A DNA stretch of 64,000 nt from Rhizobiaceae bacterium (GTDB lineage: Bacteria; Pseudomonadota; Alphaproteobacteria; Rhizobiales; Rhizobiaceae): positions 1 to 64,000 of the forward strand of contig JALOTE010000002.1 of NCBI GenBank assembly GCA_025458045.1, given 5' to 3'. The notes beneath the pieces were generated by a model that worked only from the letters and a program-made list of their open reading frames with translations, was not told where the DNA came from and made no database searches. A program made the position numbers and the translations under genes. Shown here one piece after another: positions 1 through 64,000 of this stretch. The number at the start of each line of letters is the position of its first letter. The stretch's first letter is position 1.

Positions 1-83
1 CATGATGGCCGCATCGCCGCAAAGTGACTTTGTTTTGCCACAGGCTCCGGTGTAAGTGCGGGTGGTGAAACAGGAGTCCGGGC

Positions 84-881
84 ATGGCGGTTCAGGGCGT
101 GTCGATATGGATGCCGCCTCTGGCGGTGGCGGCAGGTGTGCTTTGCGGCCTGCAAGGCGCAGCGGCATCCCAGCAATTCGCAACCGATTATGCGATCAGC
201 TTCGCCGGGCTCCCGGTGGCCAAGTCCAGTTTCACCACCACGGTGGAGGGCGACCGGCTGACGCTGAACGGCAATCTCGCCAGCGCCGGGCTGGTGTCGG
301 TGTTCGCCTCCACCAAGGCCAGCAGCACCATTGTCGCGCGTGTGACCGACAAGGGCCTGCAAACGCAGTCCTACCAGCTGAACATCCGCTACGGAGATGC
401 GCAGCGCGAAACCACCGTGCGCTTCAAGGGGGGCGATGTGGCAGGTGTCACCATCACGCCCAAGCGCAAGCCGAACCCCAATGCGGTGCCGGTGGAGGAG
501 GCGCATCTGAAGCGCGTCATCGATCCGTTTCTGGCCAGCGTGATCCGTGCGGAAAGTCCGGCCGAGGTGTGCAACCGCACCATCCGCGTGTTTGACGGCG
601 TCACCCGCAGCGATCTCGTGCTGCGGCCCGACGGGGCCGAACCGTTCAAGACCAAGGGATTCGACGGCGAAGGCGTGCGCTGCGCCGTGCGCTATGTGCC
701 GATCTCCGGCCACCGCGCCGGGTCGCGGTCGATCCGCTTCATGGCCGAAGGCGAACGCGCCAAGATCACTTTTGCCGCTTTTCCGGGCTCCAGCTACTAC
801 GCGCCGGTGAAAGCGAGCGTGGAGACGCGCAATGGCCGCATCACGGTGCGCGCCACGCGTTTCCAGACGGTTCCGGATTGA
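84..881 (+). CDS. DUF3108 domain-containing periplasmic protein
   Basis: Exported protein of 265 residues. The N-terminus has a hydrophobic stretch (about residues 8-28) ending in an Ala/Ser-rich site, read as a signal peptide. The body (AISFAGLPVAKSSFTTTVEG and a C-terminal IRFMAEG..KITFAAFPG region) is typical of DUF3108 beta-rich envelope proteins common in alphaproteobacteria; their biochemical role is unknown. An AGGAG motif lies 7 nt before the ATG and supports this start. It converges on hpt with a gap of only 4 nt. The family call is recognition by eye. Confidence 0.8.
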   Translation: MAVQGVSIWMPPLAVAAGVLCGLQGAAASQQFATDYAISFAGLPVAKSSFTTTVEGDRLTLNGNLASAGLVSVFASTKASSTIVARVTDKGLQTQSYQLNIRYGDAQRETTVRFKGGDVAGVTITPKRKPNPNAVPVEEAHLKRVIDPFLASVIRAESPAEVCNRTIRVFDGVTRSDLVLRPDGAEPFKTKGFDGEGVRCAVRYVPISGHRAGSRSIRFMAEGERAKITFAAFPGSSYYAPVKASVETRNGRITVRATRFQTVPD

Positions 882-885
882 TCGG

Positions 886-1428
886 TCAGGCGTCGCCGGT
901 GACCACGCCGACAAACGGCAGTTCGCGGAAGGCATAGGCGGCGTCCATGCCGTAACCGACGACAAAATGGTCGGGACAGTCGAAACCGGTGAAATCGGCG
1001 CTGATCGGCGCGTTGCGCCCTTCGGATTTGTCAAGCAGCACGGCGAAGGACACGCTCTTTGCGCCGCGTCCCATCAGCAGGTCCCGCGCGAAGGCCAGTG
1101 TCTTGCCGCTTTCCAGAATGTCGTCGATCAGGATCACGTCGCGGCCGGCCACGTCGCTGTCGATGTCGCGCGTCAGGCGCAGTTCGCCGCTGGTCGTGCC
1201 TTTGCCGTAGCTTGAGATCATCATGAACTCGACTTCGGGCGCGAGGCCGACATCGTGCATCGCGCGCACAAGGTCGGCGGCGAAGATGAACGAGCCTTTC
1301 AACACTGCGATCACCAGCAGATCATCATGCGCGCGCGCAGCGATGTCCTTGGCGAGTTCCAGATTGCGGCGTGCAATGGTGGACGCCGAAAACAGGACGT
1401 CGATCGACTTGTTGCGGATGACCGGCAT
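886..1428 (-). CDS. hpt: hypoxanthine phosphoribosyltransferase
   Basis: Purine salvage enzyme converting hypoxanthine or guanine plus PRPP to IMP or GMP in the cytoplasm. The 180-residue protein has the type I PRTase PRPP loop (VILIDDILESGKTL), the AVLKGSF segment near residue 40, and a C-terminal DHFVVGYGMD purine-binding region. The ATG at 1428 is preferred over the in-frame TTG at 1443: it lies 11 nt after the upstream stop and has a GAGG motif about 9 nt before it. It is co-directional with the upstream membrane protein gene, so the two probably share a transcript. Confidence 0.93.
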   Translation of the reverse strand: MPVIRNKSIDVLFSASTIARRNLELAKDIAARAHDDLLVIAVLKGSFIFAADLVRAMHDVGLAPEVEFMMISSYGKGTTSGELRLTRDIDSDVAGRDVILIDDILESGKTLAFARDLLMGRGAKSVSFAVLLDKSEGRNAPISADFTGFDCPDHFVVGYGMDAAYAFRELPFVGVVTGDA

Positions 1429-1439
1429 GGAAGATGGCC

Positions 1440-2153
1440 TCAATCTGGGGCAAGCGTGATCTCGACCGTGTCGATGGCCATGGGTGCCTTGTCAAGCGCG
1501 AGTCCTGCGGCGGGGGCAACAGATGCCGTCGCTGTCAGGTCCAGACGGGCCGAGACAGGCAATGCGCCGCCGGCCGGGATCCGCTGGCCGGCCGTGCCGA
1601 TCCGGAAATCCATGCGGCGGCCATCGGCCAACGCGACACGGATTGCCACCGGCGCGGCATTCGCCGGCGTCGCGCCTGTGTTCAGCAGCACGGCGCTGAC
1701 CGATAGCCCCTGGCCCGGCAGGACCTGCCACTCTTCGCTTGTCAAAAGCACGGATGAAGGCGCGGGACCGTGCGATGCACGCTCAAGAAACGCATGCCCG
1801 CCCGACACCCAGAACGACAGCGCGACCAAGGCTGCCGAAAGCCCGTAGAAGGCGGGGCGGTTCTCGCGCTCCTGTGCCGTCAATGCGGCAGGGTCGCCAA
1901 ACAAGGCCATGCCGGCCTTGGCGTCGGATGCGGGTTTCCCGAAAAACTCAGTGCGTCCGCTGCGATCCTTGTCCCTGCAGGCGGCAGGTGCACCGGCCGG
2001 TATCGTCTCGAACTCGGCGTCAAACACGTCCTGCATCACGGGTTCGCGGCGCAAGCGCACCGCCGCGCCAGGCTGGCGTGGCTGGTCCGGCGAATGTGCC
2101 TTGCGGCCGAAATGGCGGGGCTTGGCAGCCGTTGCCGCATCCTTGCCTGGCAT
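1440..2153 (-). CDS. membrane-anchored protein with DUF3426-like C-terminal domain
   Basis: 237-residue protein of unknown function. It has a basic/disordered N-terminal third, one transmembrane helix (about residues 101-120, YGLSAALVALSFWVSGGH) and an extracytoplasmic beta-rich domain (LSVSAVLLNTGATPANAAPV...) resembling DUF3426. Relatives next to ftsE in Rhizobiales usually begin with an MJ0042-type zinc ribbon; no CxxC pair is visible here. The ATG at 2153 has a strong AGGAGG 8 nt upstream. A frame extension to 2243 exists but looks untranslated. It is divergent from ftsE. Confidence 0.65.
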   Translation of the reverse strand: MPGKDAATAAKPRHFGRKAHSPDQPRQPGAAVRLRREPVMQDVFDAEFETIPAGAPAACRDKDRSGRTEFFGKPASDAKAGMALFGDPAALTAQERENRPAFYGLSAALVALSFWVSGGHAFLERASHGPAPSSVLLTSEEWQVLPGQGLSVSAVLLNTGATPANAAPVAIRVALADGRRMDFRIGTAGQRIPAGGALPVSARLDLTATASVAPAAGLALDKAPMAIDTVEITLAPD

Positions 2154-2297
2154 TTGTGAGGCCTCCTGTGGCGTCTTGAGGACGCGATAAACACCCGCGC
2201 TTAAGATCGCGTTAACCATGAATTGGCCAAGGATGCCCGGCACAGGACGCGCAGCGGATTTGTCTCGTTGCCGCCGCTTTCAGGAGCCCGCCGTCCC

Positions 2298-2957
2298 ATG
2301 ATCCGGTTTGAAAATGTCGGATTGCGATACGGCCTCGGCCCGGAAGTCTTGAGCGATGTGTCGTTTCACCTGCCGGCCAAGTCCTTCCAGTTCCTGACCG
2401 GTCCCTCCGGCGCGGGCAAAACCACATTGCTGCGCCTGCTTTTCATGTCGCTCAAGCCGACGCGCGGTGTCATCAGCCTGTTCGGGCGCGAACGCACCGC
2501 GATCACGCGGGCCGAACTGCCGATGATCCGCCGCAAGATCGGCGTGGTGTTCCAGGACTTCCGGCTGCTTGACCATCTGACAACCTTTGAGAACGTGGCG
2601 CTTCCATTGCGCGTGCGCGGGCGCGATGCGGCGAGCTACACGAAGGATGTGCGCGACCTGCTCGAATGGGTCGGTCTCGGAGACAGGATGCATGTCTATC
2701 CGCCGGTGCTTTCGGGCGGCGAGAAGCAACGCGCCTCAATCGCGCGTGCGCTGATCGAACAGCCCGAGCTGCTGCTGGCCGACGAGCCGACAGGCAATGT
2801 CGATCCGCCTCTGGCGCGGCGGCTGCTGAAGCTGTTCATCGAGTTGAACAAGCTCGGAACCGCCGTGGTGATCGCCACGCATGATCTCGGCCTGATGGAG
2901 CAGGTGGACGCACGCCGCATGGTGATCCATGATCAGCGGGTGGAAATCTATGACTGA
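2298..2957 (+). CDS. ftsE: cell division ATP-binding protein FtsE
   Basis: ATPase of the FtsEX complex, which couples ATP hydrolysis at the divisome to activation of periplasmic peptidoglycan hydrolases. The 219-residue sequence carries Walker A GPSGAGKTT (about residue 38), the Q-loop VFQDFRLL, ABC signature LSGGEKQR, Walker B LLLADEPTGN and the switch His in ATHDLGL. ATG 2298 is chosen because the family starts with M-I-x-F-x-N and CAGGAG lies just upstream. It overlaps ftsX by 8 nt, indicating translational coupling. Confidence 0.95.
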   Translation: MIRFENVGLRYGLGPEVLSDVSFHLPAKSFQFLTGPSGAGKTTLLRLLFMSLKPTRGVISLFGRERTAITRAELPMIRRKIGVVFQDFRLLDHLTTFENVALPLRVRGRDAASYTKDVRDLLEWVGLGDRMHVYPPVLSGGEKQRASIARALIEQPELLLADEPTGNVDPPLARRLLKLFIELNKLGTAVVIATHDLGLMEQVDARRMVIHDQRVEIYD

Positions 2958-3936
2958 GCAATTGCTGCGACGCCTCGGCGCGGAACGCGAGAAGGCCAAG
3001 CGTCAGGCGCTGCGGCCTGCCAACCCGCAAGCGGCCAACCCGGTCTTGCCGGCATCGTCGGTGTCGATGCGCGCGCTGACGCTGGTTGTCGCCATCATGA
3101 CCTTCCTCGCCTGCCTGACCGCGGGCGCCGTGCTGCTGGTCAACCAGACGGCGCGGACTTGGCAGACACAGATTTCGCGCGAGGCGACGATCCAGATCCG
3201 GCCCGCCGAGGCGCTTGACATGGAGGCCGCCCTCGAGCAGGCGCGCGCGCTGGCTGAAACCTTTCCGGGCGTCACCAATGCCCGCATCATAGACCGCGCG
3301 GCGACCGCGCGCCTGCTGGAGCCCTGGCTCGGCAGCGGGCTCGACATCGACACACTGCCGGTGCCGCGTCTGGTGGTTGTCACGATTGACACGGCACAGC
3401 CGCCGGATTTCGAGGCGCTCGGCGCAGCCGTGCTGCGCGAGGTACCGAACGCGTCCTTCGACAGCCACCGCACATGGGTGGACCGGCTCATCGCCATGGC
3501 GCGGACGACCGCGTTTTTCGGGCTCGCCATTTTTGCGCTCATGCTGGCGGCAACCGTGCTGACGGTCGTGTTCGCCACGCGCGGGGCGATGGCGGGCGCG
3601 AGCCATGTCATCGAGGTCCTGCACTTCATCGGTGCGGAATCGCGCTACATCGCGCGGCTGTTCCGCAACCGTTTTTTCATGATCGGCCTGTGGGGCGGTT
3701 TTGCCGGCGGTGCGCTCGCCGTTTTGATGTTCCTTGCGTTGCATGTCTGGGGCCGCGTGAACATGGCGGCTCCCGAAGCCGATCAGGCGGCGGCGCTGTT
3801 TGGCCAATTCGCGCTGGGGCCGACAGGCTATGCCCTGAGCGCTGTGGTGGTGCTCGCCGTTGCGGCGCTCACGGCGCTGACCTCGCAATTGACCGTTGTC
3901 GCCTATCTGGAAGACCTGCATGAGGGGCAGCTTTGA
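2950..3936 (+). CDS. ftsX: cell division permease FtsX
   Basis: Membrane partner of FtsE, 328 residues. There are four hydrophobic helices: one after a basic N-terminal tail (SMRALTLVVAIMTFLACLTAGAVLLV), then three in the C-terminal half (TTAFFGLAIFALMLAATVL, FMIGLWGGFAGGALAVLMFLAL, YALSAVVVLAVAALTAL). The large loop between helices 1 and 2 is the periplasmic domain that contacts cell-wall hydrolase activators in the family. ATG 2950 overlaps the ftsE stop by 8 nt; an upstream in-frame ATG at 2929 is less likely. Confidence 0.93.
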   Translation: MTEQLLRRLGAEREKAKRQALRPANPQAANPVLPASSVSMRALTLVVAIMTFLACLTAGAVLLVNQTARTWQTQISREATIQIRPAEALDMEAALEQARALAETFPGVTNARIIDRAATARLLEPWLGSGLDIDTLPVPRLVVVTIDTAQPPDFEALGAAVLREVPNASFDSHRTWVDRLIAMARTTAFFGLAIFALMLAATVLTVVFATRGAMAGASHVIEVLHFIGAESRYIARLFRNRFFMIGLWGGFAGGALAVLMFLALHVWGRVNMAAPEADQAAALFGQFALGPTGYALSAVVVLAVAALTALTSQLTVVAYLEDLHEGQL

Positions 3937-4043
3937 ACTTTGCGCGGCCATTGAATGTCTGCGTCCTTCAATAGGGCGATGGACAAGGCGCGCCGTCTCG
4001 GGTCGATTTGCTGCCGCATTCACGTGATTCTTGTCTCCGCATC

Positions 4044-4709
4044 ATGGTCGCCACCGCACAGCCCCGATCTGTGACCCGACGCCGCGGCGCGAGCCGCCTG
4101 GCGAGCGCTGTCCTGCGGCGGCTGGTTGTCGCATCGCTGCTGTTTGTCGTTGCCGGTTTTGCGCTGTTCACCGGCCATGTGATGAACCTTGCACCGCCGC
4201 GAGAGATGCCCCGCGCCGATGCGATCATTGTGCTGACCGGCGGGCAGGACAGGCTTAAACCTGCTTTCCGCCTCCTGGCGGAGGGCGCGGGCGAGAAGCT
4301 GCTTGTCAGCGGCGTCAACCTGTCCACCCGCAAGGCCGATCTGGCACAGGGCTCAGGGATTGATGATGCCATGCTCGCCTGTTGCGTCGACCTCGACCAC
4401 AAGGCGCTCGACACGATCGGCAATGCCGAGCAATCCGCCCGTTGGCTGCGCGACAATGGCTATGCGTCAGCCATTCTGGTGACATCGAACTACCATATGC
4501 CGCGCGCGCAGCGTGAGTTGCAGCGGCTGGCCGGTTCTGCCCGCATCGTGGCCTATCCGCTTGCGGCATCGGAGCCGGATGCGCTGCGCTGGCTGTCGAA
4601 GCCCGGCACCCTGCGCGTTTTGGCCATCGAGTATGGCAAGCTCTGCCTTGCGATCCTTCGCACGCTTGTCGCGCCACCGCCGCACACCGCGGCGCTGGCG
4701 CGCCTGTGA
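4044..4709 (+). CDS. YdcF family (DUF218) membrane-anchored protein
   Basis: 221-residue protein with an N-terminal helix (VVASLLFVVAGFALFTGHVM) followed by a DUF218/YdcF fold: RADAIIVLTGGQDRLKPAFRLL (first conserved motif), VSGVN, and VTSNYHMPRAQREL (the conserved S-x-x-H/Y-x-x-R region). YdcF-like proteins act at the envelope and have been linked to peptidoglycan or polysaccharide metabolism, but the substrate is unknown. The start is uncertain: ATG 4044 fits the topology, while TTG 4008 is in frame. In Rhizobiales this gene commonly follows ftsX, as here. Confidence 0.82.
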   Translation: MVATAQPRSVTRRRGASRLASAVLRRLVVASLLFVVAGFALFTGHVMNLAPPREMPRADAIIVLTGGQDRLKPAFRLLAEGAGEKLLVSGVNLSTRKADLAQGSGIDDAMLACCVDLDHKALDTIGNAEQSARWLRDNGYASAILVTSNYHMPRAQRELQRLAGSARIVAYPLAASEPDALRWLSKPGTLRVLAIEYGKLCLAILRTLVAPPPHTAALARL

Positions 4710-4728
4710 CGTCCGGCCTCCGCCCACT

Positions 4729-4803
4729 GGACTTCCCCCAACAGGACTTCTCCCAACAGGATTTGCCCGGATAGGACTTGCCTGGATAGGACTTGCGGCG
4801 TGC
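4729..4803. repeat. 15-bp imperfect tandem repeat, five units
   Basis: Five consecutive 15-bp units begin at 4729, 4744, 4759, 4774 and 4789. Each starts GGACTT or GGATTT; units 1-2 end in CCCAACA and units 3-4 in GGATA. The array fills the gap between ydcF and the acyl-CoA synthetase and ends about 35 bp before the latter's ATG. It is not within a convincing gene on either strand. Confidence 0.85.
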
Positions 4804-4838
4804 TTGTCGGCGGCGCTTGGCGCAGGCTAAGGGGCGGT

Positions 4839-6470
4839 ATGCTGCTTGCGCCCTCAACCTCCGAACCCGGCCTGACCTATGAGCGCCTGCGTGCCGGGTT
4901 CCGCTGGAAGGTGCCGATACATTTCAACATCGGCCTGGCTTGCAGCGATGTCTGGGCCGCACGCGAAGCCTCCCGCCCGGCATTGATCGCTTTCGATGGC
5001 AATCACCGCGCGACGGTCACGACTTACGGTGAGTTGGCGCGGCTGTCGGATGCGTTTGGCGGCGCGCTGCGCGCCCATGGCATCGGGCGCGGCGACCGTG
5101 TCGCGATCCTGCTGCCTCAAGGTCTCGACACGCTGGTGGCGCATCTTGCCACATACAAGATCGGTGCGGTCGCCGTTCCGCTGGCCGCCTTGTTCGGTCC
5201 GGAGGCGCTCGCGTTCCGTCTTGCGTTTTCCGGCGCAAGGGCCGTCATCACCAGCGCCCATGGCGCGGAGCGGCTGGCGCAGATCACCCGCCCCGCGGCA
5301 CTGGAGACCGTCATCCGCACGGATGCGCCCGACGGTGAAGCGCTGCATATGGGGGCGATGATCGCCGCCTTTCGCGGTGAGTTCCGCGCTGAACCAACAC
5401 TCGCCGACGATCCGGCGTTGATGATTTTCACCTCCGGCACCACGGGCGCGCCAAAGGCGGCGCTGCACGGGCACCGCGTCGTGCCGGGCCATCTTCCCGG
5501 CCTGCAAACGCATCATGAGTTCATGCCGCAACCTCGCGACATGATGTGGACGCCGGCGGATTGGGCGTGGGCGGGCGGGCTCTTGAACGCGTTGCTGCCA
5601 AGCCTGATTCTGGGTGTTCCGGTGGTGGCCGGGCCGTTCGAGCGTTTCGATCCGGAGCGCGCGATGGCGCTGTGCGCCAAGGCCAAGGTGCGCAATGCGT
5701 TCATTCCGCCAACCGCGTTGCGCATGCTTCGGCAGGCGGGGCACATGGCGGGCCGTTTCCCGCAAACGCTGCGCAGCATAGGCTCGGCGGGCGAAGCGCT
5801 GGGGGCCGAAACGCTGGAATGGGGTCGTTCCGCCTTCGGCCTGACGATCAACGAGTTCTACGGCCAGACCGAGTGCAACGCCGTGATCGGCTCGATGGCG
5901 GCGCTCGGCGTGTCGAAGCCGGGCTGGATCGGCAAGTCCTTGCCCGGTCATGATGTTGCGGTGATCCGTGCCGATGGAACGCTGTGCGAAGCAGGCGAGC
6001 GCGGCGAGATTGCCGTGCGGCGCCCGGACCCGGTGATGTTCCTCGGCTATTTCAACGATCCGGAAGCGACCGCGCGCAAGTTCACCGGCGGCTGGATGAT
6101 GACGGGCGATGAGGGCGTGATGGACGGCGACGGCTACATCCGCTTCATCGGCCGCAATGACGATGTCATCACATCAGCCGGCTACCGCATCGGTCCGAGC
6201 GAGGTCGAGGATTGCCTCATCCGCCATCCGGCCGTGGCGCTTGCCGCCGTGGTCGGCGTGCCGGATGCGTTGCGCACGGAAATCGTCAAGGCATTCATCG
6301 TCCTGAAGCCCGACGCCCGTCCGAGCGATGCGTTGAAGGCCGACATCCAGACCTTCGTGCGCGAGCGCCTGTCGGCGCATGAATATCCGCGCGCTGTCAG
6401 CTTCATCAGCGAGTTGCCGATGACGACATCAGGCAAGGTGATCCGCAGGGCCTTGCGTGAAAGCGCTTGA
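4839..6470 (+). CDS. AMP-binding acyl-CoA synthetase (medium-chain type)
   Basis: Adenylate-forming ligase of 543 residues that would activate a carboxylic acid to its acyl-CoA via acyl-AMP. Core motifs are all present: IFTSGTTGAPKA (phosphate loop), NEFYGQTECN, MTGDEG, GRNDDVITSAGYRIGPSEVE hinge and the C-terminal catalytic Lys in TTSGKVIRR. The layout resembles ACSM/medium-chain or acetate-type synthetases more than FadD. ATG 4839 has AAGGGG upstream; an in-frame start at 4800 lies inside the repeat array and is rejected. It stands alone, convergent with the next gene (3-nt gap). Substrate cannot be told from sequence. Confidence 0.85.
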   Translation: MLLAPSTSEPGLTYERLRAGFRWKVPIHFNIGLACSDVWAAREASRPALIAFDGNHRATVTTYGELARLSDAFGGALRAHGIGRGDRVAILLPQGLDTLVAHLATYKIGAVAVPLAALFGPEALAFRLAFSGARAVITSAHGAERLAQITRPAALETVIRTDAPDGEALHMGAMIAAFRGEFRAEPTLADDPALMIFTSGTTGAPKAALHGHRVVPGHLPGLQTHHEFMPQPRDMMWTPADWAWAGGLLNALLPSLILGVPVVAGPFERFDPERAMALCAKAKVRNAFIPPTALRMLRQAGHMAGRFPQTLRSIGSAGEALGAETLEWGRSAFGLTINEFYGQTECNAVIGSMAALGVSKPGWIGKSLPGHDVAVIRADGTLCEAGERGEIAVRRPDPVMFLGYFNDPEATARKFTGGWMMTGDEGVMDGDGYIRFIGRNDDVITSAGYRIGPSEVEDCLIRHPAVALAAVVGVPDALRTEIVKAFIVLKPDARPSDALKADIQTFVRERLSAHEYPRAVSFISELPMTTSGKVIRRALRESA

Positions 6471-6473
6471 GGC

Positions 6474-7760
6474 TCAGCCGTTCAACCAGCCGCGCACCTT
6501 GTCGCGCAGGGATCGTGCGGCGCTGCGCGTCTGCTGACGGATCTGCAACTGCGCCAGCGCCGCACGCGCCTGCCGGTCACGGTCGGGGCCGAGGCCGATC
6601 ACCAGCGTTTCCACCGGCGCGCGCGCGCTCCAGATGCGGTCCATCATCGAATGGTCCGGCACGGCGCAACTGTCGGCGCGCTCGATGTTCGGATCATCGA
6701 TCAGGAATTTCGTCGCCTCGATCATCAATTGCATGCCGGGCGAGGCGGCCGCATGTGTTTCGTCAAAGGCGATCTTCCATGTGTAGCCGACGCCGTTTTC
6801 GATGAGGATGATCAGCGACGCGATGGCGCGGCCATCGAGGTCCAGCGTCATGATGCGCACACGGTCGCGGGCGGCCATGCCGTTGACGGTTTCGCGGGCG
6901 AACGCCGCCTGCATCCGGTCCGAGATCATGGCGGTGCGTTTGCGGCCTTTCCAGCCGCGCGCTTCCAGCGACAGGAACTCCTCCATGCGCCTGAAAATGC
7001 CGTCCGCGTCGCGCGTCAACGTGAACTCGACAGCACCCTTTCCGGCAAGGCGGCGCAATTGCCGCGCATAACCGCGCCGGTGATGGCCGGTGAACACCGT
7101 GCCCAGATAGGCGTCGGCGTCCAGATCGGTTTCCAGCATCGCCCGCGTGACGGGCGCAGTGGCATGGACGGGATAGTCGCGGAGCAGGGCGGCCGCGCGC
7201 AGGACGCGGGCCGCGGCGCCGTCGCGATAGATCTGCGGGATGACGAGCACGCTTGGCAGGCCAAGATGCGGCCTGGCCAGCATGTCCAGAAATTCATCGG
7301 CGACCGCCGCCGGGTCGTCCCCGTCGATCAGCGGCGTGCCGTTCGGGCCGAACACCGTTGCCCATGAACGGATGACCGACGGGCCGACGCCGCCCGCGAT
7401 CAGCCGCTCGATGGTGTAAGGCATCAGCAGGCGCAGGCGCGAGCGCGCCCCGTCCTCGTCCCGCAGCACGGCAAGGCGCACTTCCCGGTCATCCAGCCGA
7501 GGGATGGCGGGCGCAAGGAAGCGCGGGTTGAAATAGACATTGGGCTCGATCGCCCGCAGGCTCAGATGCTCCAGTTCGGCGGCCAAGGTGAAGGCGGCGT
7601 GGCCGGAATAAACCGACAGGCGACGTTGCGCGCCGCTGACGGCCTTGGCCTCCCTGACCAGGGGTGCGTGGGGATCGCGCGGCGTGAACCCGGCCAGGCC
7701 CGAGATCATCGGCCCGGCGGCGCTGAAACTCGTCTCCTCGAAAAGCGGCTGCGCGGCCAC
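6474..7760 (-). CDS. GNAT/FemAB-like acyltransferase (Acetyltransf_6, CelD/BioF2-like)
   Basis: 428-residue protein resembling the GNAT 'CelD-like' family often found in exopolysaccharide loci. The C-terminal half holds the transferase core (YARQLRRLAGKGAVEFTLTRD, FLSLEARGWKGRKRTA, YTWKIAFDETHAAASPGMQLMIEA). The GTG at 7760 is chosen because AAGGGGTGA precedes it and it lies 4 nt after the flippase stop; a TTG at 7814 would overlap the flippase gene by 50 nt. Coupling with the flippase suggests modification of a surface glycan or its carrier. The target is unknown. Confidence 0.75.
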   Translation of the reverse strand: MAAQPLFEETSFSAAGPMISGLAGFTPRDPHAPLVREAKAVSGAQRRLSVYSGHAAFTLAAELEHLSLRAIEPNVYFNPRFLAPAIPRLDDREVRLAVLRDEDGARSRLRLLMPYTIERLIAGGVGPSVIRSWATVFGPNGTPLIDGDDPAAVADEFLDMLARPHLGLPSVLVIPQIYRDGAAARVLRAAALLRDYPVHATAPVTRAMLETDLDADAYLGTVFTGHHRRGYARQLRRLAGKGAVEFTLTRDADGIFRRMEEFLSLEARGWKGRKRTAMISDRMQAAFARETVNGMAARDRVRIMTLDLDGRAIASLIILIENGVGYTWKIAFDETHAAASPGMQLMIEATKFLIDDPNIERADSCAVPDHSMMDRIWSARAPVETLVIGLGPDRDRQARAALAQLQIRQQTRSAARSLRDKVRGWLNG

Positions 7761-7764
7761 AGCG

Positions 7765-9171
7765 TCACCCCTTGGCCGGAGTGACGGACGGCCGCGCGGC
7801 GATGAACATGACAAAGCCCATGCGCCGCCAGACCAGCCAGGACAGCATCACCGCTTCCAGCACCATCGCTCCGGCCGTGGCGATTGCCGCGCCCATCAGC
7901 CCGTAATGCGGGATCAACGCGAAATTCAGGGTCATGTTCGCGCCGAGAGCGACTCCATACGCGAGCGCGCACACCTTCTCATGGCCCGACATTGTGAGCA
8001 CGCTCTCACACGGGCCTGCGGCAGCACGCGCGACGATGCCCAGCGTCAGCACGATCATCAATTGGTGGCCGCTCGCATATTCGCCGCCAAACAGGCGCAA
8101 CAGCAGATCGCCCGTGCCGATCATGATAGCTGCCATGAACACGGACGGCCAGAACATCCAATGTACCGTCTGGCGGGCGAAGGCGGCCAGTTCCGCCTTG
8201 TTCCCGGCATGGACGAGCGCGGCGAAGCGCTGGCCCGCGCCGGCGCGCACTGCGAAATTGACGAAGTGCACAAGCGCCAAAATCTTGACGGCTGCGAAAT
8301 AAATCGCGACCTGGTCGGGCGGCAGCCAGACACCGATCATCAGGACGTCGGCGTTTGTCATGGTGAAATAGAAGCCTTCGACCAGAAAGATCGGCAGCGA
8401 GACTGCGATCCAGTGCCTCAACTCATAGGTCTTGGGGCCGGATCGGATGTCGGCAGGCGTCTTGGCCTGGAGCGCGAGCAGCGCGCCGATGGTCGAGACA
8501 TAGGTTGCGGCGATGGAGGCGATGAGCGCGTTTTCCGCGCTTGCCTCGGCCCCCATCGCGATCGCGCCCAGGACAAAGGCGAGGATCAACAGCGGGCGGA
8601 TGATGTAGATCGGCAGCAGCGACAGCATCGCCCAGCCCTGCGCACGCGACAGGCCGGTGATGTAATCGCCAAGGGCGATCATTGGCAAAAGCACGAGGCC
8701 GAACAGGAACGGCGCGACGTAATAGGCTTCGATCCGGCTTTGGCTCACTTCGACAATTCCGACACCGATCAGCGCCAGCATGCTCGATGCAAGGAACACC
8801 AGCCAGCGCGAGGCCGAAATCATGCCGCGCAGGCGTTCAAGATCGCCATGCTCACGGTATTGCGGCAGGAAACGGATGACCGAAACCTGGAAGCCGAAGC
8901 AGGAAATGTTGCCGGCGATCACCATCGCCGTCCAGACCAGCACGAATATCCCATATTCAAACGTGCCCATCATGCGGGCGAGAATCACCTGGCTGATCAG
9001 CGCGATGGCCGCGGAGACAACGCGCACGACAAAGGCCGAAAGCGCGATGCGCTGCGCTGCCGCCGCGCTGTCCTTGCCCGTCACGATACGCCGGACGCGT
9101 CCTGCAAGGGCTGCGGCCCTTGAAACACCGGCTGCGTCAGAATGGTGCGTGTTGGCGGCGCTTTGCGGCAC
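7765..9171 (-). CDS. Wzx-like polysaccharide flippase / lipopolysaccharide biosynthesis protein
   Basis: 468-residue polytopic membrane protein with about 12-14 hydrophobic helices, beginning IALSAFVVRVVSAAIALISQVILARMMG, the usual opening of polysaccharide_synt/MATE-like flippases, with FEYGIFVLVWT next. It would move a lipid-linked glycan across the inner membrane. No glycosyltransferases or polymerase are nearby, so its glycan is unknown. The start is a GTG at 9171. The downstream GNAT gene follows after 4 nt and is probably in the same transcript. Confidence 0.82.
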   Translation of the reverse strand: MPQSAANTHHSDAAGVSRAAALAGRVRRIVTGKDSAAAAQRIALSAFVVRVVSAAIALISQVILARMMGTFEYGIFVLVWTAMVIAGNISCFGFQVSVIRFLPQYREHGDLERLRGMISASRWLVFLASSMLALIGVGIVEVSQSRIEAYYVAPFLFGLVLLPMIALGDYITGLSRAQGWAMLSLLPIYIIRPLLILAFVLGAIAMGAEASAENALIASIAATYVSTIGALLALQAKTPADIRSGPKTYELRHWIAVSLPIFLVEGFYFTMTNADVLMIGVWLPPDQVAIYFAAVKILALVHFVNFAVRAGAGQRFAALVHAGNKAELAAFARQTVHWMFWPSVFMAAIMIGTGDLLLRLFGGEYASGHQLMIVLTLGIVARAAAGPCESVLTMSGHEKVCALAYGVALGANMTLNFALIPHYGLMGAAIATAGAMVLEAVMLSWLVWRRMGFVMFIAARPSVTPAKG

Positions 9172-9189
9172 GGCGCGTCAAATCCGGAA

Positions 9190-9205
9190 GGGCGGTTGTC
9201 CGCCC
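9190..9205. other. short hairpin in the flippase 5' leader
   Basis: GGGCGG and CCGCCC arms (6 bp) around a 4-nt loop, about 20 bp upstream of the flippase GTG. No T-run follows on either strand, so it is not a typical terminator. A second inverted repeat (TGTTCA/TGAACA, 7-nt centre) lies at 9258-9276 before the HNH gene's 3' end. Roles are unknown. Confidence 0.45.
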
Positions 9206-9294
9206 ATCCCTAGCGCCTGAGGTTTAAGATTCCGTTCGACACGGGCCAGCGGCTGACTGTTCACCACCAATGAACAATCGGGGCAAGATGCCTC

Positions 9295-9852
9295 TCACGG
9301 CTCCAGTTCGGTATCCCAATAGAGATAGTCCATCCAGCTTTCGTGCAAATGGTTCGGCGGGAACAGCCGCCCATTGGCCTGCAAGTCATGCACGCTTGGC
9401 TGGTATGGCTTCTGGCGCGGGAACATCTTGGCCTGATGCGGAAGATGGCCGCCCTTGCGAAGATTGCAGGGCGAGCACGCCGCGACGACGTTCTGCCACG
9501 TGGTTGCGCCGCCAAGACGCCGCGGGATCAGATGGTCAAACGTCAGGTCATCCTTCGTGCCGCAATACTGGCACTCGAATTTGTCGCGCAGGAACACGTT
9601 GAAGCGTGTGAATGCCGGGTGCTTGGCCGGCTGGATGTAGTGCTTCAGCGACACGACGCTCGGAAGCCTCATCGCAAATGACGGCGACGACACCTCGTGC
9701 TCGTATTCCGCAACGATGTTCACGCGATCAAGGAACACCGCCTTGATGGCGTCCTGCCAAGACCAGACTGACAGGGGGAAATAGCTCAGCGGCCGGAAAT
9801 CGGCGTTGAGAACCAGTGCCGGCAGGCTGTCCGGCGATACAGCCAAAGTCAC
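9295..9852 (-). CDS. HNH endonuclease family protein
   Basis: 185-residue HNH nuclease-like protein of the form common in alphaproteobacteria (opening ALVLNADFRPLSYFPLSVWSWQDAIKAVFLDRV). The HNH/zinc region is FECQYCGTKDDLTFDHLIPRRLGG...NVVAACSPCNLRKGG: CxxC, then DHLIPR with the catalytic His, then CxxCN. The true start is a GTG at 9852 with GGAGG 8 nt upstream; the frame stays open to 10206 but that part overlaps the neighbour and has no homology look. Function in the cell is undefined; not linked to restriction genes here. Confidence 0.85.
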   Translation of the reverse strand: MTLAVSPDSLPALVLNADFRPLSYFPLSVWSWQDAIKAVFLDRVNIVAEYEHEVSSPSFAMRLPSVVSLKHYIQPAKHPAFTRFNVFLRDKFECQYCGTKDDLTFDHLIPRRLGGATTWQNVVAACSPCNLRKGGHLPHQAKMFPRQKPYQPSVHDLQANGRLFPPNHLHESWMDYLYWDTELEP

Positions 9853-9974
9853 CTGTGCAGTCCTCCAAGACAGCTCTGGAATCGGACACGGGCATACTAT
9901 GCACGCCATGACAGCAATGTGAAGCGCGGCGAAGGCGCGCGGCGCCCCGGTTTGCACACCGCCGGAAAGGCGCG

Positions 9975-10643
9975 TCATGACACGGGTGGCGGCAGGCCCC
10001 TGTCCAGCCCGTAAACCGCCCACATCAGCCGTGCGGCCACCGCGCGCAGCGGGGCCCAGCGCCGCGCCGTCTCGATCACGCGCTTTTCGTCCGGGCGCGT
10101 GTCCCATCCGAAATGGTCCTGAACCGCCACCTGCAAGGCCAGATCGCGCGCCGGAAACACATCCGGGTGACCGCAGGCAAACAGGAGATAGACCTCGGCC
10201 GTCCACGGGCCAATGCCTTTCACCTGCGTCATCGCGGCAATGGCCTCGGCGGCCGGCTGGCTGGCGACAGCGTCGAGATCAAGCCTGCCCTCGATAACGG
10301 CTGTGGCGCTGGCTGCTAACGCGCGCTGTTTGGGGCGCGACAGGCCCGCCTGCCGCCAGACATCACCCCCGGCATCCAGAAACCGTTCCGGCGACAGGCC
10401 GGGAATGAGGCCGTTCAACCGCTCGTCCAGCACATCGGCCACCCGGGCCGACACCTGTTGCGCGATGATGATGCGGGCGAGCGCCGCAAAGCCCGGCTCG
10501 GCGCGGCGAAGCGGCAGCGGCCGGGCGCGGGCGGCCAGCGGGGCAAGCGCCGGGTCAAGATCGGTCAGGGCCGTCAGCGCCGCGTCAAGCGCATCGGTGG
10601 AGCGGAGCGGAGTTGAATGCATCGGGGCGGACGGTTTGCACAT
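9975..10643 (-). CDS. DNA-3-methyladenine glycosylase II-like (HhH-GPD)
   Basis: Base-excision repair glycosylase of about 222 residues that would remove alkylated purines. The helix-hairpin-helix is MTQVKGIGPWTAEVYLLF, followed by GHPDVFPARDLAL, which holds the likely catalytic Asp. ARIIIAQQVSARVADVL is the family's N-terminal helix. It is short compared with E. coli AlkA because it lacks the N-terminal TBP-like domain, as in many Rhizobiales. The start is uncertain between ATG 10643 and ATG 10620-10622. It is divergent from gluQ with about 27 bp between starts. Confidence 0.85.
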   Translation of the reverse strand: MCKPSAPMHSTPLRSTDALDAALTALTDLDPALAPLAARARPLPLRRAEPGFAALARIIIAQQVSARVADVLDERLNGLIPGLSPERFLDAGGDVWRQAGLSRPKQRALAASATAVIEGRLDLDAVASQPAAEAIAAMTQVKGIGPWTAEVYLLFACGHPDVFPARDLALQVAVQDHFGWDTRPDEKRVIETARRWAPLRAVAARLMWAVYGLDRGLPPPVS

Positions 10644-10670
10644 GGCGCGGAACAGCGCCAAAGAACCATC

Positions 10671-11531
10671 ATGGCCGATGTTCCACAACACGTTTTCAGA
10701 TTTGCGCCGTCACCCAACGGTTATCTGCACCTCGGCCACGCCTATAGCGCGTTTCTGAACGAGGCGTTGGCGCGCGAGGCAGGCGGGCGGCTGCTGCTCA
10801 GGATCGAGGATGTGGACAGGCAACGGTCACGGCCGGAATTTGCGGCGGCGATCATCGACGATCTCGATTGGCTGGGCATCCGGTTCGACGGTGCCATCCG
10901 TCGCCAGAGTGACCATGCGGCCGACCATCAGGCCGCGCTTGACACGCTGTGCGACCTCGGACTGGTCTATGCGTCGGTGATCAGCCGCAGGGACGTTCAG
11001 GCCCATGCCGTTGCCAATCCCGATTGGCCGCACGACCCGGATGGCGCGCCGCATGTGCCGGGCGAAGAGCGCGACATGGCAACCGGTGCGCAGGCCGAAT
11101 TGATCGCTTCCGGTGCGCCGCATGCGCTGCGGCTCGACATGGGCAAGGCTGTGGCGCTGACTGGCCCGCTCTCCTGGATCGAGAAGAATGACGTGCAGGC
11201 GGCGAACCCGCGCGCATGGGGTGACCCGGTGCTGAAAAGCCGCGACGGATCGTTCGCCTATCATCTCGCGGTGGTGACGGATGATGCCGCACAAGGCGTG
11301 ACGGACGTGGTGCGCGGGCGCGACCTCTTTCACCAGACGGCAATCCACCGCCTGTTGCAGGCGGTGCTCGGCCTTTCCGCGCCGCGCTATCACCATCACG
11401 ACCTGGTGTTGGATGATGCGGGCGAGAAACTGGCCAAAAGCCGCAATTCGCCAAGCTTGCGTGACCTGCGCGCGCAAGGTGTCACCCCCGACGCGATTCG
11501 CGAGCGTCTGGGGTTCAGCGCGGCAGGCTGA
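10671..11531 (+). CDS. gluQ: glutamyl-Q tRNA(Asp) synthetase
   Basis: 286-residue GluRS-like protein without an anticodon-binding domain. The family glutamylates queuosine in tRNA-Asp. The ATP signatures are FAPSPNGYLHLGH (HIGH) and EKLAKS (KMSKS). The zinc site usual in the family (YxCxCSR and a later GTCR) reads YASVISR and PGEER here, so all visible zinc Cys are lost. ATG 10671 is chosen as the family N-terminus begins just before the FAPSPNG segment. Its last 17 bp overlap the 3' end of bchJ on the other strand. Confidence 0.9.
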   Translation: MADVPQHVFRFAPSPNGYLHLGHAYSAFLNEALAREAGGRLLLRIEDVDRQRSRPEFAAAIIDDLDWLGIRFDGAIRRQSDHAADHQAALDTLCDLGLVYASVISRRDVQAHAVANPDWPHDPDGAPHVPGEERDMATGAQAELIASGAPHALRLDMGKAVALTGPLSWIEKNDVQAANPRAWGDPVLKSRDGSFAYHLAVVTDDAAQGVTDVVRGRDLFHQTAIHRLLQAVLGLSAPRYHHHDLVLDDAGEKLAKSRNSPSLRDLRAQGVTPDAIRERLGFSAAG

Positions 11532-12159
11532 TTTCAAACCGGCATGCCGGCGCACCGCTGCCCATGCATGCGGTCTCACGCACCATGACATGCGGCGAGA
11601 CGAGTGCTTCAAACAGCCGCATGAACACGGCTTCATGCCAGTGACAATGGTCGAAGCCGGAACGGCCAAGACAGATCGGGTTGCCTTCAATGGCGATCCA
11701 GCCGGCATTGCCTTTCATCCCGGACGTCACGCGCGCGGAACCGGCGAATGTCCAAGCGTTGCGGGTGACGGCCTTGAGCAGCAATCTCAGCGCAATTCTC
11801 CGCGGCAGACGTGTCAGGACGGCTTGCGCCGCCGCAGGGATTCGGTTGGCTAGGATGTAATCACCTGTCCGGCGGCCCGCCTCGCGCATGACGGCTTGCG
11901 CCTGCGCCATGGGCAGGCCGCGCCCGATTTCGCTATTGAGTTGGTTGATGATGTCGGCCGGAACCATGTCCGCCGGATCGTCGGCCTGCCAGGCTTGCAA
12001 GCCCGCCGCATTGAAGATGAGACAGCGCGCCCCAATCCCGCACAGAGCGTCCAGCGCAGCACGGGTCTGGATGATGGCATTCGGCCCGACACGATGGATG
12101 GCGGTGTGGTCCGGTGCCGCCCCGTCAAGGCTGAGGCTTGCGCGCATGGCCGCGCTCAT
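11515..12159 (-). CDS. bchJ: bacteriochlorophyll 4-vinyl reductase-family protein BchJ (V4R domain)
   Basis: 214-residue V4R-domain protein matching the length and C-terminus of BchJ ([22 protein letters not shown], then [16 protein letters not shown]). BchJ was assigned to reduction of the 8/4-vinyl group in bacteriochlorophyll synthesis; later work in the field credits other enzymes with the main activity and suggests BchJ aids precursor handling, so its reaction should be stated cautiously. Its ATG overlaps the bchE stop by 4 nt (ATGA), the same bchE-bchJ order as in Rhodobacter. It converges on gluQ with 17 bp shared. Confidence 0.88.
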
Positions 12160-14150
12160 CCCTTGGCCGCTTCGACCACTTTGCCCCCGGACGTGATCAG
12201 CGGAGCGCCCGCGTGGACAGGCTTTGCACCCTTGCCGTTCCCGCCGCATGAACCGTTGCCGCCGCAGCCGCAAGCGTGGTCCGTGTCCGCATGCCCATGA
12301 CCATTCCCGTGATCGTGATGCTGCTGATCATGACCGTGCCCTTCGTTGCCACACCCACAGCCGCCTTCGGCCTGTAGCGGCCGTTCTGTTCTCAACGGAG
12401 TGAGCAGATGGGCCGGGAGCTCACCCACAAGGTCGGCGATCTGGCCGACGCCGCCGCCACAGGCCGAGGGCGGCGTGCGGTTCTCCATCGCCAATTGCGT
12501 TTCCTCCGACAGGCGCGGCTCCAACCCTTCGGCTGCAGCGGCCAGCACGGCGGATTTCTCGCGCGCGGCTTTCATGCGCTTGGCGCGGTCGGCTGCGGCC
12601 TCCCATTCGGCAGCCTGCGCCGGCGCAATCGATTTCGACTGGTCGAAGTGGAAATCGACGCCCTTTTTCGATTGCGGACCCCAATAATTGACCTTGCCGA
12701 GGTCATAGAAGGTACGCGCGAAGCCAGCCTTGAGGAAGGCCTTGAGGCAGCCGAGCAGATAGCGCCGCCGGAAGCCGGTGCCGCGCCACGGATAATGGAA
12801 CAGCGCCTTGCGCATGTAGAAGCGGCGATAATTGTTCATCGTCCGGTCGAGCAGTTCGGCGCGGTCCATCGCGGCCGGCTTCATGATCGGCGTGACGAAA
12901 TTGTATTTGGAGAAATCGAACACCTCCACCTTGTCAGCCAGTTCCTGATAGAGCGGGGTGAACGGCCACGGCGTGTACATGGACCAGTTGGCGAGGTCTG
13001 GCTGCCAGTCCCACGCCATGCGGTAGGTTTCTTCCAGCGTCTCCGGTGTCTCATTGTCGAGGCCGACGATGAACTGCGCCTCGGTGAAAATGTCGGCCTC
13101 GCGCAGCAGGCGGATCGCCTCCTTGTTGTCGGCGACCTTGGTCTCCTTGTTGAACTGGTCAAGCTTCAACTGGGCTGCGGCTTCGGTGCCGAGCGACACA
13201 TGCACCAGCCCCGCCTTGCGGTAGAGCGGCAGCAATTCCTTGTCGCGCATGATGTCGGTGACGCGGGTGTTGATGCCCCATTTCACCTTGTCGGGCAGGC
13301 CGCGGGCGATCAGCTCCTCGCAGAATGCGATGAACTTCTTGCGGTTGATGGTCGGTTCCTCGTCGGCAAGGATGAAAAAGCCGACACCGTTTTCATTGAC
13401 CAGCTTCTCGATCTCATCGACGACCTTCTTGGGATCGCGCACGCGGTAGTCGCGCCAGAATTTCCACTGCGAGCAGAACGAACAGGTGAACGGGCAGCCG
13501 CGCGCCATGTTGGGGATGGCGACACGCACGCCAAGGGGAATGTAGATGTAGTTCTTCCAGTCGATCAGCGACCAATCCGGGTTGATCGAATCGAGATCCT
13601 TGACTGTCGGCGCCGCCGCCGACGCCTTGATCTCGGTGCCCTCGCGCCAGGCGAGCCCCTTGATCTTGGCGCGGTCCTGCGGCCAGCGCTTCTCGGCGAC
13701 GGCGGTCACCAGATCGGTGAAAATTTCCTCGCCTTCGCCGCGCACGATCACATCGACCTGCGGCGCCTCCGACAGCACCTGGCGATACATGAAAGTGGCG
13801 TGGATGCCGCCGAGCACGCGCACGGCCTGCGGGCACGCGGCCTTGGCAAGTTCGAGCACGCGCTCGGCGGCGTATATCGACGGCGTAATGGCGGTCACGC
13901 CGACGACATCCGGCTGCAGCTCTGCGAGCCTTGCCGAAACCTCTTCCTCGCTGAGATGATCTGTCATCGCATCGAAGAAGGTGATATCCGTGATGCCGTG
14001 GCGCTTGAGATGCCCGGCCAGATAGGCAACCCATGCGGGCGGCCAGTTTCCGGCGATCTCCGCCCCGCCGGAGTGGTAATTCGGGTGAATGAGCACGACC
14101 TTGACAGGCCGTACGGGAACACCGGTGAGTTCGGTTTGGGCAATCGTCAC
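12156..14150 (-). CDS. bchE: anaerobic Mg-protoporphyrin IX monomethyl ester oxidative cyclase
   Basis: Radical SAM/cobalamin enzyme that forms ring E of bacteriochlorophyll without oxygen. The N-terminus has the BchE opening ([21 protein letters not shown], residues 20-40) and a B12-binding-type domain. The [4Fe-4S] motif is CPFTCSFC (Cys 219, 223, 226). Length is 664 against about 575 in Rhodobacter. The excess is a C-terminal tail, whose residues 596-641 contain 8 His and 5 Cys ([17 protein letters not shown] and two CxC pairs). The start is GTG 14150 with GGGAGG about 9 nt upstream. Oxygen and redox control is expected from the FNR and PpsR sites upstream. Confidence 0.96.
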
Positions 14151-14195
14151 GGCTTCAGCCTCCCGCCAGAGAATGCGGAAAGCCTAGCGCGGATG

Positions 14196-14213
14196 TGTCA
14201 CGCTAGATTGACA
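14196..14213. promoter_or_regulatory. PpsR/CrtJ binding palindrome upstream of bchE (site 1)
   Basis: TGTCACGCTAGATTGACA matches the PpsR/CrtJ consensus TGTc-N10-gACA exactly. It lies 45 bp or more before the bchE GTG. PpsR/CrtJ is the aerobic repressor of photosynthesis genes in purple bacteria. A second, degenerate palindrome follows 8 bp away, the spacing at which CrtJ binds cooperatively on known promoters. Confidence 0.8.
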
Positions 14214-14221
14214 TGGATCAA
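14208..14221. promoter_or_regulatory. FNR/FixK box upstream of bchE
   Basis: TTGACATGGATCAA on this strand reads TTGATCCATGTCAA on the bchE strand and fits TTGAY-N4-RTCAA. Its centre (14214.5) is about 64 bp before the start codon. If it acts at -41.5, transcription would begin near 14173; a weak -10-like TAGGCT lies at 14187-14182 in that register (inference). It overlaps PpsR site 1 by 6 bp and fills the 8-bp spacer to site 2. Confidence 0.8.
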
Positions 14222-14239
14222 TGGAATTTTCGATTGACA
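14222..14239. promoter_or_regulatory. degenerate PpsR/CrtJ half-matched palindrome (site 2)
   Basis: TGGAATTTTCGATTGACA keeps the GACA half-site and has TGGA in place of TGTC. It starts exactly 8 bp after site 1 ends, which makes it a plausible cooperative partner. Alone it would be unconvincing. Confidence 0.5.
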
Positions 14240-14252
14240 CTTTGGTGGCCGT

Positions 14253-15065
14253 TCAGTGCCTTGTCCCGCTTTGCCGCAATCGGCGCTCCAAGGCTCGAAG
14301 CGCCAGCGACAGTCCGATCGTCAGGATGAGATAGACGTAAGCCGCAATCGAGTAGGTTTCAAAATAGCGGAAATTGCCGGCCGCATAGACCTTGGCCAGC
14401 TGTGTGATGTCAGAGACGCCGAGCACGGAAACAAGCGATGAGTCCTTCACCATCGCCACGAAATCATTGCCCAGGGGCGGCAGGATGGTGCGGATCGCCT
14501 GCGGGAAGACGATCAGCCGGAAGCGCTGCCAGCCGCCGAGGCCGAGCGCCTTGCCGGCCTCCACCTGGCCCTTGTCGACCGACAGGATGCCAGCGCGGAA
14601 CACCTCCGCGATGAAGGCGGAATAGCCGATCATGAGCGCGAAGATCGCGCGCCACAGAAGCGAGAAATCCCGCGTGCGGGCTTCCTCCATCAGGCCTGCC
14701 GCCTGCAAGGGCTGCGTGATCAGGTTCCAGAGAGCCACAAGCGCCGGTGCCGCCGCAAAGGCGATATAGAACAGCAGCACCATGATGGGCAGGCCGCGGA
14801 TCACCTCGATGTAGAAGCGCGCCATCTGCCTGAGCACGATGTGCTTCGACAGGCACATGACGGCCAAGCCGAGACCAAGCAGCGTCGCGCCTGAAAACGC
14901 CACGATGGTGACGAAGATCGTCAACGCGATGCCGTTTGTCAGCTTGTCGAGCACCTGGGTGTAAATGTCATTGGTGGCGATCACCCATGCCACCCACAGG
15001 CCGATCAGCACGCAGGCGACCAGCCACCAGGGGAAGTCCTTGTCGTTGGCGGAAGAGGGGGTCAA
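14253..15065 (-). CDS. amino-acid ABC transporter permease (HisM/GlnP family)
   Basis: 270-residue inner-membrane permease of a polar amino-acid importer. The EAA loop is AEVFRAGILSVDKGQVEAGKALGLGGWQRFRLIVFPQ, which docks the ATPase. It has five to six hydrophobic segments and GNDFVAMVKDSSLVSVLG, typical of the family. The start is a TTG at 15065 inside a TTGA overlap with the GNAT stop; no in-frame ATG precedes the conserved part, so translation is probably coupled. No ATPase gene follows: bchE is next on the same strand. Confidence 0.87.
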   Translation of the reverse strand: MTPSSANDKDFPWWLVACVLIGLWVAWVIATNDIYTQVLDKLTNGIALTIFVTIVAFSGATLLGLGLAVMCLSKHIVLRQMARFYIEVIRGLPIMVLLFYIAFAAAPALVALWNLITQPLQAAGLMEEARTRDFSLLWRAIFALMIGYSAFIAEVFRAGILSVDKGQVEAGKALGLGGWQRFRLIVFPQAIRTILPPLGNDFVAMVKDSSLVSVLGVSDITQLAKVYAAGNFRYFETYSIAAYVYLILTIGLSLALRALERRLRQSGTRH

Positions 15066-15580
15066 AGTGCGGCACCCGCAACGGGTGGTTCACGCAGGAA
15101 CAATTGCTCGCGCGCACCGCCCGACCATTGATCGACATCGCTTTCATGCTTCAAGCGAAACCCATGAGTTTCGTAGAGCGCGCGGGCAGCATCGAGCCCC
15201 GCAAATGTTGTCAGCCACGCCTTGCCTTTCGCCGCACGGGTGCAATGCGCGATCGCAGAAGCCATCAACTTGCGGCCAAGACCCGTTCCACGCGCTTGAT
15301 CATCCACGATGAACCAGCGCAGATGCGCGCCGTCCGGCCCGCCGCCGGTCACATCGAGGGTAATGCTGCCAACCAACCCCGTAGCAGCGAACGCGTTCGC
15401 CTGAAAATCAAGTTCAGGATCGAAGCGCGAAAGAAATTCGCTCAACTCGCGCGAAACCTTGTCACGAAACGCTGCTCCAAACCCCCAGGCTTTTGAGTAG
15501 TAGGCCTCATGAAGCGAAACGATGCCGCCCGCAGCTTGCGGACGGCATCCGGTTTCTAATGCATATGGGAGGATACTCAC
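15062..15580 (-). CDS. GNAT family N-acetyltransferase
   Basis: 172-residue acetyltransferase. The acetyl-CoA motif is RWFIVDDQARGTGLGRKLM, followed by ALYETHGFRLKHE, as in GNAT domains fused to or paired with MarR regulators (opening ...HEAYYSKAWGFGAAF). GTG 15580 overlaps the stop of the binding-protein gene (GTGA) and is the only plausible start in frame. The first codons coincide with a strong hairpin (15517-15547), which may reduce translation or stabilise the upstream mRNA. It sits between the binding protein and permease genes of one transporter; its substrate is unknown. Confidence 0.78.
   Translation of the reverse strand: MSILPYALETGCRPQAAGGIVSLHEAYYSKAWGFGAAFRDKVSRELSEFLSRFDPELDFQANAFAATGLVGSITLDVTGGGPDGAHLRWFIVDDQARGTGLGRKLMASAIAHCTRAAKGKAWLTTFAGLDAARALYETHGFRLKHESDVDQWSGGAREQLFLREPPVAGAAL
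15517..15547 (-). promoter_or_regulatory. strong stem-loop after the binding-protein gene
   Basis: On the minus strand a 13-bp stem (GATGCCGTCCGCA pairing with TGCGGGCGGCATC, one G-U) closes a 3-nt loop. It starts about 30 nt after the binding-protein stop and lies inside the 5' end of the GNAT frame. A weak T-rich stretch follows. It could be a partial terminator or an mRNA-stabilising structure that raises binding protein over permease. Confidence 0.6.
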
Positions 15581-16383
15581 TCGCCCATCTTGTAGTCGAG
15601 GAACCACTTCTTGTTCAGCGCCTCGATGGTGCCGTCCGCTTTCAGCGCGGCGATGCCTGCATTGATCGGCGCGACAAGATCCGAGCCTTTCGGGAAGATG
15701 AAGCCGAATTCTTCGGTGCCGAGCGCCTCGCCGACCATTTTGAGGCCGCCATTGGAGGCTTCGACATAGCCCTTGCCGGCCGTGCCATCGGTCAGCACCG
15801 TGTCCACATCACCGTTCTTCAACGCTTCGACGGATGCGCCGAAGGTTTCAAACAGCTTGATGCGCGGATTCTGCTCATTGCCGTCGAGGACGGAATAAAC
15901 GGCGGTGTAGAACGGCGTGGTGCCGGCCTGCGCGCCGATCAGGCCGTCGGCGAAAGCGGCGAATGTTTTGGCGTCGCTGAAGCGGGTCTCATCGCCGCGC
16001 ACCAGCATGAAGCTCTCCGAGACCATGTAGCTGTCGGAGAAATCGACCTTCTCCTTGCGGTCATCCTTGATGGTGATGCCCGTCATGCCGATGTCGAACT
16101 GGCCGTCTGACACGGCCTGGATCATCGCGTCCCACGAGATGTTCTTGTACTCGACGGTGAAGTTCAGCCGCTTGGCGAGTTCAGCCATCGCATCATATTC
16201 CCAGCCGATCTGTTCATTGGTCTTCGGGTCGATGAATTGCAGCGGCGGATAGGCGTTTTCGGTCACGACGACAACGGTGCGGCCGGCGAGATCGGGCAGG
16301 TCCGATGCCTGCGCCGGCAGGGCAGCAAAGAGTGTGGCGGCAGCGAGCGCCAGCGTTCCGGCCAAGGTCTTGATGGGGGTCAT
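15577..16383 (-). CDS. amino-acid ABC transporter substrate-binding protein
   Basis: 268-residue periplasmic solute-binding protein of family 3. The signal peptide is MTPIKTLAGTLALAAATLFA..AQA with cleavage near residue 24. Family motifs: PPLQFIDPKTNEQIGWEYDAMAELAKRLN, DIGMTGITIKDDRKEKVDFSDSY (the conserved region contacting the ligand), and GFIFPKGSDLVAPINAGIAALKADGTIEALNKKW. ATG 16383 has AGGAAGG upstream; the frame continues to 16566 without sense. First gene of the transporter operon. Ligand not predictable; polar amino acid is most likely. Confidence 0.92.
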   Translation of the reverse strand: MTPIKTLAGTLALAAATLFAALPAQASDLPDLAGRTVVVVTENAYPPLQFIDPKTNEQIGWEYDAMAELAKRLNFTVEYKNISWDAMIQAVSDGQFDIGMTGITIKDDRKEKVDFSDSYMVSESFMLVRGDETRFSDAKTFAAFADGLIGAQAGTTPFYTAVYSVLDGNEQNPRIKLFETFGASVEALKNGDVDTVLTDGTAGKGYVEASNGGLKMVGEALGTEEFGFIFPKGSDLVAPINAGIAALKADGTIEALNKKWFLDYKMGE

Positions 16384-16503
16384 GGGTGATGCCTTCCTGT
16401 GAATGGTTCGCGCTGGCCTCTTGGGCGGGCCCGCATGCGCGGCAACTCTAAGGCGGCAAACGGCACGTGCAAGAGGGTCCGGGCTGTCCGAGGCGAAGCC
16501 CAA

Positions 16504-16536
16504 GAGAAAAAGGCCGCCCGCGATGGACGGCCTTCC
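16504..16536 (-). terminator. Rho-independent terminator after rplS
   Basis: On the minus strand an AAGGCCGTCC arm, a 5-nt loop and a GGGCGGCCTT arm are followed by a run of T. It lies about 30 bp past the rplS stop and separates rplS from the transporter genes. Confidence 0.8.
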
Positions 16537-16562
16537 GGAATGAATTTGCGGGAGTCTGCCGA

Positions 16563-17114
16563 TCAACCCAGCGGGTTGGCCGACTTGTTGCGGATCGCCT
16601 CTTCCTCGGCCTTGCGTGCGGCCTCGGCTGCGGCGTCGGCTTCGGCCTTCGCCTTGGCGAGTTCGGCAGCCGCGGCAGCCTTGTCGGCGGCGAGCGCGGC
16701 CTTCTGGTCGGCGACGAGCTTGCGTTCGGCCTCGTTCAGCTTGCGGGCGCGGATGTTGGTGTTTTCGGCGATGCGGGCGGCTTTGCCCGTGAGGCCGCGC
16801 AGATAATAGAGCTTGGCGCGGCGCACCTTGCCGCGACGGACGACCTCGACCGCTTCGACCTGCGGCGAATAGACCGGGAACACGCGTTCCACACCTTCGC
16901 CATAGGAAAGCTTGCGCACGGTGAAATTCTCGTTCAGGCCGCCGCCGGAGCGGGCGATGCAGATGCCTTCATAGGCCTGCAGGCGTGAGCGCGTGCCTTC
17001 GACAACGCGCACGAACACGCGCAGCGTGTCACCCGGGCCAAAAGCCGGAAGCGTGCGCTTGGCGTTGATTTTCGCCATCTGCTCGGCATCGAGCTCGGCA
17101 ATGATGTTCTTCAT
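16563..17114 (-). CDS. rplS: 50S ribosomal protein L19
   Basis: Large-subunit protein at the 30S-50S interface. The core is residues 1-120: [76 protein letters not shown] roughly 55-residue Ala/Lys/Glu-rich C-terminal extension (183 residues in total, against about 115 in E. coli) looks helical/coiled-coil and is seen in related alphaproteobacteria. It is preceded by a 341-bp gap containing a palindromic repeat that separates it from trmD. Confidence 0.97.
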
Positions 17115-17307
17115 GGTAGCACCATCTCTTTATGTCGAACCGTCAGAGCGCCTCGCCTGAGGGGCTTTCAAAGCCCGCGTTCAGGAACCGGGCGAGCCCG
17201 GTTGGGCGGTTTCACGCGTTCATTGGTTTCTGGTCCCGCCCAGTATTCCGGCGCGGATGCGGGCCGATACACGAAGGCCGATGGGGAATCAACCGTCCGC
17301 GCTTGGC

Positions 17308-17467
17308 GGCAGTGTCTCAGTTCGAAATCCGTCCTTCGAGTCCACCCCATTCTTCATGGTCAGGGTCCGTCTTCAGGACGGGCGAGACCCGTGGCTCGCC
17401 CTATGCAATTGCGAGCCTCAAACCAAGAAGAATGGGGTCCTCAGGATGAAGGATTTCAAACTGAGAC
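17308..17467. repeat. palindromic repeat element A (inserted at the trmD 3' end)
   Basis: About 160 bp bounded by inverted arms: TCTCAGTTCGAAATCC on the left and GGATTTCAAACTGAGA on the right. Its interior includes GGGCGAGACCCGTGGCTCGC. The reverse complement of the element at 39257-39417 matches it along most of its length, including the shared outer 13 bp GGCAGTGTCTCAG. The right arm encodes the last three residues and stop of trmD. It occupies most of the 341-bp trmD-rplS gap; bases 17115-17307 hold nothing else I can identify. Confidence 0.85.
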
Positions 17468-18193
17468 GCACCCGCTTGGATGGCCTTTGGCTGCTCCAAG
17501 CAAATCCGGCCGCCGTTCCCGTGTCAGCCGTTCGGCCTCGGCCCGCCGCCACGCATCGATCTTCGCGTGGTTTCCGGAGGTCAGCACATCAGGAATGGTG
17601 CGGCCCTCCCATTCTTGCGGGCGCGTGTAGTGGGGATGTTCGAGCAAGCCATCCTCGAAGCTCTCATGCGTGCCGGACACCTCATTGCCCATGACGCCGG
17701 GCAGCAGGCGGATCACGGCGTCAAGCAGCACCTGTGCGGCAACCTCGCCGCCAGACAGAATGTAATCGCCGATTGAAACTTCCTCCAAGCCACGCGCGTC
17801 GATCACGCGCTGATCGATGCCTTCGAAGCGTCCGCAAATGATGACGGCGCCGGGACCGGCGGCGAGGTCGCGCACGCGGGCCTGTGTCAACGGCCGCCCG
17901 CGCGGGCTCATCAGCAGGCGGGGACGTGTGTCGCCATCAGAGGAAGCGGCGTCGATGGCGCGCGCCAACACATCGGCACGCAACACCATTCCGGCTCCGC
18001 CGCCTGCCGGGGTGTCGTCGACGGAACGGTGCCTGTCGGTGGCAAAATCGCGGATATGGATCGCGTCGAGCGTCCATGCGCCGGCTGCGAGCGCTTTGCC
18101 TGCCAGCGCCAAACCAAGCGAGCCGGGAAACATCTCGGGATAGAGCGTCAGCACGGTGGCGCGAAAGGGTGTCTGCTCAGGAGCCGGTTCCAT
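17456..18193 (-). CDS. trmD: tRNA (guanine-37-N1)-methyltransferase
   Basis: SPOUT-class methyltransferase that makes m1G37 and prevents +1 frameshifting. Motifs: [13 protein letters not shown] near the N-terminus, [31 protein letters not shown] and [14 protein letters not shown] (AdoMet knot), and [13 protein letters not shown]. Length is about 245 with ATG 18193; starts at 18217 or 18253 are possible but extend far upstream of the family N-terminus. It overlaps rimM by 17 nt. The final residues VSV and the stop codon come from the repeat element, so the native C-terminus has probably been replaced. Confidence 0.95.
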
Positions 18194-18749
18194 CCGCCCC
18201 GCCTCGCCGTTCGTCATCACCGTCCGGCCCGAGTCCTGCAAGGACCGGATCAACCGTCACGAAGCCCTCGGCCACCTTCACCTCCGGAACGGCGGCCCTG
18301 GTGAAGGGGACGGACACCGTCTTGCCGCCAGACACGGCAATGTCGAGCATGTCGCCTGCGCCGAAATCATGCACAGCCGTGATGCGGCCGAGCGGCGTGC
18401 CCGACATGTCGCGCGCTTCAAGCCCGATCAGGTCGGCGTGGTAGAAATCGTCTTCATCGTCAGGCGCGGGCAGTGCCGCGCGCGGGACCATCAATACAAC
18501 GCCATTCAATGTTTCTGCGCCGGTGCGGTCATTGACGCCTGCGAATTTCACCACCACCTGATTGGCCCCGCCGCTTGCGGGGCGGATCGCATTGACCTTG
18601 TAAAGCCTGCCCTGCCCGTCGCTGAGCGGGCCATAATCGCCGAGCGCGAGCGGGTCCCGCGTGTGGCTTGTCGCGCGCACTTCGCCCTTCAGCCCCTGCG
18701 CGCGGCCGATCTGCGCCATCACAACCATCGTGTTTTTCGTGTCACTCAT
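18177..18749 (-). CDS. rimM: 16S rRNA processing protein RimM
   Basis: 30S assembly factor that binds S19. It has the RimM N-terminal domain ([23 protein letters not shown], then [13 protein letters not shown]) and a C-terminal PRC barrel ([49 protein letters not shown]). 190 residues from ATG 18749; GGAGG is only 2-3 nt before it, so the in-frame ATG at 18728 is a real alternative. It is coupled to trmD by overlap and divergent from xerC. Confidence 0.95.
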
Positions 18750-18876
18750 TCCTCCGGCATAATGTGGCAATCCGCGAAACGGAAGCCCGGACACAGGCAG
18801 GCCGCGACACGGCCCGATCGTATCCGAGCGTTTGCGGTAACGCGATTGAAAGGCGCGGCGCGCAACAGTGGCCGCC

Positions 18877-19815
18877 ATGACAACCGAGAGCGAAACCCTG
18901 CCGGTTCATCCCGCCATCGCGCGAGCGCGCGCCGCGTGGCTTGCCGGGTTGATGCATGGGCGCGGCCTGTCGGCCAGGACAATCGACGCCTATGAGCGCG
19001 ACACGCGCCAATTCCTTCTGTTTCTCGGCCAGCATCTGGCGGCGACGCCCGCCCTGGCTGATCTCAAGACTTTGCGCGTGGCGGATTACCGTTCCTTCCT
19101 TGCGTGGCGGCGCAAATCCGAAGCGGGCGCGCGCACGCTGGCCCGGGGCCTTGCCGGCATCCGTTCCTTCATGCGGCACCTCGACCGCGACAGTGAAGGC
19201 TCGGCCGCCGCGGCCATCGCCGTGCAAAGCCCCAAACAGCCGAAATCCCTGCCGAAGCCGCTGCCCGTGCCGGAGGCTTCCGCGCTGGCGCGCGGGCAGG
19301 CAGGGTTTGCCGAAGAACCATGGATCGCCGCGCGCAATGCCGCGATTTATGCTCTGCTTTACGGCTGCGGGTTGCGCATTTCCGAAGCCTTGGGCCTGGC
19401 GGCAGACATGCTCAACGGTGGTGACGCGTTGCGCATCACCGGCAAGGGTGGCAAGACACGCATCGTGCCGTTGCTGCCAGTCTGCCGCGCGGCGGTCACG
19501 CGCTACCGCGCGCTTTGCCCGTTCCACCTTGCCGCCGACCAGCCCTTGTTTCGCGGGGCCAGAGGCGGGCCGCTCAATCCGGCCATGATCCAGCGCGACA
19601 TGGCGCGGATGCGCGGCGCGCTCGGCCTGCCCGAAACCGCGACACCGCATGCGCTGCGTCATTCCTTTGCAACGCATTTGCTGGCGGGCGGCGCGGATTT
19701 GCGCGCCATCCAGGAACTGCTTGGCCATGCCAGCCTTTCAACCACGCAGATCTACACCGCCGTCGATGGCGCGCATCTGCTCAACGCCTACCGCGCCGCG
19801 CATCCGCGCGCCTGA
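18877..19815 (+). CDS. xerC: tyrosine recombinase XerC
   Basis: Chromosome-dimer resolution recombinase acting at dif with XerD. The 312-residue protein has the SAM-like core-binding N-domain (LSARTIDAYERDTRQFLLFL) and the catalytic set: Arg in GCGLRISEAL, Lys in GKGGKTRIVPL, His/Arg in TPHALRHSFATHLL, His/Trp position in LLGHASLSTTQIYT with the nucleophilic Tyr. Complete catalytic set and normal length make it a housekeeping recombinase, not an integrase of an element. It is divergent from rimM, inside the interval that splits the SRP/ribosomal cluster. Confidence 0.92.
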   Translation: MTTESETLPVHPAIARARAAWLAGLMHGRGLSARTIDAYERDTRQFLLFLGQHLAATPALADLKTLRVADYRSFLAWRRKSEAGARTLARGLAGIRSFMRHLDRDSEGSAAAAIAVQSPKQPKSLPKPLPVPEASALARGQAGFAEEPWIAARNAAIYALLYGCGLRISEALGLAADMLNGGDALRITGKGGKTRIVPLLPVCRAAVTRYRALCPFHLAADQPLFRGARGGPLNPAMIQRDMARMRGALGLPETATPHALRHSFATHLLAGGADLRAIQELLGHASLSTTQIYTAVDGAHLLNAYRAAHPRA

Positions 19816-19824
19816 GGACCAGCC

Positions 19825-20943
19825 ATGCTGATTGCCAATTTCCTGCTCCCCCAGACACTGGACCTGATCGACCGGCAGGCCGGGCGTTTCGCCGACCGGA
19901 TCGCCGCCGCGCTCTGCGTGATTTCGGGGCTGTCGGTTCTGGTGTTCTTTGGCCTTGCGCTGGCGATGATGCCGGCGCGTGCTTCAGACAGTGTCGCCGC
20001 CGGGCCCGGGCCGGCCTGTGCCGGCAGCGACCTGACGACGATACTGACCGACCCGGCCGTGTTGGCCGCGATCGAAGCCAGGGCGTCGGCGACCATCAAT
20101 GGCAAAGGCCTGTTGTGGAAGATCGAGAAGGACGGGCTTCCTGCCTCGTGGCTCTTCGGCACGATGCATGTGACGGACCCGCGCGTCGTCTCCCTGCCGC
20201 CTGCGGCCGATGCCGCCTTCAACGAATCGACCCGGTTGGTGATCGAAACCACCGAGGTGCTCGACCCTGTGAAGGCGCAGGCCGCGCTGATGAAACGTCC
20301 TGATTTGATGATGTTCACCGACGGCACGTCGCTCGACACGCTGATCCCGGCGGAAGACCTGGCAATGGTTGAAACCGCGCTGGCCGGCCGCGGAATGCCG
20401 CTCGCCTCGGTGCGGTTGATGAAACCGTGGATGCTCGCCGCGCTGTTTGCGATGCCCGCCTGCGAACTCAACCGCAAGGGCGGCGGCGCCGACATTCTCG
20501 ACATCGACATTGCGCGCCGCGCGGCTGCCGCAGGAAAGCCTGTCGAGGGGCTGGAGACCATCGAGGAACAGATTTCGGCCATGGCCTCGTTGCCCATCGA
20601 GGACCATGTGCGCGGGCTGGTGGAAGCCATGCGTATCGGCGACCGCATGGAGGACGTGTTCGAGACAATGATCTCCCTCTATACGCGCGGCGAAGTCGCC
20701 CGCATCATGCCGGTGCTGAACGCCGCGCTTGGCGCGCAGGGTGACGCGGAGAGCGCTGCCGCCTATGCGGCGTTCGAGGAAAAGATGATCAATGCCCGCA
20801 ACCGCATCATGGCGGAGCGGTTGCCGCCGCACCTGGCGCAAGGCGGCGCGTTTGTGGCCATCGGCGCGCTGCATTTGCCCGGCGAGAGTGGAGTCATCGA
20901 AGAATTGAGACGGGCCGGTTACACGCTGACCCGCGTGGACTGA
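19825..20943 (+). CDS. TraB/GumN family protein
   Basis: 372-residue envelope protein. The N-terminus contains a long hydrophobic helix (IAAALCVISGLSVLVFFGLALAMM, about 28-50), a signal anchor or a signal peptide with an extended n-region. The TraB/GumN fold is shown by SWLFGTMHVTDPR, the long helical middle and the C-terminal FVAIGALHLPGESGVIEELRRAGY, the conserved GxxH motifs proposed to bind metal. Biochemical function is unknown. ATG 19825 has GAGGA 6 nt upstream and begins 9 nt after xerC, so the two are co-transcribed. Confidence 0.85.
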   Translation: MLIANFLLPQTLDLIDRQAGRFADRIAAALCVISGLSVLVFFGLALAMMPARASDSVAAGPGPACAGSDLTTILTDPAVLAAIEARASATINGKGLLWKIEKDGLPASWLFGTMHVTDPRVVSLPPAADAAFNESTRLVIETTEVLDPVKAQAALMKRPDLMMFTDGTSLDTLIPAEDLAMVETALAGRGMPLASVRLMKPWMLAALFAMPACELNRKGGGADILDIDIARRAAAAGKPVEGLETIEEQISAMASLPIEDHVRGLVEAMRIGDRMEDVFETMISLYTRGEVARIMPVLNAALGAQGDAESAAAYAAFEEKMINARNRIMAERLPPHLAQGGAFVAIGALHLPGESGVIEELRRAGYTLTRVD

Positions 20944-21068
20944 ACGCGACGACTTGACTTGCACCGGAAACAATGACGCGGCGGCATTGACCAAATCGTG
21001 ATCGTGCCGCGCTTGCCAGCGGCGCGAACGGCGATACCTTCACAACGCAACCCAAAAAGGAGCGTGCC

Positions 21069-21248
21069 ATGAAGACCATTGTTGCCTCCATCGCCATGCT
21101 TGCCTTCACCGCACCGGCGTTCGCCGGCGGGTGCGGCTATGACGCCACGGCCAAAATGTCGGTCAAGAAAGCCCAGACCGAACAGTTGGCCAGCGCCAAC
21201 CCGGAACTGCTCAAGCTCGTTGACGGCAAGCGCCTCGCGCTCGTCTGA
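21069..21248 (+). CDS. small secreted protein, 59 residues, unknown function
   Basis: Short gene with a near-ideal AAGGAG 7 nt before the ATG and a terminator 30 bp after the stop. The product has a clear signal peptide (MKTIVASIAMLAFTAPAFA) and a mature part of about 40 residues opening GGCGYD, with one Cys and a lysine-rich helix (KMSVKKAQTEQLASANPELL). I do not recognise a family, although small proteins with this AFAGGCG processing site occur in Rhizobiales. One Cys excludes an internal disulfide; it could dimerise or bind a cofactor. Confidence 0.75.
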   Translation: MKTIVASIAMLAFTAPAFAGGCGYDATAKMSVKKAQTEQLASANPELLKLVDGKRLALV

Positions 21249-21280
21249 TCCGCCCGGTTGAGACTGTCCGAATTCCGAGA

Positions 21281-21308
21281 GGCCGGGGCGTTTGCGCTCC
21301 GGCTTTTT
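21281..21308 (+). terminator. Rho-independent terminator after the 59-residue gene
   Basis: GGCCGGGGCG, a TTT loop and CGCTCCGGC are followed by TTTTTT. It defines the end of the small-gene transcript, just before repeat element C. Confidence 0.82.
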
Positions 21309-21331
21309 TGCAATGAAGGAAAACCAAGTTT

Positions 21332-21445
21332 GGATTGCCCTCCTTCGTGGTTCGAGGCTTTTTGCCTTCATGGAGAGGTGCGAGCGTAAGCGAGCCTCGA
21401 ACCAGAAGGCAAAAAGCACCTCACCATGAAGAGGGAGGGCAATCC
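21332..21445. repeat. long inverted repeat (element C)
   Basis: Outer arms GGATTGCCCTCC (21332-21343) and GGAGGGCAATCC (21434-21445) are perfect complements. Inner arms continue the symmetry (CTTTTTGCCTTC with GAAGGCAAAAAG; GAGGTGCGAGCGT with AAGCGAGCCTC). It fills the gap between the small secreted gene and cysQ and could fold as one long hairpin. It shares the TTCGTGGTTCGAGG word with element D. Confidence 0.85.
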
Positions 21446-21484
21446 GAGGGGAACAGATCCTATCCGAATGCACCTGATGCAGCT

Positions 21485-22303
21485 TCAAACCCAAATTGCA
21501 AGCGGAAGCACAAGCCGCTGGCGCCGGTCACCAAGCGCGATGAAATCACCATTGCGATGGCTGCGCTTGCCGTAGTGGAACGGCGAACCGTCCGGCGCGA
21601 GCACGACGCCGCCCGCCGCCTCCAGCACGGCTTGCCCTGCCGCCGTGTCCCATTCCATGGTCGGCCCCATGCGCGGATAGATGTCGGCTTCGCCGGCGGC
21701 GACGAGGCAGAATTTCAAGGATGACCCGGCCGACACGCAGTCGGTGATGGTGTTGGCCGCCAGAAACGTGTCCGTTTCCGGCGAACGGTGCGATCGGCTT
21801 GCAACCGCCACGCGCGCGTCGGGCGCAGGACGCACGTTCAGCGCGGTGCGGGTCGGGCCCGACACTTCATATGCGCCCGCGCCCGTCGCGCCGATGAACA
21901 TGCGATCCAGGGCCGGGGCGAACACGACGCCTGCAACCGGGCGGCCATCCTCGACCAGCGCGATGTTGACCGTGAACTGGCCGTTGCCGGAGATGAACTC
22001 CTTCGTCCCGTCGAGCGGATCGACGAGGATGAAGCGCTCGTGCCAGCCATCTCCATCCAGCGCAGCACCATGGCTTTCTGCGCGCTCCTCTGTCACGACC
22101 GGGATGCCCGGCAGACGCGCATGCAGCCCCGCCCAGATGATCTCGTCGGCGGCGAGGTCGGCGGCGGTCAGCGGCGTGGTGTCGGACTTGTCGGCCAGGC
22201 GGCACTCGGTCTCGTAATGGGTGAGGATCGCGGCACCGGCGTCACGCGCCAACGCCTCGAACACGGCGAGCACGTCGGCAAGTGAGTGTGCCGGTCCGGC
22301 CAT
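21485..22303 (-). CDS. cysQ: 3'(2'),5'-bisphosphate nucleotidase CysQ
   Basis: Li-sensitive phosphatase of the inositol-monophosphatase superfamily that hydrolyses PAP, the by-product of PAPS use. 272 residues. Metal site: PVVTEERAE, LVDPLDGTKEFISGNG, and EWDTAAGQAVLEAAGG. ATG 22303 shares one base with the cysNC stop (TGATG), so it is translationally coupled and belongs to the sulfate-activation operon cysD-cysNC-cysQ. Confidence 0.93.
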   Translation of the reverse strand: MAGPAHSLADVLAVFEALARDAGAAILTHYETECRLADKSDTTPLTAADLAADEIIWAGLHARLPGIPVVTEERAESHGAALDGDGWHERFILVDPLDGTKEFISGNGQFTVNIALVEDGRPVAGVVFAPALDRMFIGATGAGAYEVSGPTRTALNVRPAPDARVAVASRSHRSPETDTFLAANTITDCVSAGSSLKFCLVAAGEADIYPRMGPTMEWDTAAGQAVLEAAGGVVLAPDGSPFHYGKRSHRNGDFIALGDRRQRLVLPLAIWV

Positions 22304-24207
22304 CAGAGGTAACCCCGCGCCTTGAGCCATGTCTCGATTTCTTCCGCCATGTCGGCGGCGTCACGGCCGGATGTTCTCAGATGGATGTCCGGGTTTTCCG
22401 GCGCTTCATATGGGCTGTCGACGCCGGTGAAATTCTTGATCTCGCCGCGCAGCGCCTTGGCATAGAGCCCTTTCACATCACGCCGCGCGCACTCCTCAAA
22501 CGGCGTGTCGACAAAGATCTCGACGAACGCACCGTCAGGCAAACGCTCGCGCGCCATCTGCCGGTCCTCGCGGAAGGGCGAAATGAACGACACCATGGTG
22601 ATGAGGCCCGCATCCGTCATCAGCCGTGCGACTTCCGCCACGCGGCGGATGTTTTCAACGCGGTCGGCCTCGGTGAAGCCGAGGTCCCGGTTGAGGCCGT
22701 GGCGGACATTGTCGCCGTCAAGAAGCGTCGCGTGCTTGCCGAGCGCAAACAGCCGCTTGTCGAGCAGGTTGGCGATGGTGGACTTGCCGGAACCCGAAAG
22801 CCCGGTGAACCACAGCGTCACCGCCTTTTGGTGCTTCTGCTCTGCGCGCGCCTCTCTCGTCACGTCCAGCGCCTGCCAATGCACGTTGGAGGCGCGCCGC
22901 AGCGGATGGTCGATCAGGCCGGCGGCAACCGTGGCATTGGTCAGCCGGTCGATCAGTATGAAAGCACCCGTCAACCGGTTGTCCTTGTAAGCGTCAAACG
23001 CCAGTGGCGCCTGAAGGGACAGGTTGCAATGGCCGATCTCGTTCATGGCGAGCGATTTGGCCGCTTCCTGCGCAAACGTGTTGACGTCGATGCGGTGCTT
23101 GATCGCCGTCACGGTCGCCGGCATCTGGTCGGTTTCGGTGCGCAACAGGTAAGGCCGCCCGGCAAAGAGCGGTTCCTCGTCAAACCAGATGAGATTGGCG
23201 GCCAACTGGTCGGCGACATGCGGGCGCTGATCGGGAGCAACCAGCATGTTGCCGCGCGACACCTCGATCTCGTCTTCGAGCACCAGCGTGACGGCTTCAC
23301 CGGCGATGGCTGCATCGCGATCATCGGCGCCCAGAACGATGCGCTTCACCTTGGAGGATTGCCCGGATTTGGCGACTGTCACCGTGTCGCCGACCTTGAC
23401 CGAGCCGGAAGCGATGGTTCCGGCAAAGCCACGGAAATCGAGGTTCGGCCGGTTCACATATTGGACCGGAAAGCGCAGCGGGCCTTGGGCCGCATCACGG
23501 TCCACTTCAACCGTTTCGAGGAAGGCGAGCAATGTCGGCCCGTGATACCAGTCCATCCGCGCAGACGGCGTCGTGACATTGTCGCCGTAGCGGGCCGACA
23601 ATGGGATCGGCGTGATGGAGGCAAAGCCGAGATCACGCGCGAAGGCGCGATAATCCGCGACGATGCGGTCAAACACATCCTTGGAGAAATCAACGAGGTC
23701 GATCTTGTTGACGGCCAGCGCGATGTGCCTGATGCCAAGCTGAGAGACGATGAAGGAATGCCGCCGTGTCTGCTTCAGCACGCCTTGGCGCGCATCGATG
23801 AGGATGACGGCGACATCGGCGGTGGAAGCCCCTGTCGCCATGTTGCGGGTGTATTGCTCATGGCCCGGCGTGTCGGCGACGATGAACTTGCGCGGCGAGG
23901 TGGCGAAAAAGCGGTAGGCGACGTCGATCGTGATGCCCTGCTCGCGCTCGGCCTCGAGACCGTCAACCAGCAACGCGAAATCGAATTCCTCGCCCGTCGT
24001 GCCATGCTTGCGCGTGTCGTTTTTCAGCGTGGCAAGCTGGTCCTCGAAGATCAGCTTGGTGTCATAGAGAAGCCGACCGATCAGTGTGGACTTGCCGTCA
24101 TCGACGGAGCCGCAGGTGAGGAAACGCAACAGGCTCTTGTGTTCCTGGCTGCGCATATAGGCGCGGATGCCGGCATCGTCCTCGGGGATGAGCGCTTCGT
24201 TTTCCAT
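22303..24207 (-). CDS. cysNC: bifunctional sulfate adenylyltransferase subunit 1 / APS kinase
   Basis: 634-residue fusion. The N-terminal GTPase (CysN) has GSVDDGKST (G1), ADTPGHEQY (G3) and NKIDLVDF (G4) and drives APS formation with CysD. The C-terminal APS kinase (CysC, from about residue 455) has WFTGLSGSGKST and the LDGDNVRHGLNRDLGF / EIFVDTPFEECARRDVKGLY signatures. This is the NodQ-type arrangement common in Rhizobiales. It shares one base with the cysD stop on one side and the cysQ start on the other. Confidence 0.97.
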   Translation of the reverse strand: MENEALIPEDDAGIRAYMRSQEHKSLLRFLTCGSVDDGKSTLIGRLLYDTKLIFEDQLATLKNDTRKHGTTGEEFDFALLVDGLEAEREQGITIDVAYRFFATSPRKFIVADTPGHEQYTRNMATGASTADVAVILIDARQGVLKQTRRHSFIVSQLGIRHIALAVNKIDLVDFSKDVFDRIVADYRAFARDLGFASITPIPLSARYGDNVTTPSARMDWYHGPTLLAFLETVEVDRDAAQGPLRFPVQYVNRPNLDFRGFAGTIASGSVKVGDTVTVAKSGQSSKVKRIVLGADDRDAAIAGEAVTLVLEDEIEVSRGNMLVAPDQRPHVADQLAANLIWFDEEPLFAGRPYLLRTETDQMPATVTAIKHRIDVNTFAQEAAKSLAMNEIGHCNLSLQAPLAFDAYKDNRLTGAFILIDRLTNATVAAGLIDHPLRRASNVHWQALDVTREARAEQKHQKAVTLWFTGLSGSGKSTIANLLDKRLFALGKHATLLDGDNVRHGLNRDLGFTEADRVENIRRVAEVARLMTDAGLITMVSFISPFREDRQMARERLPDGAFVEIFVDTPFEECARRDVKGLYAKALRGEIKNFTGVDSPYEAPENPDIHLRTSGRDAADMAEEIETWLKARGYL

Positions 24208-25112
24208 CAGAAATAGCCCTCGCGCTTCTTCTTCTCCATCGAGCCCGATTCATCCTTGTCGATCAGGCGGCCCTGACGCTCCGATGTGCGGGCGATCAGC
24301 ATCTCGCGCACGATGGCCTCGAGCGAGGTCGCATCCGATTCGATGGCCGCCGTCAGCGGATAGCAGCCAAGCGTGCGGAAGCGGATCATCCGTTCCTCCA
24401 ACACCTCGCCGGGGCGCAGCTTGGTGCGCTCGTCATCGACCATGATCAACATGCCGTCGCGCTCGATCACCGGGCGTCTGGCGGCAAAATACAGCGGCAC
24501 GATCTCGATGTTCTCGCGCAGGATGTATTGCCAGATGTCGAGTTCGGTCCAGTTCGACAGCGGGAAGGCGCGGATCGACTGGCCGGGCTTCACCTTGGTG
24601 TTGTAGATCTTCCACATTTCCGGACGCTGGTTTTTCGGATCCCAGGTGTGTTTTTCGTCGCGGAAGGAGAAGATGCGCTCCTTGGCGCGGCTCTTTTCCT
24701 CGTCGCGGCGCGCGCCTCCGAAGGCGGCGTCAAAGCCGTATTTGTCGAGTGCCTGGCGCAGCGCCACCGTCTTCATGATGTGGGTGTGGACCGAGGAGCC
24801 GTGGTCATAGGGGTTGATGCCCTTCTCCAGACCGTCCGGATTGGTGTGGACCAGCAGATCGAAGCCGAGATCACGCGCCAGCCTGTCGCGGAAGGCATAC
24901 ATCTCCCGGAACTTCCACGTCGTGTCGATGTGCATGAACGGGAAGGGCGGGCGCGCCGGCGCGAATGCCTTGAGCGCCAGATGCAGCAGGACGGAGGAAT
25001 CCTTGCCGACGGAATAGAGCATCACCGGCTTGGCGAATGTGGCGGCAACCTCACGGAACACGTGGATCGCTTCCGCCTCAAGCCGGTCGAGGTGGGACAG
25101 GGTTCGGGTCAT
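24207..25112 (-). CDS. cysD: sulfate adenylyltransferase subunit 2
   Basis: 301-residue ATP-pyrophosphatase subunit of ATP sulfurylase. The PP-loop is [15 protein letters not shown]. Other family motifs: [55 protein letters not shown], and C-terminal [13 protein letters not shown]. First gene of cysD-cysNC-cysQ; no cysH/cysI is adjacent. A 240-bp divergent intergenic region separates it from the photolyase; I see no recognisable operator there. Confidence 0.97.
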
Positions 25113-25352
25113 CGGGTTGGCACCGGTTCACGGAAGTGGCCGGCAAGACCGGGCCACGGGGCTGATTGATAGGCTTTTGCGCTCCGATAGTCGGCTTTGC
25201 GGGGCGGCGCAACGCGACCGGCGCACAAAAGACGCGCTTTGCCCGCAAGGCGCGCGGTGCGATGCAGGCATTTTGCGATGGCAGGCAAAGAGGCAAGCCG
25301 TTTGCGCTTGCGCCGCAATTGCCATTGCCGTTGGCGGGGCTAAGTCGGGGCG

Positions 25353-26969
25353 ATGTTGCAGGCCCGAAACACTTTCCCTATCCGACGCACAGTTGCTGCG
25401 CCCGTTGTCATGTGGTTCAAACGCGACCTGCGCGTGGAGGACAACGTCGCGCTTTTTTCCGCAGCCGAGCAGGCGCGCGAGGCCGGCGTGCCGCTGGTGC
25501 CGCTTTTTGTCATCGAGCCGGAACTATGGGCGCAGCCGGATGCATCGGCGCGGCAATTCGCCTTCATGGCGGAAAGCCTGCGCGAGCTTTCCGGGGCTTT
25601 GGCCCGTCTCGGCGCGCCGCTTGTCGTGCGTGTCGGCGCTGTGACCGATGTGCTTGAAAGGCTGATGCAGCAAACCGGCATCCGCGCGCTGCACAGCCAT
25701 GAGGAGACCGGCAATGGCTGGACTTTCGCGCGGGATCGCGCGGTCGCCGCATGGTGCCGCTCGAAAGACGTGGTTTGGCACGAACACCGGCAGGCGGGCG
25801 TGATCCGACGCCTTGCCACGCGCGATGGCTGGGCGCGGCAATGGGATGCGTTCATGGCGCAGCCGCGCCTGCCCGCGCCGCACGCATTGTTGCCGGTCAA
25901 CGGGCTTGATGCGGGCCGCATCCCGTCCGCAACCGATCTTGGCTTGGCATTTGATGCCTGCGCTCTTCCCGGTTCATGGCGGCAATCCGGTGGCCGCACC
26001 GCGGGGCTGGCTCGCATGGACGCGTTCCTCGCCCGCGACGGCGCGCCGTACCAGCGGGCGATGTCATCGCCCTCGGCAGGCGCGCTGCACTGCTCGCGGC
26101 TGTCGCCGCATCTCGCGTTCGGCACCGTGTCGATGCGGGAGGTGGCGCAAGCCGCGTGGATGCGGATGGGTGAAATCAAGGCGCATCCACCCGCCGACCG
26201 GCGCTGGCGCGGCGCGCTCGTCTCGTTCACCGGGCGGTTGCACTGGCGCGACCATTTCACGCAAAAGCTGGAGGATGAGCCCGCCCTCGAACATCGCGCG
26301 CTTCACCCGGCGTTCCGGTCGTTGAAACCGCACGGCGACGCGACGCATTTTGCCGCGTGGGCGGCGGGTGAAACAGGGCTGCCTTTCCTAGACGCCTGCA
26401 TGCGCGCGCTGATCGCGACCGGCTGGCTCAATTTCCGCATGCGGGCGATGCTTGTGTCAGTTGCGAGCCACCATCTTGATCTGCCGTGGCGGGACACCGG
26501 CCTGCATCTGGCGCGGCTGTTCACCGACTATGAGCCGGGCATCCACTGGCCGCAAGTGCAGATGCAATCCGGCCTGACGGGCATCAACACGGTTCGCATC
26601 TACAATCCGGTCAAGCAGGGGCTCGATCATGATCCGCAAGGCGCTTTCATCCGCCAATGGTTGCCTGAATTGGCGGAGGTTCCGCAGGCGTTTCTCCATG
26701 AACCCTGGCGGTGGGATGGCTTCGCCCGGCTCGAAGGCCGCTATCCAAGGCCGATCACCGACTTGGCACTGGCGGGACGTGCCGCGCGGGACCGCATCTT
26801 TGCGCTTCGCAAGGGCGACGCCTTCCATCGCGCGGCCGACAAGGTTCAGGAAAAGCACGGCTCCCGCAAGGCCGGGTTGCCGATGACCGGCCGCAAGTCC
26901 GGCGTCGCCTCAGGCCGGAAGTCTGGCCGCGACTCGGACGCGGGCCATCAGGGCGATTTGTTCAAGTGA
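25353..26969 (+). CDS. cryptochrome/photolyase family protein (FAD-binding deoxyribodipyrimidine photolyase-like)
   Basis: 538-residue flavoprotein. The N-terminal antenna domain opens VVMWFKRDLRVEDNVALF. The FAD domain includes GRLHWRDHFTQKLEDEP, ETGLPFLDACMRALIATGWLNFRMRAMLVS, PWRDTGLHLARLFTDYEPGIHWPQVQMQSG and TVRIYNPVKQGLDHDPQGAFIRQWLPEL. The family repairs cyclobutane dimers with light or acts as a cryptochrome; the variant cannot be decided here. The C-terminal 30 residues are basic (GRKSG twice) and end HQGDLFK, which resembles a beta-clamp binding pentapeptide. Start ATG 25353; convergent with the PII-like gene. Confidence 0.88.
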   Translation: MLQARNTFPIRRTVAAPVVMWFKRDLRVEDNVALFSAAEQAREAGVPLVPLFVIEPELWAQPDASARQFAFMAESLRELSGALARLGAPLVVRVGAVTDVLERLMQQTGIRALHSHEETGNGWTFARDRAVAAWCRSKDVVWHEHRQAGVIRRLATRDGWARQWDAFMAQPRLPAPHALLPVNGLDAGRIPSATDLGLAFDACALPGSWRQSGGRTAGLARMDAFLARDGAPYQRAMSSPSAGALHCSRLSPHLAFGTVSMREVAQAAWMRMGEIKAHPPADRRWRGALVSFTGRLHWRDHFTQKLEDEPALEHRALHPAFRSLKPHGDATHFAAWAAGETGLPFLDACMRALIATGWLNFRMRAMLVSVASHHLDLPWRDTGLHLARLFTDYEPGIHWPQVQMQSGLTGINTVRIYNPVKQGLDHDPQGAFIRQWLPELAEVPQAFLHEPWRWDGFARLEGRYPRPITDLALAGRAARDRIFALRKGDAFHRAADKVQEKHGSRKAGLPMTGRKSGVASGRKSGRDSDAGHQGDLFK

Positions 26970-26979
26970 CAGGCGTTGC

Positions 26980-27231
26980 TTACAGCGCGTCGTCGCCGGT
27001 TTCGCCGGTGCGGATGCGGGTCGCGCCTTCCAGCGGAAAGACGAAAATCTTGCCGTCGCCAATATTGCCGGTGCGGCCGCGCGCCGCGATCAGTTCGACG
27101 GCCTTGTCGGCGAGGCGATCGGAAACCGCGATCTCGATCTTGAGCTTGGGGATGTAGTGGATCGCATACGCCAGTGCCTCGCGCACTTCTTCCAGCCGGT
27201 GCGGCTGGATCACAGCCATGATCCATTTCAT
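26980..27231 (-). CDS. PII-like nitrogen regulator lacking the T-loop
   Basis: 83-residue protein. The N-terminus (MKWIMAVIQPHRLEEVREAL) and C-terminus (IPKLKIEIAVSDRLADKAVELI, then TGNIGDGKIFVFPLEGATRIRTGETGDDAL) match GlnB/GlnK closely, including the B-loop and C-loop ATP-binding residues. However, about 30 residues between AL and IPK are absent: strand 2 and the whole T-loop with the uridylylated Tyr51 of normal 112-residue PII. The frame is intact on both sides. GGGGA precedes ATG 27231. No amtB or glnA is adjacent. It may bind nucleotide but could not be uridylylated; loss of function is also possible. Confidence 0.8.
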   Translation of the reverse strand: MKWIMAVIQPHRLEEVREALAYAIHYIPKLKIEIAVSDRLADKAVELIAARGRTGNIGDGKIFVFPLEGATRIRTGETGDDAL

Positions 27232-27317
27232 CGCGCATCCCCGAATGTCGCAGTTACGGCACAGCCGATTGTGCAGTGCAAAGTTAACGCGGTTTGCCGT
27301 CTTTGCAATCGCAAAAT

Positions 27318-28427
27318 TCAATCGATTTGGGGCAAGCTGTTGAGCACAATGGGCAATTTCCCGGCCAGCACGTCCAGCTCCGCTTCCGGCGCGCAGGAGA
27401 TGCGGATGCAGCGGTCAAGCCCAGCCGCCATCGGCTTGCGCACGAACACGCCGCTCTCCATCAACCCGTCCAGCACGGCCTTGGCGAAGACCCCGTCACG
27501 CCCGCAATCCACGGTGACGAAATTGGTGGCCGAGGGGAGCGGCGTCAAGCCGTTGGCTTCGGCAAGGCTGGCGATCCGGCGGCGCGCGGCTGCAATCCGG
27601 TCGACGACGGCACGCATCCACGCCTGATCATCCAGCGCCGCCACTGCAGCGATCTGCGTCATGCGCGTCACCCCGAAATGATTGCGCACGCGCTCGAACC
27701 CGGCGATCAGATCCGCTTGGCCGATCGCATAGCCGCAGCGCAGGCCCGCCAACCCATAGGCTTTCGAGAAGGTGCGCATGCGCAGCACATTCGGCCAGGT
27801 CCGCATGGCAGGGATGGCGTCGGCGGGTGCGGTCTCGCAATAGGCTTCGTCGAGGATCAGGAGCGTGTTGGCGGGAAGCGCGGCGATGAAGGATTCGATC
27901 CTGGTCGCGCTCCACCATGAACCCATCGGGTTGTCCGGGTTGGCGAGATAGACAAGCGGGGCGTTCTCACGGCGCACTGCCTCAAGCAATGCGCCAAGGT
28001 CTTCGCGGTCCTCACGGTAGGGCACGGTCACGAGGCGCGCGCCAAGGCCTGCGACATGGAAATTGAAGGTGGGGTAGGCTCCGAGCGATGTGACAACCGC
28101 CGCACCGGGCGCGGCAAACATCCGCACGACGAGGCCGAGCAGCGCGTCGATGCCCTCACCGATGGCGAAGTTGTCCGGCGCAAGGCCGAGGTGAGCGGCA
28201 AGCGCCCCGCGCAGTTCGGCGTTCTCCGGATCGCAGTATTTCCACATGTCAGGCGCCGCCGCTTGCATGGCCGCAATCACGCGCGGGCTGGGCCCGAAGG
28301 CGCTTTCATTGGCGCCAAGCCGAGCGTGAAACGGACGGCCAAGCTTGCGCTCAAACGCTTCCGGCCCGATGAACGGGACAGTCGCGGGCAGGCTTTCGAC
28401 CAATGGCGTGAACGCTGGGCGGGACAT
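27318..28427 (-). CDS. HisC-like PLP-dependent aminotransferase
   Basis: 369-residue fold-type I aminotransferase of the histidinol-phosphate aminotransferase subgroup. PLP lysine in RTFSKAYGLAGLRCGYAIG; ANPDNPMGSWW and LLILDEAYCETAP are the ring-stacking and Asp/Tyr cofactor motifs; C-terminal Arg in IRISCAPEAELD binds the substrate carboxylate. No his or aromatic genes are adjacent, so it may act on histidinol phosphate, an aromatic amino acid or another substrate. ATG 28427. Confidence 0.85.
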   Translation of the reverse strand: MSRPAFTPLVESLPATVPFIGPEAFERKLGRPFHARLGANESAFGPSPRVIAAMQAAAPDMWKYCDPENAELRGALAAHLGLAPDNFAIGEGIDALLGLVVRMFAAPGAAVVTSLGAYPTFNFHVAGLGARLVTVPYREDREDLGALLEAVRRENAPLVYLANPDNPMGSWWSATRIESFIAALPANTLLILDEAYCETAPADAIPAMRTWPNVLRMRTFSKAYGLAGLRCGYAIGQADLIAGFERVRNHFGVTRMTQIAAVAALDDQAWMRAVVDRIAAARRRIASLAEANGLTPLPSATNFVTVDCGRDGVFAKAVLDGLMESGVFVRKPMAAGLDRCIRISCAPEAELDVLAGKLPIVLNSLPQID

Positions 28428-28481
28428 GGGGCTGATCCGGTTGCGATCCCGCCCCTACTGCAAAATCCACGCGGCGCAAAC

Positions 28482-29408
28482 TCACGCCAACGGGATGAAC
28501 TCCCGGTCATCGCCGGGCGGCAGACGGAAGCGGCCATGCTCGAAGTCACCTTGCATCCACGCCTCCTTGGCGGCCTCGATCTTCTCCTTCGATGAGGCGA
28601 CAAAATTCCACCAGATGTGGCGCGGGCCGGGCAGTGTGTCGCCGCCAAGCACGATGAGGCGCGCGCCGTTATGCGTCGCGCGCACGCGGATGCGGTCTCC
28701 GGGCCGGAACACCATCATGCGGCCTGCCTCGAAAATGTCGTCCGCAATCTCCACCGCGCCTTCGAGCACATAGATGCCGCGGTCCTCGTGATCATCGGGC
28801 AGGGGCAATTGCGCACCGGGCAGCAGCACCGCATCGGCATAGATCATGCCCGTGAAGGTGGTGACTGGAGCCTTTTCACCCCAGCCTGTGCCAAGGATCA
28901 GCCGCACGGATGCGCCGCCATCCTCGATCAGCGGCAGGGCGTCGCTGCCATGGTGCTCGAAGGCGGCGTCCATGTCCTCTTTCGCATCGGGCAGCGCGAC
29001 CCAGGTCTGGATTCCGTAAAGGCTCGATGGCTTGGCGCGCGTTTCCAGCGATGTGCGCTCCGAGTGGGTGACGCCATTGCCGGCGATCATCCAATTCACC
29101 TCGCCGGGATGGATCATCTGGCTGGTGCCGATGGAATCCCGGTGATGGAATTCACCCTTCAAGAGATAGGTGACAGTGGCGAGCCCGATATGCGGGTGCG
29201 GGCGCACATCGATGCCCTCGCCGGTGATGAATTCAGCCGGGCCCATCTGGTCGAAGAAAATGAACGAACCCACCATCTGGCGCTGCGGCGCAGGAAGCGC
29301 GCGGCGCACATTGAACCCGCCAAGATCACGCGCGCGCGGCACCAGCACGATATCGGGCTTGGCCATCGCGGCGTCGGCGTCATGGGCGAATGCAGGGTTC
29401 CAGCTCAT
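28482..29408 (-). CDS. pirin family protein
   Basis: 308-residue bicupin. The metal site of the N-terminal cupin is RPHPHIGLATVTYLLKGEFHHRDS (two His and one His) with GNGVTHSER supplying the Glu-region. The C-terminal cupin follows (GIYVLEGAVEIADDIFEAGRMMVF) and WWNFVAS is a pirin signature. Some pirins have quercetin dioxygenase activity, others bind regulators. GAGGAG sits 8 nt before ATG 29408 and overlaps the GNAT stop, suggesting coupling. Confidence 0.9.
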   Translation of the reverse strand: MSWNPAFAHDADAAMAKPDIVLVPRARDLGGFNVRRALPAPQRQMVGSFIFFDQMGPAEFITGEGIDVRPHPHIGLATVTYLLKGEFHHRDSIGTSQMIHPGEVNWMIAGNGVTHSERTSLETRAKPSSLYGIQTWVALPDAKEDMDAAFEHHGSDALPLIEDGGASVRLILGTGWGEKAPVTTFTGMIYADAVLLPGAQLPLPDDHEDRGIYVLEGAVEIADDIFEAGRMMVFRPGDRIRVRATHNGARLIVLGGDTLPGPRHIWWNFVASSKEKIEAAKEAWMQGDFEHGRFRLPPGDDREFIPLA

Positions 29409-29418
29409 CGGTGGCTCC

Positions 29419-29745
29419 TCATTTCATCCGAACATCCGCCCACTCGGCGGCATGTTTCTTGAACTGCGCCGCGGCAAACGGGCAAAGCGGCAGGATCTTG
29501 ATTCCTTGCGCGCGGGCATCGGCCACCGCACGGGCGACAAGCTTTGCGCCGATGCCCATGCCCTTGAAAGCATCCGGCACCTCCGTGTGGTCAATGATGA
29601 TCGCCGTGTCGCCGAGCTTCGAAAATGTCATGGCCGCCATCGCGCCATTGGCCGTGTAGGAATAGCAGCCCTTGGTCTTCTCATCCTCCCGCACGATCAA
29701 GGCGTCGATCGGGTCTTCGGCGGACATGTCTCTCGCATCGGCCAT
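29419..29745 (-). CDS. small GNAT (YjdJ-type) N-acetyltransferase
   Basis: 108-residue minimal acetyltransferase domain of the 'GCN5-related NAT, YjdJ' type. The pyrophosphate-binding motif is TEVPDAFKGMGIGAKLVARAV, followed by ILPLCPFAAAQFKKHAAEW, a hallmark of this family. AAGGAG lies 8 nt before ATG 29745. It is first in a pair with pirin (10-nt gap). A strong 24-bp palindrome lies about 48 bp upstream and probably controls this pair. Confidence 0.88.
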   Translation of the reverse strand: MADARDMSAEDPIDALIVREDEKTKGCYSYTANGAMAAMTFSKLGDTAIIIDHTEVPDAFKGMGIGAKLVARAVADARAQGIKILPLCPFAAAQFKKHAAEWADVRMK

Positions 29746-29792
29746 CGGAATTCTCCTTGGGATGACAAGCTATGTCGCGCTGCGCGAAAGCC

Positions 29793-29816
29793 CAATGTTC
29801 ACATGTGTGAACATTG
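29793..29816. promoter_or_regulatory. 24-bp palindromic operator candidate
   Basis: Two perfect 11-bp arms (CAATGTTCACA and its complement) around a 2-nt centre. It lies upstream of the GNAT-pirin pair and downstream of the aldo/keto reductase stop. Length and symmetry are typical of a dimeric repressor site. No regulator gene is adjacent, so the protein is unknown. Confidence 0.7.
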
Positions 29817-29837
29817 CGTCTCGAACATGGTCTGAAA

Positions 29838-29853
29838 TGCTGAACGTTCAGCA
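29838..29853. promoter_or_regulatory. 16-bp perfect palindrome overlapping the AKR stop
   Basis: TGCTGAACGTTCAGCA is its own reverse complement. It shares the TGAAC/GTTCA half-site with the 24-bp palindrome 22 bp away and contains the aldo/keto reductase stop codon. It could be a second operator or a small hairpin. Confidence 0.55.
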
Positions 29854-30837
29854 GTAGTCCTCAACGGAGTGCCATTGCAGGGGCGAATAGCGCGAACCAC
29901 GCGCAAAGCCCGCGGGCAAGACCGCCTCGATCTCCGCCAGATCTCCCGCGGAAAGGGAGAGCCGCGCCGCCGCCGCGTTCTGCTCCAGATGGGCGAGCTT
30001 GTTGGTGCCGGGGATCGGGATCATGTGGTCGCCATGACGCATCGACCAGGCGATCGCGAGCGTGGCGGGCGCATGGCCTTTCGCGCGGGCGAAATCTCGG
30101 AACCGGGCGAGCGCGGCGCGGTTTGCCTCCCAGTTCGTGCCCGCGAAGCGCGGGTTCGCGAGGCGGAAATCTCCGGCATCCAGCGCGGCCATTTCAAGGT
30201 CGCGGTCGCCGATCGCGCCGCGCGCCACCGGCGAGAACGGCACGAAGGCGGTGCCGAGGCGGCGGCAGGCGTCGATCATTCCCAATTCGGGCTGGCGCGT
30301 CCACAGGGAGTATTCGCTTTGCACGGCCATGACAGGGTGCAGGGCGGCCGCCTCCTCGAGCGTGGAGGGCGCGATCTCGGAAAAACCGATGCCGCCGATG
30401 AGGCCTTCCTCCTTCAGCCGCACCATGGTTTCCATGATGTCGGCGATGGGGCGAGCGGCCTCGCGGCGGTGGATGTAAAACAGATCCACGCGGTCGAGAT
30501 TGAGCCGCCCCAGCGAACCGAGCAGGCTTTCACGCAGATGGGCCGCCGAATTGTCAGTACCGCGCGGCGGGCCGGTGACGATCCCAGCCTTGGTGCAGAT
30601 GGTGAAGGGGTGGCCGGAATTGGCCTTCAGCCACGCCCCGAGGATCGTCTCGGAGCGGCCATTGCCATAGATGTTGGCCGTGTCCATGAGCGTGACGCCG
30701 AGTTCGGCGGAGCGGTCGAGGATGGCGAAGCAATCCTTCTCCGGCGCGCCGCCATAGGCTCCGGCAAAGCTCATGCAGCCAAGGCCGACGGCCCCGACAA
30801 GGGGGCCGTCCGCGCCAAGCCGCCGCTTCGGGATCAT
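29848..30837 (-). CDS. aldo/keto reductase
   Basis: 329-residue TIM-barrel oxidoreductase, NADPH-dependent by family. Catalytic tetrad: Asp and Tyr in LMDTANIYGNG, Lys in ICTKAG, His in DLFYIHRRE. C-terminal nucleotide site: PIPGTNKLAHLEQNAAA. It belongs to the group acting like general stress protein 69/YajO; substrate unknown. ATG 30837 matches the family start (MIPKRRLG); an in-frame GTG lies 9 nt upstream. It follows rpsP by 25 nt on the same strand, so the ribosomal transcript may read into it. Confidence 0.88.
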   Translation of the reverse strand: MIPKRRLGADGPLVGAVGLGCMSFAGAYGGAPEKDCFAILDRSAELGVTLMDTANIYGNGRSETILGAWLKANSGHPFTICTKAGIVTGPPRGTDNSAAHLRESLLGSLGRLNLDRVDLFYIHRREAARPIADIMETMVRLKEEGLIGGIGFSEIAPSTLEEAAALHPVMAVQSEYSLWTRQPELGMIDACRRLGTAFVPFSPVARGAIGDRDLEMAALDAGDFRLANPRFAGTNWEANRAALARFRDFARAKGHAPATLAIAWSMRHGDHMIPIPGTNKLAHLEQNAAAARLSLSAGDLAEIEAVLPAGFARGSRYSPLQWHSVEDYC

Positions 30838-30862
30838 ACCGGACACCGCAGGCGAAGCCCGA

Positions 30863-31219
30863 TCAGGCTTCGGCGGAAGCGGCAGCCGCCTTGGCGGCTT
30901 TTTCTTTCGCGCGCTCGACGGCCTTCTTGCCGGGCTGGGCCTTGACCGGGTTGCTTTTGGCGGCGCGTGTGCCGAGACCGGCGTCGGCCATGAAGCGGGC
31001 GACGCGGTCGGTCGGCAGCGCGCCTTGGGCCACCCAATGGTTGATGCGGTCGGCGTTCAGCACCACGCGGTCGGCCGAGCCTTTTTCCAGCATCGGGTTC
31101 CAGTGGCCGAGCGTCTCGATGAAGCGGCCGTCACGCGGGCTGCGCGCATCGGCGACGACGACGTGGTAAAACGGGCGCTTCTTGGTGCCCGTGCGGGCGA
31201 GGCGAAGTTTCAGGGCCAT
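30863..31219 (-). CDS. rpsP: 30S ribosomal protein S16
   Basis: 118 residues. The S16 core is [42 protein letters not shown], with [22 protein letters not shown] lysine/alanine-rich tail of about 30 residues extends beyond the E. coli length. CGGAGA precedes ATG 31219. Downstream of ffh and chorismate mutase; rimM and trmD, its usual followers, lie about 12 kb further on. Confidence 0.97.
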
Positions 31220-31265
31220 GATGTTCTCCGTTGAGGCTGTCTGAAGGTTTCGGGAAGGGTGGAAA

Positions 31266-31628
31266 TCAGTCGCGCTTGATGAGGTCGATGCCGGTCTGCC
31301 CGGCCTTGACCGCCTCGTGATGGTGGATCACTTCGCGAATGATGAAGTTGAGGAAGGTGACGGCGAAATCGGGCGAGAAATTCGCCTCCTCCGCAATGGC
31401 GCGCAGCCGCTTGATCTGCTCGCGCTCGCGCACCGGGTCGCCGGCAGGCAAATTGTACTGCGCCTTCAAGCGGCTCACGGTCTCGGTGCAGCGGAAGCGC
31501 TCCGCCATCATGTAGATGATCGCAGCGTCGATCCGGTCGATGGATTGGCGCTGTTCTTTCAAAATGTCGCGCGCGCGCGCCACATCGGCATCGGAAATCA
31601 CCGCGTCCTTGGAAAATGGCTCGCTCAT
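31266..31628 (-). CDS. chorismate mutase (AroQ class)
   Basis: 120-residue all-helical enzyme converting chorismate to prephenate. Active-site features of AroQ proteins are visible: [54 protein letters not shown], with the N-terminal Arg, Lys of RLKA and Glu/Arg of the second helix (seen in part). It overlaps the ffh stop by 4 nt (ATGA) and precedes rpsP, an order common to alphaproteobacteria. Confidence 0.92.
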
Positions 31629-33205
31629 TTCCTTGGCCCCGGCTTGTTGGGTCCGCCGGGCAAGCCCGGAAGCCCCGGCAATCCTTTCGGTCCGGGCAGG
31701 CCGGGAAGCCCGCCTGCGCCGCCCGGAAGCCCCGGCAGCTTCATGCCGGATTGGCCCATCTGCTTCTGGATGGCTTCGAGCTGTTTCGGATCCATCTTCG
31801 AGAGATCCGGCATTCCACCGCCCATCAAACCGCCCATGCCCATCTTGTTGGCAAGGCCGCCCATCAGGCCCCGCATCATTCCAGCGCTCTTGCCGCCGCC
31901 TTTGCCCCTGCCGCCCATGGCCTTCATCATGTCGGCCATCGAGCGGTGCATTTTCAGAAGCTTGTTGATCGCGGCCGCATCGGTGCCCGAACCTTTGGCG
32001 ATGCGCTGCTTGCGGCTGTGCTTGAGGATGTCCGGATCAGCGCGCTCGGCGTTGGTCATCGAGCCGATGATGGCGAGCTGGCGCTTGATCGCCTTGTCGT
32101 CGAAGCCGGAAGCGGCCATCTGGTCCTTCATGCCGCTCATGCCGGGCATCATGCCCATCAGGCCGCCAAGCCCGCCCATCTTCTGCATCTGCTTCAATTG
32201 TTCGGCGAGGTCGTTCAGGTCGAACTTCCCCTCCTGCATTTTTTTCGCCATCGCCGCGGCTTTTTCCGCGTCGATGGTTTCGGCGGCGCGCTCGACGAGC
32301 GACACGATATCGCCCATGCCGAGGATGCGGTCGGCGATGCGGCGCGGATGGAATTCCTCCAGCGCCTCCATCTTCTCGCCGGTGGCGATCAGCTTGATTG
32401 GCTTGCCGGTGACGGCGCGCATGGACAAGGCCGCGCCGCCGCGCCCGTCGCCATCCATGCGGGTGAGCACAAGCCCGGTGATGCCGACACGATTGTCGAA
32501 GTTGCGCGCCAGATTGACCGCGTCCTGGCCGGTCAGCGCATCGGCGACAAGCAGGATCTCGTGCGGGTTTGTCGCATCGCGGATCGCCGCCATCTCCGCC
32601 ATCATCGGCTCGTCGATGGAGGTGCGGCCGGCCGTGTCGAGGATGACGACGTCCTTGCCGGAGAGCTTGGCCGCCTGAACGGCGCGCCGCGCGATCTGAA
32701 CAGGGTCCTGACCGGGCACGATGGGCAACGTGTCCACGCCGGTTTGCGCGCCCAACTGGCGCAATTGCTCCTGCGCGGCCGGGCGCCGCGTGTCGAGCGA
32801 GGCCATCAGCACGTTCTTGCGCTCACGGTTTGTCAGACGCAGGCCGATCTTGCCTGTTGTCGTGGTCTTGCCCGAGCCTTGCAGGCCGACCATCATGATG
32901 ACGACCGGGGCGGGCGCGTTCAGGTCAACGCCCTGGCCGGTTTCACCCAGCATCGCCACCAGTTCGTCATGGACGATCTTGACGACCTGCTGGCCGGGCT
33001 TGACCGATTTGAGCACCTCGACGCCGACGGCCTTCGCCTTCACCGCATCGGTGAATCCGCGCACGACCTCCAGCGCCACATCGGCCTCGATCAAGGCGCG
33101 CCGCACCTCGCGCAAGGCCGCCGCAACATCCTGCTCGTTCAGCGCGCCACGCCCGGTGAGGCCGCTCAATATGGCGCCAAGGCGTTCTTGCAGGCTTTCA
33201 AACAT
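31625..33205 (-). CDS. ffh: signal recognition particle protein Ffh
   Basis: SRP54-type GTPase that binds 4.5S RNA and signal peptides and targets inner-membrane proteins with FtsY. 526 residues. N-domain, then GTPase motifs: GLQGSGKTTTTGKIG, DTRRPAAQEQL, ILDTAGRTSID, TRMDGDGRGGAAL. The methionine-rich M domain follows (KMQEGKF..MGGLGGLMGMMPGM). The last 40 residues are Gly/Pro-rich with repeated L-P-G triplets resembling a short collagen-like tail. First gene of ffh-chorismate mutase-rpsP. Confidence 0.97.
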   Translation of the reverse strand: MFESLQERLGAILSGLTGRGALNEQDVAAALREVRRALIEADVALEVVRGFTDAVKAKAVGVEVLKSVKPGQQVVKIVHDELVAMLGETGQGVDLNAPAPVVIMMVGLQGSGKTTTTGKIGLRLTNRERKNVLMASLDTRRPAAQEQLRQLGAQTGVDTLPIVPGQDPVQIARRAVQAAKLSGKDVVILDTAGRTSIDEPMMAEMAAIRDATNPHEILLVADALTGQDAVNLARNFDNRVGITGLVLTRMDGDGRGGAALSMRAVTGKPIKLIATGEKMEALEEFHPRRIADRILGMGDIVSLVERAAETIDAEKAAAMAKKMQEGKFDLNDLAEQLKQMQKMGGLGGLMGMMPGMSGMKDQMAASGFDDKAIKRQLAIIGSMTNAERADPDILKHSRKQRIAKGSGTDAAAINKLLKMHRSMADMMKAMGGRGKGGGKSAGMMRGLMGGLANKMGMGGLMGGGMPDLSKMDPKQLEAIQKQMGQSGMKLPGLPGGAGGLPGLPGPKGLPGLPGLPGGPNKPGPRK

Positions 33206-33249
33206 CGCGTCATTGCTCCGGCGCCCGAAAAGCCAACCTCAAAGCCAAA

Positions 33250-33284
33250 CAGCACCCGAGGGCGCGACGCGCTGTCGGGTGTTG
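33250..33284 (-). promoter_or_regulatory. nested hairpin in the ffh leader
   Basis: Outer arms CAGCACCCGA and TCGGGTGTTG (9 of 10 pair) enclose inner arms GCGCG and CGCGC around a single A. It ends 45 bp before the ffh ATG. On the ffh strand a T-rich stretch follows (TGTTTGGCTTT). It may be a leader structure, an attenuator, or the end of a transcript from upstream. Confidence 0.55.
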
Positions 33285-33402
33285 ACCTCCGCAATCATGA
33301 CCCGGTCACGCTGCGGTCGGCTGCTCGGCTTCGATGGCTTCGGGCAGTGGCGGGGCTATGGCGGTGCAGTCGGGAAATGTCAATGCGACGCAGGCCGAAA
33401 CG

Positions 33403-33437
33403 AAAAACCCCGCCCGGGGGAGGAGCCGGGCGGGGCG
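33403..33437 (-). terminator. Rho-independent terminator after the DUF1127 gene
   Basis: On the minus strand CCCGCCCCGCCCGG and CCGGGCGGGG arms flank a short loop and are followed by TTTTT. It ends the DUF1127 transcript and isolates it from ffh. The rest of the 33206-33535 gap holds only the ffh-leader hairpin. Confidence 0.85.
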
Positions 33438-33535
33438 GGTTACGCGGGTCCGGAGGGAGGGGCCGGACTCGGTGTCAAGGTTAACGCAAGGAGGTTGCGC
33501 GAACCTTAAGTCTCTGCGACCTCAGAGGCCGCGCA

Positions 33536-33682
33536 TCAAAGGCCACGGATGTAGGGCCGCAGTTTTTCGGCGTTGCGGGCTTCAAACGCGCCGATATCTT
33601 CCAACTGGCGGCGTGACAATGCGGAGAGTTCGCGGGCCGTCTGGTTGCGTTTGGCCCAAGAGCGAAGCGTTTCGGTGAGCAT
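33536..33682 (-). CDS. DUF1127 micro-protein (48 residues)
   Basis: 48 residues: MLTETLRSWAKRNQTAREL, then SRRQLEDIGAFEARNAEKL, then RPYIRGL. The arginine-rich helix and the L-x-D-I-G motif identify DUF1127. Members in Agrobacterium and Rhodobacter influence RNA turnover and phosphate or carbon metabolism; Rhodobacter members bind RNA. AAGGAG is 9 nt before ATG 33682, and a strong terminator follows. Monocistronic. Confidence 0.88.
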   Translation of the reverse strand: MLTETLRSWAKRNQTARELSALSRRQLEDIGAFEARNAEKLRPYIRGL

Positions 33683-33835
33683 GATGGCGATCTCCTTTCA
33701 AGGGTTCGTTCAATGGCGGCCTCCGGGTCCGGCTTTCGCCTGAATGACCAAAGTGGCCTCCTTGCTCTGACCGGGCTGATATTTGCACGGCCATGCTCTT
33801 CTGCTAGGCCTTGCGCCGCAGGCCAGCCATGCGCG

Positions 33836-33850
33836 TTGTGCAATGCACAA
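33836..33850. promoter_or_regulatory. 15-bp palindrome in the DUF1127/transglycosylase divergent region
   Basis: TTGTGCA and TGCACAA are perfect arms around one A. It lies 154 bp upstream of DUF1127 and 110 bp upstream of the transglycosylase. A degenerate copy, TTGTGCAGTGCAAAG, occurs before the PII-like gene near 27266-27280. The binding protein is unknown. Confidence 0.45.
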
Positions 33851-33959
33851 TCGCCGCAAAATCGCCGCAGTTGCGTCAGCGTTAACCGATGGCAAACCAT
33901 TTTCGTGCTGGCTCTTTCGCAGCATCCAACTTCGACCGATCCGCATCAGGAGACCCCGC

Positions 33960-34772
33960 ATGCCCCTGAAGACCAAGCTCATCGTGGCCGCCGCCGCGTT
34001 TTCCGCCGCGATGGCCGCTTCTCCGGCCTTTGCCGCCAAATGCTCCAATGATGGCGGGCGCTATGCGGAATGGATCCCCGAAATGCAGGCGGAGGCGGCC
34101 GCCAACGGCGTCGGCAAGCGCGGTCTCGCCGCACTCGCCAACACGCGCTATTCCAAGGCCACGATCTCGGCCGACCGCAACCAGAAGAGCTTCAGACTGT
34201 CACTTGACCAGTTCATGAAGGTGCGCGGCGCCAACACCATCATCTCAAAGGGCAAGTCGCTGAAGAAGTCGAACGCGGCTTTGTTTGCCAATCTGGAGAA
34301 GCGCTATGGCGTGCCGGCCGGGCCGCTTCTCGCCATATGGGGCATGGAGACCGGCTTCGGCGGCTTCATGGGCAATGAAAACGTGCTGTCAGCCACCGCG
34401 ACGCTGGCCTATGATTGCCGCCGCACCGAATTCTTCCAAGGGCACCTGATCGCGCTGTTGAAACTGATCGACAAGGGCGTCGTGTCACCGGATGCCAAGG
34501 GTGCAAAGCATGGAGAACTGGGCCACACCCAGTTCCTGCCGGGCAACGTGCTGCGCTACGGCGTCGATGGAGACGGCAATGGTGCCGTGAACATGAACTC
34601 CAAGGCCGATGCGCTCGCCTCCACCGCCAATTTCCTGAAAGGCCACGGCTGGAGCCGAGGCGGCGGCTATCAGCCGGGCCAGGGCAATTTCGGCGCGATC
34701 CAGGGCTGGAATGCCGCAGGCGTCTATCAGAGAGCCATTGCCATCATCGGTGCCGAGATCGACGGCGGCTGA
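33960..34772 (+). CDS. lytic murein transglycosylase (MltB/SLT_2 family)
   Basis: 270-residue secreted peptidoglycan-cleaving enzyme. Signal peptide MPLKTKLIVAAAAFSAAMAASPAFA. Catalytic Glu in LLAIWGMETGFGGFMGNENV; GELGHTQFLPGNVLRYGVDGDG and NSKADALASTANFLKGHGW are family substrate-groove motifs. The AGGAG before ATG 33960 fixes the start; upstream frame is not signal-like. Shorter than E. coli MltB and without a lipobox, like other Rhizobiales soluble forms. Confidence 0.93.
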   Translation: MPLKTKLIVAAAAFSAAMAASPAFAAKCSNDGGRYAEWIPEMQAEAAANGVGKRGLAALANTRYSKATISADRNQKSFRLSLDQFMKVRGANTIISKGKSLKKSNAALFANLEKRYGVPAGPLLAIWGMETGFGGFMGNENVLSATATLAYDCRRTEFFQGHLIALLKLIDKGVVSPDAKGAKHGELGHTQFLPGNVLRYGVDGDGNGAVNMNSKADALASTANFLKGHGWSRGGGYQPGQGNFGAIQGWNAAGVYQRAIAIIGAEIDGG

Positions 34773-34803
34773 GCGCAGCCGTTCTCGCCTTTTCGACGTC
34801 CCG

Positions 34804-34827
34804 AAGCCCGGCCCTGTGCCGGGCTTT
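34804..34827. terminator. bidirectional terminator hairpin between convergent genes
   Basis: AAGCCCGG and CCGGGCTT arms around an 8-nt loop, flanked by AA/TT, 30 bp after the transglycosylase stop and about 30 bp before the end of the gene on the other strand. Confidence 0.7.
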
Positions 34828-34853
34828 GGTTTCGCGGCCGGTGTCGAAGGGCC

Positions 34854-35291
34854 TCAAAACCCGTCGCAATTGTCCGCCAAAGTTGTCTGCACGCTGGACA
34901 TGATGCGCCCTTTGGCGAAGCGGAAGGTCTCTTCCGTCAGCATGGCGTTGTCCGCGAAGGCGTAACAGACAGTCGTGCGCGTCTCATCCGGCGTGTCGGC
35001 CGTCACCTTGTGGCGGATCGTGCCGCCCGCAATCGCATCGGTCCATTCGTCCAGACTGGTCAGGAATTCATCGCGCGTCTGGATGATTCCGAGGTCTTTC
35101 AGGTCGATCGCCGCATCATCGGCCAACATGGCACCGACCGTGTCCTTGTCGACAACGCCGGTTTCGCCGCCCAGCGCAGCATACCAGCGCACCAGCGCCA
35201 GCGCGTTGCCGTCCCCTGCCATGGCGGAAGGCGGCGCAGATATGGTTGCCAGCAGGCACAGCGTCAAACTTGTCATGGCGTATTTCAGCAT
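34854..35291 (-). CDS. secreted NTF2/SnoaL-like hypothetical protein
   Basis: 145 residues with a signal peptide (MLKYAMTSLTLCLLATISAPPSAMA). The mature part (LVRWYAALGGE..MLADDAAIDLKDLGIIQTRDEFLTSLDEWTDAI..) resembles the cone fold of nuclear transport factor 2/SnoaL-like proteins. Two Cys (in TTVCYAF and DNCDGF) could form a disulfide in the periplasm. It begins 11 nt after the carbonic anhydrase stop and is the last gene of the sbtA-sbtB-CA run. No specific function can be given. Confidence 0.65.
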   Translation of the reverse strand: MLKYAMTSLTLCLLATISAPPSAMAGDGNALALVRWYAALGGETGVVDKDTVGAMLADDAAIDLKDLGIIQTRDEFLTSLDEWTDAIAGGTIRHKVTADTPDETRTTVCYAFADNAMLTEETFRFAKGRIMSSVQTTLADNCDGF

Positions 35292-35302
35292 GGGCGATTG
35301 TC

Positions 35303-35989
35303 CTATTCTGCGGCGCGCGCCAGCGGGGATGCGGTTCCCGCCGGTGTCAGTTCGGGCCGGATGAAATCACCGGTTGCCGGGTCCATCACCCAGAGTTCGC
35401 CGCTTTCAATGTCAAACCATGCGCCGTGCAGGCTGATGCGGCTCTTGCCCTCAAGGATCGACACGCAGGGGAAACTGCGCAGATTGTCGAGCGACGCACG
35501 GATGGAGGCGCGTTCCAGCGCCGTCTGCCGTTCGGCGGCAGTGAGGAACTCGGCGGCACTGATGCGTTTTGCGGCTGCCGACAGCATGCTCATCCATTTG
35601 CCGATGAAGTCACCGGGCGACAGAGGCGAGGCATTCACGTCAAGCGCGGCCTTGATGCCGCCGCAGCGGCCATGGCCAAGCACAACGATGTGCTTCACCT
35701 TCAAGACCTGCACCGCATATTCGAGCGCCGCGGATGTCGCGTGATACTCGCCATCCGGCGCGTATGGCGGCACGAGGTTTGCCACGTTGCGCATCACGAA
35801 CAATTCGCCCGGGCCCGCGTCGAAAATCATTTCCGGCGCGGCACGGCTGTCGCAGCAGGCAATCATCATGATGTCCGGGGACTGGCCATCCTTGGCCAGA
35901 TCGCGGTAGCGCTGACGCTCGCTGGCATGACGTCCGGCGATGAAGGCGCGGTAACCCTCGAGCAGACGTTCGGGAAGCGGTTCTGTCAT
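35303..35989 (-). CDS. beta-carbonic anhydrase
   Basis: 228-residue zinc enzyme interconverting CO2 and bicarbonate. Zinc and catalytic residues: Cys, Asp and Arg in ACCDSRAAPEMIF, His and Cys in VVLGHGRCGGIKAAL. No signal peptide, so cytoplasmic. Third gene of a run with the bicarbonate permease SbtA and the PII-like SbtB, so it likely equilibrates imported bicarbonate. A 52-nt gap separates it from sbtB. Confidence 0.94.
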   Translation of the reverse strand: MTEPLPERLLEGYRAFIAGRHASERQRYRDLAKDGQSPDIMMIACCDSRAAPEMIFDAGPGELFVMRNVANLVPPYAPDGEYHATSAALEYAVQVLKVKHIVVLGHGRCGGIKAALDVNASPLSPGDFIGKWMSMLSAAAKRISAAEFLTAAERQTALERASIRASLDNLRSFPCVSILEGKSRISLHGAWFDIESGELWVMDPATGDFIRPELTPAGTASPLARAAE

Positions 35990-36041
35990 GCGCCGATGCT
36001 TAGCAGGTCGCGCCGCAACGGATCAATTGGCGCAACGTCCA

Positions 36042-36353
36042 TCAGAAATGCGCAGGGCGGATGACTTGCACGTCCTGCACGGTGACAATGCCGATCTGTC
36101 CGCCAAGCAGGCCGAACACATGGTCAAGCACGCGGTCGCAGGCGTCCCCGTCGAGCACGCAGAGCATCTGCACCATCTTGCCGGTGTCACCCAAAGTGCC
36201 TTCGCTGTCCCACGCGCCTTGCGTGCCGCGCCCGGCGAGCGCCGGAAAGATCGTGTAGCCTGTCACGCCCTCGGCATCGAGCAGGCGGCGCATGCGCGGC
36301 AGGATCGGCTTCTCGAAAATGATCGTCAGCTGTTTCTTGGGGAAGGTCTGCAT
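36042..36353 (-). CDS. sbtB: SbtB-like PII superfamily protein
   Basis: 103 residues. The N-terminus KKQLTIIFEKPILPRMRRLLDAEGVTGYTIFPALAGRGTQG matches SbtB (beta1-alpha1-beta2 and T-loop start), and VQMLCVLDGDACDRVLDHVFGLL matches the second half. SbtB binds adenine nucleotides/cAMP and gates the bicarbonate transporter SbtA in cyanobacteria. This protein lacks the C-terminal CGPxGC redox loop of cyanobacterial SbtB and ends VIRPAHF. GAGGGA is 8 nt before ATG 36353, 11 nt after the sbtA stop. Confidence 0.87.
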   Translation of the reverse strand: MQTFPKKQLTIIFEKPILPRMRRLLDAEGVTGYTIFPALAGRGTQGAWDSEGTLGDTGKMVQMLCVLDGDACDRVLDHVFGLLGGQIGIVTVQDVQVIRPAHF

Positions 36354-36364
36354 GGTGGTGTCCC

Positions 36365-37342
36365 TCAGCCGGCAACGAAGCGGGCGATGGCGGTGTAGAC
36401 GGGTATGCCGATCGTCAGGTTCATCGGGAAGGTGAAGCCGAGTGACAGCGTGAGATAGATGGAAGGCCGCGCCTCCGGCAGCGCCAGACGCATTGCGGCG
36501 GGCACGGCGATGTAGGAGGCCGATGCGGCGAGCGTCATCAGCACGGCGATTCCGCCGGTGGAAAGGCCGGAGGCGAGGCCGAACGGCAGGGCGATCAGCG
36601 CCGAGACGAAGGGCATGATGAGCGCGAAGGCGACAAGGCCTGCGCTCATGCCCTGCCACCCGGAGCGGACACCTCGACCGGCGACCGCACCCATGTCGAG
36701 CAGGAACAGGCACAACACGCCTTTGAACGGCACGGTGATGAAGCCGTCGATCTCTTTCAGGCCCGCTTCGCCGGTGATCATGCCGATGATGAAGGCGCCC
36801 GTCAGCACCACGATGGAGGAATTGAGGAACACTTCCGACAGGACCTCGCCCTTCTCGCTCCTGCGGCCAGAAGCGCGGCTGGCGATGAACAGGGCGACGA
36901 GAATGGCCGGGGTTTCCATCACCGCCGCCACCGCGACCAGGAAGCCCTCATATTCAAGGCCGACAGTGCGCATCGCGGCAGTCGCCGCAACGAAGGTCAC
37001 AATCGAGATCGAGCCGTAATGGGCGGCAACGGCCGCCCGGTCCACCACCGGCAATTTCGCCATCGCGCCGAGCATTCCGTAGGCGACAAGCGGGATGAAT
37101 GCCGAAAGGATCGCACCCGAGACCAGCGCGATCACCAGATCCGTTCCAAGGCCATGGGCGGCGGCCGCAGCGCCGCCTTTGAAGCCGATCGCCAGCATCA
37201 GATAGATCGACAATGTCTTGGCGACGGGCTCCGGCAATGTCAGGTTCGAGCCTGCGAAAGCGCCGGCAAAGCCAAGCACGAAAAACAGGACGGGCGGCGA
37301 CAGGAGATTGGCCGAGGCAAGCGCGAAAAAGGAGTCCATCAT
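36365..37342 (-). CDS. sbtA: sodium-dependent bicarbonate permease SbtA family
   Basis: 325-residue polytopic protein with about 10 helices. Family motifs: LTLPEPVAKTLSIYLMLAIGFKGG, AHYGSISIVTFVAA, METPAILVALFIA, LEVF-like LSEVFLNSSIVVLTGAFIIG, and IAVPAAMRLALPEARPSIYLTLSLGFTFPMNLTIGIP. In cyanobacteria SbtA is a high-affinity Na+/HCO3- symporter. First gene of sbtA-sbtB-carbonic anhydrase. ATG 37342 (or the adjacent ATG 37339) is preferred to TTG 37348. Confidence 0.9.
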   Translation of the reverse strand: MMDSFFALASANLLSPPVLFFVLGFAGAFAGSNLTLPEPVAKTLSIYLMLAIGFKGGAAAAAHGLGTDLVIALVSGAILSAFIPLVAYGMLGAMAKLPVVDRAAVAAHYGSISIVTFVAATAAMRTVGLEYEGFLVAVAAVMETPAILVALFIASRASGRRSEKGEVLSEVFLNSSIVVLTGAFIIGMITGEAGLKEIDGFITVPFKGVLCLFLLDMGAVAGRGVRSGWQGMSAGLVAFALIMPFVSALIALPFGLASGLSTGGIAVLMTLAASASYIAVPAAMRLALPEARPSIYLTLSLGFTFPMNLTIGIPVYTAIARFVAG

Positions 37343-37382
37343 CGGCAACCGGGGAAAACTCAGCCGGGCCGGTTAAGCGGGT

Positions 37383-38108
37383 TCAGGCCCAAATGGCAAT
37401 GGGAAGGCCGAAGGAATCACGGTCCGGCGGTGACGGGTGGGCGCGCGCCATGCCCGCCCTGATCCGCATCGCAGCCGCCAACGCGGCGCAGGCGTCCAGC
37501 AGGTCATCGGCGTTCGCGCCGCGCAATTTCGGCAGTGGCGCGGGAATTTTGAGCCCCGCCTTCGCCAGAAGCGCCATGCGCTCGCCCATGCCTTCGGGGT
37601 TGACCTGTCCCTTGATCTTTTTCGGCGTTGCGAGCGGCGCGCCGTTCAAGGTGGCAAACACCAGTTCGGGATGGGTCTCGTATGTGCGGGCGGCGTCGGC
37701 CGGGCCGGCGCGCAAGACGGCGTCAAGTTCGCGGATTTTCGGGAACAGATGGAACCCCTGCTTGGACACCTTGCGCGGCGGGTCGGATGTCAGAAGCGCG
37801 ATGCGGCAGCACTCGGCGTAGCTCTCCGCCTCGACTGCCGCGCGCGCGGGAATCGAAAACACGCTGGATTGCCGCCCGCCCAGCAAAGGGCGGATCAGGC
37901 GCTCCGGCCCACGACCGCCGGCACCGGTCGTCTCAGGCAGGCCGATCGGCATGTCGATGGCAATCACAGCGTCGGGAAACGCTTCAAGCAGGGCGCGCGC
38001 ATCCGGATGAACGACGAATTGAACTGCTTCATTGCTGCCGGGATGCGCCGAGACAAAGCCCGCCTTGCATCCGTCGACGCCGACACACTCCACAATCCGC
38101 CGCGTCAC
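37383..38108 (-). CDS. DUF429 domain-containing protein
   Basis: 241 residues. DUF429 (RNase H-like fold) is shown by VGVDGCKAGFVSAH at the N-terminus, VIAIDMPIGLPETTGAGGRGPERLIRPLLGGRQSSVFSIP, and GANADDLLDACAALAAAMRI near the C-terminus, with acidic residues placed for metal binding. A nuclease-like role is an inference from fold; function is unknown. Its ATG overlaps the pdxY stop (ATGA). Confidence 0.85.
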   Translation of the reverse strand: MTRRIVECVGVDGCKAGFVSAHPGSNEAVQFVVHPDARALLEAFPDAVIAIDMPIGLPETTGAGGRGPERLIRPLLGGRQSSVFSIPARAAVEAESYAECCRIALLTSDPPRKVSKQGFHLFPKIRELDAVLRAGPADAARTYETHPELVFATLNGAPLATPKKIKGQVNPEGMGERMALLAKAGLKIPAPLPKLRGANADDLLDACAALAAAMRIRAGMARAHPSPPDRDSFGLPIAIWA

Positions 38109-38962
38109 AGCGTCACGTGCCGCAAGTCGGGCGTGTCGGCCGGGATGCGCTGGCCGGGCGGGCTCAAATGGCTCAAACCTTCCCGATGCGCAAAGAATGC
38201 AGCCCGCGCCACGGTTCCGGTGGCATCCAACAACGCACCCTTCGCGCCTGCACCCGCCAGCATCTTGCCCAGAAACGCCGCTGCGAACATGTCGCCCGTG
38301 CCATTGGCGGCGTGCGGCAGGCGCGGATGGAAGACTGCTTCGGCGCTGTCTGGTTCGACAAGCGCCACCCCGGTTTCGTCCGCCTCATGGTCTGTTGTCG
38401 AAGTGACGGCAACGGTTGCCCGCCCGAGCGCGCGGGCCGCCATCACTGTTTCTCGAAGCCCGCCGACCGGCTGTCCGGTCAGCCAACCAAGTTCAAAGGC
38501 ATTGGGCGTGACAATGTCGGCAAGCGGCACAAGCTGATCGCGGATGGCGCGTGCGGTCGCCTCAGGCACATAAAGCCCGCCGGCATCGCCCGTCACGGGA
38601 TCGCAGAGATACATCGCCGCCGGGTGCGCGGATTTCACCGCGCGCACCAGCGCGGCAACCGGCGCGGCTTGCGATGCGTCACCCAGATAGCCGGAGATGA
38701 CGCCTGCGACTGGCAATTCTTTTGCCACGCGCGCCAGATCGGCGAGAAGCGCCTCGAATGACGCTGCATCCGGCACGAGGCGCGTCGGCTGGCCGAATTG
38801 CCGTGTCATGCCGGGGTGCCAGGGCAGTGTGATGGTCGGCACGGCGATGACGTCAAAACCCATTGTCTCCAGAACGGGCGTCATGATGCGGTTGCCGACC
38901 GCGCCCGCCGCGACATGGCTGGAGATCACCATCACCGCGCGCCGCGCATCACCCTTGGTCAT
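38105..38962 (-). CDS. pdxY: pyridoxal kinase
   Basis: 285-residue ribokinase-family enzyme of vitamin B6 salvage. Motifs: ISSHVAAGAVGNRIMTPVLETMGFDV at the N-terminus, GYLGDASQAAPVAALVRAVK, YLCDPVTGDAGGLYVP and the anion-hole/catalytic Asp in PHAANGTGDMFAAAFLG. Start ATG 38962 overlaps the preceding small gene's stop (ATGA) and its own stop overlaps DUF429 (ATGA), giving a tight three-gene unit. Confidence 0.93.
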   Translation of the reverse strand: MTKGDARRAVMVISSHVAAGAVGNRIMTPVLETMGFDVIAVPTITLPWHPGMTRQFGQPTRLVPDAASFEALLADLARVAKELPVAGVISGYLGDASQAAPVAALVRAVKSAHPAAMYLCDPVTGDAGGLYVPEATARAIRDQLVPLADIVTPNAFELGWLTGQPVGGLRETVMAARALGRATVAVTSTTDHEADETGVALVEPDSAEAVFHPRLPHAANGTGDMFAAAFLGKMLAGAGAKGALLDATGTVARAAFFAHREGLSHLSPPGQRIPADTPDLRHVTL

Positions 38963-39198
38963 GATGCGAGGAACCGCGCCAGCCAGAGGATGAGGCCGAT
39001 GGTCAGGGCAAGGCTGAGGGCCCGGCCGATGCGGCGGCCCCAAACCTCGACAGGGTCATCCTTGTTGGCATCGCGCGCCGCGAAATGATCTTCAATGCGC
39101 GCCTGAAGGCCGCCCGGCCGCATTTCAGCATCGATCCCGCGCAGGATACGGCCGGATTCGGCCCGGCGCTCGGCGTCTTTGTCGTCGGCTTTTCCCAT
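38959..39198 (-). CDS. small membrane-anchored hypothetical protein
   Basis: 79 residues. A charged N-terminal part (MGKADDKDAERRAESGRILR) leads to one C-terminal transmembrane helix (ALSLALTIGLILWLARFL), so a tail-anchored layout. Not recognised beyond this. The gene is coupled to pdxY by ATGA. The start at 39198 is supported only by context. Confidence 0.6.
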   Translation of the reverse strand: MGKADDKDAERRAESGRILRGIDAEMRPGGLQARIEDHFAARDANKDDPVEVWGRRIGRALSLALTIGLILWLARFLAS

Positions 39199-39256
39199 GG
39201 CCGCATGGTTCGGGCAAAACGCCGCGCGGCGCAAGGGCGCAAAAAAGCGTGCGGCG

Positions 39257-39417
39257 TGTCAGTTTGAAATCTCTTTCATCCTGAGGTGCTTTTTCCCTCG
39301 TGCTTCGAGGCCCGCAAGAGCACAGGGCGAGCCACGGGTCTCGCCCGTCCTTAAGACGGACCCTCAGCATGAAGGGAAAAGGCCTCGAAGGACCGATCTC
39401 CAACTGAGACACTGCCG
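39257..39417. repeat. palindromic repeat element B
   Basis: Second copy of element A in opposite orientation. Left arm TGTCAGTTTGAAATC, right end CTGAGACACTGCC; interior ACGGGTCTCGCCCGTC and ACCCTCAGCATGAAGGG. It lies in a 316-bp gap between the small membrane gene and a GNAT gene (39199-39514). Bases outside the element show nothing identifiable beyond an expected promoter for the GNAT gene. Confidence 0.82.
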
Positions 39418-39514
39418 AAAAGCGTGGCGCTTCAGCCGCACCCCGCAAACAAATCCGTGTGTCCGCCTTGGGGACTCTTGCCGGATCGTCCTTGCGTTGT
39501 ATGGTTAAGAAATC

Positions 39515-40024
39515 ATGAAGACGCTCGATATCGCCATTCGCCAAGCCGACCCGCGGGACGCCGCCGCCATCGCGGATGTGCACGCCTTGTCTTGGCGCAG
39601 TGCCTATTGCGGCATCATCCCCCACAAGGCGCTCACCATGATGATCGCGCGGCGCGGGCCGGACTGGTGGGGCAGGGTTATCGGCCGTTCCGGTGCGGTG
39701 CTTGTCGCTGATGTCGGCGGCGTGATCGCGGGCTATGTCACGTATGGGCGCAACCGCGCGCGCCAGCTCACCCAACAGGGTGAGATTTACGAGCTTTACC
39801 TGTTGCCGGAATATCAGGGCATCGGTCTCGGCACCAAGCTGTTCGATGCCGCCCGCAAGGCGCTGCGCGCCCATGATCTGCGGGGGCTGGTTGTCTGGGC
39901 GTTGGAAGACAATGCGCTGGCCGGCGGGTTCTATGAGGGGCTCGGCGGCCGCGATGTCGCCGAAGGCACCGAAACCTTCGATGACAAGACATTGAAGAAG
40001 GTCGCGTTCGTCTGGAACCGGTGA
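39515..40024 (+). CDS. GNAT family N-acetyltransferase
   Basis: 169-residue acetyltransferase. The acetyl-CoA motif is IYELYLLPEYQGIGLGTKLFDAARKAL, followed by VVWALEDNALAGGFYEGLGGRDVAEG. Opening IRQADPRDAAAIADVHALSWRSAYCGIIP is common to this subgroup of 'RimI-like' enzymes that lack a known target. It is monocistronic and convergent with the next gene (10-nt gap). Confidence 0.87.
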   Translation: MKTLDIAIRQADPRDAAAIADVHALSWRSAYCGIIPHKALTMMIARRGPDWWGRVIGRSGAVLVADVGGVIAGYVTYGRNRARQLTQQGEIYELYLLPEYQGIGLGTKLFDAARKALRAHDLRGLVVWALEDNALAGGFYEGLGGRDVAEGTETFDDKTLKKVAFVWNR

Positions 40025-40034
40025 GCCGGGCCTG

Positions 40035-40661
40035 TCACGGTGAGTTTGCCTGCTCCGGGTAGTAGCTCATCTGCGATGGCGGGTCGGCCGGAATGATGCC
40101 GTGCCATTGCGGCTCCGATACACCGCAATCGAAATCCCGCGCGACAGCGTCGGCCAGTTTCCGCGCCACCGTGTTGGCATCCGGTGTCAACCCGGCGTCC
40201 ACAAAGCCGACGGGACAGCCAATCGCGACGCCGGGCTGGCCGACGCGACTCACGACCAAAACGCTGTGACCGGGCACCGTGTCGTCACCGCCATTGGCGG
40301 CAATCGTCCAGCGCAGGATGGTGGCAAAAGGCACGTCTTCGGCATCCAGCCGCCATTCGATGGTTTCGCCTGCGCCGTTGAACGGACCGAAGGAGACGAA
40401 CGCCTCGCTGCCATCGGCACCTTTGAACCACGGCCCGACATGGCCGAAGAAGACCGATTGGCGCAGATCGCCCTCGCTCAAAATGACGGGATAGCCCTTG
40501 TAGCCGTTGCAGGTGAAGGTTCCGCCTGCTTCGTAAGTCGAAAGGGCGATGCAATTGTTGTTGAAGTCCAGTTTGGTGTAAACGCTCTCTGGCTCGGCGG
40601 CGAGCGCCGGGCTGAGCCCAGCCAGACCGGCCGCACTCATGATCGATAAAAACCGGGGCAT
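40035..40661 (-). CDS. secreted hypothetical protein
   Basis: 208 residues with a short signal peptide (MPRFLSIMSAAGLAGLSPALA). Four Cys at NNNCIAL, TFTCNGY, IGCPVG and FDCGVS could form two disulfides. The fold is mainly beta (WFKGADGSEAFVSFGPFNGAGETIEWRL). I do not recognise a family. GGGAGG lies 8 nt before ATG 40661, a strong start. Divergent from ppa. Confidence 0.7.
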   Translation of the reverse strand: MPRFLSIMSAAGLAGLSPALAAEPESVYTKLDFNNNCIALSTYEAGGTFTCNGYKGYPVILSEGDLRQSVFFGHVGPWFKGADGSEAFVSFGPFNGAGETIEWRLDAEDVPFATILRWTIAANGGDDTVPGHSVLVVSRVGQPGVAIGCPVGFVDAGLTPDANTVARKLADAVARDFDCGVSEPQWHGIIPADPPSQMSYYPEQANSP

Positions 40662-40817
40662 CTGGTCAACCTCCCGTTCACCGCGCCCTTTCACGCTAAC
40701 CTAAGGGAGACAAGGTAGGAAGCGGCATCACCCCGAACATGAGGTTCGCCGATGAACGCGCCGTTCTTCCCGCCGAAATTTCCCAGTACCGTCCAGATCA
40801 AGGACCCGGAGCCCATC

Positions 40818-41354
40818 ATGCGCCTTGACGCCATCTCCATCGGCAAGAACGCCCCCGATGACGTGAATGTCATCATCGAAGTTCCCGTTGGCGGCCAGCC
40901 GATCAAATATGAGATGGACAAGAAGGCGGGCGTGCTCGTCGTTGACCGTTTCCTGTACACGCCCATGACCTATCCGGGCAATTACGGCTTCGTGCCGCAC
41001 ACGCTGTCGGACGATGGCGACCCGATCGACGTGCTCGTCTGCAACACGCGTCCGCTCATTCCGGGCTGTGTCATCAATGTGCGCCCCATCGGCGTGATGA
41101 TGATGGAGGACAATTCGGGGCTGGACGAAAAGATCATCGCCGTTCCGTCCGACCATCTGACGCGCCGCTATGAGAAAGTGAAATCCTACACCGACCTGCC
41201 GGAAATCACGCTCCAGCAGATCGTGCACTTTTTCGAGCACTACAAGGATCTGGAGCCCGGCAAATGGGTGAAGGTCGGCGGTGTGGAAGGGCCGGACAAA
41301 GCCAAGCAGTTGATCGTCGAAGCCATCGAGCGGGCCAAGGCCGAACGCGGCTGA
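40818..41354 (+). CDS. ppa: inorganic pyrophosphatase
   Basis: Soluble family I pyrophosphatase driving biosynthetic reactions by PPi hydrolysis. 178 residues from ATG 40818, the family's usual start ([23 protein letters not shown]), with GGAG upstream; an in-frame ATG at 40752 would add 22 residues. Active-site residues: [30 protein letters not shown] (the DxDPxD metal signature) and the C-terminal [13 protein letters not shown]. Divergent from the secreted protein; a terminator follows. Confidence 0.95.
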
Positions 41355-41380
41355 GCCACTCAGGTCGAAACGCTGAGCAG

Positions 41381-41407
41381 AAAAGCCGGGCGATGCGCCC
41401 GGCTTTT
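41381..41407. terminator. bidirectional terminator between ppa and YggT
   Basis: AAAAGCCGGGCG and CGCCCGGCTTTT arms around a short GAT centre. It can end ppa on this strand and the YggT gene on the other. Confidence 0.85.
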
Positions 41408-41414
41408 CGCGTTG

Positions 41415-41708
41415 TCATCCGAGCACGGCCGGCACGATGGATGTCCACATCAAGCGCTGGATGAAGAAGATCAGCAGCAGCAGCACAATGGGCGAAATGT
41501 CGATGCCGCCGAGGTCCGGCATGAAGCGGCGGATCGGGCGCAACGCCGGTTCCGTGACACGGTAAAGCGCGTTGCCGATCGTCGCGACCGCCTGATTGCG
41601 CGGGTTGACGATGTTGAACGCGTAAAGCCAGGAAAACACCGCCGAGCCGATCAGCAGCCAGGTGAAGATCGACAAGGCAAGGTCAATTGTCTGGAACAAG
41701 GCGAGCAT
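41415..41708 (-). CDS. YggT family membrane protein
   Basis: 97 residues, two transmembrane helices ([22 protein letters not shown] and [17 protein letters not shown]) joined by the conserved YggT loop ([18 protein letters not shown]). Family members are linked to osmotic tolerance or to cell division/plastid division in other organisms. GGAGAAA precedes ATG 41708. Confidence 0.9.
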
Positions 41709-41830
41709 CGGTTTCTCCGGCGACGGCAGGCTGAGGCCATGATGTAGCGGCGGCAACGGCCAGCGGCAAGGTTGCGCGGCGGATGCGGCAGGCGTATGGC
41801 CGGTTCGATTTCCCGCTTCAGACCTCCCCC

Positions 41831-43108
41831 ATGTCCAACTCCGGCACGACTGACGAGAGCCGCGGCGAGACCGTACTGCGCGACACGCGCTATGAGGCGT
41901 TCACTTTTGCGCCCTACCGCAATTTCTGGGGTGCGCGCTTCCTTGCCGCCTTCAGCGTTCAGATGATGGCGGTGGCTGTCGGCTGGCAGATCTATGACCT
42001 CACGCGAGACCCGCTCGACCTTGGCCTGATCGGCCTGTCGCAGTTTGCGCCCTCGGTGGTTTTGGTGCTGGTGACAGGCGCCGCCGCCGACCGTTACGGC
42101 CGCCGCTCCATCATGCGGCTTTCCGTGCTGCTGTTCCTGATGGTGGCGTCGGGCCTGCTGGCGCTGACGCTCCAAGGCCTCACATCGCCTTTGCCTGTGT
42201 TCGCGCTTCTGGTGCTGCTCGGCGTCGGTCGCGCGTTTTACGGCCCGGCCGCCTCGTCGCTGGTGGTCAGCCTTGTTCCAACACGCGTGTTTCCCAATGC
42301 CGTCGCGTGGAATTCATCGGCGTGGCAGGTGGCGATGATCACCGGGCCTGTCGCAGGCGGCCTGCTTTATGGTTTGGGGGCTGCGATACCCTATGCCCTG
42401 GCTGTTCTGCTGCTGGCGCTTGCCGCCCTTCTCATCACACGCATCCCGCATGTTGAACGCAAAGCTGAACAGGGCGTTGCGGGCGAGACGAAGGCGCAGC
42501 AGATTTTCGCAGGCTTTCGCTACATCTTCTCGCAACCCGTGGTGCTGGGCGCGATCTCGCTCGACTTGTTTGCAGTGCTGCTTGGCGGGGCAGTGGCGCT
42601 GCTGCCGGTCTTCGCGCGCGATGTGCTGGATCTCGGCCCGTGGGGCCTCGGGCTTCTGCGCGCCGCTCCGGGCATTGGCGCGGTGGCGATGGCAGCCTGG
42701 ATCGCCGCCCATCCGATCCGTGACCATGCCGGGCTGATCATGTTTGCAGGCGTGGCACTGTTTGGTGTTTTCACGCTGACCTTCGGGTTTTCAACCGTGG
42801 CCTGGCTGTCAATCGCCTCACTTGCCCTGCTTGGCGCCGCCGACATGGTGAGCGTTCAGGTGCGAGAGACGCTGATCCAATTGTGGACGCCCGATCATGT
42901 CCGCGGCCGCGTCAACGCCGTCAATTCGCTGTTTGTGGGTGCTTCAAACGAGTTGGGCGAGATGCGCGCCGGAACGATGGCCGCCTTTATCGGCGCGGTG
43001 CCTGCCGTGGTTGCAGGCGGCGCCGGCGCGATTGCGGTGGCGGGATTGTGGGCATGGATGTTCCCTGCGCTGCGCAAGATCAGGCGGCTGGACGAACGGG
43101 TGATGTGA
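41831..43108 (+). CDS. MFS exporter, EntS-like
   Basis: About 425 residues, 12 predicted helices. The opening [33 protein letters not shown], the [14 protein letters not shown] loop between helices 2 and 3, and the [40 protein letters not shown] segment are typical of the EntS/MFS_3 group, exporters of siderophores or drugs. No siderophore genes nearby. ATG 41831 is preferred over 41783 by topology. Convergent with the amidotransferase. Confidence 0.87.
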
Positions 43109-43115
43109 AAAGCGT

Positions 43116-43838
43116 TCAAACCGGTGTATTCACCCGCCCGAAAACCACGCCGGCGAACTCCTCCATCCAGCGGCGCAGCGGCACATCGTGCAGCAGGCGG
43201 CCTTCGAGATGGGCATGGCCCTGTTGCGCGTTGGGCATGTCAAAGCGGTGCGCGCCCTTCACCACCCAGCGGCGCATCATGGCCTCTGTCAACTCGCCGT
43301 GAAACTGGACGCCGAAAGCATTCTTTCCGCACTGATAGGCCTGATTCTCGTAAAGGTCGGCGGTGGCCAGCCGCGTAAAGCCATCGGGCAGATCAAACCC
43401 CTCGCGATGGAAATGATAGACCATCTCCGGCCATTCCATCAGTGCGGCACCCTCTTCGGTGGCGCGCAACGGATACCAGCCGATCTCGACGCCGCCGCAC
43501 GGAGCGGAGGCGACACGCCCGCCGCAGGCCTTCACCAGCATCTGCGCTCCGAGGCAGATGCCGAGAAACGGCGTTTCCTCACGCAAGGCCGTTTCGCAAA
43601 GCGCGATTTCGCGGTGAATGTAGTCGGCATCATCATTGGCGCTCATCGGTCCGCCGAACACCACGACGCCGGAATATGACGCAAGCGTCGCAGGCAGCGG
43701 GTCACCCAGGACAGGCCGCCGGATGTCGAGACGGAAGCCGCGCGCCTGCAGGATCTGGCCGACGCGCCCGGGCGACGAAGTTTCCTGATGCAGGATAACC
43801 AGGATGGTTTCAGGGTGCGGTGTCCACGCCTTCAACAT
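43116..43838 (-). CDS. class I glutamine amidotransferase
   Basis: 240-residue GATase domain. The nucleophile elbow is PFLGICLGAQMLVKACGG (Cys); the catalytic His/Glu are in AFGVQFHGELTEAMM. FGGPMSANDDADYIHREIAL is a signature of the stand-alone GuaA-like amidotransferases (YfeJ/'glutamine amidotransferase'). No synthase partner is adjacent, so acceptor unknown. Its ATG shares one base with the TerB stop (TGATG). Confidence 0.9.
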   Translation of the reverse strand: MLKAWTPHPETILVILHQETSSPGRVGQILQARGFRLDIRRPVLGDPLPATLASYSGVVVFGGPMSANDDADYIHREIALCETALREETPFLGICLGAQMLVKACGGRVASAPCGGVEIGWYPLRATEEGAALMEWPEMVYHFHREGFDLPDGFTRLATADLYENQAYQCGKNAFGVQFHGELTEAMMRRWVVKGAHRFDMPNAQQGHAHLEGRLLHDVPLRRWMEEFAGVVFGRVNTPV

Positions 43839-44299
43839 CAGCGCCCCGCTTCGCGGCGCGCCGCGACCTGCTGTTTCAGCGCGATGCGTTCCGCCTGATC
43901 GATGCCGATCAGTTCGGCGATACGCCAGATCAGAGCGTCCTCGATTTCATCCAGATGGCGGTCGGCAAAGGCGATGTCCCACATCATCGCGATGAAATCC
44001 TGCTTGGCCTGCCGGTCAAGCGCGCGGTTCAATGTCCGGGTGAAGCGGTAGAAATCAACCGATTCGCTGTCGGCAACCGCGCCACGGGCGACAAGGGCCT
44101 GTGTTTCCGCTTCCGTCAGCCCGTAAGCCTCGGCAATCACATCATGCAGCCTGCGGGTTTCACGCGCATCGCGCGTTCCATCGGCATCGGCGAGGTGAAT
44201 GAGGATCGCGGCCGCCGCGAGACGGAGGTCATTGTCCGCTTGGTGCTCGTCGGGGCGGCGTGAGAGCCCTGCAAGGAAGGCCCGAAGGCGGTCTATCAT
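43838..44299 (-). CDS. TerB-like family protein
   Basis: 153 residues, all-helical. The TerB/DjlA-type helical domain is shown by LRLAAAAILIHLADADGTRDARETRRLHDVIAEAYGLTEAET and FIAMMWDIAFADRHLDEIEDALIWRIAELIGI, with Asp clusters proposed to bind metal. The role in tellurite resistance is inherited from name only. ATG 44299 (TTG 44305 also in frame). Coupled with the amidotransferase. Confidence 0.85.
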   Translation of the reverse strand: MIDRLRAFLAGLSRRPDEHQADNDLRLAAAAILIHLADADGTRDARETRRLHDVIAEAYGLTEAETQALVARGAVADSESVDFYRFTRTLNRALDRQAKQDFIAMMWDIAFADRHLDEIEDALIWRIAELIGIDQAERIALKQQVAARREAGR

Positions 44300-44343
44300 G
44301 GTCAACCAGTGTGGGCCGGGCGCTGTCGGCGCAACCGGCCTGA

Positions 44344-45909
44344 TCAGAACAATCGGAAACCGCTCTTTGCCTTTTGCGGTGATTCTCCACCACTTTCTGC
44401 GAATCCCGCGTTGCGCACAACCGTTTCCGCATCGATCGGGGCCGTTTCCGGCGTTGAAACCGCTTCATCGTCTTCGATTTTCGGCATGGGCGCCGGTGTG
44501 CCCGCGTCCGGGGACACCAACTCGATCACCGGTGATGCGGGCGGCACAGGGGCTGCAACCTGTTCGGGCGTGACGATGCGGGCTGCGGTGTCCGCATCGA
44601 TGTCGATCGCAGGGCCGGCGAGTGCGTGCATCGGCTGGCGCCACTCAAAGGCATCCAGCCGCCCGGAGATCGGCGAAAATGGCAGCCAGCGTTCCGACAC
44701 TTGCCCGTCCGCCATCCAGGCCGGGTCGCGCGGGGCCTTGACGGCGCGTTGCAGCCACTCACGCACACGGCCCTGATGGCCGGTTTCAGCTTCCTCGATA
44801 TCGGCCAGCAGCAGCCAGGCCCCTTCACGCGGCTCGGTCTTCACGATCGACTCGACATGGCGGCGCGCGGCGGCGAAATCACCGGCGGCCAGTTCGGCCT
44901 GAGCGAGCGCAAATGCGCTTTCGACATGGTTGGGCGCAAGGCGCTCCAGTTCGCGCGCGCGCTTCAGCCGGTCCAACGCGGAATCGCCGGGGCGGGCATG
45001 AACATAGGCGTCGGCGATTTCGGGGTGCGGGGCGAGTTTCCACGCGGCTTCGAGAATTTTCGCGCCCTTGCGCAGATCGTCGGCGCGAAACACGGCGCGC
45101 GCCGCGGCAACTGCTGCCGGAACCAGATCAGGCGCGAGCTTGTTGGCCTCAAGTGCCGCGGCCTTGGCTTCGGATGGCGATGTTTCGGCAAGGCTCATCG
45201 CCTTGGCGGTCAGCAGCACGGCGCGGGCGCGCGCGGAGGCCGCCTTGTCCGCGCCGGGCGCGCGGCGGCGTTGTTCCACCAGCGCCAGCGCCTTTTCCCA
45301 ATCCCCGTCGGCGGCGCGGCCGGCCAGCGCTGCATTGGCCGCCCATTCGAGCGCGGGCGCAGCCTCGAGCGCACGTTCGGCATAGTGGCGCGCCGCGACC
45401 GGATCACCGGCACGCTGGGCTTCAAGGTAAAGGCCGCGCAGGCCGAGCAGGCGGGTTTCGCCACCTGCGAGCATTTCTTCGAACAGCTTGCGCGCATCGC
45501 CCCCCTTGCCATCGAGCAGGGCAATCTGCGCATCGAGATAGGGCAGGAGCGGCTCCTGGTCGGCGGCGATGAAGCCATGGGCGCGCTGGGCGAGCTTGCG
45601 CGCGGTCGCGCCATCACCCGCGCCGGCGGCGATCAGCGCGGTGGAAAGCGCCTGATAGCCGCGGTCGCGGCGGCGGGCGCGGAAATGCCGCCGCATGATC
45701 TGCGGTGAATCGATTGTCGTGCGGATGATCCACCATAGCACCATGATCGCGACGACCGCAGTCAGGAAGGCCACAAGCGCCGTTGTCAGCGACACCTCGT
45801 AGCGCATGCCCGAAAAGGTGATGACAAGATCGCCCGGCCGGTCTGCCAGCCAGGCGAAGGCCGTCCCCAAGGCGAGCACGATGGCCAGGAACAGGATGAA
45901 GCGGATCAT
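44344..45909 (-). CDS. HemY N-terminal domain/TPR membrane protein
   Basis: 521 residues. Two N-terminal transmembrane helices (FILFLAIVLALGTAFAWLA and LTTALVAFLTAVVAIMVLWWIIRTT) form the HemY_N domain, followed by TPR-like helices (AARHYAERALEAAPALEWAANAALAGRAADGDWEKALALVEQRR) and a low-complexity Pro/Glu tail. In proteobacteria this gene is linked to hemC/hemD; it is not protoporphyrinogen oxidase despite the name. It begins 4 nt after the Mic60 stop. Confidence 0.9.
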   Translation of the reverse strand: MIRFILFLAIVLALGTAFAWLADRPGDLVITFSGMRYEVSLTTALVAFLTAVVAIMVLWWIIRTTIDSPQIMRRHFRARRRDRGYQALSTALIAAGAGDGATARKLAQRAHGFIAADQEPLLPYLDAQIALLDGKGGDARKLFEEMLAGGETRLLGLRGLYLEAQRAGDPVAARHYAERALEAAPALEWAANAALAGRAADGDWEKALALVEQRRRAPGADKAASARARAVLLTAKAMSLAETSPSEAKAAALEANKLAPDLVPAAVAAARAVFRADDLRKGAKILEAAWKLAPHPEIADAYVHARPGDSALDRLKRARELERLAPNHVESAFALAQAELAAGDFAAARRHVESIVKTEPREGAWLLLADIEEAETGHQGRVREWLQRAVKAPRDPAWMADGQVSERWLPFSPISGRLDAFEWRQPMHALAGPAIDIDADTAARIVTPEQVAAPVPPASPVIELVSPDAGTPAPMPKIEDDEAVSTPETAPIDAETVVRNAGFAESGGESPQKAKSGFRLF

Positions 45910-45913
45910 CGGT

Positions 45914-47239
45914 TCAGTTCCCCGCGCCTGCGGCGGCGCGCACCGCCTCGGTGATCAGGCGGTCGGCCTCGGCGCGCGCGCGAAACCGTGCCATGAACAC
46001 ATCGCCCGCCGCACGCGACGGCGCGGGCAGGGCTGCGAATTCGGCTTCAACCGCCGCATCATCCGAACGGGTCAGCGCTTCGCCCATGCGGGCGATGCGC
46101 GCGCCCGGCGTGTCGCCCTCGATGTCTCCGACTGGCCGGACGCGGACCAGGCTTCTTGCGCTTTCGGCCATGCGCTCGATGAAGCCTGCATCCGGATTGA
46201 CCGGTTCGGCTGCGGCCAGCATCGCGCTTGCGGCGGCCTCGAACTCGGAAAGCAGCGCCGTGCGCGGCGGCACACCCGCCGCGGCAAAGCCACGCAACGC
46301 CGCGACTGCCTGAGAGTCCGGCTGCAAGGTCGCCAGAGTTTCAAGTTCGCCTGCAAACGGCCCGCCACGATCCACGGCGGCGCGCAGGGCCGTCGCCGCA
46401 ACGGCAGCAGCGAGATCAGGGGCGGACCCTTGCGCTTCCAGCCGTGCGGCCAATGCCTCGATGTCGGCACGCAAGCCGGCGATCTCGGCATTGAGCCCCG
46501 TGCGCAATTCATCGAGCGCGGTGTTTGGTTGCGCTGGCGCGTCGAGCCTGCTTTCGACGGCGGCCAGCCGCTCAAGGATCAGCGGGTCGGCGGCATTGGC
46601 GGCATTGCCTGCGGCGGACAATGTGCCAAGACGCTGTTCAAGCTCATTGAGCCGTGTGGCGAGGCTCGTGTCGCCTGCCGCCTGCGCCAATGCCGCAACA
46701 CTGGCCTTCAAGGCCGCGACCTCGCCCTGCATGTCGCCGTCATCCGCTGTCGACATGGCGGCAAGACGGGTTTCAAGCGCGGCGATCCGGTCGGTGCCGC
46801 TCGCAGGTGTCGGCAGATACCCTGCGTTTTGCAGGCCATAGCCGCCCGCCAAGGCCGCCAAGGCACCCACAAGCCCGCCCAGCAGGCTGGAACCGCCGCC
46901 GCGCGGCTTGCCTGTCGCCGCGTTGGGCGCGGAACCGGGCTCAGACGCCGTTCGCGACGCCGCATCCCGCATTGTGGTCTTGCCGGTCTCCGCTTGTGTT
47001 TCGTTCGGGTCCGCGTCACCCGATGGCGCTGACGGTTCGTCCGGCAGGCTCGGGCCTCCAGTTTGGTCTGCCATCGGCACATCGGACGCGCCAGGGGTGG
47101 CATCCGCCGTCGCATCGCCGGCTTGGGCGTCAATCGCGGGTTCCGCCGGCCGGGCTTCCGTCATGGCGACGGGCTCGGCATCCGCATCGATTGTCAAGGC
47201 GGGCCGCTTTTTGGGAAGATGCGGTTTGGCCTTGTCCAT
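45914..47239 (-). CDS. mitofilin/Mic60-like membrane protein
   Basis: 441 residues. An acidic, Ala/Pro-rich cytoplasmic N-terminus, one transmembrane segment (SLLGGLVGALAALAGGYGLQ), a long coiled coil (IAALETRLAAM..VAALKASVAAL..RLNELEQRL..) and a C-terminal helical domain ending VFMARFRARAEADRLITEAVRAA. This layout and its place between hemD and HemY match the alphaproteobacterial Mic60 homologue, which shapes intracytoplasmic membranes, relevant to a phototroph. GAAGGA precedes ATG 47239. Confidence 0.82.
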   Translation of the reverse strand: MDKAKPHLPKKRPALTIDADAEPVAMTEARPAEPAIDAQAGDATADATPGASDVPMADQTGGPSLPDEPSAPSGDADPNETQAETGKTTMRDAASRTASEPGSAPNAATGKPRGGGSSLLGGLVGALAALAGGYGLQNAGYLPTPASGTDRIAALETRLAAMSTADDGDMQGEVAALKASVAALAQAAGDTSLATRLNELEQRLGTLSAAGNAANAADPLILERLAAVESRLDAPAQPNTALDELRTGLNAEIAGLRADIEALAARLEAQGSAPDLAAAVAATALRAAVDRGGPFAGELETLATLQPDSQAVAALRGFAAAGVPPRTALLSEFEAAASAMLAAAEPVNPDAGFIERMAESARSLVRVRPVGDIEGDTPGARIARMGEALTRSDDAAVEAEFAALPAPSRAAGDVFMARFRARAEADRLITEAVRAAAGAGN

Positions 47240-47317
47240 GATCCATCCTTCGGTGTTCGGCGAGGGCCATCGTCGCAGCGGGTCGACAACCCGCATCGCG
47301 GTGTTCCGGTGAACGTT

Positions 47318-48064
47318 CTAAGCGCCTTCGGAGGCACCCGCAACCTGAAGTCGCCTCATCTCATCGTCCAGCAAAGCCAGGAGCGCCGCCTCATCCGGCC
47401 TGTCGGCAACCCCGGCCAACGCTGACAGGCCGGGGTCCAGCGCCGCCGCCACCGCATCCGACAGGCACAGCAGAACCGGGTGCGCGGCAGCCAGATCCGA
47501 AGCGACCGGAGCGAGCAGGTCCGCCGCGCTGGGTGCATGCAGCAGAAGGATTGCGCGGTTATGACATCCGCTTTCGCCCCCGGCCGCGGCCGCAATCCGC
47601 TCGGCTGCCCCTTCAACAGGGATGGCCCGGTACACTTCGAGGACATCGAGGCCGATGGCGGCACGGGCCAACCCGTGCTCGATGTCGGGGCGGCGCGGGG
47701 CTCCTGTCACATAAAGCAGGCGGCGCGGGGCGGCGGCGATGATCAGCGGCAGCAGCGAACGGGCGTTTTCGGCCGCCGCGTCGACATGAAAGCCGCGCGC
47801 GCGCGCGGCGCCAGCCGTTCGCTCGCCCACGCAAAAAGCGCGGTAAGACGCTTTGGCCGCGACATGCGCGCCATGGCGCACCGCGTTCTGGCTGGTGAAC
47901 ACCACGCCATCAAAGTCGCCCGATGGCGCGGCCACACCATCACAGGGCTTGATGAGCGTCAAAGGCAGGCAAAGCGCGTCAAGGCCGCGTTGTGCGAGCG
48001 CCGCCATCGTCCGCGATGCGCCGGGCTCGGGCCGTGTCACAATGACGACAGCGCCGTGCGCCAT
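47318..48064 (-). CDS. hemD: uroporphyrinogen-III synthase
   Basis: 248 residues. It closes and inverts ring D of hydroxymethylbilane. HemD sequences vary greatly, but IVTRPEPGASRTMAAL (N-terminus), FDGVVFTSQNAVRHG, AFCVGERTAGAARARGF and LLLHAPSAADLLAPV match the two-domain family. It starts 7 nt after hemC, the standard pairing. Fuels both heme and bacteriochlorophyll. Confidence 0.92.
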   Translation of the reverse strand: MAHGAVVIVTRPEPGASRTMAALAQRGLDALCLPLTLIKPCDGVAAPSGDFDGVVFTSQNAVRHGAHVAAKASYRAFCVGERTAGAARARGFHVDAAAENARSLLPLIIAAAPRRLLYVTGAPRRPDIEHGLARAAIGLDVLEVYRAIPVEGAAERIAAAAGGESGCHNRAILLLHAPSAADLLAPVASDLAAAHPVLLCLSDAVAAALDPGLSALAGVADRPDEAALLALLDDEMRRLQVAGASEGA

Positions 48065-48071
48065 GGCTGCG

Positions 48072-49010
48072 TCAGTTCCAGCTGTCGAAAAACGCGGTGC
48101 CGGCGCGCGCGCGGATTTGCTCGCCCGCTGCCCTGCCGACCGCCAGCGCCTGGCCGGGGCGCGCTTCCGCGGCGATGCGGTGGTGTTCGCGGCCGTCGGG
48201 TGTCAGGATCATGCCCTGGAACAGCAGCGCGTCGGTGCTGACGAGCGCATAGCCTGCAATCGGTGTGCGGCATGAGCCATCGAGCGCGCCAAGGAACGCC
48301 CGCTCGCATTCCAGCGCCAGTTCCGTCGGCTGGTGGTTGAGCGGTTCCAGCAATGTGCGCGTGCGGGCATCATCGCGGCGCGCCTCGATGCAGATCGCGC
48401 CCTGACCTGGCGCAGGCGGGAACCGGTCCACGTCGAGCGCTTCGGATATGACTTCCGCGCGGCCGAGCCGGTTCAAGCCGGCGCAGGCGAGGAAGGTCGC
48501 TTCCGCCACGCCGTCCTTCAGCTTTTGCAGCCGTGTGCCGACATTGCCGCGGAAGCCGACGATCTCAAGGTCGGGCCGGATGCGGCGGATCAAGGCCGAG
48601 CGCCGAAGGCTGGACGTTCCGACAATCGCGCCTTCCGGCAATGCATCGAAGCGCCCATGGCGCGCTGAAACGAAGGCGTCGCGCACATCTTCGCGGGGAA
48701 GGAAGGCTGCGAGCATCAAGCCGTCGGGCAGCTTTGTCGGCATGTCCTTGGAGGAATGCACCGCGATGTCGATGCGGCCGTCGGCGAGCCGCTCCTCGAT
48801 CTCCTCGGTGAACAGGCCCTTGCCGCCGATCTCGGCCAGCGGACGGTCCTGGATGCGGTCACCGGCCACCGAAATCACATCAATGGCAATCTCGTCCTCT
48901 GGAACACCATGGGCCGCGCTCAACCGCGCACGCACCTCGTGGGCTTGGGCCATCGCCAGCGGCGAGCCGCGCGTGCCGATGGTGAGGAAGGTGGTTGTGG
49001 TGGATGCCAT
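48072..49010 (-). CDS. hemC: hydroxymethylbilane synthase (porphobilinogen deaminase)
   Basis: 312 residues. Family motifs: [89 protein letters not shown], and the dipyrromethane-cofactor Cys in [14 protein letters not shown]. The start at 49010 fits the family; the frame upstream to 49244 overlaps tsaD's leader and is discarded. Divergent from tsaD. Confidence 0.97.
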
Positions 49011-49182
49011 GCTGGATCGCTTCGACAAGAGAGACCGGGTTGCCGGATATTCCCCCTGCCTAGCGCCAAAGCGGCAGGCCTTGCAATTCGACCTGTGCCA
49101 TGAAATGCGACCCCGAAATGTGACGAGCAGACCGGCGCGCCCGGTCCGTCCGGACTGCCACGCCCCGCGAAACCGAACGGCC

Positions 49183-50265
49183 ATGATCTTCCTCGGCATT
49201 GAAACAAGCTGTGACGAGACTGCGGCCTCCATTGTCCGGCGCACCGATGATGGTCACGGGTCGGTGCTGTCGAACGTCGTTCACGCGCAAATCGCCGAAC
49301 ACACGCCCTTTGGCGGCGTGGTGCCGGAAATCGCCGCGCGCGCCCATGTGGAGCGGCTGGATGGCGTGGTGGCCCGCGCGCTTGCCGATGCGGCCGTGAC
49401 GCTTTCCGATATCGATGGCATTGCGGTGACGGCCGGGCCGGGGTTGATCGGCGGGCTGGTCGTTGGCCTGATGCATGCCAAGGCGCTGGCATTGGCGACG
49501 GGCAGGCCGCTTTTCGCCGTCAACCACCTCGAAGGCCACGCGCTGACCGCCCGGCTGACGGATGGCGTGGCTTTTCCCTACCTGCTTCTGCTGGTTTCCG
49601 GCGGGCACAGCCAGATTGTCGCGGTGGAGGGCGTCGGGCGGTATCGCCGCCTGGCGACGACCATCGATGACGCGTTGGGCGAGGCCTTCGACAAGACAGC
49701 CAAATTGCTAGGCCTTGGCTTTCCGGGCGGACCGGCGGTCGAGCGCGCCGCGAAGGCCGGTGATGCCGCGCGCTTTCGCTTCCCGCCGCCGATGATGGGC
49801 GATGCGCGGCTCGCCTTCTCCTTCTCGGGCCTGAAAACCGCCTTACGTCAAAAGGCCGAGGCGCTTGCACCATTGAGCGACCAGGATGTGGCAGACCTGT
49901 GCGCAGCGTTCCAGACCGCGGTGTCGGCCAGCGTCGCGGACCGGATGTCGCGCGCGGTTGACCTGTTTCGCGGCCAACACCCAGACATTCAACGCCCGGC
50001 GCTGGTGGCGGCGGGCGGTGTCGCGGCCAATGGCGTGGTCCGTTCAGCCTTGCAGACGATCGCCGGGGACCATGGGTTTCACTTTGTCGCGCCGCCTCTG
50101 GCGCTGTGCGGTGACAATGGCGCGATGATCGCGTGGGCGGGGCTTGAACGCGCTGCGCTCGGCTTCCCGTCCTGTGCGCTGGATGTCGCGCCCCGCGCGC
50201 GCTGGCCGCTGGACGATGTGTCCGCACCGGTGTTCGGAGCCGGCAAAAAGGGGGCCAAGGCGTGA
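49183..50265 (+). CDS. tsaD: tRNA N6-threonylcarbamoyladenosine transferase subunit TsaD
   Basis: 360-residue Kae1/TsaD ASKHA ATPase that, with TsaB and TsaE, makes t6A37. Opening [18 protein letters not shown]-like ([14 protein letters not shown]), metal His pair in [16 protein letters not shown] site [15 protein letters not shown] and [13 protein letters not shown], and [15 protein letters not shown] 49183. gpsA starts within its last codons (GTGA overlap), so the two are coupled. Confidence 0.97.
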
Positions 50266-51236
50266 AGGTGGCGGTTCTCGGCGGCGGGGCTTGGGGAACG
50301 GCGCTCGCCTGCATGGCGGTTGCCGCCGGGCATGAGACCATGATCTGGACTCGGCGGAGCGATGCGGCGGCTTCCATCAGCCAACGTCAAGAAAATGCGG
50401 AATATCTGCCGGGCGTCAGCCTGCCTGCCTTGCTTTCGGCGTCCGCTGAGATGGCCGACGTTCTGGCCGGCGCGGCGATTGTGCTGGCAGCAACACCGGC
50501 GCAAACCACGCGGGCTGTGCTGGCGGGAGCCGCGAAGCATTTGGCGGCTGGCGCGGACTTGGTTTTGTGCGCCAAAGGATTGGAACGCGGCAGCGGGCAG
50601 TTCCAGAGCGCTGTGGCGCAAGCCGTGCTGCCGCATGCGCCGCTTGCGGTGCTTTCCGGCCCCGGCTTTGCTTCGGACATCGCGCGCGGCCTGCCGACGG
50701 CGGTGACGATTGCCGCCGGGACGGGAGACCGCGCATTGCATCTCGCCGCCGCGCTCTCCAATGCGCGGTTCCGCTGCTATGCCAGCGATGACATGGCAGG
50801 CGTGCAGGCGGGCGGGGCGCTGAAAAATGTCATCGCGATTGCGGCGGGCGCGGCCCATGGCGCGGGCCTGGGCGCGAGTGCATCGGCCGCGCTGGTCACA
50901 CGCGGGTTTGCCGAACTCAAACGCCTGGGCGTGGCGCTGGGCGGGCGCGCCGACACGTTGAACGGGCTCTCCGGCCTTGGCGACCTGATCTTGACCTGCG
51001 GTTCGTCTCAATCGCGCAATTTCGCTTTCGGCGCGGCGCTGGGGCGCGGCGAACCGGTTGCCGCCGCGCTTGCCGAAGGGGCAGCCACCGCCCATATCGC
51101 CGCCGGTCTGGCGACCGCGCTCGGGTTGGAGACGCCGATCATCCATGCGGTTGCGGCGCTCATGGATGGTCGAACGACAATAGGCGCGGCGGTGGACAGC
51201 CTGATGGCACGGCCCTTGCGCAGCGAACAGGAGTGA
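50262..51236 (+). CDS. gpsA: glycerol-3-phosphate dehydrogenase [NAD(P)+]
   Basis: 324-residue enzyme supplying sn-glycerol 3-phosphate for phospholipids. Dinucleotide fold [68 protein letters not shown] with the catalytic Lys, and [11 protein letters not shown]. The GTG start at 50262 overlaps the tsaD stop by 4 nt. An EVE-domain gene starts 3 nt after its stop. Confidence 0.96.
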
Positions 51237-51239
51237 CGG

Positions 51240-51659
51240 ATGGCCCAGTGGTTGTTCAAATCCGAGCCGGATGTCTGGTCCTTCGACATGCAGAAGGCGA
51301 AGGGCGCGGAAGGCGAGTTGTGGACGGGCGTGCGCAATTATCTCGCCCGCAACAACATGCGCGCTATGCAAATCGGTGAGCGCGGCTTCTTTTATCATTC
51401 CAACATCGGGCTGGAGATCGTTGGCATCGTCGAGATCTGCGCGCTGTCCCGACCTGACCCGACAACCGATGATCCGCGCTGGGATTGCGTGACGATCCGC
51501 GCCGTGGCCGACATGCCGAAGCCTGTCAGCCTCAAGGATGTCAAGGCCAATCCGGCGCTGGCGCAGATGTCGCTGGTGACGTCCATGCGCCTTTCCGTTC
51601 AGCCGGTGACGGAGGCGGAGTGGGCGGAGGTCTGCCGCATGGGCGGTTACTCCGGTTAG
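51240..51659 (+). CDS. EVE domain-containing protein
   Basis: 139 residues. EVE (PUA/YTH-like) fold: WLFKSEPDVWSFD at the N-terminus, LWTGVRNYLARNNMRAMQIGERGFFYHSNI, and the C-terminal LSVQPVTEAEWAEVC. EVE domains bind modified bases in DNA or RNA. The tsaD-gpsA-EVE order is common in alphaproteobacteria and a link to tRNA modification is an inference. Third gene of the operon. Confidence 0.93.
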   Translation: MAQWLFKSEPDVWSFDMQKAKGAEGELWTGVRNYLARNNMRAMQIGERGFFYHSNIGLEIVGIVEICALSRPDPTTDDPRWDCVTIRAVADMPKPVSLKDVKANPALAQMSLVTSMRLSVQPVTEAEWAEVCRMGGYSG

Positions 51660-51664
51660 CCATA

Positions 51665-51850
51665 CACACTGGCCCCGACTTTCTCCTTCATGCCGAGGTC
51701 ACAGCCCGGACCTGTCCGGGCGATCCTCGAAGCACGAGGGCACCTTGATCGTTCGGCAAAGACGATCTGCACCCAAGACATCATTCTTCGTGGTTCGAGG
51801 GTCGATGCGCTCCCGCCTCACCATGAAGAATGAGTCCTGCAGACCACTAC
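51665..51850. repeat. composite palindromic repeats (element D)
   Basis: The intergenic gap between the EVE gene and the ABC exporter has two related parts. The first (about 51690-51745) holds CCTTCATGCCGAGG and CCTCGAAGCACGAGG. The second (51781-51833) has arms TCATTCTTCGTGGT and ACCATGAAGAATGA, complementary at 13 of 14 positions, with the TTCGTGGTTCGAGG word shared with element C. No gene is visible here. Confidence 0.7.
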
Positions 51851-51870
51851 GGCGCGCGACCCCTCAGCCT

Positions 51871-53679
51871 TCACTCCGCCGCGCGCGCGAAAGCGAGCCC
51901 GCCATCCTCGAATTGCAGGCGCGCAAGCCGGGCATAGACACCATCGCGGGCCACTAATTCCCCGTGCGTTCCTTCCTCCACAATCCGCCCCTGATCCATC
52001 ACCAGAATGCGGTCGGCGTTGAGAACGGTTGCCAGCCTGTGCGCGATGATGAGCGTCGTGCGTCCGCGCGACAAGGTTTCGAGTGCCGCTTGCACGGCGG
52101 TCTCGCTTTCGGCATCCAGCGCCGACGTCGCCTCATCCAACAGCAGGATTGGCGCATCACGCAGAACGGCTCTGGCAATGGCGATGCGCTGGCGCTGCCC
52201 GCCGGACAGGGTGACGCCGCGTTCTCCCAGCAACGTGTCATATGTTTCAGGCAGCGCTGCGATGAACTCCGAAGCGAACGCCGTGTCGGCCGCGGCACGG
52301 ATGGCATCCATCGTGGCCCCGGGGCGGCCAAAGGCGATATTGTCGGCGACCGAGGATGAAAAGACAGTGACATCCTGCGCCACGAGCGCGAAGCGGTCGC
52401 GCAGTTCGGCCACATCGGCATCACGCGCATCGACACCATCGATGCGGATCGTGCCCGCCGCCGGATCATAAAATCGCAGCAATAGTGAGAACAGCGTGGA
52501 TTTGCCTGCGCCGGATGCGCCGACGACAGCGACCGTTTCGCCCGGCTTCACGCGGAAACTCAATCCGTTCAGCACCATGCGGTCAGGGCGCGCCGGATAG
52601 GCGAAGTGGACGTTCTCGAATGTCACGGTGCCGAGCGGCGGCTGTGGAAGGCGCACAGGCACGGCAGGTGGCGCGATAGCGGGCGTCTCATCCAGCAATT
52701 CGACAAGACGCTCGGTTGCGCCGGCCGCCTGGTTCAACTCGTTCCAGAACTCGGACAGCGCGCCGACGGCGCTTGCCGCCAGCACGGCGTAAAGCATGAA
52801 CTGGCTGAGCGTGCCGCCCGTCATCGAGCCCGCCAGCACATCGCGCGAGCCGACCCAGAGCACCCCGACGATGGACGAAAACGCAACCGTGATGGCAAAG
52901 AAGGTCAGGCCGGAGCGCGCAAGCACGCTGGCCCGGATGGTCGCGAGCGCTTCCTCGACGGCGGCCTCGAAGCGGTGTGTCACCAGTGCTTCATTGGTGA
53001 ACGCCTGCAATGTGCGCACCGCGCCGATCTGTTCGGTGGCGTAGGCCGTCGCATCCGCCAGCCTGTCCTGCGCGAGGCGCGACCGGCGGCGCACCGAGCG
53101 GCCAAACAGGATCATAGGGATGGCGATCAGCGGAATGGCACCGAGTGCGATGGCCGCAAGTTTGGGCGAGGTTGCCGCCATCGCGATCACCGCGCCAATC
53201 CCCATGATGAAATTGCGCAGGGCGAATGAGGCGGTGGAAGCGAGCACCGATTTCAACTGGGTCGTGTCGGATGCGAGGCGTGACACGATCTCGCCCGATT
53301 GCGCGGTGTCAAAGAAAGCCGGCGAAAGGCGCGTGACATGGTTGAACACGTCGCGGCGGATATCGGCGACGACGCGCTCGCCGAGCGTGGTGACGAAATA
53401 GAAGCGCAACGCCGAAAACAGCGCCAGCATGACCGCCACACCCACCAGCATGACGAAATAGGAATTGACCAGCGCACTGTCGGCTGCCGAAAAGCCGTGG
53501 TCGATCACGCGGCGCACAGCCAGCGGCAACACCAGCATGGTCGCGGCTGCCAGCACAAGAAACACCAGCGCCGCGGCGAGCACCGCCCGGTATTGCAGCA
53601 CATAGGGCGCAAGACGGGCCAAAGGCCGCAGCCCGGACGTGCTGCGCGGCCGGTTCTCCGCTCGGTTGTGATCCGCCAT
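51871..53679 (-). CDS. MsbA-like ABC exporter (fused permease-ATPase)
   Basis: 602 residues. Six-helix type IV exporter domain ([70 protein letters not shown]), then an ATPase domain with [20 protein letters not shown] (Walker A), [19 protein letters not shown] (Q-loop), [15 protein letters not shown] (signature) and [11 protein letters not shown] (Walker B). By family it could flip lipid A precursors or export drugs; the substrate is unknown. Monocistronic. Confidence 0.92.
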
Positions 53680-53926
53680 CTTCGCCCCAAACTGCGCCGG
53701 CCTGTCTGCCAGCCTGTGTTGTTCCGGTCTCTCCGGCGCCGGGCTTCCGTGGCGGCCGCGCCGATGGAAGCGCTCTTGCGCCGTCGCCGTTTGTCTTGTA
53801 TCGCACCGCCAACCTCGCGGTCAGCCTGCTTTAAGGCTTATTGCGGTTGATCATTCAAGCCTCAAGCGAAAAAGCGCCGGTGACGGCGGACGCGGACGGG
53901 CGGCGCAGTTCCAGAGGACTTGGACC

Positions 53927-54145
53927 ATGAAATCCGGCATTCATCCCGATTATCACTTCATCACTGTCACCCTGCCTTCGGGCACCGAATATGTGACACG
54001 CTCGACCTATGGCGAGGCGAACGCCACGTTGGCGCTCGACATCGACCCGTCGACCCACCCGGCCTGGACCGGCAACACGCAGCAGGTTGCCCGTGGCGGC
54101 CGCGTGACGAAGTTCAACAACCGGTTTGCCAATCTGGGCATTTGA
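53927..54145 (+). CDS. rpmE: 50S ribosomal protein L31
   Basis: 72 residues: [21 protein letters not shown], then STYG, then the conserved [15 protein letters not shown] and [14 protein letters not shown]. It has none of the four zinc Cys, so it is the Cys-less (C-minus) form, usual in Rhizobiales. GAGGA is about 7 nt before ATG 53927. A strong terminator follows. Confidence 0.96.
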
Positions 54146-54198
54146 GAGGCGGGAAGCGCTTGCCGCTTCTGCTTCGAAAATGGCACCCCGCGAATAGG

Positions 54199-54228
54199 AA
54201 AGCCCGGCCATCGCGCCGGGCTTTTTTA
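54199..54228. terminator. terminator between rpmE and the SelT/W-like gene
   Basis: AAAGCCCGG and CCGGGCTTT arms with a GCCATCGCG-type loop, followed by TTTTTT on this strand and flanked by A-rich bases for the opposite strand. Confidence 0.87.
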
Positions 54229-54534
54229 GTTGTCCGAATGCCCCAACCCGCGCTCCGGCCAGACCATATCCCTCAGCCGTTGCTTGAGCACCTTGGCCTC
54301 TGGAAAGCCGGCGTCGCGCTTGCGTTCCCAGATGAGCAAATCCTGCGGTTCAGGCCCGCCGGAGGTGGTTTGGCAGCGGATTTCAAACACGCCGCCGGTG
54401 CCGGGGATAAGGGCGACCTCGCCGATGTCCTGGCCGAAGGTCAAGAGCAGTTCCTGCGCCAGCCAAGCCGAGCGCAGCATCCAGTTGCATTGCGTGCAAT
54501 AGGTGATGGCGATACGCGGCTTGGGCGCGATCAT
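54226..54534 (-). CDS. SelT/SelW/SelH-family Rdx protein
   Basis: 102 residues. The thioredoxin-like redox motif CTQCNW (CxxC) sits near residue 14, in the family position where eukaryotic SelW carries selenocysteine. GTGGVFEI and DLLIWERKRDAGFPEAKVLKQRLRDMVWPERGLGHS complete the family. A cytosolic redox role is inferred. Its ATG overlaps the yebC stop by one base (TGATG), so it is coupled to yebC. Confidence 0.9.
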   Translation of the reverse strand: MIAPKPRIAITYCTQCNWMLRSAWLAQELLLTFGQDIGEVALIPGTGGVFEIRCQTTSGGPEPQDLLIWERKRDAGFPEAKVLKQRLRDMVWPERGLGHSDN

Positions 54535-55283
54535 CACGCCGCCGACAGCTTCGCCATCGTTGCTTCGTCAATCTCGAAGTTTGCAAACACGTTCTGCACG
54601 TCGTCATCCTCTTCCAGCACGCCGATCAGCTTCATCACGCTCTCGGCACGGTCGGCATCGACGGGTGCGCCGGTCTGCGCCTTCCAGACGATCTTGACGG
54701 TTTCGGGTTCGCCCAACGTGGCTTCGAGCGCCTTGGACACGTCGCCGATGTCCTCGAAAGCGCAGGTGATCGTATGGCCGTCGGCATCGGACGCGACATC
54801 TTCGGCACCCGCATCGATGGCGGCGTCCATCACAGTGTCGGCGGAGCCCGCTTTCGCGGCATAGATGATCTCGCCGACGCGGGCGAACATGAAGCCGACC
54901 GAGCCCGTTTCGCCCAGCGCGCCGCCGGCCTTGGTGAAAGCGGCGCGGACATTGGCAGCCGTCCGGTTGCGGTTGTCGGTCAACGCTTCGACAATGATCG
55001 CCACGCCGCCGGGGCCGTAGCCCTCATAGCGCACTTCCTCATAGTTCTCGCCGCCGGCGTCGGCGGCCTTGTTGATGGCCCGCTGGATGTTGTCCTTCGG
55101 CATGGATTCGGCCTTGGCGTTCTGGATCGCAAGGCGCAGGCGCGGGTTCATCGCCGGATCCGGCAGGCCCATCTTGGCCGCAACCGTGATCTCTCGGGCC
55201 AGCTTGGAGAAGATCTTCGACCGGATCGCATCCTGCCTCCCTTTCCGGTGCATGATGTTTTTGAACTGTGAATGACCTGCCAT
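54534..55283 (-). CDS. yebC: YebC/PmpR family DNA-binding regulator
   Basis: 249 residues. The YebC opening is [37 protein letters not shown], followed by [42 protein letters not shown] and FARVGEI. Members bind DNA or act on ribosomes at difficult sequences. Start 55283 is the family's; upstream frame is not conserved-looking. Followed by the SelT/W-like gene. Confidence 0.95.
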
Positions 55284-55575
55284 GGGAAAACCCGCCTGCG
55301 ACGCCAATGGAGTGGATGCCGGTTCCGAGGTGTCCCTGCGGCGCGTGCAACCGGCGCCTGCGCGAACCAATCGAGGCACCGGCACAGAATGGCGCGGCTT
55401 ATGGCCAAAACACCGCCCATTCGCAAGCCGCGCGCAAAATCGGCTGAAAACAATCGACATTTCGCGTTTCGGGCAACTTGTGCCTGTGGCGAATTTGTTC
55501 CACCTTGGTTGCAGAACCGCGCTGGCGCGGCCGCGGGGAGGCGGCCCGCCTTTGGCAGCGGCGGGAGGACAATCA

Positions 55576-57294
55576 ATGATGCAGACGCCCGCTATGCAGG
55601 CGCGGCCTTGGCTTGCCAGCTATCCGCCCATGGTGCCGCAGGCCATGCCGCCGCTGACCCATGCCAGTCTTGCCGCGTTGCTGGTTGACGCCTGCGAGCG
55701 CTTTGCCGCCCGGTCCGCCTTTTCCTGCATGGGCAAGGCTCTCAGTTTTGCGGAAATCCTGGCCTCTTCGCGCGCCCTGGCGGCGCATCTGCAGTCACGC
55801 GGGCTGAAGAAAGGTGCGCGCGTGGCGCTGATGATGCCGAATATCCTGCAATATCCGGTGGCGCTGCTGGCGGTTCTCCGGGCCGGATGCACCATCGTCA
55901 ATGTCAATCCGCTCTACACCCCGCGCGAACTCGAGCATCAACTGCGTGACTCCGGCGCCGAGGCCATCATCATCCTCGAGAATTTCGCCCACACGCTTCA
56001 GCAGGTGCAGGGCAAGACCCCGGTCAAGCATGTCATAGTCGCCAGCATGGGCGACCTGATGGGAATGAAAGGCCACATCGTCAATTTTGTTGTCCGCAAG
56101 GTGAAAAAGCTTGTCCCGGCGTGGGACCTGCCGGGGCATATCTCGTTCAATGCCGCGCTTCGCGCAGGCGGGCAGGCTCAATTCTCACCTGTTGAAACCG
56201 GCCTGAACGACATCGCCTTCCTGCAATACACCGGCGGGACGACGGGCGTGTCGAAAGGGGCAGCGCTGTCAAATTCCAACATCCTGTCGAACGCGGTGCA
56301 GACGGAAGCCTGGCTGAAGGCCGCCAGGATCGATGCGGACAATCCCGAACCGCTGACCTTCATGTGCCCGCTGCCGCTCTACCATATCTTTGCGCTCACC
56401 GTGAATTTGGTGATGGGCATGCGGCTGGGCGCGATGAACGTGCTGATCCCCAACCCGCGTGACATTCCGGCCTTCGTCGCGGAAATGGCCAAGCACCGCT
56501 TCAACGTGTTTCCCGGCTTGAACACGCTGTTCAATGCGCTCGCCTCAAACCCGGATTTCGCAAAATGTGACTTCTCTGGGCTCAAACTGACCTTTGGCGG
56601 CGGGATGGCGGTGCAAAGGCCGATTGCGGAAAAATGGCGCGCGGTGACGGGCTGCGCGATCCATGAAGGCTATGGCCTGTCGGAAACCTCGCCCGTGGCG
56701 ACGGCCAACAGGTTTGACGTGCCGGAGTACACGGGCACCATCGGCCTGCCCATTCCCGGGACCGATGTCGCAATCCGCGATGAGGACGGAACGACGGACA
56801 TGCCGCTTGGCGAAGTAGGCGAGATTTGCATTCGCGGTCCGCAGGTCATGACCGGCTACTGGCAGCGCCCGGAGGAAACCGCCAAGGTGATGACATCGGA
56901 CGGCTTTTTCCGCTCCGGCGACATGGGGATGATGGATGCGCGCGGTTTTGTGAAGATCGTCGACCGCAAGAAGAACATGATCCTTGTCTCGGGCTTCAAT
57001 GTCTATCCAAACGAGGTGGAGGAAGTGGCTGCGACGCACCCGGGTGTGCTGGAATCCGCAGCCATCGGCGTCCCGGACGCGCATTCGGGCGAGGCTGTGA
57101 AACTGTATGTCGTACGCAAGGATCCGGCGTTGACGGAAGACGAGATCAAAGCGCATTTGCGCAAAAGTCTGACCGCCTACAAATGCCCGAAATACATCGC
57201 CTTCAAGGACGCGCTGCCGAAAACCAATGTCGGCAAAATACTGCACCGCGAACTGCGTGACGCCGACCCCATGGTGATCGCGGCGAAAGGGTGA
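55576..57294 (+). CDS. fadD: long-chain fatty acid-CoA ligase
   Basis: 572 residues. Adenylate-forming motifs: [65 protein letters not shown] (FACS signature with the hinge), and the catalytic Lys in [16 protein letters not shown] 55576 has GGGAGGA upstream. Divergent from yebC with about 290 bp between starts (55284-55575), where I see nothing else. Convergent with pgi. Confidence 0.93.
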
Positions 57295-57329
57295 AGGCGA
57301 AGCTGTCTGCCGATGGGATTGCCGGGCGG

Positions 57330-57450
57330 TTCCTCAGCCACCCTCGGGCGAAGTCCCGAGGACCCGGTTATTTCTGGCAAAGGTTGGGAAAATCTGGGTC
57401 CTCGCCACAAGGGCGAGGATGACTACGGGTGAGGGCGACAAGGCGAGTAT
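57330..57450. repeat. intergenic hairpin repeats (element E)
   Basis: Between the 3' ends of fadD and pgi. CCTCGGGCGAAGTCCCGAGG folds on itself, and GTCCTCGCC..GGCGAGGAT forms a second stem-loop. These short GGCGAGGA-type units resemble dispersed repeats of alphaproteobacterial genomes. They could also act as terminators for both convergent genes. Confidence 0.6.
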
Positions 57451-57469
57451 GACGAACGGGCAAGGATGG

Positions 57470-59113
57470 TCATGCCATCCCCGCCAATGCGCGCATATGC
57501 GCGACCAGTCCGGCGGTGGAGGAATCACCTGCTACGGCACCTGGCCTGCCTTGAATAACCGGCAAAAGACCCGTCGCCAGTTCCTTGCCAAGCTCGACGC
57601 CCCATTGGTCAAAGGCATTGATGCCGAAGAGTGCGGCCTCGACAAAGACGCGGTGCTCATAAAGTGCGATCAGGCGGCCAAGCGCGAAGGGTGTCAAGCG
57701 CTCATGCATCAGCGTGACCGACGGGCGGTTGCCGGGAAAGGTCTTGTGGCGGGCGAGTGCTTCGCGCGCCGGGCCCTCCGGCATTTTCGACAATTGCGCG
57801 TCGGCCTCGGCGGTGGTTCGCCCCTTCATCAATGCTTCGGACTGCGCCAGGCAATTTGCCAGCAAAATATCATGCTGATGCTGCAAGCCCGGTTCGTGCC
57901 CGCGCGCGGCGACGATGAACTCGACCGGGATGACATCCGTCCCTTGATGCAGCAACTGGAAGAAGGCGTGCTGGCCATTCGTCCCCGGCTCGCCCCAGAC
58001 CAGCGGGCCTGTGACGGTGTCGACGGGTGTCCCATCGGCACGCACCGCCTTGCCGTTGGACTCCATGTCCAATTGCTGGAGATAGGCCGGAAGCCGCGCC
58101 AGCCGTTGGTCATAGGGGATGACGGCGCGGGCGGGCAGCCCGAGCACGACGCGGTGGAACCAGCCGATGAGGCCCAGCAGCATCGGGAGGTTTTCCGCCA
58201 TCGGAACCGTGGCGAAGTGCCGGTCCATCGCATGGGCGCCATCAAGAAGCGCGCGGAAACTGGACGGGCCGACTGCGAGCATGATCGGCAGGCCGATCGC
58301 CGACCACAGCGAATAGCGGCCGCCGACCCAATCCCAAAAGCCGAATGTGCGTTTCGCATCGATGCCGAAGGCTTCAACCTTGGGCAGCGCGGTGGAAACG
58401 GCCGCAAAATGCGCGTTGACTGCCGCTTCACCGAGCGCGTCTGCGATCCAGGCGCGCGCGCTCTGCGCGTTGGTCATGGTCTCGATGGTGGTGAAAGTTT
58501 TCGATGCGACGATGATGAGCGTCGTCGCGGGATCAAGTCCCTTCAATGTGTCGGCAATATGCGCAGCGTCGATGTTGGAGACGAAATGCGCGCGCGGGCC
58601 ATCATGAAATGGCGCAAGCGCGGCTGTCACCATGGCCGGGCCGAGGTCTGAACCGCCGATGCCGATATTGATCACATCGGTGAACGGCTGGCCCGTTGCA
58701 CCTGTGACGGCCCCGGAGCGGATGTCGGCCGCAAATTTCGCCATCGCATCCAGCACCGCATGGACGTCCGGCACCACATTGCGGCCTTCGACCTTGATTT
58801 TCGCGCCGCGCGGCGCGCGCAGCGCGGTATGGAGAACGGCGCGGTCTTCAGTGTTGTTGATCGGCTTGCCGGCAAACATGGCAGCGCGATGCTTCTCGAC
58901 GCCCACGCTTTTGGCTGCTGCGAACAAACCGGCCATGACTTCGGCATCGACCGCGCATTTGGAATAATCCAGCAGCAGGTCATCCATCTTTGCTGAGAAC
59001 GCCGCAAAACGCCGCGGGTCACCTGCAAAGGCGGCACGCATGTCCATGGGGCCGCGGGCCTTGAGATGTTTCTTCAGCTTTGCGGCGGCGCGCGCGGCGG
59101 GGGAACTGGCCAT
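57470..59113 (-). CDS. pgi: glucose-6-phosphate isomerase
   Basis: 547 residues. Motifs: [56 protein letters not shown] (PGI signature 1 area), [23 protein letters not shown] with the catalytic Glu/His, and [15 protein letters not shown] (signature 2). It follows the sugar-acid dehydratase by 11 nt and is probably in its operon. Start 59113 is the ATG nearest the family N-terminus. Confidence 0.96.
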
Positions 59114-59124
59114 GGCTTGCCCTG

Positions 59125-60921
59125 TCAGTGATTGTTGCGCGGAAGGGCTTTTTCGGCCACGCGCTGATATTTGACCGCCGGCTTCAGAACCATGCCGTCG
59201 GCCAGTTGGTCGACGATCCCGCGCTGGATCTCCTGCCATGGCGTTTGGTGAGCCGGATAAGCAAATCCGCCCGCCGCCGCAAGCGCCGCATGGCGCGCGG
59301 CCAGCTCCTGATCTGATATCAGGACATTGGCCTCGCCCTTGCGCAGGTCGATGCGCACGCGATCCCCGGTTTTCAGGATGGCGAGGCCGCCGCCGACGGC
59401 TGCTTCCGGAGAGGCGTTCAGCATGGACGGTGAACCGGATGTGCCGGACTGGCGGCCATCGCCGAGGCAGGGCAGCGCCTTGATGCCGCGCTTGATGAGG
59501 TAGGCCGGCGGTTGCATGTTGACGACTTCGGCCGAGCCCGGATAGCCGACAGGACCGGTGCCGCGCATCACGAGGATGGAGTGCTCGGTGATGCCTTCCT
59601 TCGGGTCGTCGATGCGGTGATGGTAGTCTTCCGGTCCTTCAAACACGGTGACCGTGCCTTCAAACGCCTCCGGATCATCCGGGTTCGACAGATAGCGCTG
59701 GCGGAATTCCTCCGAAATCACGCTGGTCTTCATGATGGCTGAGGTGAAGAGATTGCCCTTGAGGTTGATGAAACCTGCATCACGGCGCACCGGATCGGCG
59801 ACGCTCTTGATAACGCGCGGATCAAGATTTTCGACATGGCCGCAGTTTTCGCCGATGGTGCGGCCGTTCGCCGTCATGGCGCCGGGATGCGGCAGCAGCC
59901 CCGCCTTCATCAATTCCATCACCACGGCGGGCACGCCGCCGGCATGGCAATAGTCTTCGCCCAGATATTCGCCGGCCGGCTGCATGTTGACGAGCAGCGG
60001 AATGCGGTGGCCGATGCGCTGCCAGTCATCCATCGTCAGTTCGAGGCCGAGATGCCGGGCGATGGCGACCAAATGGATTGGCGCGTTGGTCGAGCCGCCG
60101 ATAGCCGAATTGACGACGATGGCGTTCTCAAACGCCTCCCGGGTCATGATGTCAGAGGGCTTCAAATCCTCCCACACCATCTCGACGATGCGCTTGCCTG
60201 TTTCATAGGAGATCTGCCCGCGCTCACGGTAAGGCGCGGGAATGGCGGCCGAAAACGGAAGCTGCATGCCCAGCGCTTCGGCGAGCGAGTTCATGGTGGT
60301 GGCCGTCCCCATCGTGTTGCAATAGCCGACCGAGGGCGCGGACGAGGTGACGGTTTCCATGAACTGTTCGTAATCAATTTCGCCGGCTGACAACCGCTCG
60401 CGCGATTTCCAGACAATCGTGCCGGAGCCGGTGCGCTCACCCCTGTGCCAGCCATTCAGCATCGGGCCGACGGAGAGCGCGATGGCCGGGATGTTGACGG
60501 TCGCCGCCGCCATAAGCAGTGCAGGCGTCGTCTTGTCGCAACCGACCGTCAGCACCACGCCGTCGAGCGGATAGGAATAGAGCACCTCGACGCAGGAGAG
60601 ATAGGCCAGGTTGCGGTCGAGCGCGGCGGTCGGGCGCTTGCCCGTCTCCTGAATCGGGTGGACCGGAAATTCCAGCGGAATGCCGCCGGCGGCGATGATG
60701 CCGTCGCGCACGCGCTTGGCCAGTTCGATGTGGTGGCGGTTGCAGGGCGACAGGTCCGAGCCGGTCTGCGCGATGCCGATGATCGGCTTGCCGGACTGGA
60801 GTTCTCCGCGCGTCAGGCCGAAATTCAGGTAGCGTTCGATGTAGAGGGCGGTCATGCCCGGATCGGCCGGGTTGTCGAACCATTCCTGGCTGCGCAGCCT
60901 GCGTTTTTCCGTTGCGGCCAT
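59125..60921 (-). CDS. IlvD/EDD-family sugar-acid dehydratase (xylonate dehydratase-like)
   Basis: 598 residues. Fe-S and substrate motifs: [22 protein letters not shown]-type opening ([15 protein letters not shown]), [49 protein letters not shown], and the C-terminal [27 protein letters not shown]. The sequence resembles Caulobacter XylD and other aldonate dehydratases more than IlvD of valine synthesis. It would dehydrate a sugar acid to a 2-keto-3-deoxy acid. Paired with pgi; exact substrate uncertain. Confidence 0.88.
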
Positions 60922-60984
60922 GGTGGTTCTCCCAAATCATCTTTGACTTTTGGATGAGAGGGTTAGGCCAAGGCGGCGCGCTGT

Positions 60985-61230
60985 TCAAGCGCGTTGGGGT
61001 GCCTCCAGCTGCGGCGTCCCGGCTTCTTCAGGTTCATAGACGAGGATGTCGCCGGGCTGGCAATTCAGGACCGCGCAAATGCGTTCGAGTGTGTCGAAGC
61101 GCATGCCGCGCACTTTCCCGGATTTCAGCAGCGAAATGTTCTGCTCCGTCAGGTCCACCCGTTCGGCCAGTTCGCGCGAGCGCATCTTTCGCAGGGCCAG
61201 CATGACATCGAGTCGCACGATGATCGGCAT
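60985..61230 (-). CDS. XRE-family transcriptional regulator
   Basis: 81-residue HTH protein: VRLDVMLALRKMRSRELAERVDLTEQNISLLKSGKVRGMRFDTLERICAVLNCQPGDIL contains the full five-helix XRE domain, as in YozG/Cro-like regulators. Short acidic tail. Its start overlaps the DUF2975 stop by one base (TGATG). It probably represses its own operon through the AT-rich palindrome upstream (inference). Confidence 0.92.
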   Translation of the reverse strand: MPIIVRLDVMLALRKMRSRELAERVDLTEQNISLLKSGKVRGMRFDTLERICAVLNCQPGDILVYEPEEAGTPQLEAPQRA

Positions 61231-61772
61231 CAGACGAACTCCCGGTTTTCAGCGTCGAGCGAGGCGGCGAGCGCCACCACATGGCCGAGCGCAAGCAGCG
61301 TTCCGGCAACGAGTACGCCGAAGAGTTCCGGTTGGCCGATGCCGATGGACAAAAGCCGCTCGCCGGCGGGCAGATGAAGCGTCGCCAGCACGACCGAAGC
61401 CGTCCGCACAAACACGCCGCCGATCGCCACGATCAGGAACCAGCGCCCCGATGCCGCCATGGCCGCGGCCGCGTCGTCGAGCTTCGGCGCATCGGCGCCC
61501 AGATGGCGGAAGCTCTCCTGCAGGCGCCACAAGGCGCGTGACAGCGCGAGCGCAAGCGCGCTGTTGAGCGCGTAGATGCCAGCCTTGGCGGCCGTGCCGA
61601 TGCCGGATGGATCGACCGCCACACCGTTGAAGATGTCCGCATCGCCGCTTTGCTCCAGCGCCTTGAACACGGCAATCAGCACAAGCGGCGGGATGATGCA
61701 GGCAAGCGCGAAACTCAGGCCTGCCATGCGTCGGGCGAGGATCCGCAGGCGTTCACGGGCGGCGATGGACAT
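61230..61772 (-). CDS. DUF2975 family membrane protein
   Basis: 180 residues with about four helices (ALACIIPPLVLIAVF, AAKAGIYALNSALALALSRALW, GRWFLIVAIGGVFVRTASVVLATL, FGVLVAGTLLALGHVVALAASL). DUF2975 proteins are regularly followed by a small XRE regulator, as here, and may sense membrane state for it. A near-consensus promoter lies 55-80 bp upstream. Confidence 0.85.
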   Translation of the reverse strand: MSIAARERLRILARRMAGLSFALACIIPPLVLIAVFKALEQSGDADIFNGVAVDPSGIGTAAKAGIYALNSALALALSRALWRLQESFRHLGADAPKLDDAAAAMAASGRWFLIVAIGGVFVRTASVVLATLHLPAGERLLSIGIGQPELFGVLVAGTLLALGHVVALAASLDAENREFV

Positions 61773-61813
61773 GGCACTCTCCTTGGCTCATTAAAGCTTC
61801 AATGGGTCGCTTG

Positions 61814-61850
61814 CAAAAATTAAAATAATACAATAAATTTTTGTCGTCAA
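61814..61850 (-). promoter_or_regulatory. sigma-70-like promoter with overlapping inverted repeat
   Basis: On the minus strand TTGACG (61850-61845) and TATTTT (61827-61822) are spaced by 17 nt, placing the start near 61815, about 40 nt before the DUF2975 ATG. An 8-bp perfect inverted repeat (CAAAAATT at 61814-61821, AATTTTTG at 61836-61843) covers the -10 and spacer. The region is sharply AT-rich against its surroundings. Confidence 0.72.
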
Positions 61851-61872
61851 GATAGATGGAGCCTGAACCAAC

Positions 61873-62505
61873 ATGCCTAAATCCTCCTGTTTCGGCCCCG
61901 CCGCGCCAGCCACGATCGCCCCGCTCATCCTGTCGGGCTGCATGGCGATGTCACCGGGAGCGGCGGCGCGGCTGGCGGCCTTTGATGCGTTGGAGGCCAA
62001 TCCGGCCGAAATCCGGCTGGCGGTGGAGGCGCCGCGTCTGATCGGGCTGAGGAACGGCGACATCGTGATGAGCATCACGCATCCAGGCGCAAACGGTGTC
62101 CCGCCGCTCAACGAGCGCTTCGCTGCCGAGATCGAAAGCGACGGCGAAGCGGTGCCCGGCCTCCCCGCATCGTCAGATGCCGACAGTCGCATCATCGTGG
62201 CCCGGTTTGCGGCCAGTGATCATCGACGCCTGCTGGCGGCGCAGGAACAGGCCCGCCGCATGCAGGGCAGCGGAGGCAAGGGTGCGATTTCGGTTGGCGC
62301 CACCGGATGCAGAACCGGCGAGCCGGATGGCCGCCCTGTGCGCTTCTCCATCCTGATGCAGACACGGGCGGGCACGGCCTTCTTCCCCTTGCAGGAGGAC
62401 ATGGATCTGCGCGCGCTTCTCAAAGACACAGGCGGGATTGCCGCGATGCCGCCATGCGACGGCGCCGCCGTGCCGGCGGGGATCACTCCGCTGACGGCGG
62501 AGTGA
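61873..62505 (+). CDS. putative lipoprotein, unknown function
   Basis: 210 residues. The N-terminus ends in LILSGC, a lipobox with Cys23 as the probable lipidated residue. The mature part (FDALEANPAEIRLAVEAPRLIGLRNGDIVMSI..) is beta-rich with a Cys pair later (ATGCRTG, MPPCDG). No family recognised. It is divergent from DUF2975 and convergent with the beta-glucosidase. Confidence 0.7.
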   Translation: MPKSSCFGPAAPATIAPLILSGCMAMSPGAAARLAAFDALEANPAEIRLAVEAPRLIGLRNGDIVMSITHPGANGVPPLNERFAAEIESDGEAVPGLPASSDADSRIIVARFAASDHRRLLAAQEQARRMQGSGGKGAISVGATGCRTGEPDGRPVRFSILMQTRAGTAFFPLQEDMDLRALLKDTGGIAAMPPCDGAAVPAGITPLTAE

Positions 62506-63879
62506 TCACCCCCGTGCCTTGATCAGCGCCTCATACCAACGGCCGCTGTCCTTCACTGTCCGCTCTTGCGTGGCGTAGTCGACGTGCACGATGCCGAAGC
62601 GGGCCGAGTAGCCTTCGGCCCACTCGAAATTGTCAAGCAGGCTCCAGAGAAAGTAGCCGCGGATGTCGTGGCCTTTCTCCTGGCCGTCCGCGATCATCGA
62701 CGCCACCTGATCGAGATGGGATTCGAGATAGGACAACCGCAAATTGTCCGGGATCCGGCCCGAGTTCGAACCGCGCCCGGCTTCAGTGTTGTCGCAAGCG
62801 CCGTTCTCGGTGATGTAGATCGGCGGCAGAGCGTAGCGCTTTTTCAGCTCGTCAAGGCAATGGGTGAAGGCGTCCGGCATGATGTCCCAGCCGAGATCGG
62901 TTTTCGGCAGATCGTTGCGCCGGATGGCGCGGGCGCGGGGCCAATGGCTGTCGGGGGCATCGAACACATGCTCCGGCGTGTAGTAATTGACGCCGGTGAA
63001 GTCTCCCGGCTGGTGGATGTCGGCCATGTCCTCCTGCCAGGCTTCCGGGAGCAAAGGTCCGAGTTCCGCAACCAGTTCCTCCGGATAGGCACCCGAATAG
63101 ACCGGGCCGTAGAACGCGCCATTGTTGAAATCAAAGGCGCGCAACGCCGCCTTTTCGGCCCGCTCGCTCGCTTCGCCCGGATAGATCGATTGCGGGTTGA
63201 GGACGAGGCCCGCCGGAATGTCGGCCTTCACCGATTTGATTGCCTGCATGGCCAGCCCGTGGGCGAGGTTGACGTGATGCACCGTGCGCATGGCCGCTCC
63301 GAGGTCGGTCAGGCCGGGCGCATGGATGCCGTGGAGATGGCTCAGGTAAGTGACGCACCAAGGCTCGTTCAGCGTGCAGATCGCGGCCAGCCGGTCGCCG
63401 AATTTGAGGGTCAGCAGTTCGGCATAGTCCGCGAAGGCCTTCGCCGTGTCGCGGTTGCGCCAGCCGCCCTTGTCTTCCAGGGCCTGCGGCAAATCCCAAT
63501 GATAGAAAGTGGCGAAAGGCTGGATGCCGCGCGCCAGCAGCCCGTCGATCAGCCGGTCATAGAAGGTGAGCCCTTCGGCCAGCGGCCGGCCCATGCCGGA
63601 TGGCAGGATGCGCGGCCAGGCGATGGAAAACCGGTAGGCCTGAATGCCGAGCCCGGCCATCAGGTCGAGGTCCTTCTCCCACAGGCGGTAATGGTCGCAG
63701 GCGGTTTCCCCCGTGTCGCCGCCCTTCACCTTGCCGGGCGTGGCGGAAAACACGTCCCAGATCGATGCGCCGCGCCCATCGGCATGGACGGCTCCTTCGA
63801 CCTGATAGGACGCGGTCGCGGTGCCGAAGAGGAACGATTTCGGGAAACGCTTTGAAAGGTGTTCGGCGCTGGATGACAT
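62506..63879 (-). CDS. GH1 beta-glucosidase
   Basis: 457 residues, cytoplasmic (no signal peptide). GH1 signatures: FLFGTATASYQVEGA, YRFSIAWPRILP, FYHWDLPQAL, acid/base Glu in CTLNEPWC, nucleophile Glu in IYITENGACDN, and WSLLDNFEWAEGYSARFG. Hydrolyses beta-glucosides or related disaccharides. ATG 63879 (TTG 63894 also in frame). It converges on the lipoprotein gene with no gap. Bases 63880-64000 show nothing further. Confidence 0.95.
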   Translation of the reverse strand: MSSSAEHLSKRFPKSFLFGTATASYQVEGAVHADGRGASIWDVFSATPGKVKGGDTGETACDHYRLWEKDLDLMAGLGIQAYRFSIAWPRILPSGMGRPLAEGLTFYDRLIDGLLARGIQPFATFYHWDLPQALEDKGGWRNRDTAKAFADYAELLTLKFGDRLAAICTLNEPWCVTYLSHLHGIHAPGLTDLGAAMRTVHHVNLAHGLAMQAIKSVKADIPAGLVLNPQSIYPGEASERAEKAALRAFDFNNGAFYGPVYSGAYPEELVAELGPLLPEAWQEDMADIHQPGDFTGVNYYTPEHVFDAPDSHWPRARAIRRNDLPKTDLGWDIMPDAFTHCLDELKKRYALPPIYITENGACDNTEAGRGSNSGRIPDNLRLSYLESHLDQVASMIADGQEKGHDIRGYFLWSLLDNFEWAEGYSARFGIVHVDYATQERTVKDSGRWYEALIKARG

Positions 63880-64000
63880 GGGTGCTGGTTCCAATTGGCA
63901 GGCGCAATCGCCGCGGCCTACCGGCTAGCCGCCGCGGTGGTGAAGCGCAACGGGTGCATTCCAGCTTCATGACACGACGCGTGCCCGTGATCACGCTTTC

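Follow-up and report, generated by a model that had tools for sequence, protein, structure and literature searches.

The bchE locus and its upstream region

The window, which is the whole stretch of 64,000 nucleotides from a Rhizobiaceae bacterium analysed here, carries bchE on its minus strand (12156..14150; TIGR02026, 827.6 bits against a cut-off of 481), with a GTG start codon at 14150 in the minus-strand sequence. A bchJ open reading frame on the same strand (11515..12273; TIGR02019, 152.5 bits, cut-off 74.3), the start codon of which is uncertain, overlaps the end of bchE as listed, and the 2 genes are probably co-transcribed. Upstream of bchE, a gap of 102 bp (14151-14252) extends to a minus-strand gene for an amino-acid-type ABC permease (14253-15065), which borders it on the 5' side. 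In the minus-strand direction, the gap leads through TGTCAATCGAAAATTCCA, TTGATCCATGTCAA, TGTCAATCTAGCGTGACA, TAGGCT and GGGAGG, in this order, to the GTG codon. Elsewhere on the minus strand of the window, positions 6474-7814 encode a protein that is similar to the BspF model (GNAT) at 504 bits, under the cut-off of 775, and the product of positions 9295-10206 contains an HNH endonuclease domain (Pfam HNH and HNH_5) and is weakly IscB-like over about that domain.

The sequence-only reading had described a perfect PpsR palindrome, an FNR/FixK box overlapping it by 6 bp and a degenerate second palindrome 8 bp beyond the first, and all 3 elements are present at these places on the minus strand. 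The PpsR/CrtJ palindrome TGTCAATCTAGCGTGACA (14196..14213) matches TGT-N12-ACA without mismatch, and the FNR/FnrL box TTGATCCATGTCAA (14208..14221) deviates at 1 position from TTGAT-N4-ATCAA (TTGAC-N4-ATCAA in the plus-strand reading of 14208-14221). The 2 sites have the sequence TGTCAA in common (14208-14213, on the bchE coding strand), such that the first 6 bases of the palindrome (14213-14208) form the right end of the box. The degenerate palindrome TGTCAATCGAAAATTCCA (14222..14239) has one good half-site, TGTCAA, and reads TGG-N12-ACA on the plus strand, with 1 of its 6 fixed bases wrong; it is separated from the perfect palindrome by 8 bp (14214-14221). A palindrome with at most 1 mismatch would be expected by chance in approximately 1.2-1.7% of cases when 4 positions are allowed (a gap of 7 or 8 bp on either side), and no second perfect palindrome is found 7-8 bp to either side of the window's PpsR palindrome.

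A sigma-70 consensus scan of positions 14100-14300 found nothing. Among 81 bchE promoters with an FNR box (see below), TAnnnT hexamers are most frequent at offsets 35 and 36 from the box (17 and 15 promoters, respectively), which would place the centre of the box at approximately −40.5 to −41.5. In the window, the corresponding hexamer is TAGGCT (14181..14186, minus strand), a predicted −10 element from which transcription would start near 14174; counted from this element (14186-14181), and hence from a predicted start, the box is centred at approximately −40.5. A Shine-Dalgarno-like GGGAGG (14159..14164, minus strand) lies 8 nt 5' of the GTG codon. In class II FNR activation the box is centred near −41.5, and class II FNR-dependent promoters have no good −35 element. 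The bchE promoter would resemble them in the spacing between the box and the predicted −10 element and in having no good −35 element, but differs in that the downstream half-site of its box doubles as a repressor half-site. By the same numbering, the overlapping PpsR site would span about −22 to −40, or to −39 in the window.

Regulator genes and specificity of the composite site

Both regulators for which the sequence-only reading had advised searching the genome are encoded in it, so the lack of a PpsR or FNR homologue, which would have refuted that reading, does not apply. PpsR (G000:C110; TIGR02040, 308.5 bits, cut-off 275.4) is encoded next to bchG, and a gene recognised by eye, which we take to be bchF, also lies beside ppsR. 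The short gap between ppsR and bchF (L141:3131-3414), from which the 2 genes diverge, contains no perfect PpsR palindrome and does not seem to leave room for an aerR/ppaA gene. The FnrL-like protein (L116) has a C-x2-C-x7-C motif and one further cysteine, i.e., 4 cysteines, and an HTH_Crp_2 domain above cut-off; its score of 235 bits against the FnrL model is under the cut-off of 300, the model being Rhodobacter-trained. The adjoining gene, recognised by eye, is presumably ccoN. The genome also encodes AcsF and 2 reaction-centre proteins, presumably PufL and PufM. AcsF is the oxygen-dependent alternative to BchE, and thus bchE would serve as the low-oxygen member of a pair of cyclases.

Three photosynthesis contigs of this genome (C110, C128 and C34) contain 7 perfect PpsR palindromes, of which 2 are paired, 7 bp apart, between crtD and a crtE-like prenyl synthase gene (scoring below the family cut-offs), 1 lies upstream of bchC and the other 4 are at L141:4260 and L143:3657, 6437 and 12336. 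No strict FNR box was found on these 3 contigs, and hemN of the same genome has an FNR box but no perfect PpsR site. Among the promoters of this genome that were examined, only that of bchE has both kinds of sites meeting.

A lone TGT-N12-ACA palindrome says little, with 13 matches in the window versus 4.8 expected from shuffles and 407 in the genome versus 372 for the backwards pattern. When up to 1 mismatch is allowed, the window has 2 FNR boxes, at 14208 and 47949. We searched for the composite pattern TTGAYNNNTGTCAAN9ACA, with the same pattern backwards as a control. Within the 3.02-Mb genome, the composite has a single match, at bchE, and the control has none; the scan of the whole genome revealed no composite at any other gene. 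Across 201 genomes (this one and 200 relatives), the composite is present in 15, with one copy each, and the control in 1. Six of the 15 copies are located just upstream of bchE (G000, G049, G098, G141, G143 and G155) and 1 at hemN (G179), these 7 being the copies that were annotated. In 17 further genomes, which were selected for having the composite at bchE, 17 of the 20 composites are at bchE, as recognised by their sequence, and the control has 0 matches; of the remaining 3, one has a trimethylamine methyltransferase gene nearby, one an M20 peptidase gene and one open reading frames without family match.

HemN catalyses another oxygen-independent radical-SAM step of tetrapyrrole synthesis. 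We surveyed hemN in 19 genomes (this one and 18 bchE-bearing relatives, leaving out 4 relatives with BchE scores of 517-555 bits), which contain 20 hemN genes above cut-off; 16 were scanned over 600 bp of upstream sequence, no start motif having been found for the other 4. A strict or near-strict FNR box is present in 9/16 upstream regions and a perfect PpsR palindrome in 5/16. The 2 sites overlap, in the mirror orientation, upstream of hemN in G179 (L144:5657-5682), a genome which also carries bchE. Elsewhere both sites are present without overlap, 39 bp apart in L155 (G187), 56 bp apart in L160 and still further apart in L146 and L157. In 2 genomes, G155 (L016/L164) and G186 (L018/L145), hemN and bchE lie on one strand, within approximately 1 kb of each other.

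Conservation of the overlap across bchE promoters

We compared 96 distinct bchE upstream regions, namely, the window, 17 other loci from the genome search and 78 from related contigs. The starting set comprised 104 regions (the window, L006-L028 and L036-L115), of which 5 without a start motif (L021, L025-L028) and 3 duplicates (L008, L049 and L050) were dropped; L029-L035 were left out as falling below the BchE cut-off. The related contigs are the 80 best-ranked among at least 542 confirmed relatives, and therefore distant bchE loci are under-sampled. A strict FNR box (TTGAY-N4-RTCAA within the last 200 bases) is present in 81 of the 96 regions and absent from 15; offsets below are counted from this box. 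Three bchE promoters (L010, L014 and L018) have 1-2 perfect PpsR palindromes with no strict FNR box adjacent.

Perfect PpsR palindromes in the 81 promoters fall at 2 positions: the overlap position at +8 (34/81), as in the window, and a downstream position at +32 to +34 (48/81), where the site spans the −10 element and the start; at any other offset between −45 and +59 they number at most 2. When 1 mismatch is allowed, 49 of the 81 promoters have a site at +8 and none at +7 or +9, whereas the downstream position is occupied in 5, 48 and 10 promoters at +32, +33 and +34, respectively; apart from 3 sites at −18, including that of the window, no other offset exceeds 4. Perfect overlap and downstream sites occur together in 12 promoters, the overlap site alone in 22, the downstream site alone in 36 and neither in 11. 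Since 36 promoters have the downstream PpsR site alone, PpsR control does not depend on the overlap. Of the 2 sites, the window has that at +8, whereas at the conserved downstream position (14171..14188, minus strand) it has GCTAGGCTTTCCGCATTC at offset 33, and no PpsR site is recognisable at +32 to +34, over its −10 element.

The 2 halves of each site go together. TGT at +8 and ACA at +23 are associated (34/13/7/27; Fisher, p = 5e-6), including after thinning to 75 promoters (p = 6e-6), and both are present in 34 promoters versus a mean of 0.7 after shuffling of the downstream bases. The halves of the +33 site are likewise associated (Fisher, p = 9e-10). With independent pairs on the BchE tree, the association at +33 holds (median p = 0.008), whereas that at +8 keeps its direction (same, 4.0; opposite, 0.4; no difference, 5.6) but is not significant (median p = 0.22). 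On this tree, which is a quick one without bootstrap and with long branches (L020 and L089), the overlap state changes at least 16 times. The overlap is present in loci named Rhodobacterales, Hyphomicrobiales, Rhodospirillales and Cellvibrionales and was not seen in the few loci of Woeseiales, Sphingomonadales, Maricaulales and Parvularculales. Yoonia and Lutimaribacter are examples of the overlap type of promoter, and Cereibacter is one of the −10-site type. A trade-off between the overlap site and the −10 site (Fisher, p = 2.5e-4; independent pairs, median p = 0.125) is suggestive only.

A chance origin of the FNR/PpsR overlap is ruled out by its exact offset and by the single composite in the genome; the overlap is real. 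As judged from the sequences compared, it is kept at one exact geometry and is nearly specific to bchE.

Probable competition for a shared half-site

An FNR-type activator and the PpsR repressor appear to share a six-base stretch of the bchE promoter, for which they would probably compete; many phototrophic bacteria have this arrangement. From the sequence, the geometry, the near-specificity for bchE and the regulator genes, we infer binding, class II activation and competition; the explanation which we favour, and consider fairly likely, is that the promoter of bchE, and probably of bchJ, is activated by FnrL in class II fashion, with PpsR competing through the shared half-site. At low oxygen, the FnrL-type activator would occupy the FNR box near −41 and activate as a class II regulator. 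When oxygen is present, active PpsR would occupy the palindrome containing the downstream half-site of the box. Because the recognition helices of both proteins would have to occupy the major groove at TGTCAA, the binding of one should preclude that of the other, and PpsR would repress mainly by denying FnrL its half-site and by occluding the region from −35 to −10. The exclusion of activator by repressor, as put forward in the sequence-only reading, is thus plausible on sequence grounds, with one PpsR site rather than a pair across the FNR box.

An alternative that we consider unlikely, although the strongest competitor, is that both regulators act but PpsR blocks RNA polymerase directly, the shared half-site reflecting the crowding of a short promoter and the exclusion of FnrL being minor. 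The perfect sites over the −10 element in 48 of the 81 promoters, alone in 36 of them, are in its favour, as is the available account of Rhodobacter capsulatus, in which CrtJ remains bound anaerobically (PMC5362033). However, crowding alone predicts varied offsets, and the exact spacing at +8 (49 promoters, against 0 at +7 and +9) therefore counts against it; so do the repeated changes of the overlap state on the tree and the window itself, which has the overlap site but none over the −10 element. It is rather improbable that the FNR box alone functions here and that the palindrome is a relic left when its downstream partner was lost. Such a loss would fit the empty position at +32 to +34 in the window, the paired CrtJ sites 8 bp apart at bchC (PMC6199135) and the perfect pair between crtD and the crtE-like gene of this genome, but in 22 promoters the overlap site is perfect and the downstream one is not, a lone overlap site thus being a common state. 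The cooperative binding of 2 PpsR dimers to sites 8 bp apart, with the FNR box occupying the spacer, the layout proposed in the sequence-only reading, is very improbable despite the 8-bp gap, the good TGTCAA half of the upstream site and the perfect upstream sites of L091 (at −18) and of L043 and L044 (at −19; identical BchE), because a site at −18 is found in only 3 of the 81 promoters (upstream background for sites with at most 1 mismatch, 0.4 per offset), so that we reject the pair as a conserved layout, and because the conserved partner sits downstream, across a 7-8-bp spacer without FNR box, and hence the box is not inside the spacer.

Control of bchE by FnrL and PpsR/CrtJ is already published for Rhodobacter (PMC4263372, PMC2908626, PMC4344238, PMC5362033, PMC4634722). 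The bchEJGP promoter of Rhodobacter (Cereibacter) sphaeroides resembles that of the window in having the same gene under the same pair of regulators (PMC4263372, PMC4344238). Its FnrL site is TTGACatgcATCAA (PMC2908626), and changing the T of TCAA at −57 abolishes approximately 90% of the activity under FnrL induction (PMC4263372). FnrL activates bchE in reporter assays (PMC4263372), whereas global expression analyses list bchE among the genes unchanged or repressed by FnrL (PMC4263372, PMC4634722). PpsR gives a ChIP signal with a palindrome at bchEJ, where it is bound and repressing, the site being TGTCAACTGAAATGGACA (PMC4344238). The right half of the R. sphaeroides FnrL site is ATCAA and therefore leaves no place for the TGT of a palindrome overlapping it; the PpsR site would be of the downstream, −10-covering type, as judged by its likeness to that of a relative, C. 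changlensis (L093). In R. capsulatus, FnrL activates bchE, and few regulated genes are common to FnrL and CrtJ (PMC5643017). CrtJ enrichment by ChIP at bchE is comparable during aerobic and photosynthetic growth (PMC5362033), which counts against simple displacement in that species. The CrtJ sites of R. capsulatus bchE are described as distant (PMC6199135), and thus its architecture may differ from that of the overlap promoter. The passages covered on D. shibae FnrL do not name bchE. Operators of PpsR/CrtJ proteins include a second palindrome 8 bp away at bchC of R. capsulatus, and distant partners have also been described (PMC6199135). The window shares the TGT-N12-ACA palindromes with bchC, but there 2 palindromes are paired, whereas here one overlaps the FNR box and its candidate partner is degenerate and lacks conservation. 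In the accessible parts of the open-licence literature, most subscription-journal papers being outside this scope, we found no description of an FNR/PpsR shared half-site. Older work on fnrL and bchE in Rubrivivax and Rhodobacter may describe part of the arrangement.

More tentatively, and with somewhat less than even confidence, we propose that bchE promoters alternate between 2 modes of PpsR action, with many switches, which would tune whether FnrL overrules PpsR. In one mode, the PpsR site would lie on the half-site of the activator and the competitor would be FnrL; in the other, it would lie over the −10 element and the competitor would be RNA polymerase. Judging by their published sites, the Rhodobacter models would rely on the second mode or on distant sites, and the first would have been overlooked for this reason.

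In the literature covered, FnrL and PpsR/CrtJ are handled as separate inputs to photosystem genes. With the shared half-site, a single DNA fragment and the 2 proteins would suffice for a direct test of how they relate at bchE, the oxygen-sensitive cyclase step, and the natural variants, with the overlap site only, the −10 site only, both or neither, provide ready-made comparisons. The shared half-site also suggests that R. sphaeroides and R. capsulatus may be unrepresentative with respect to the bchE promoter.
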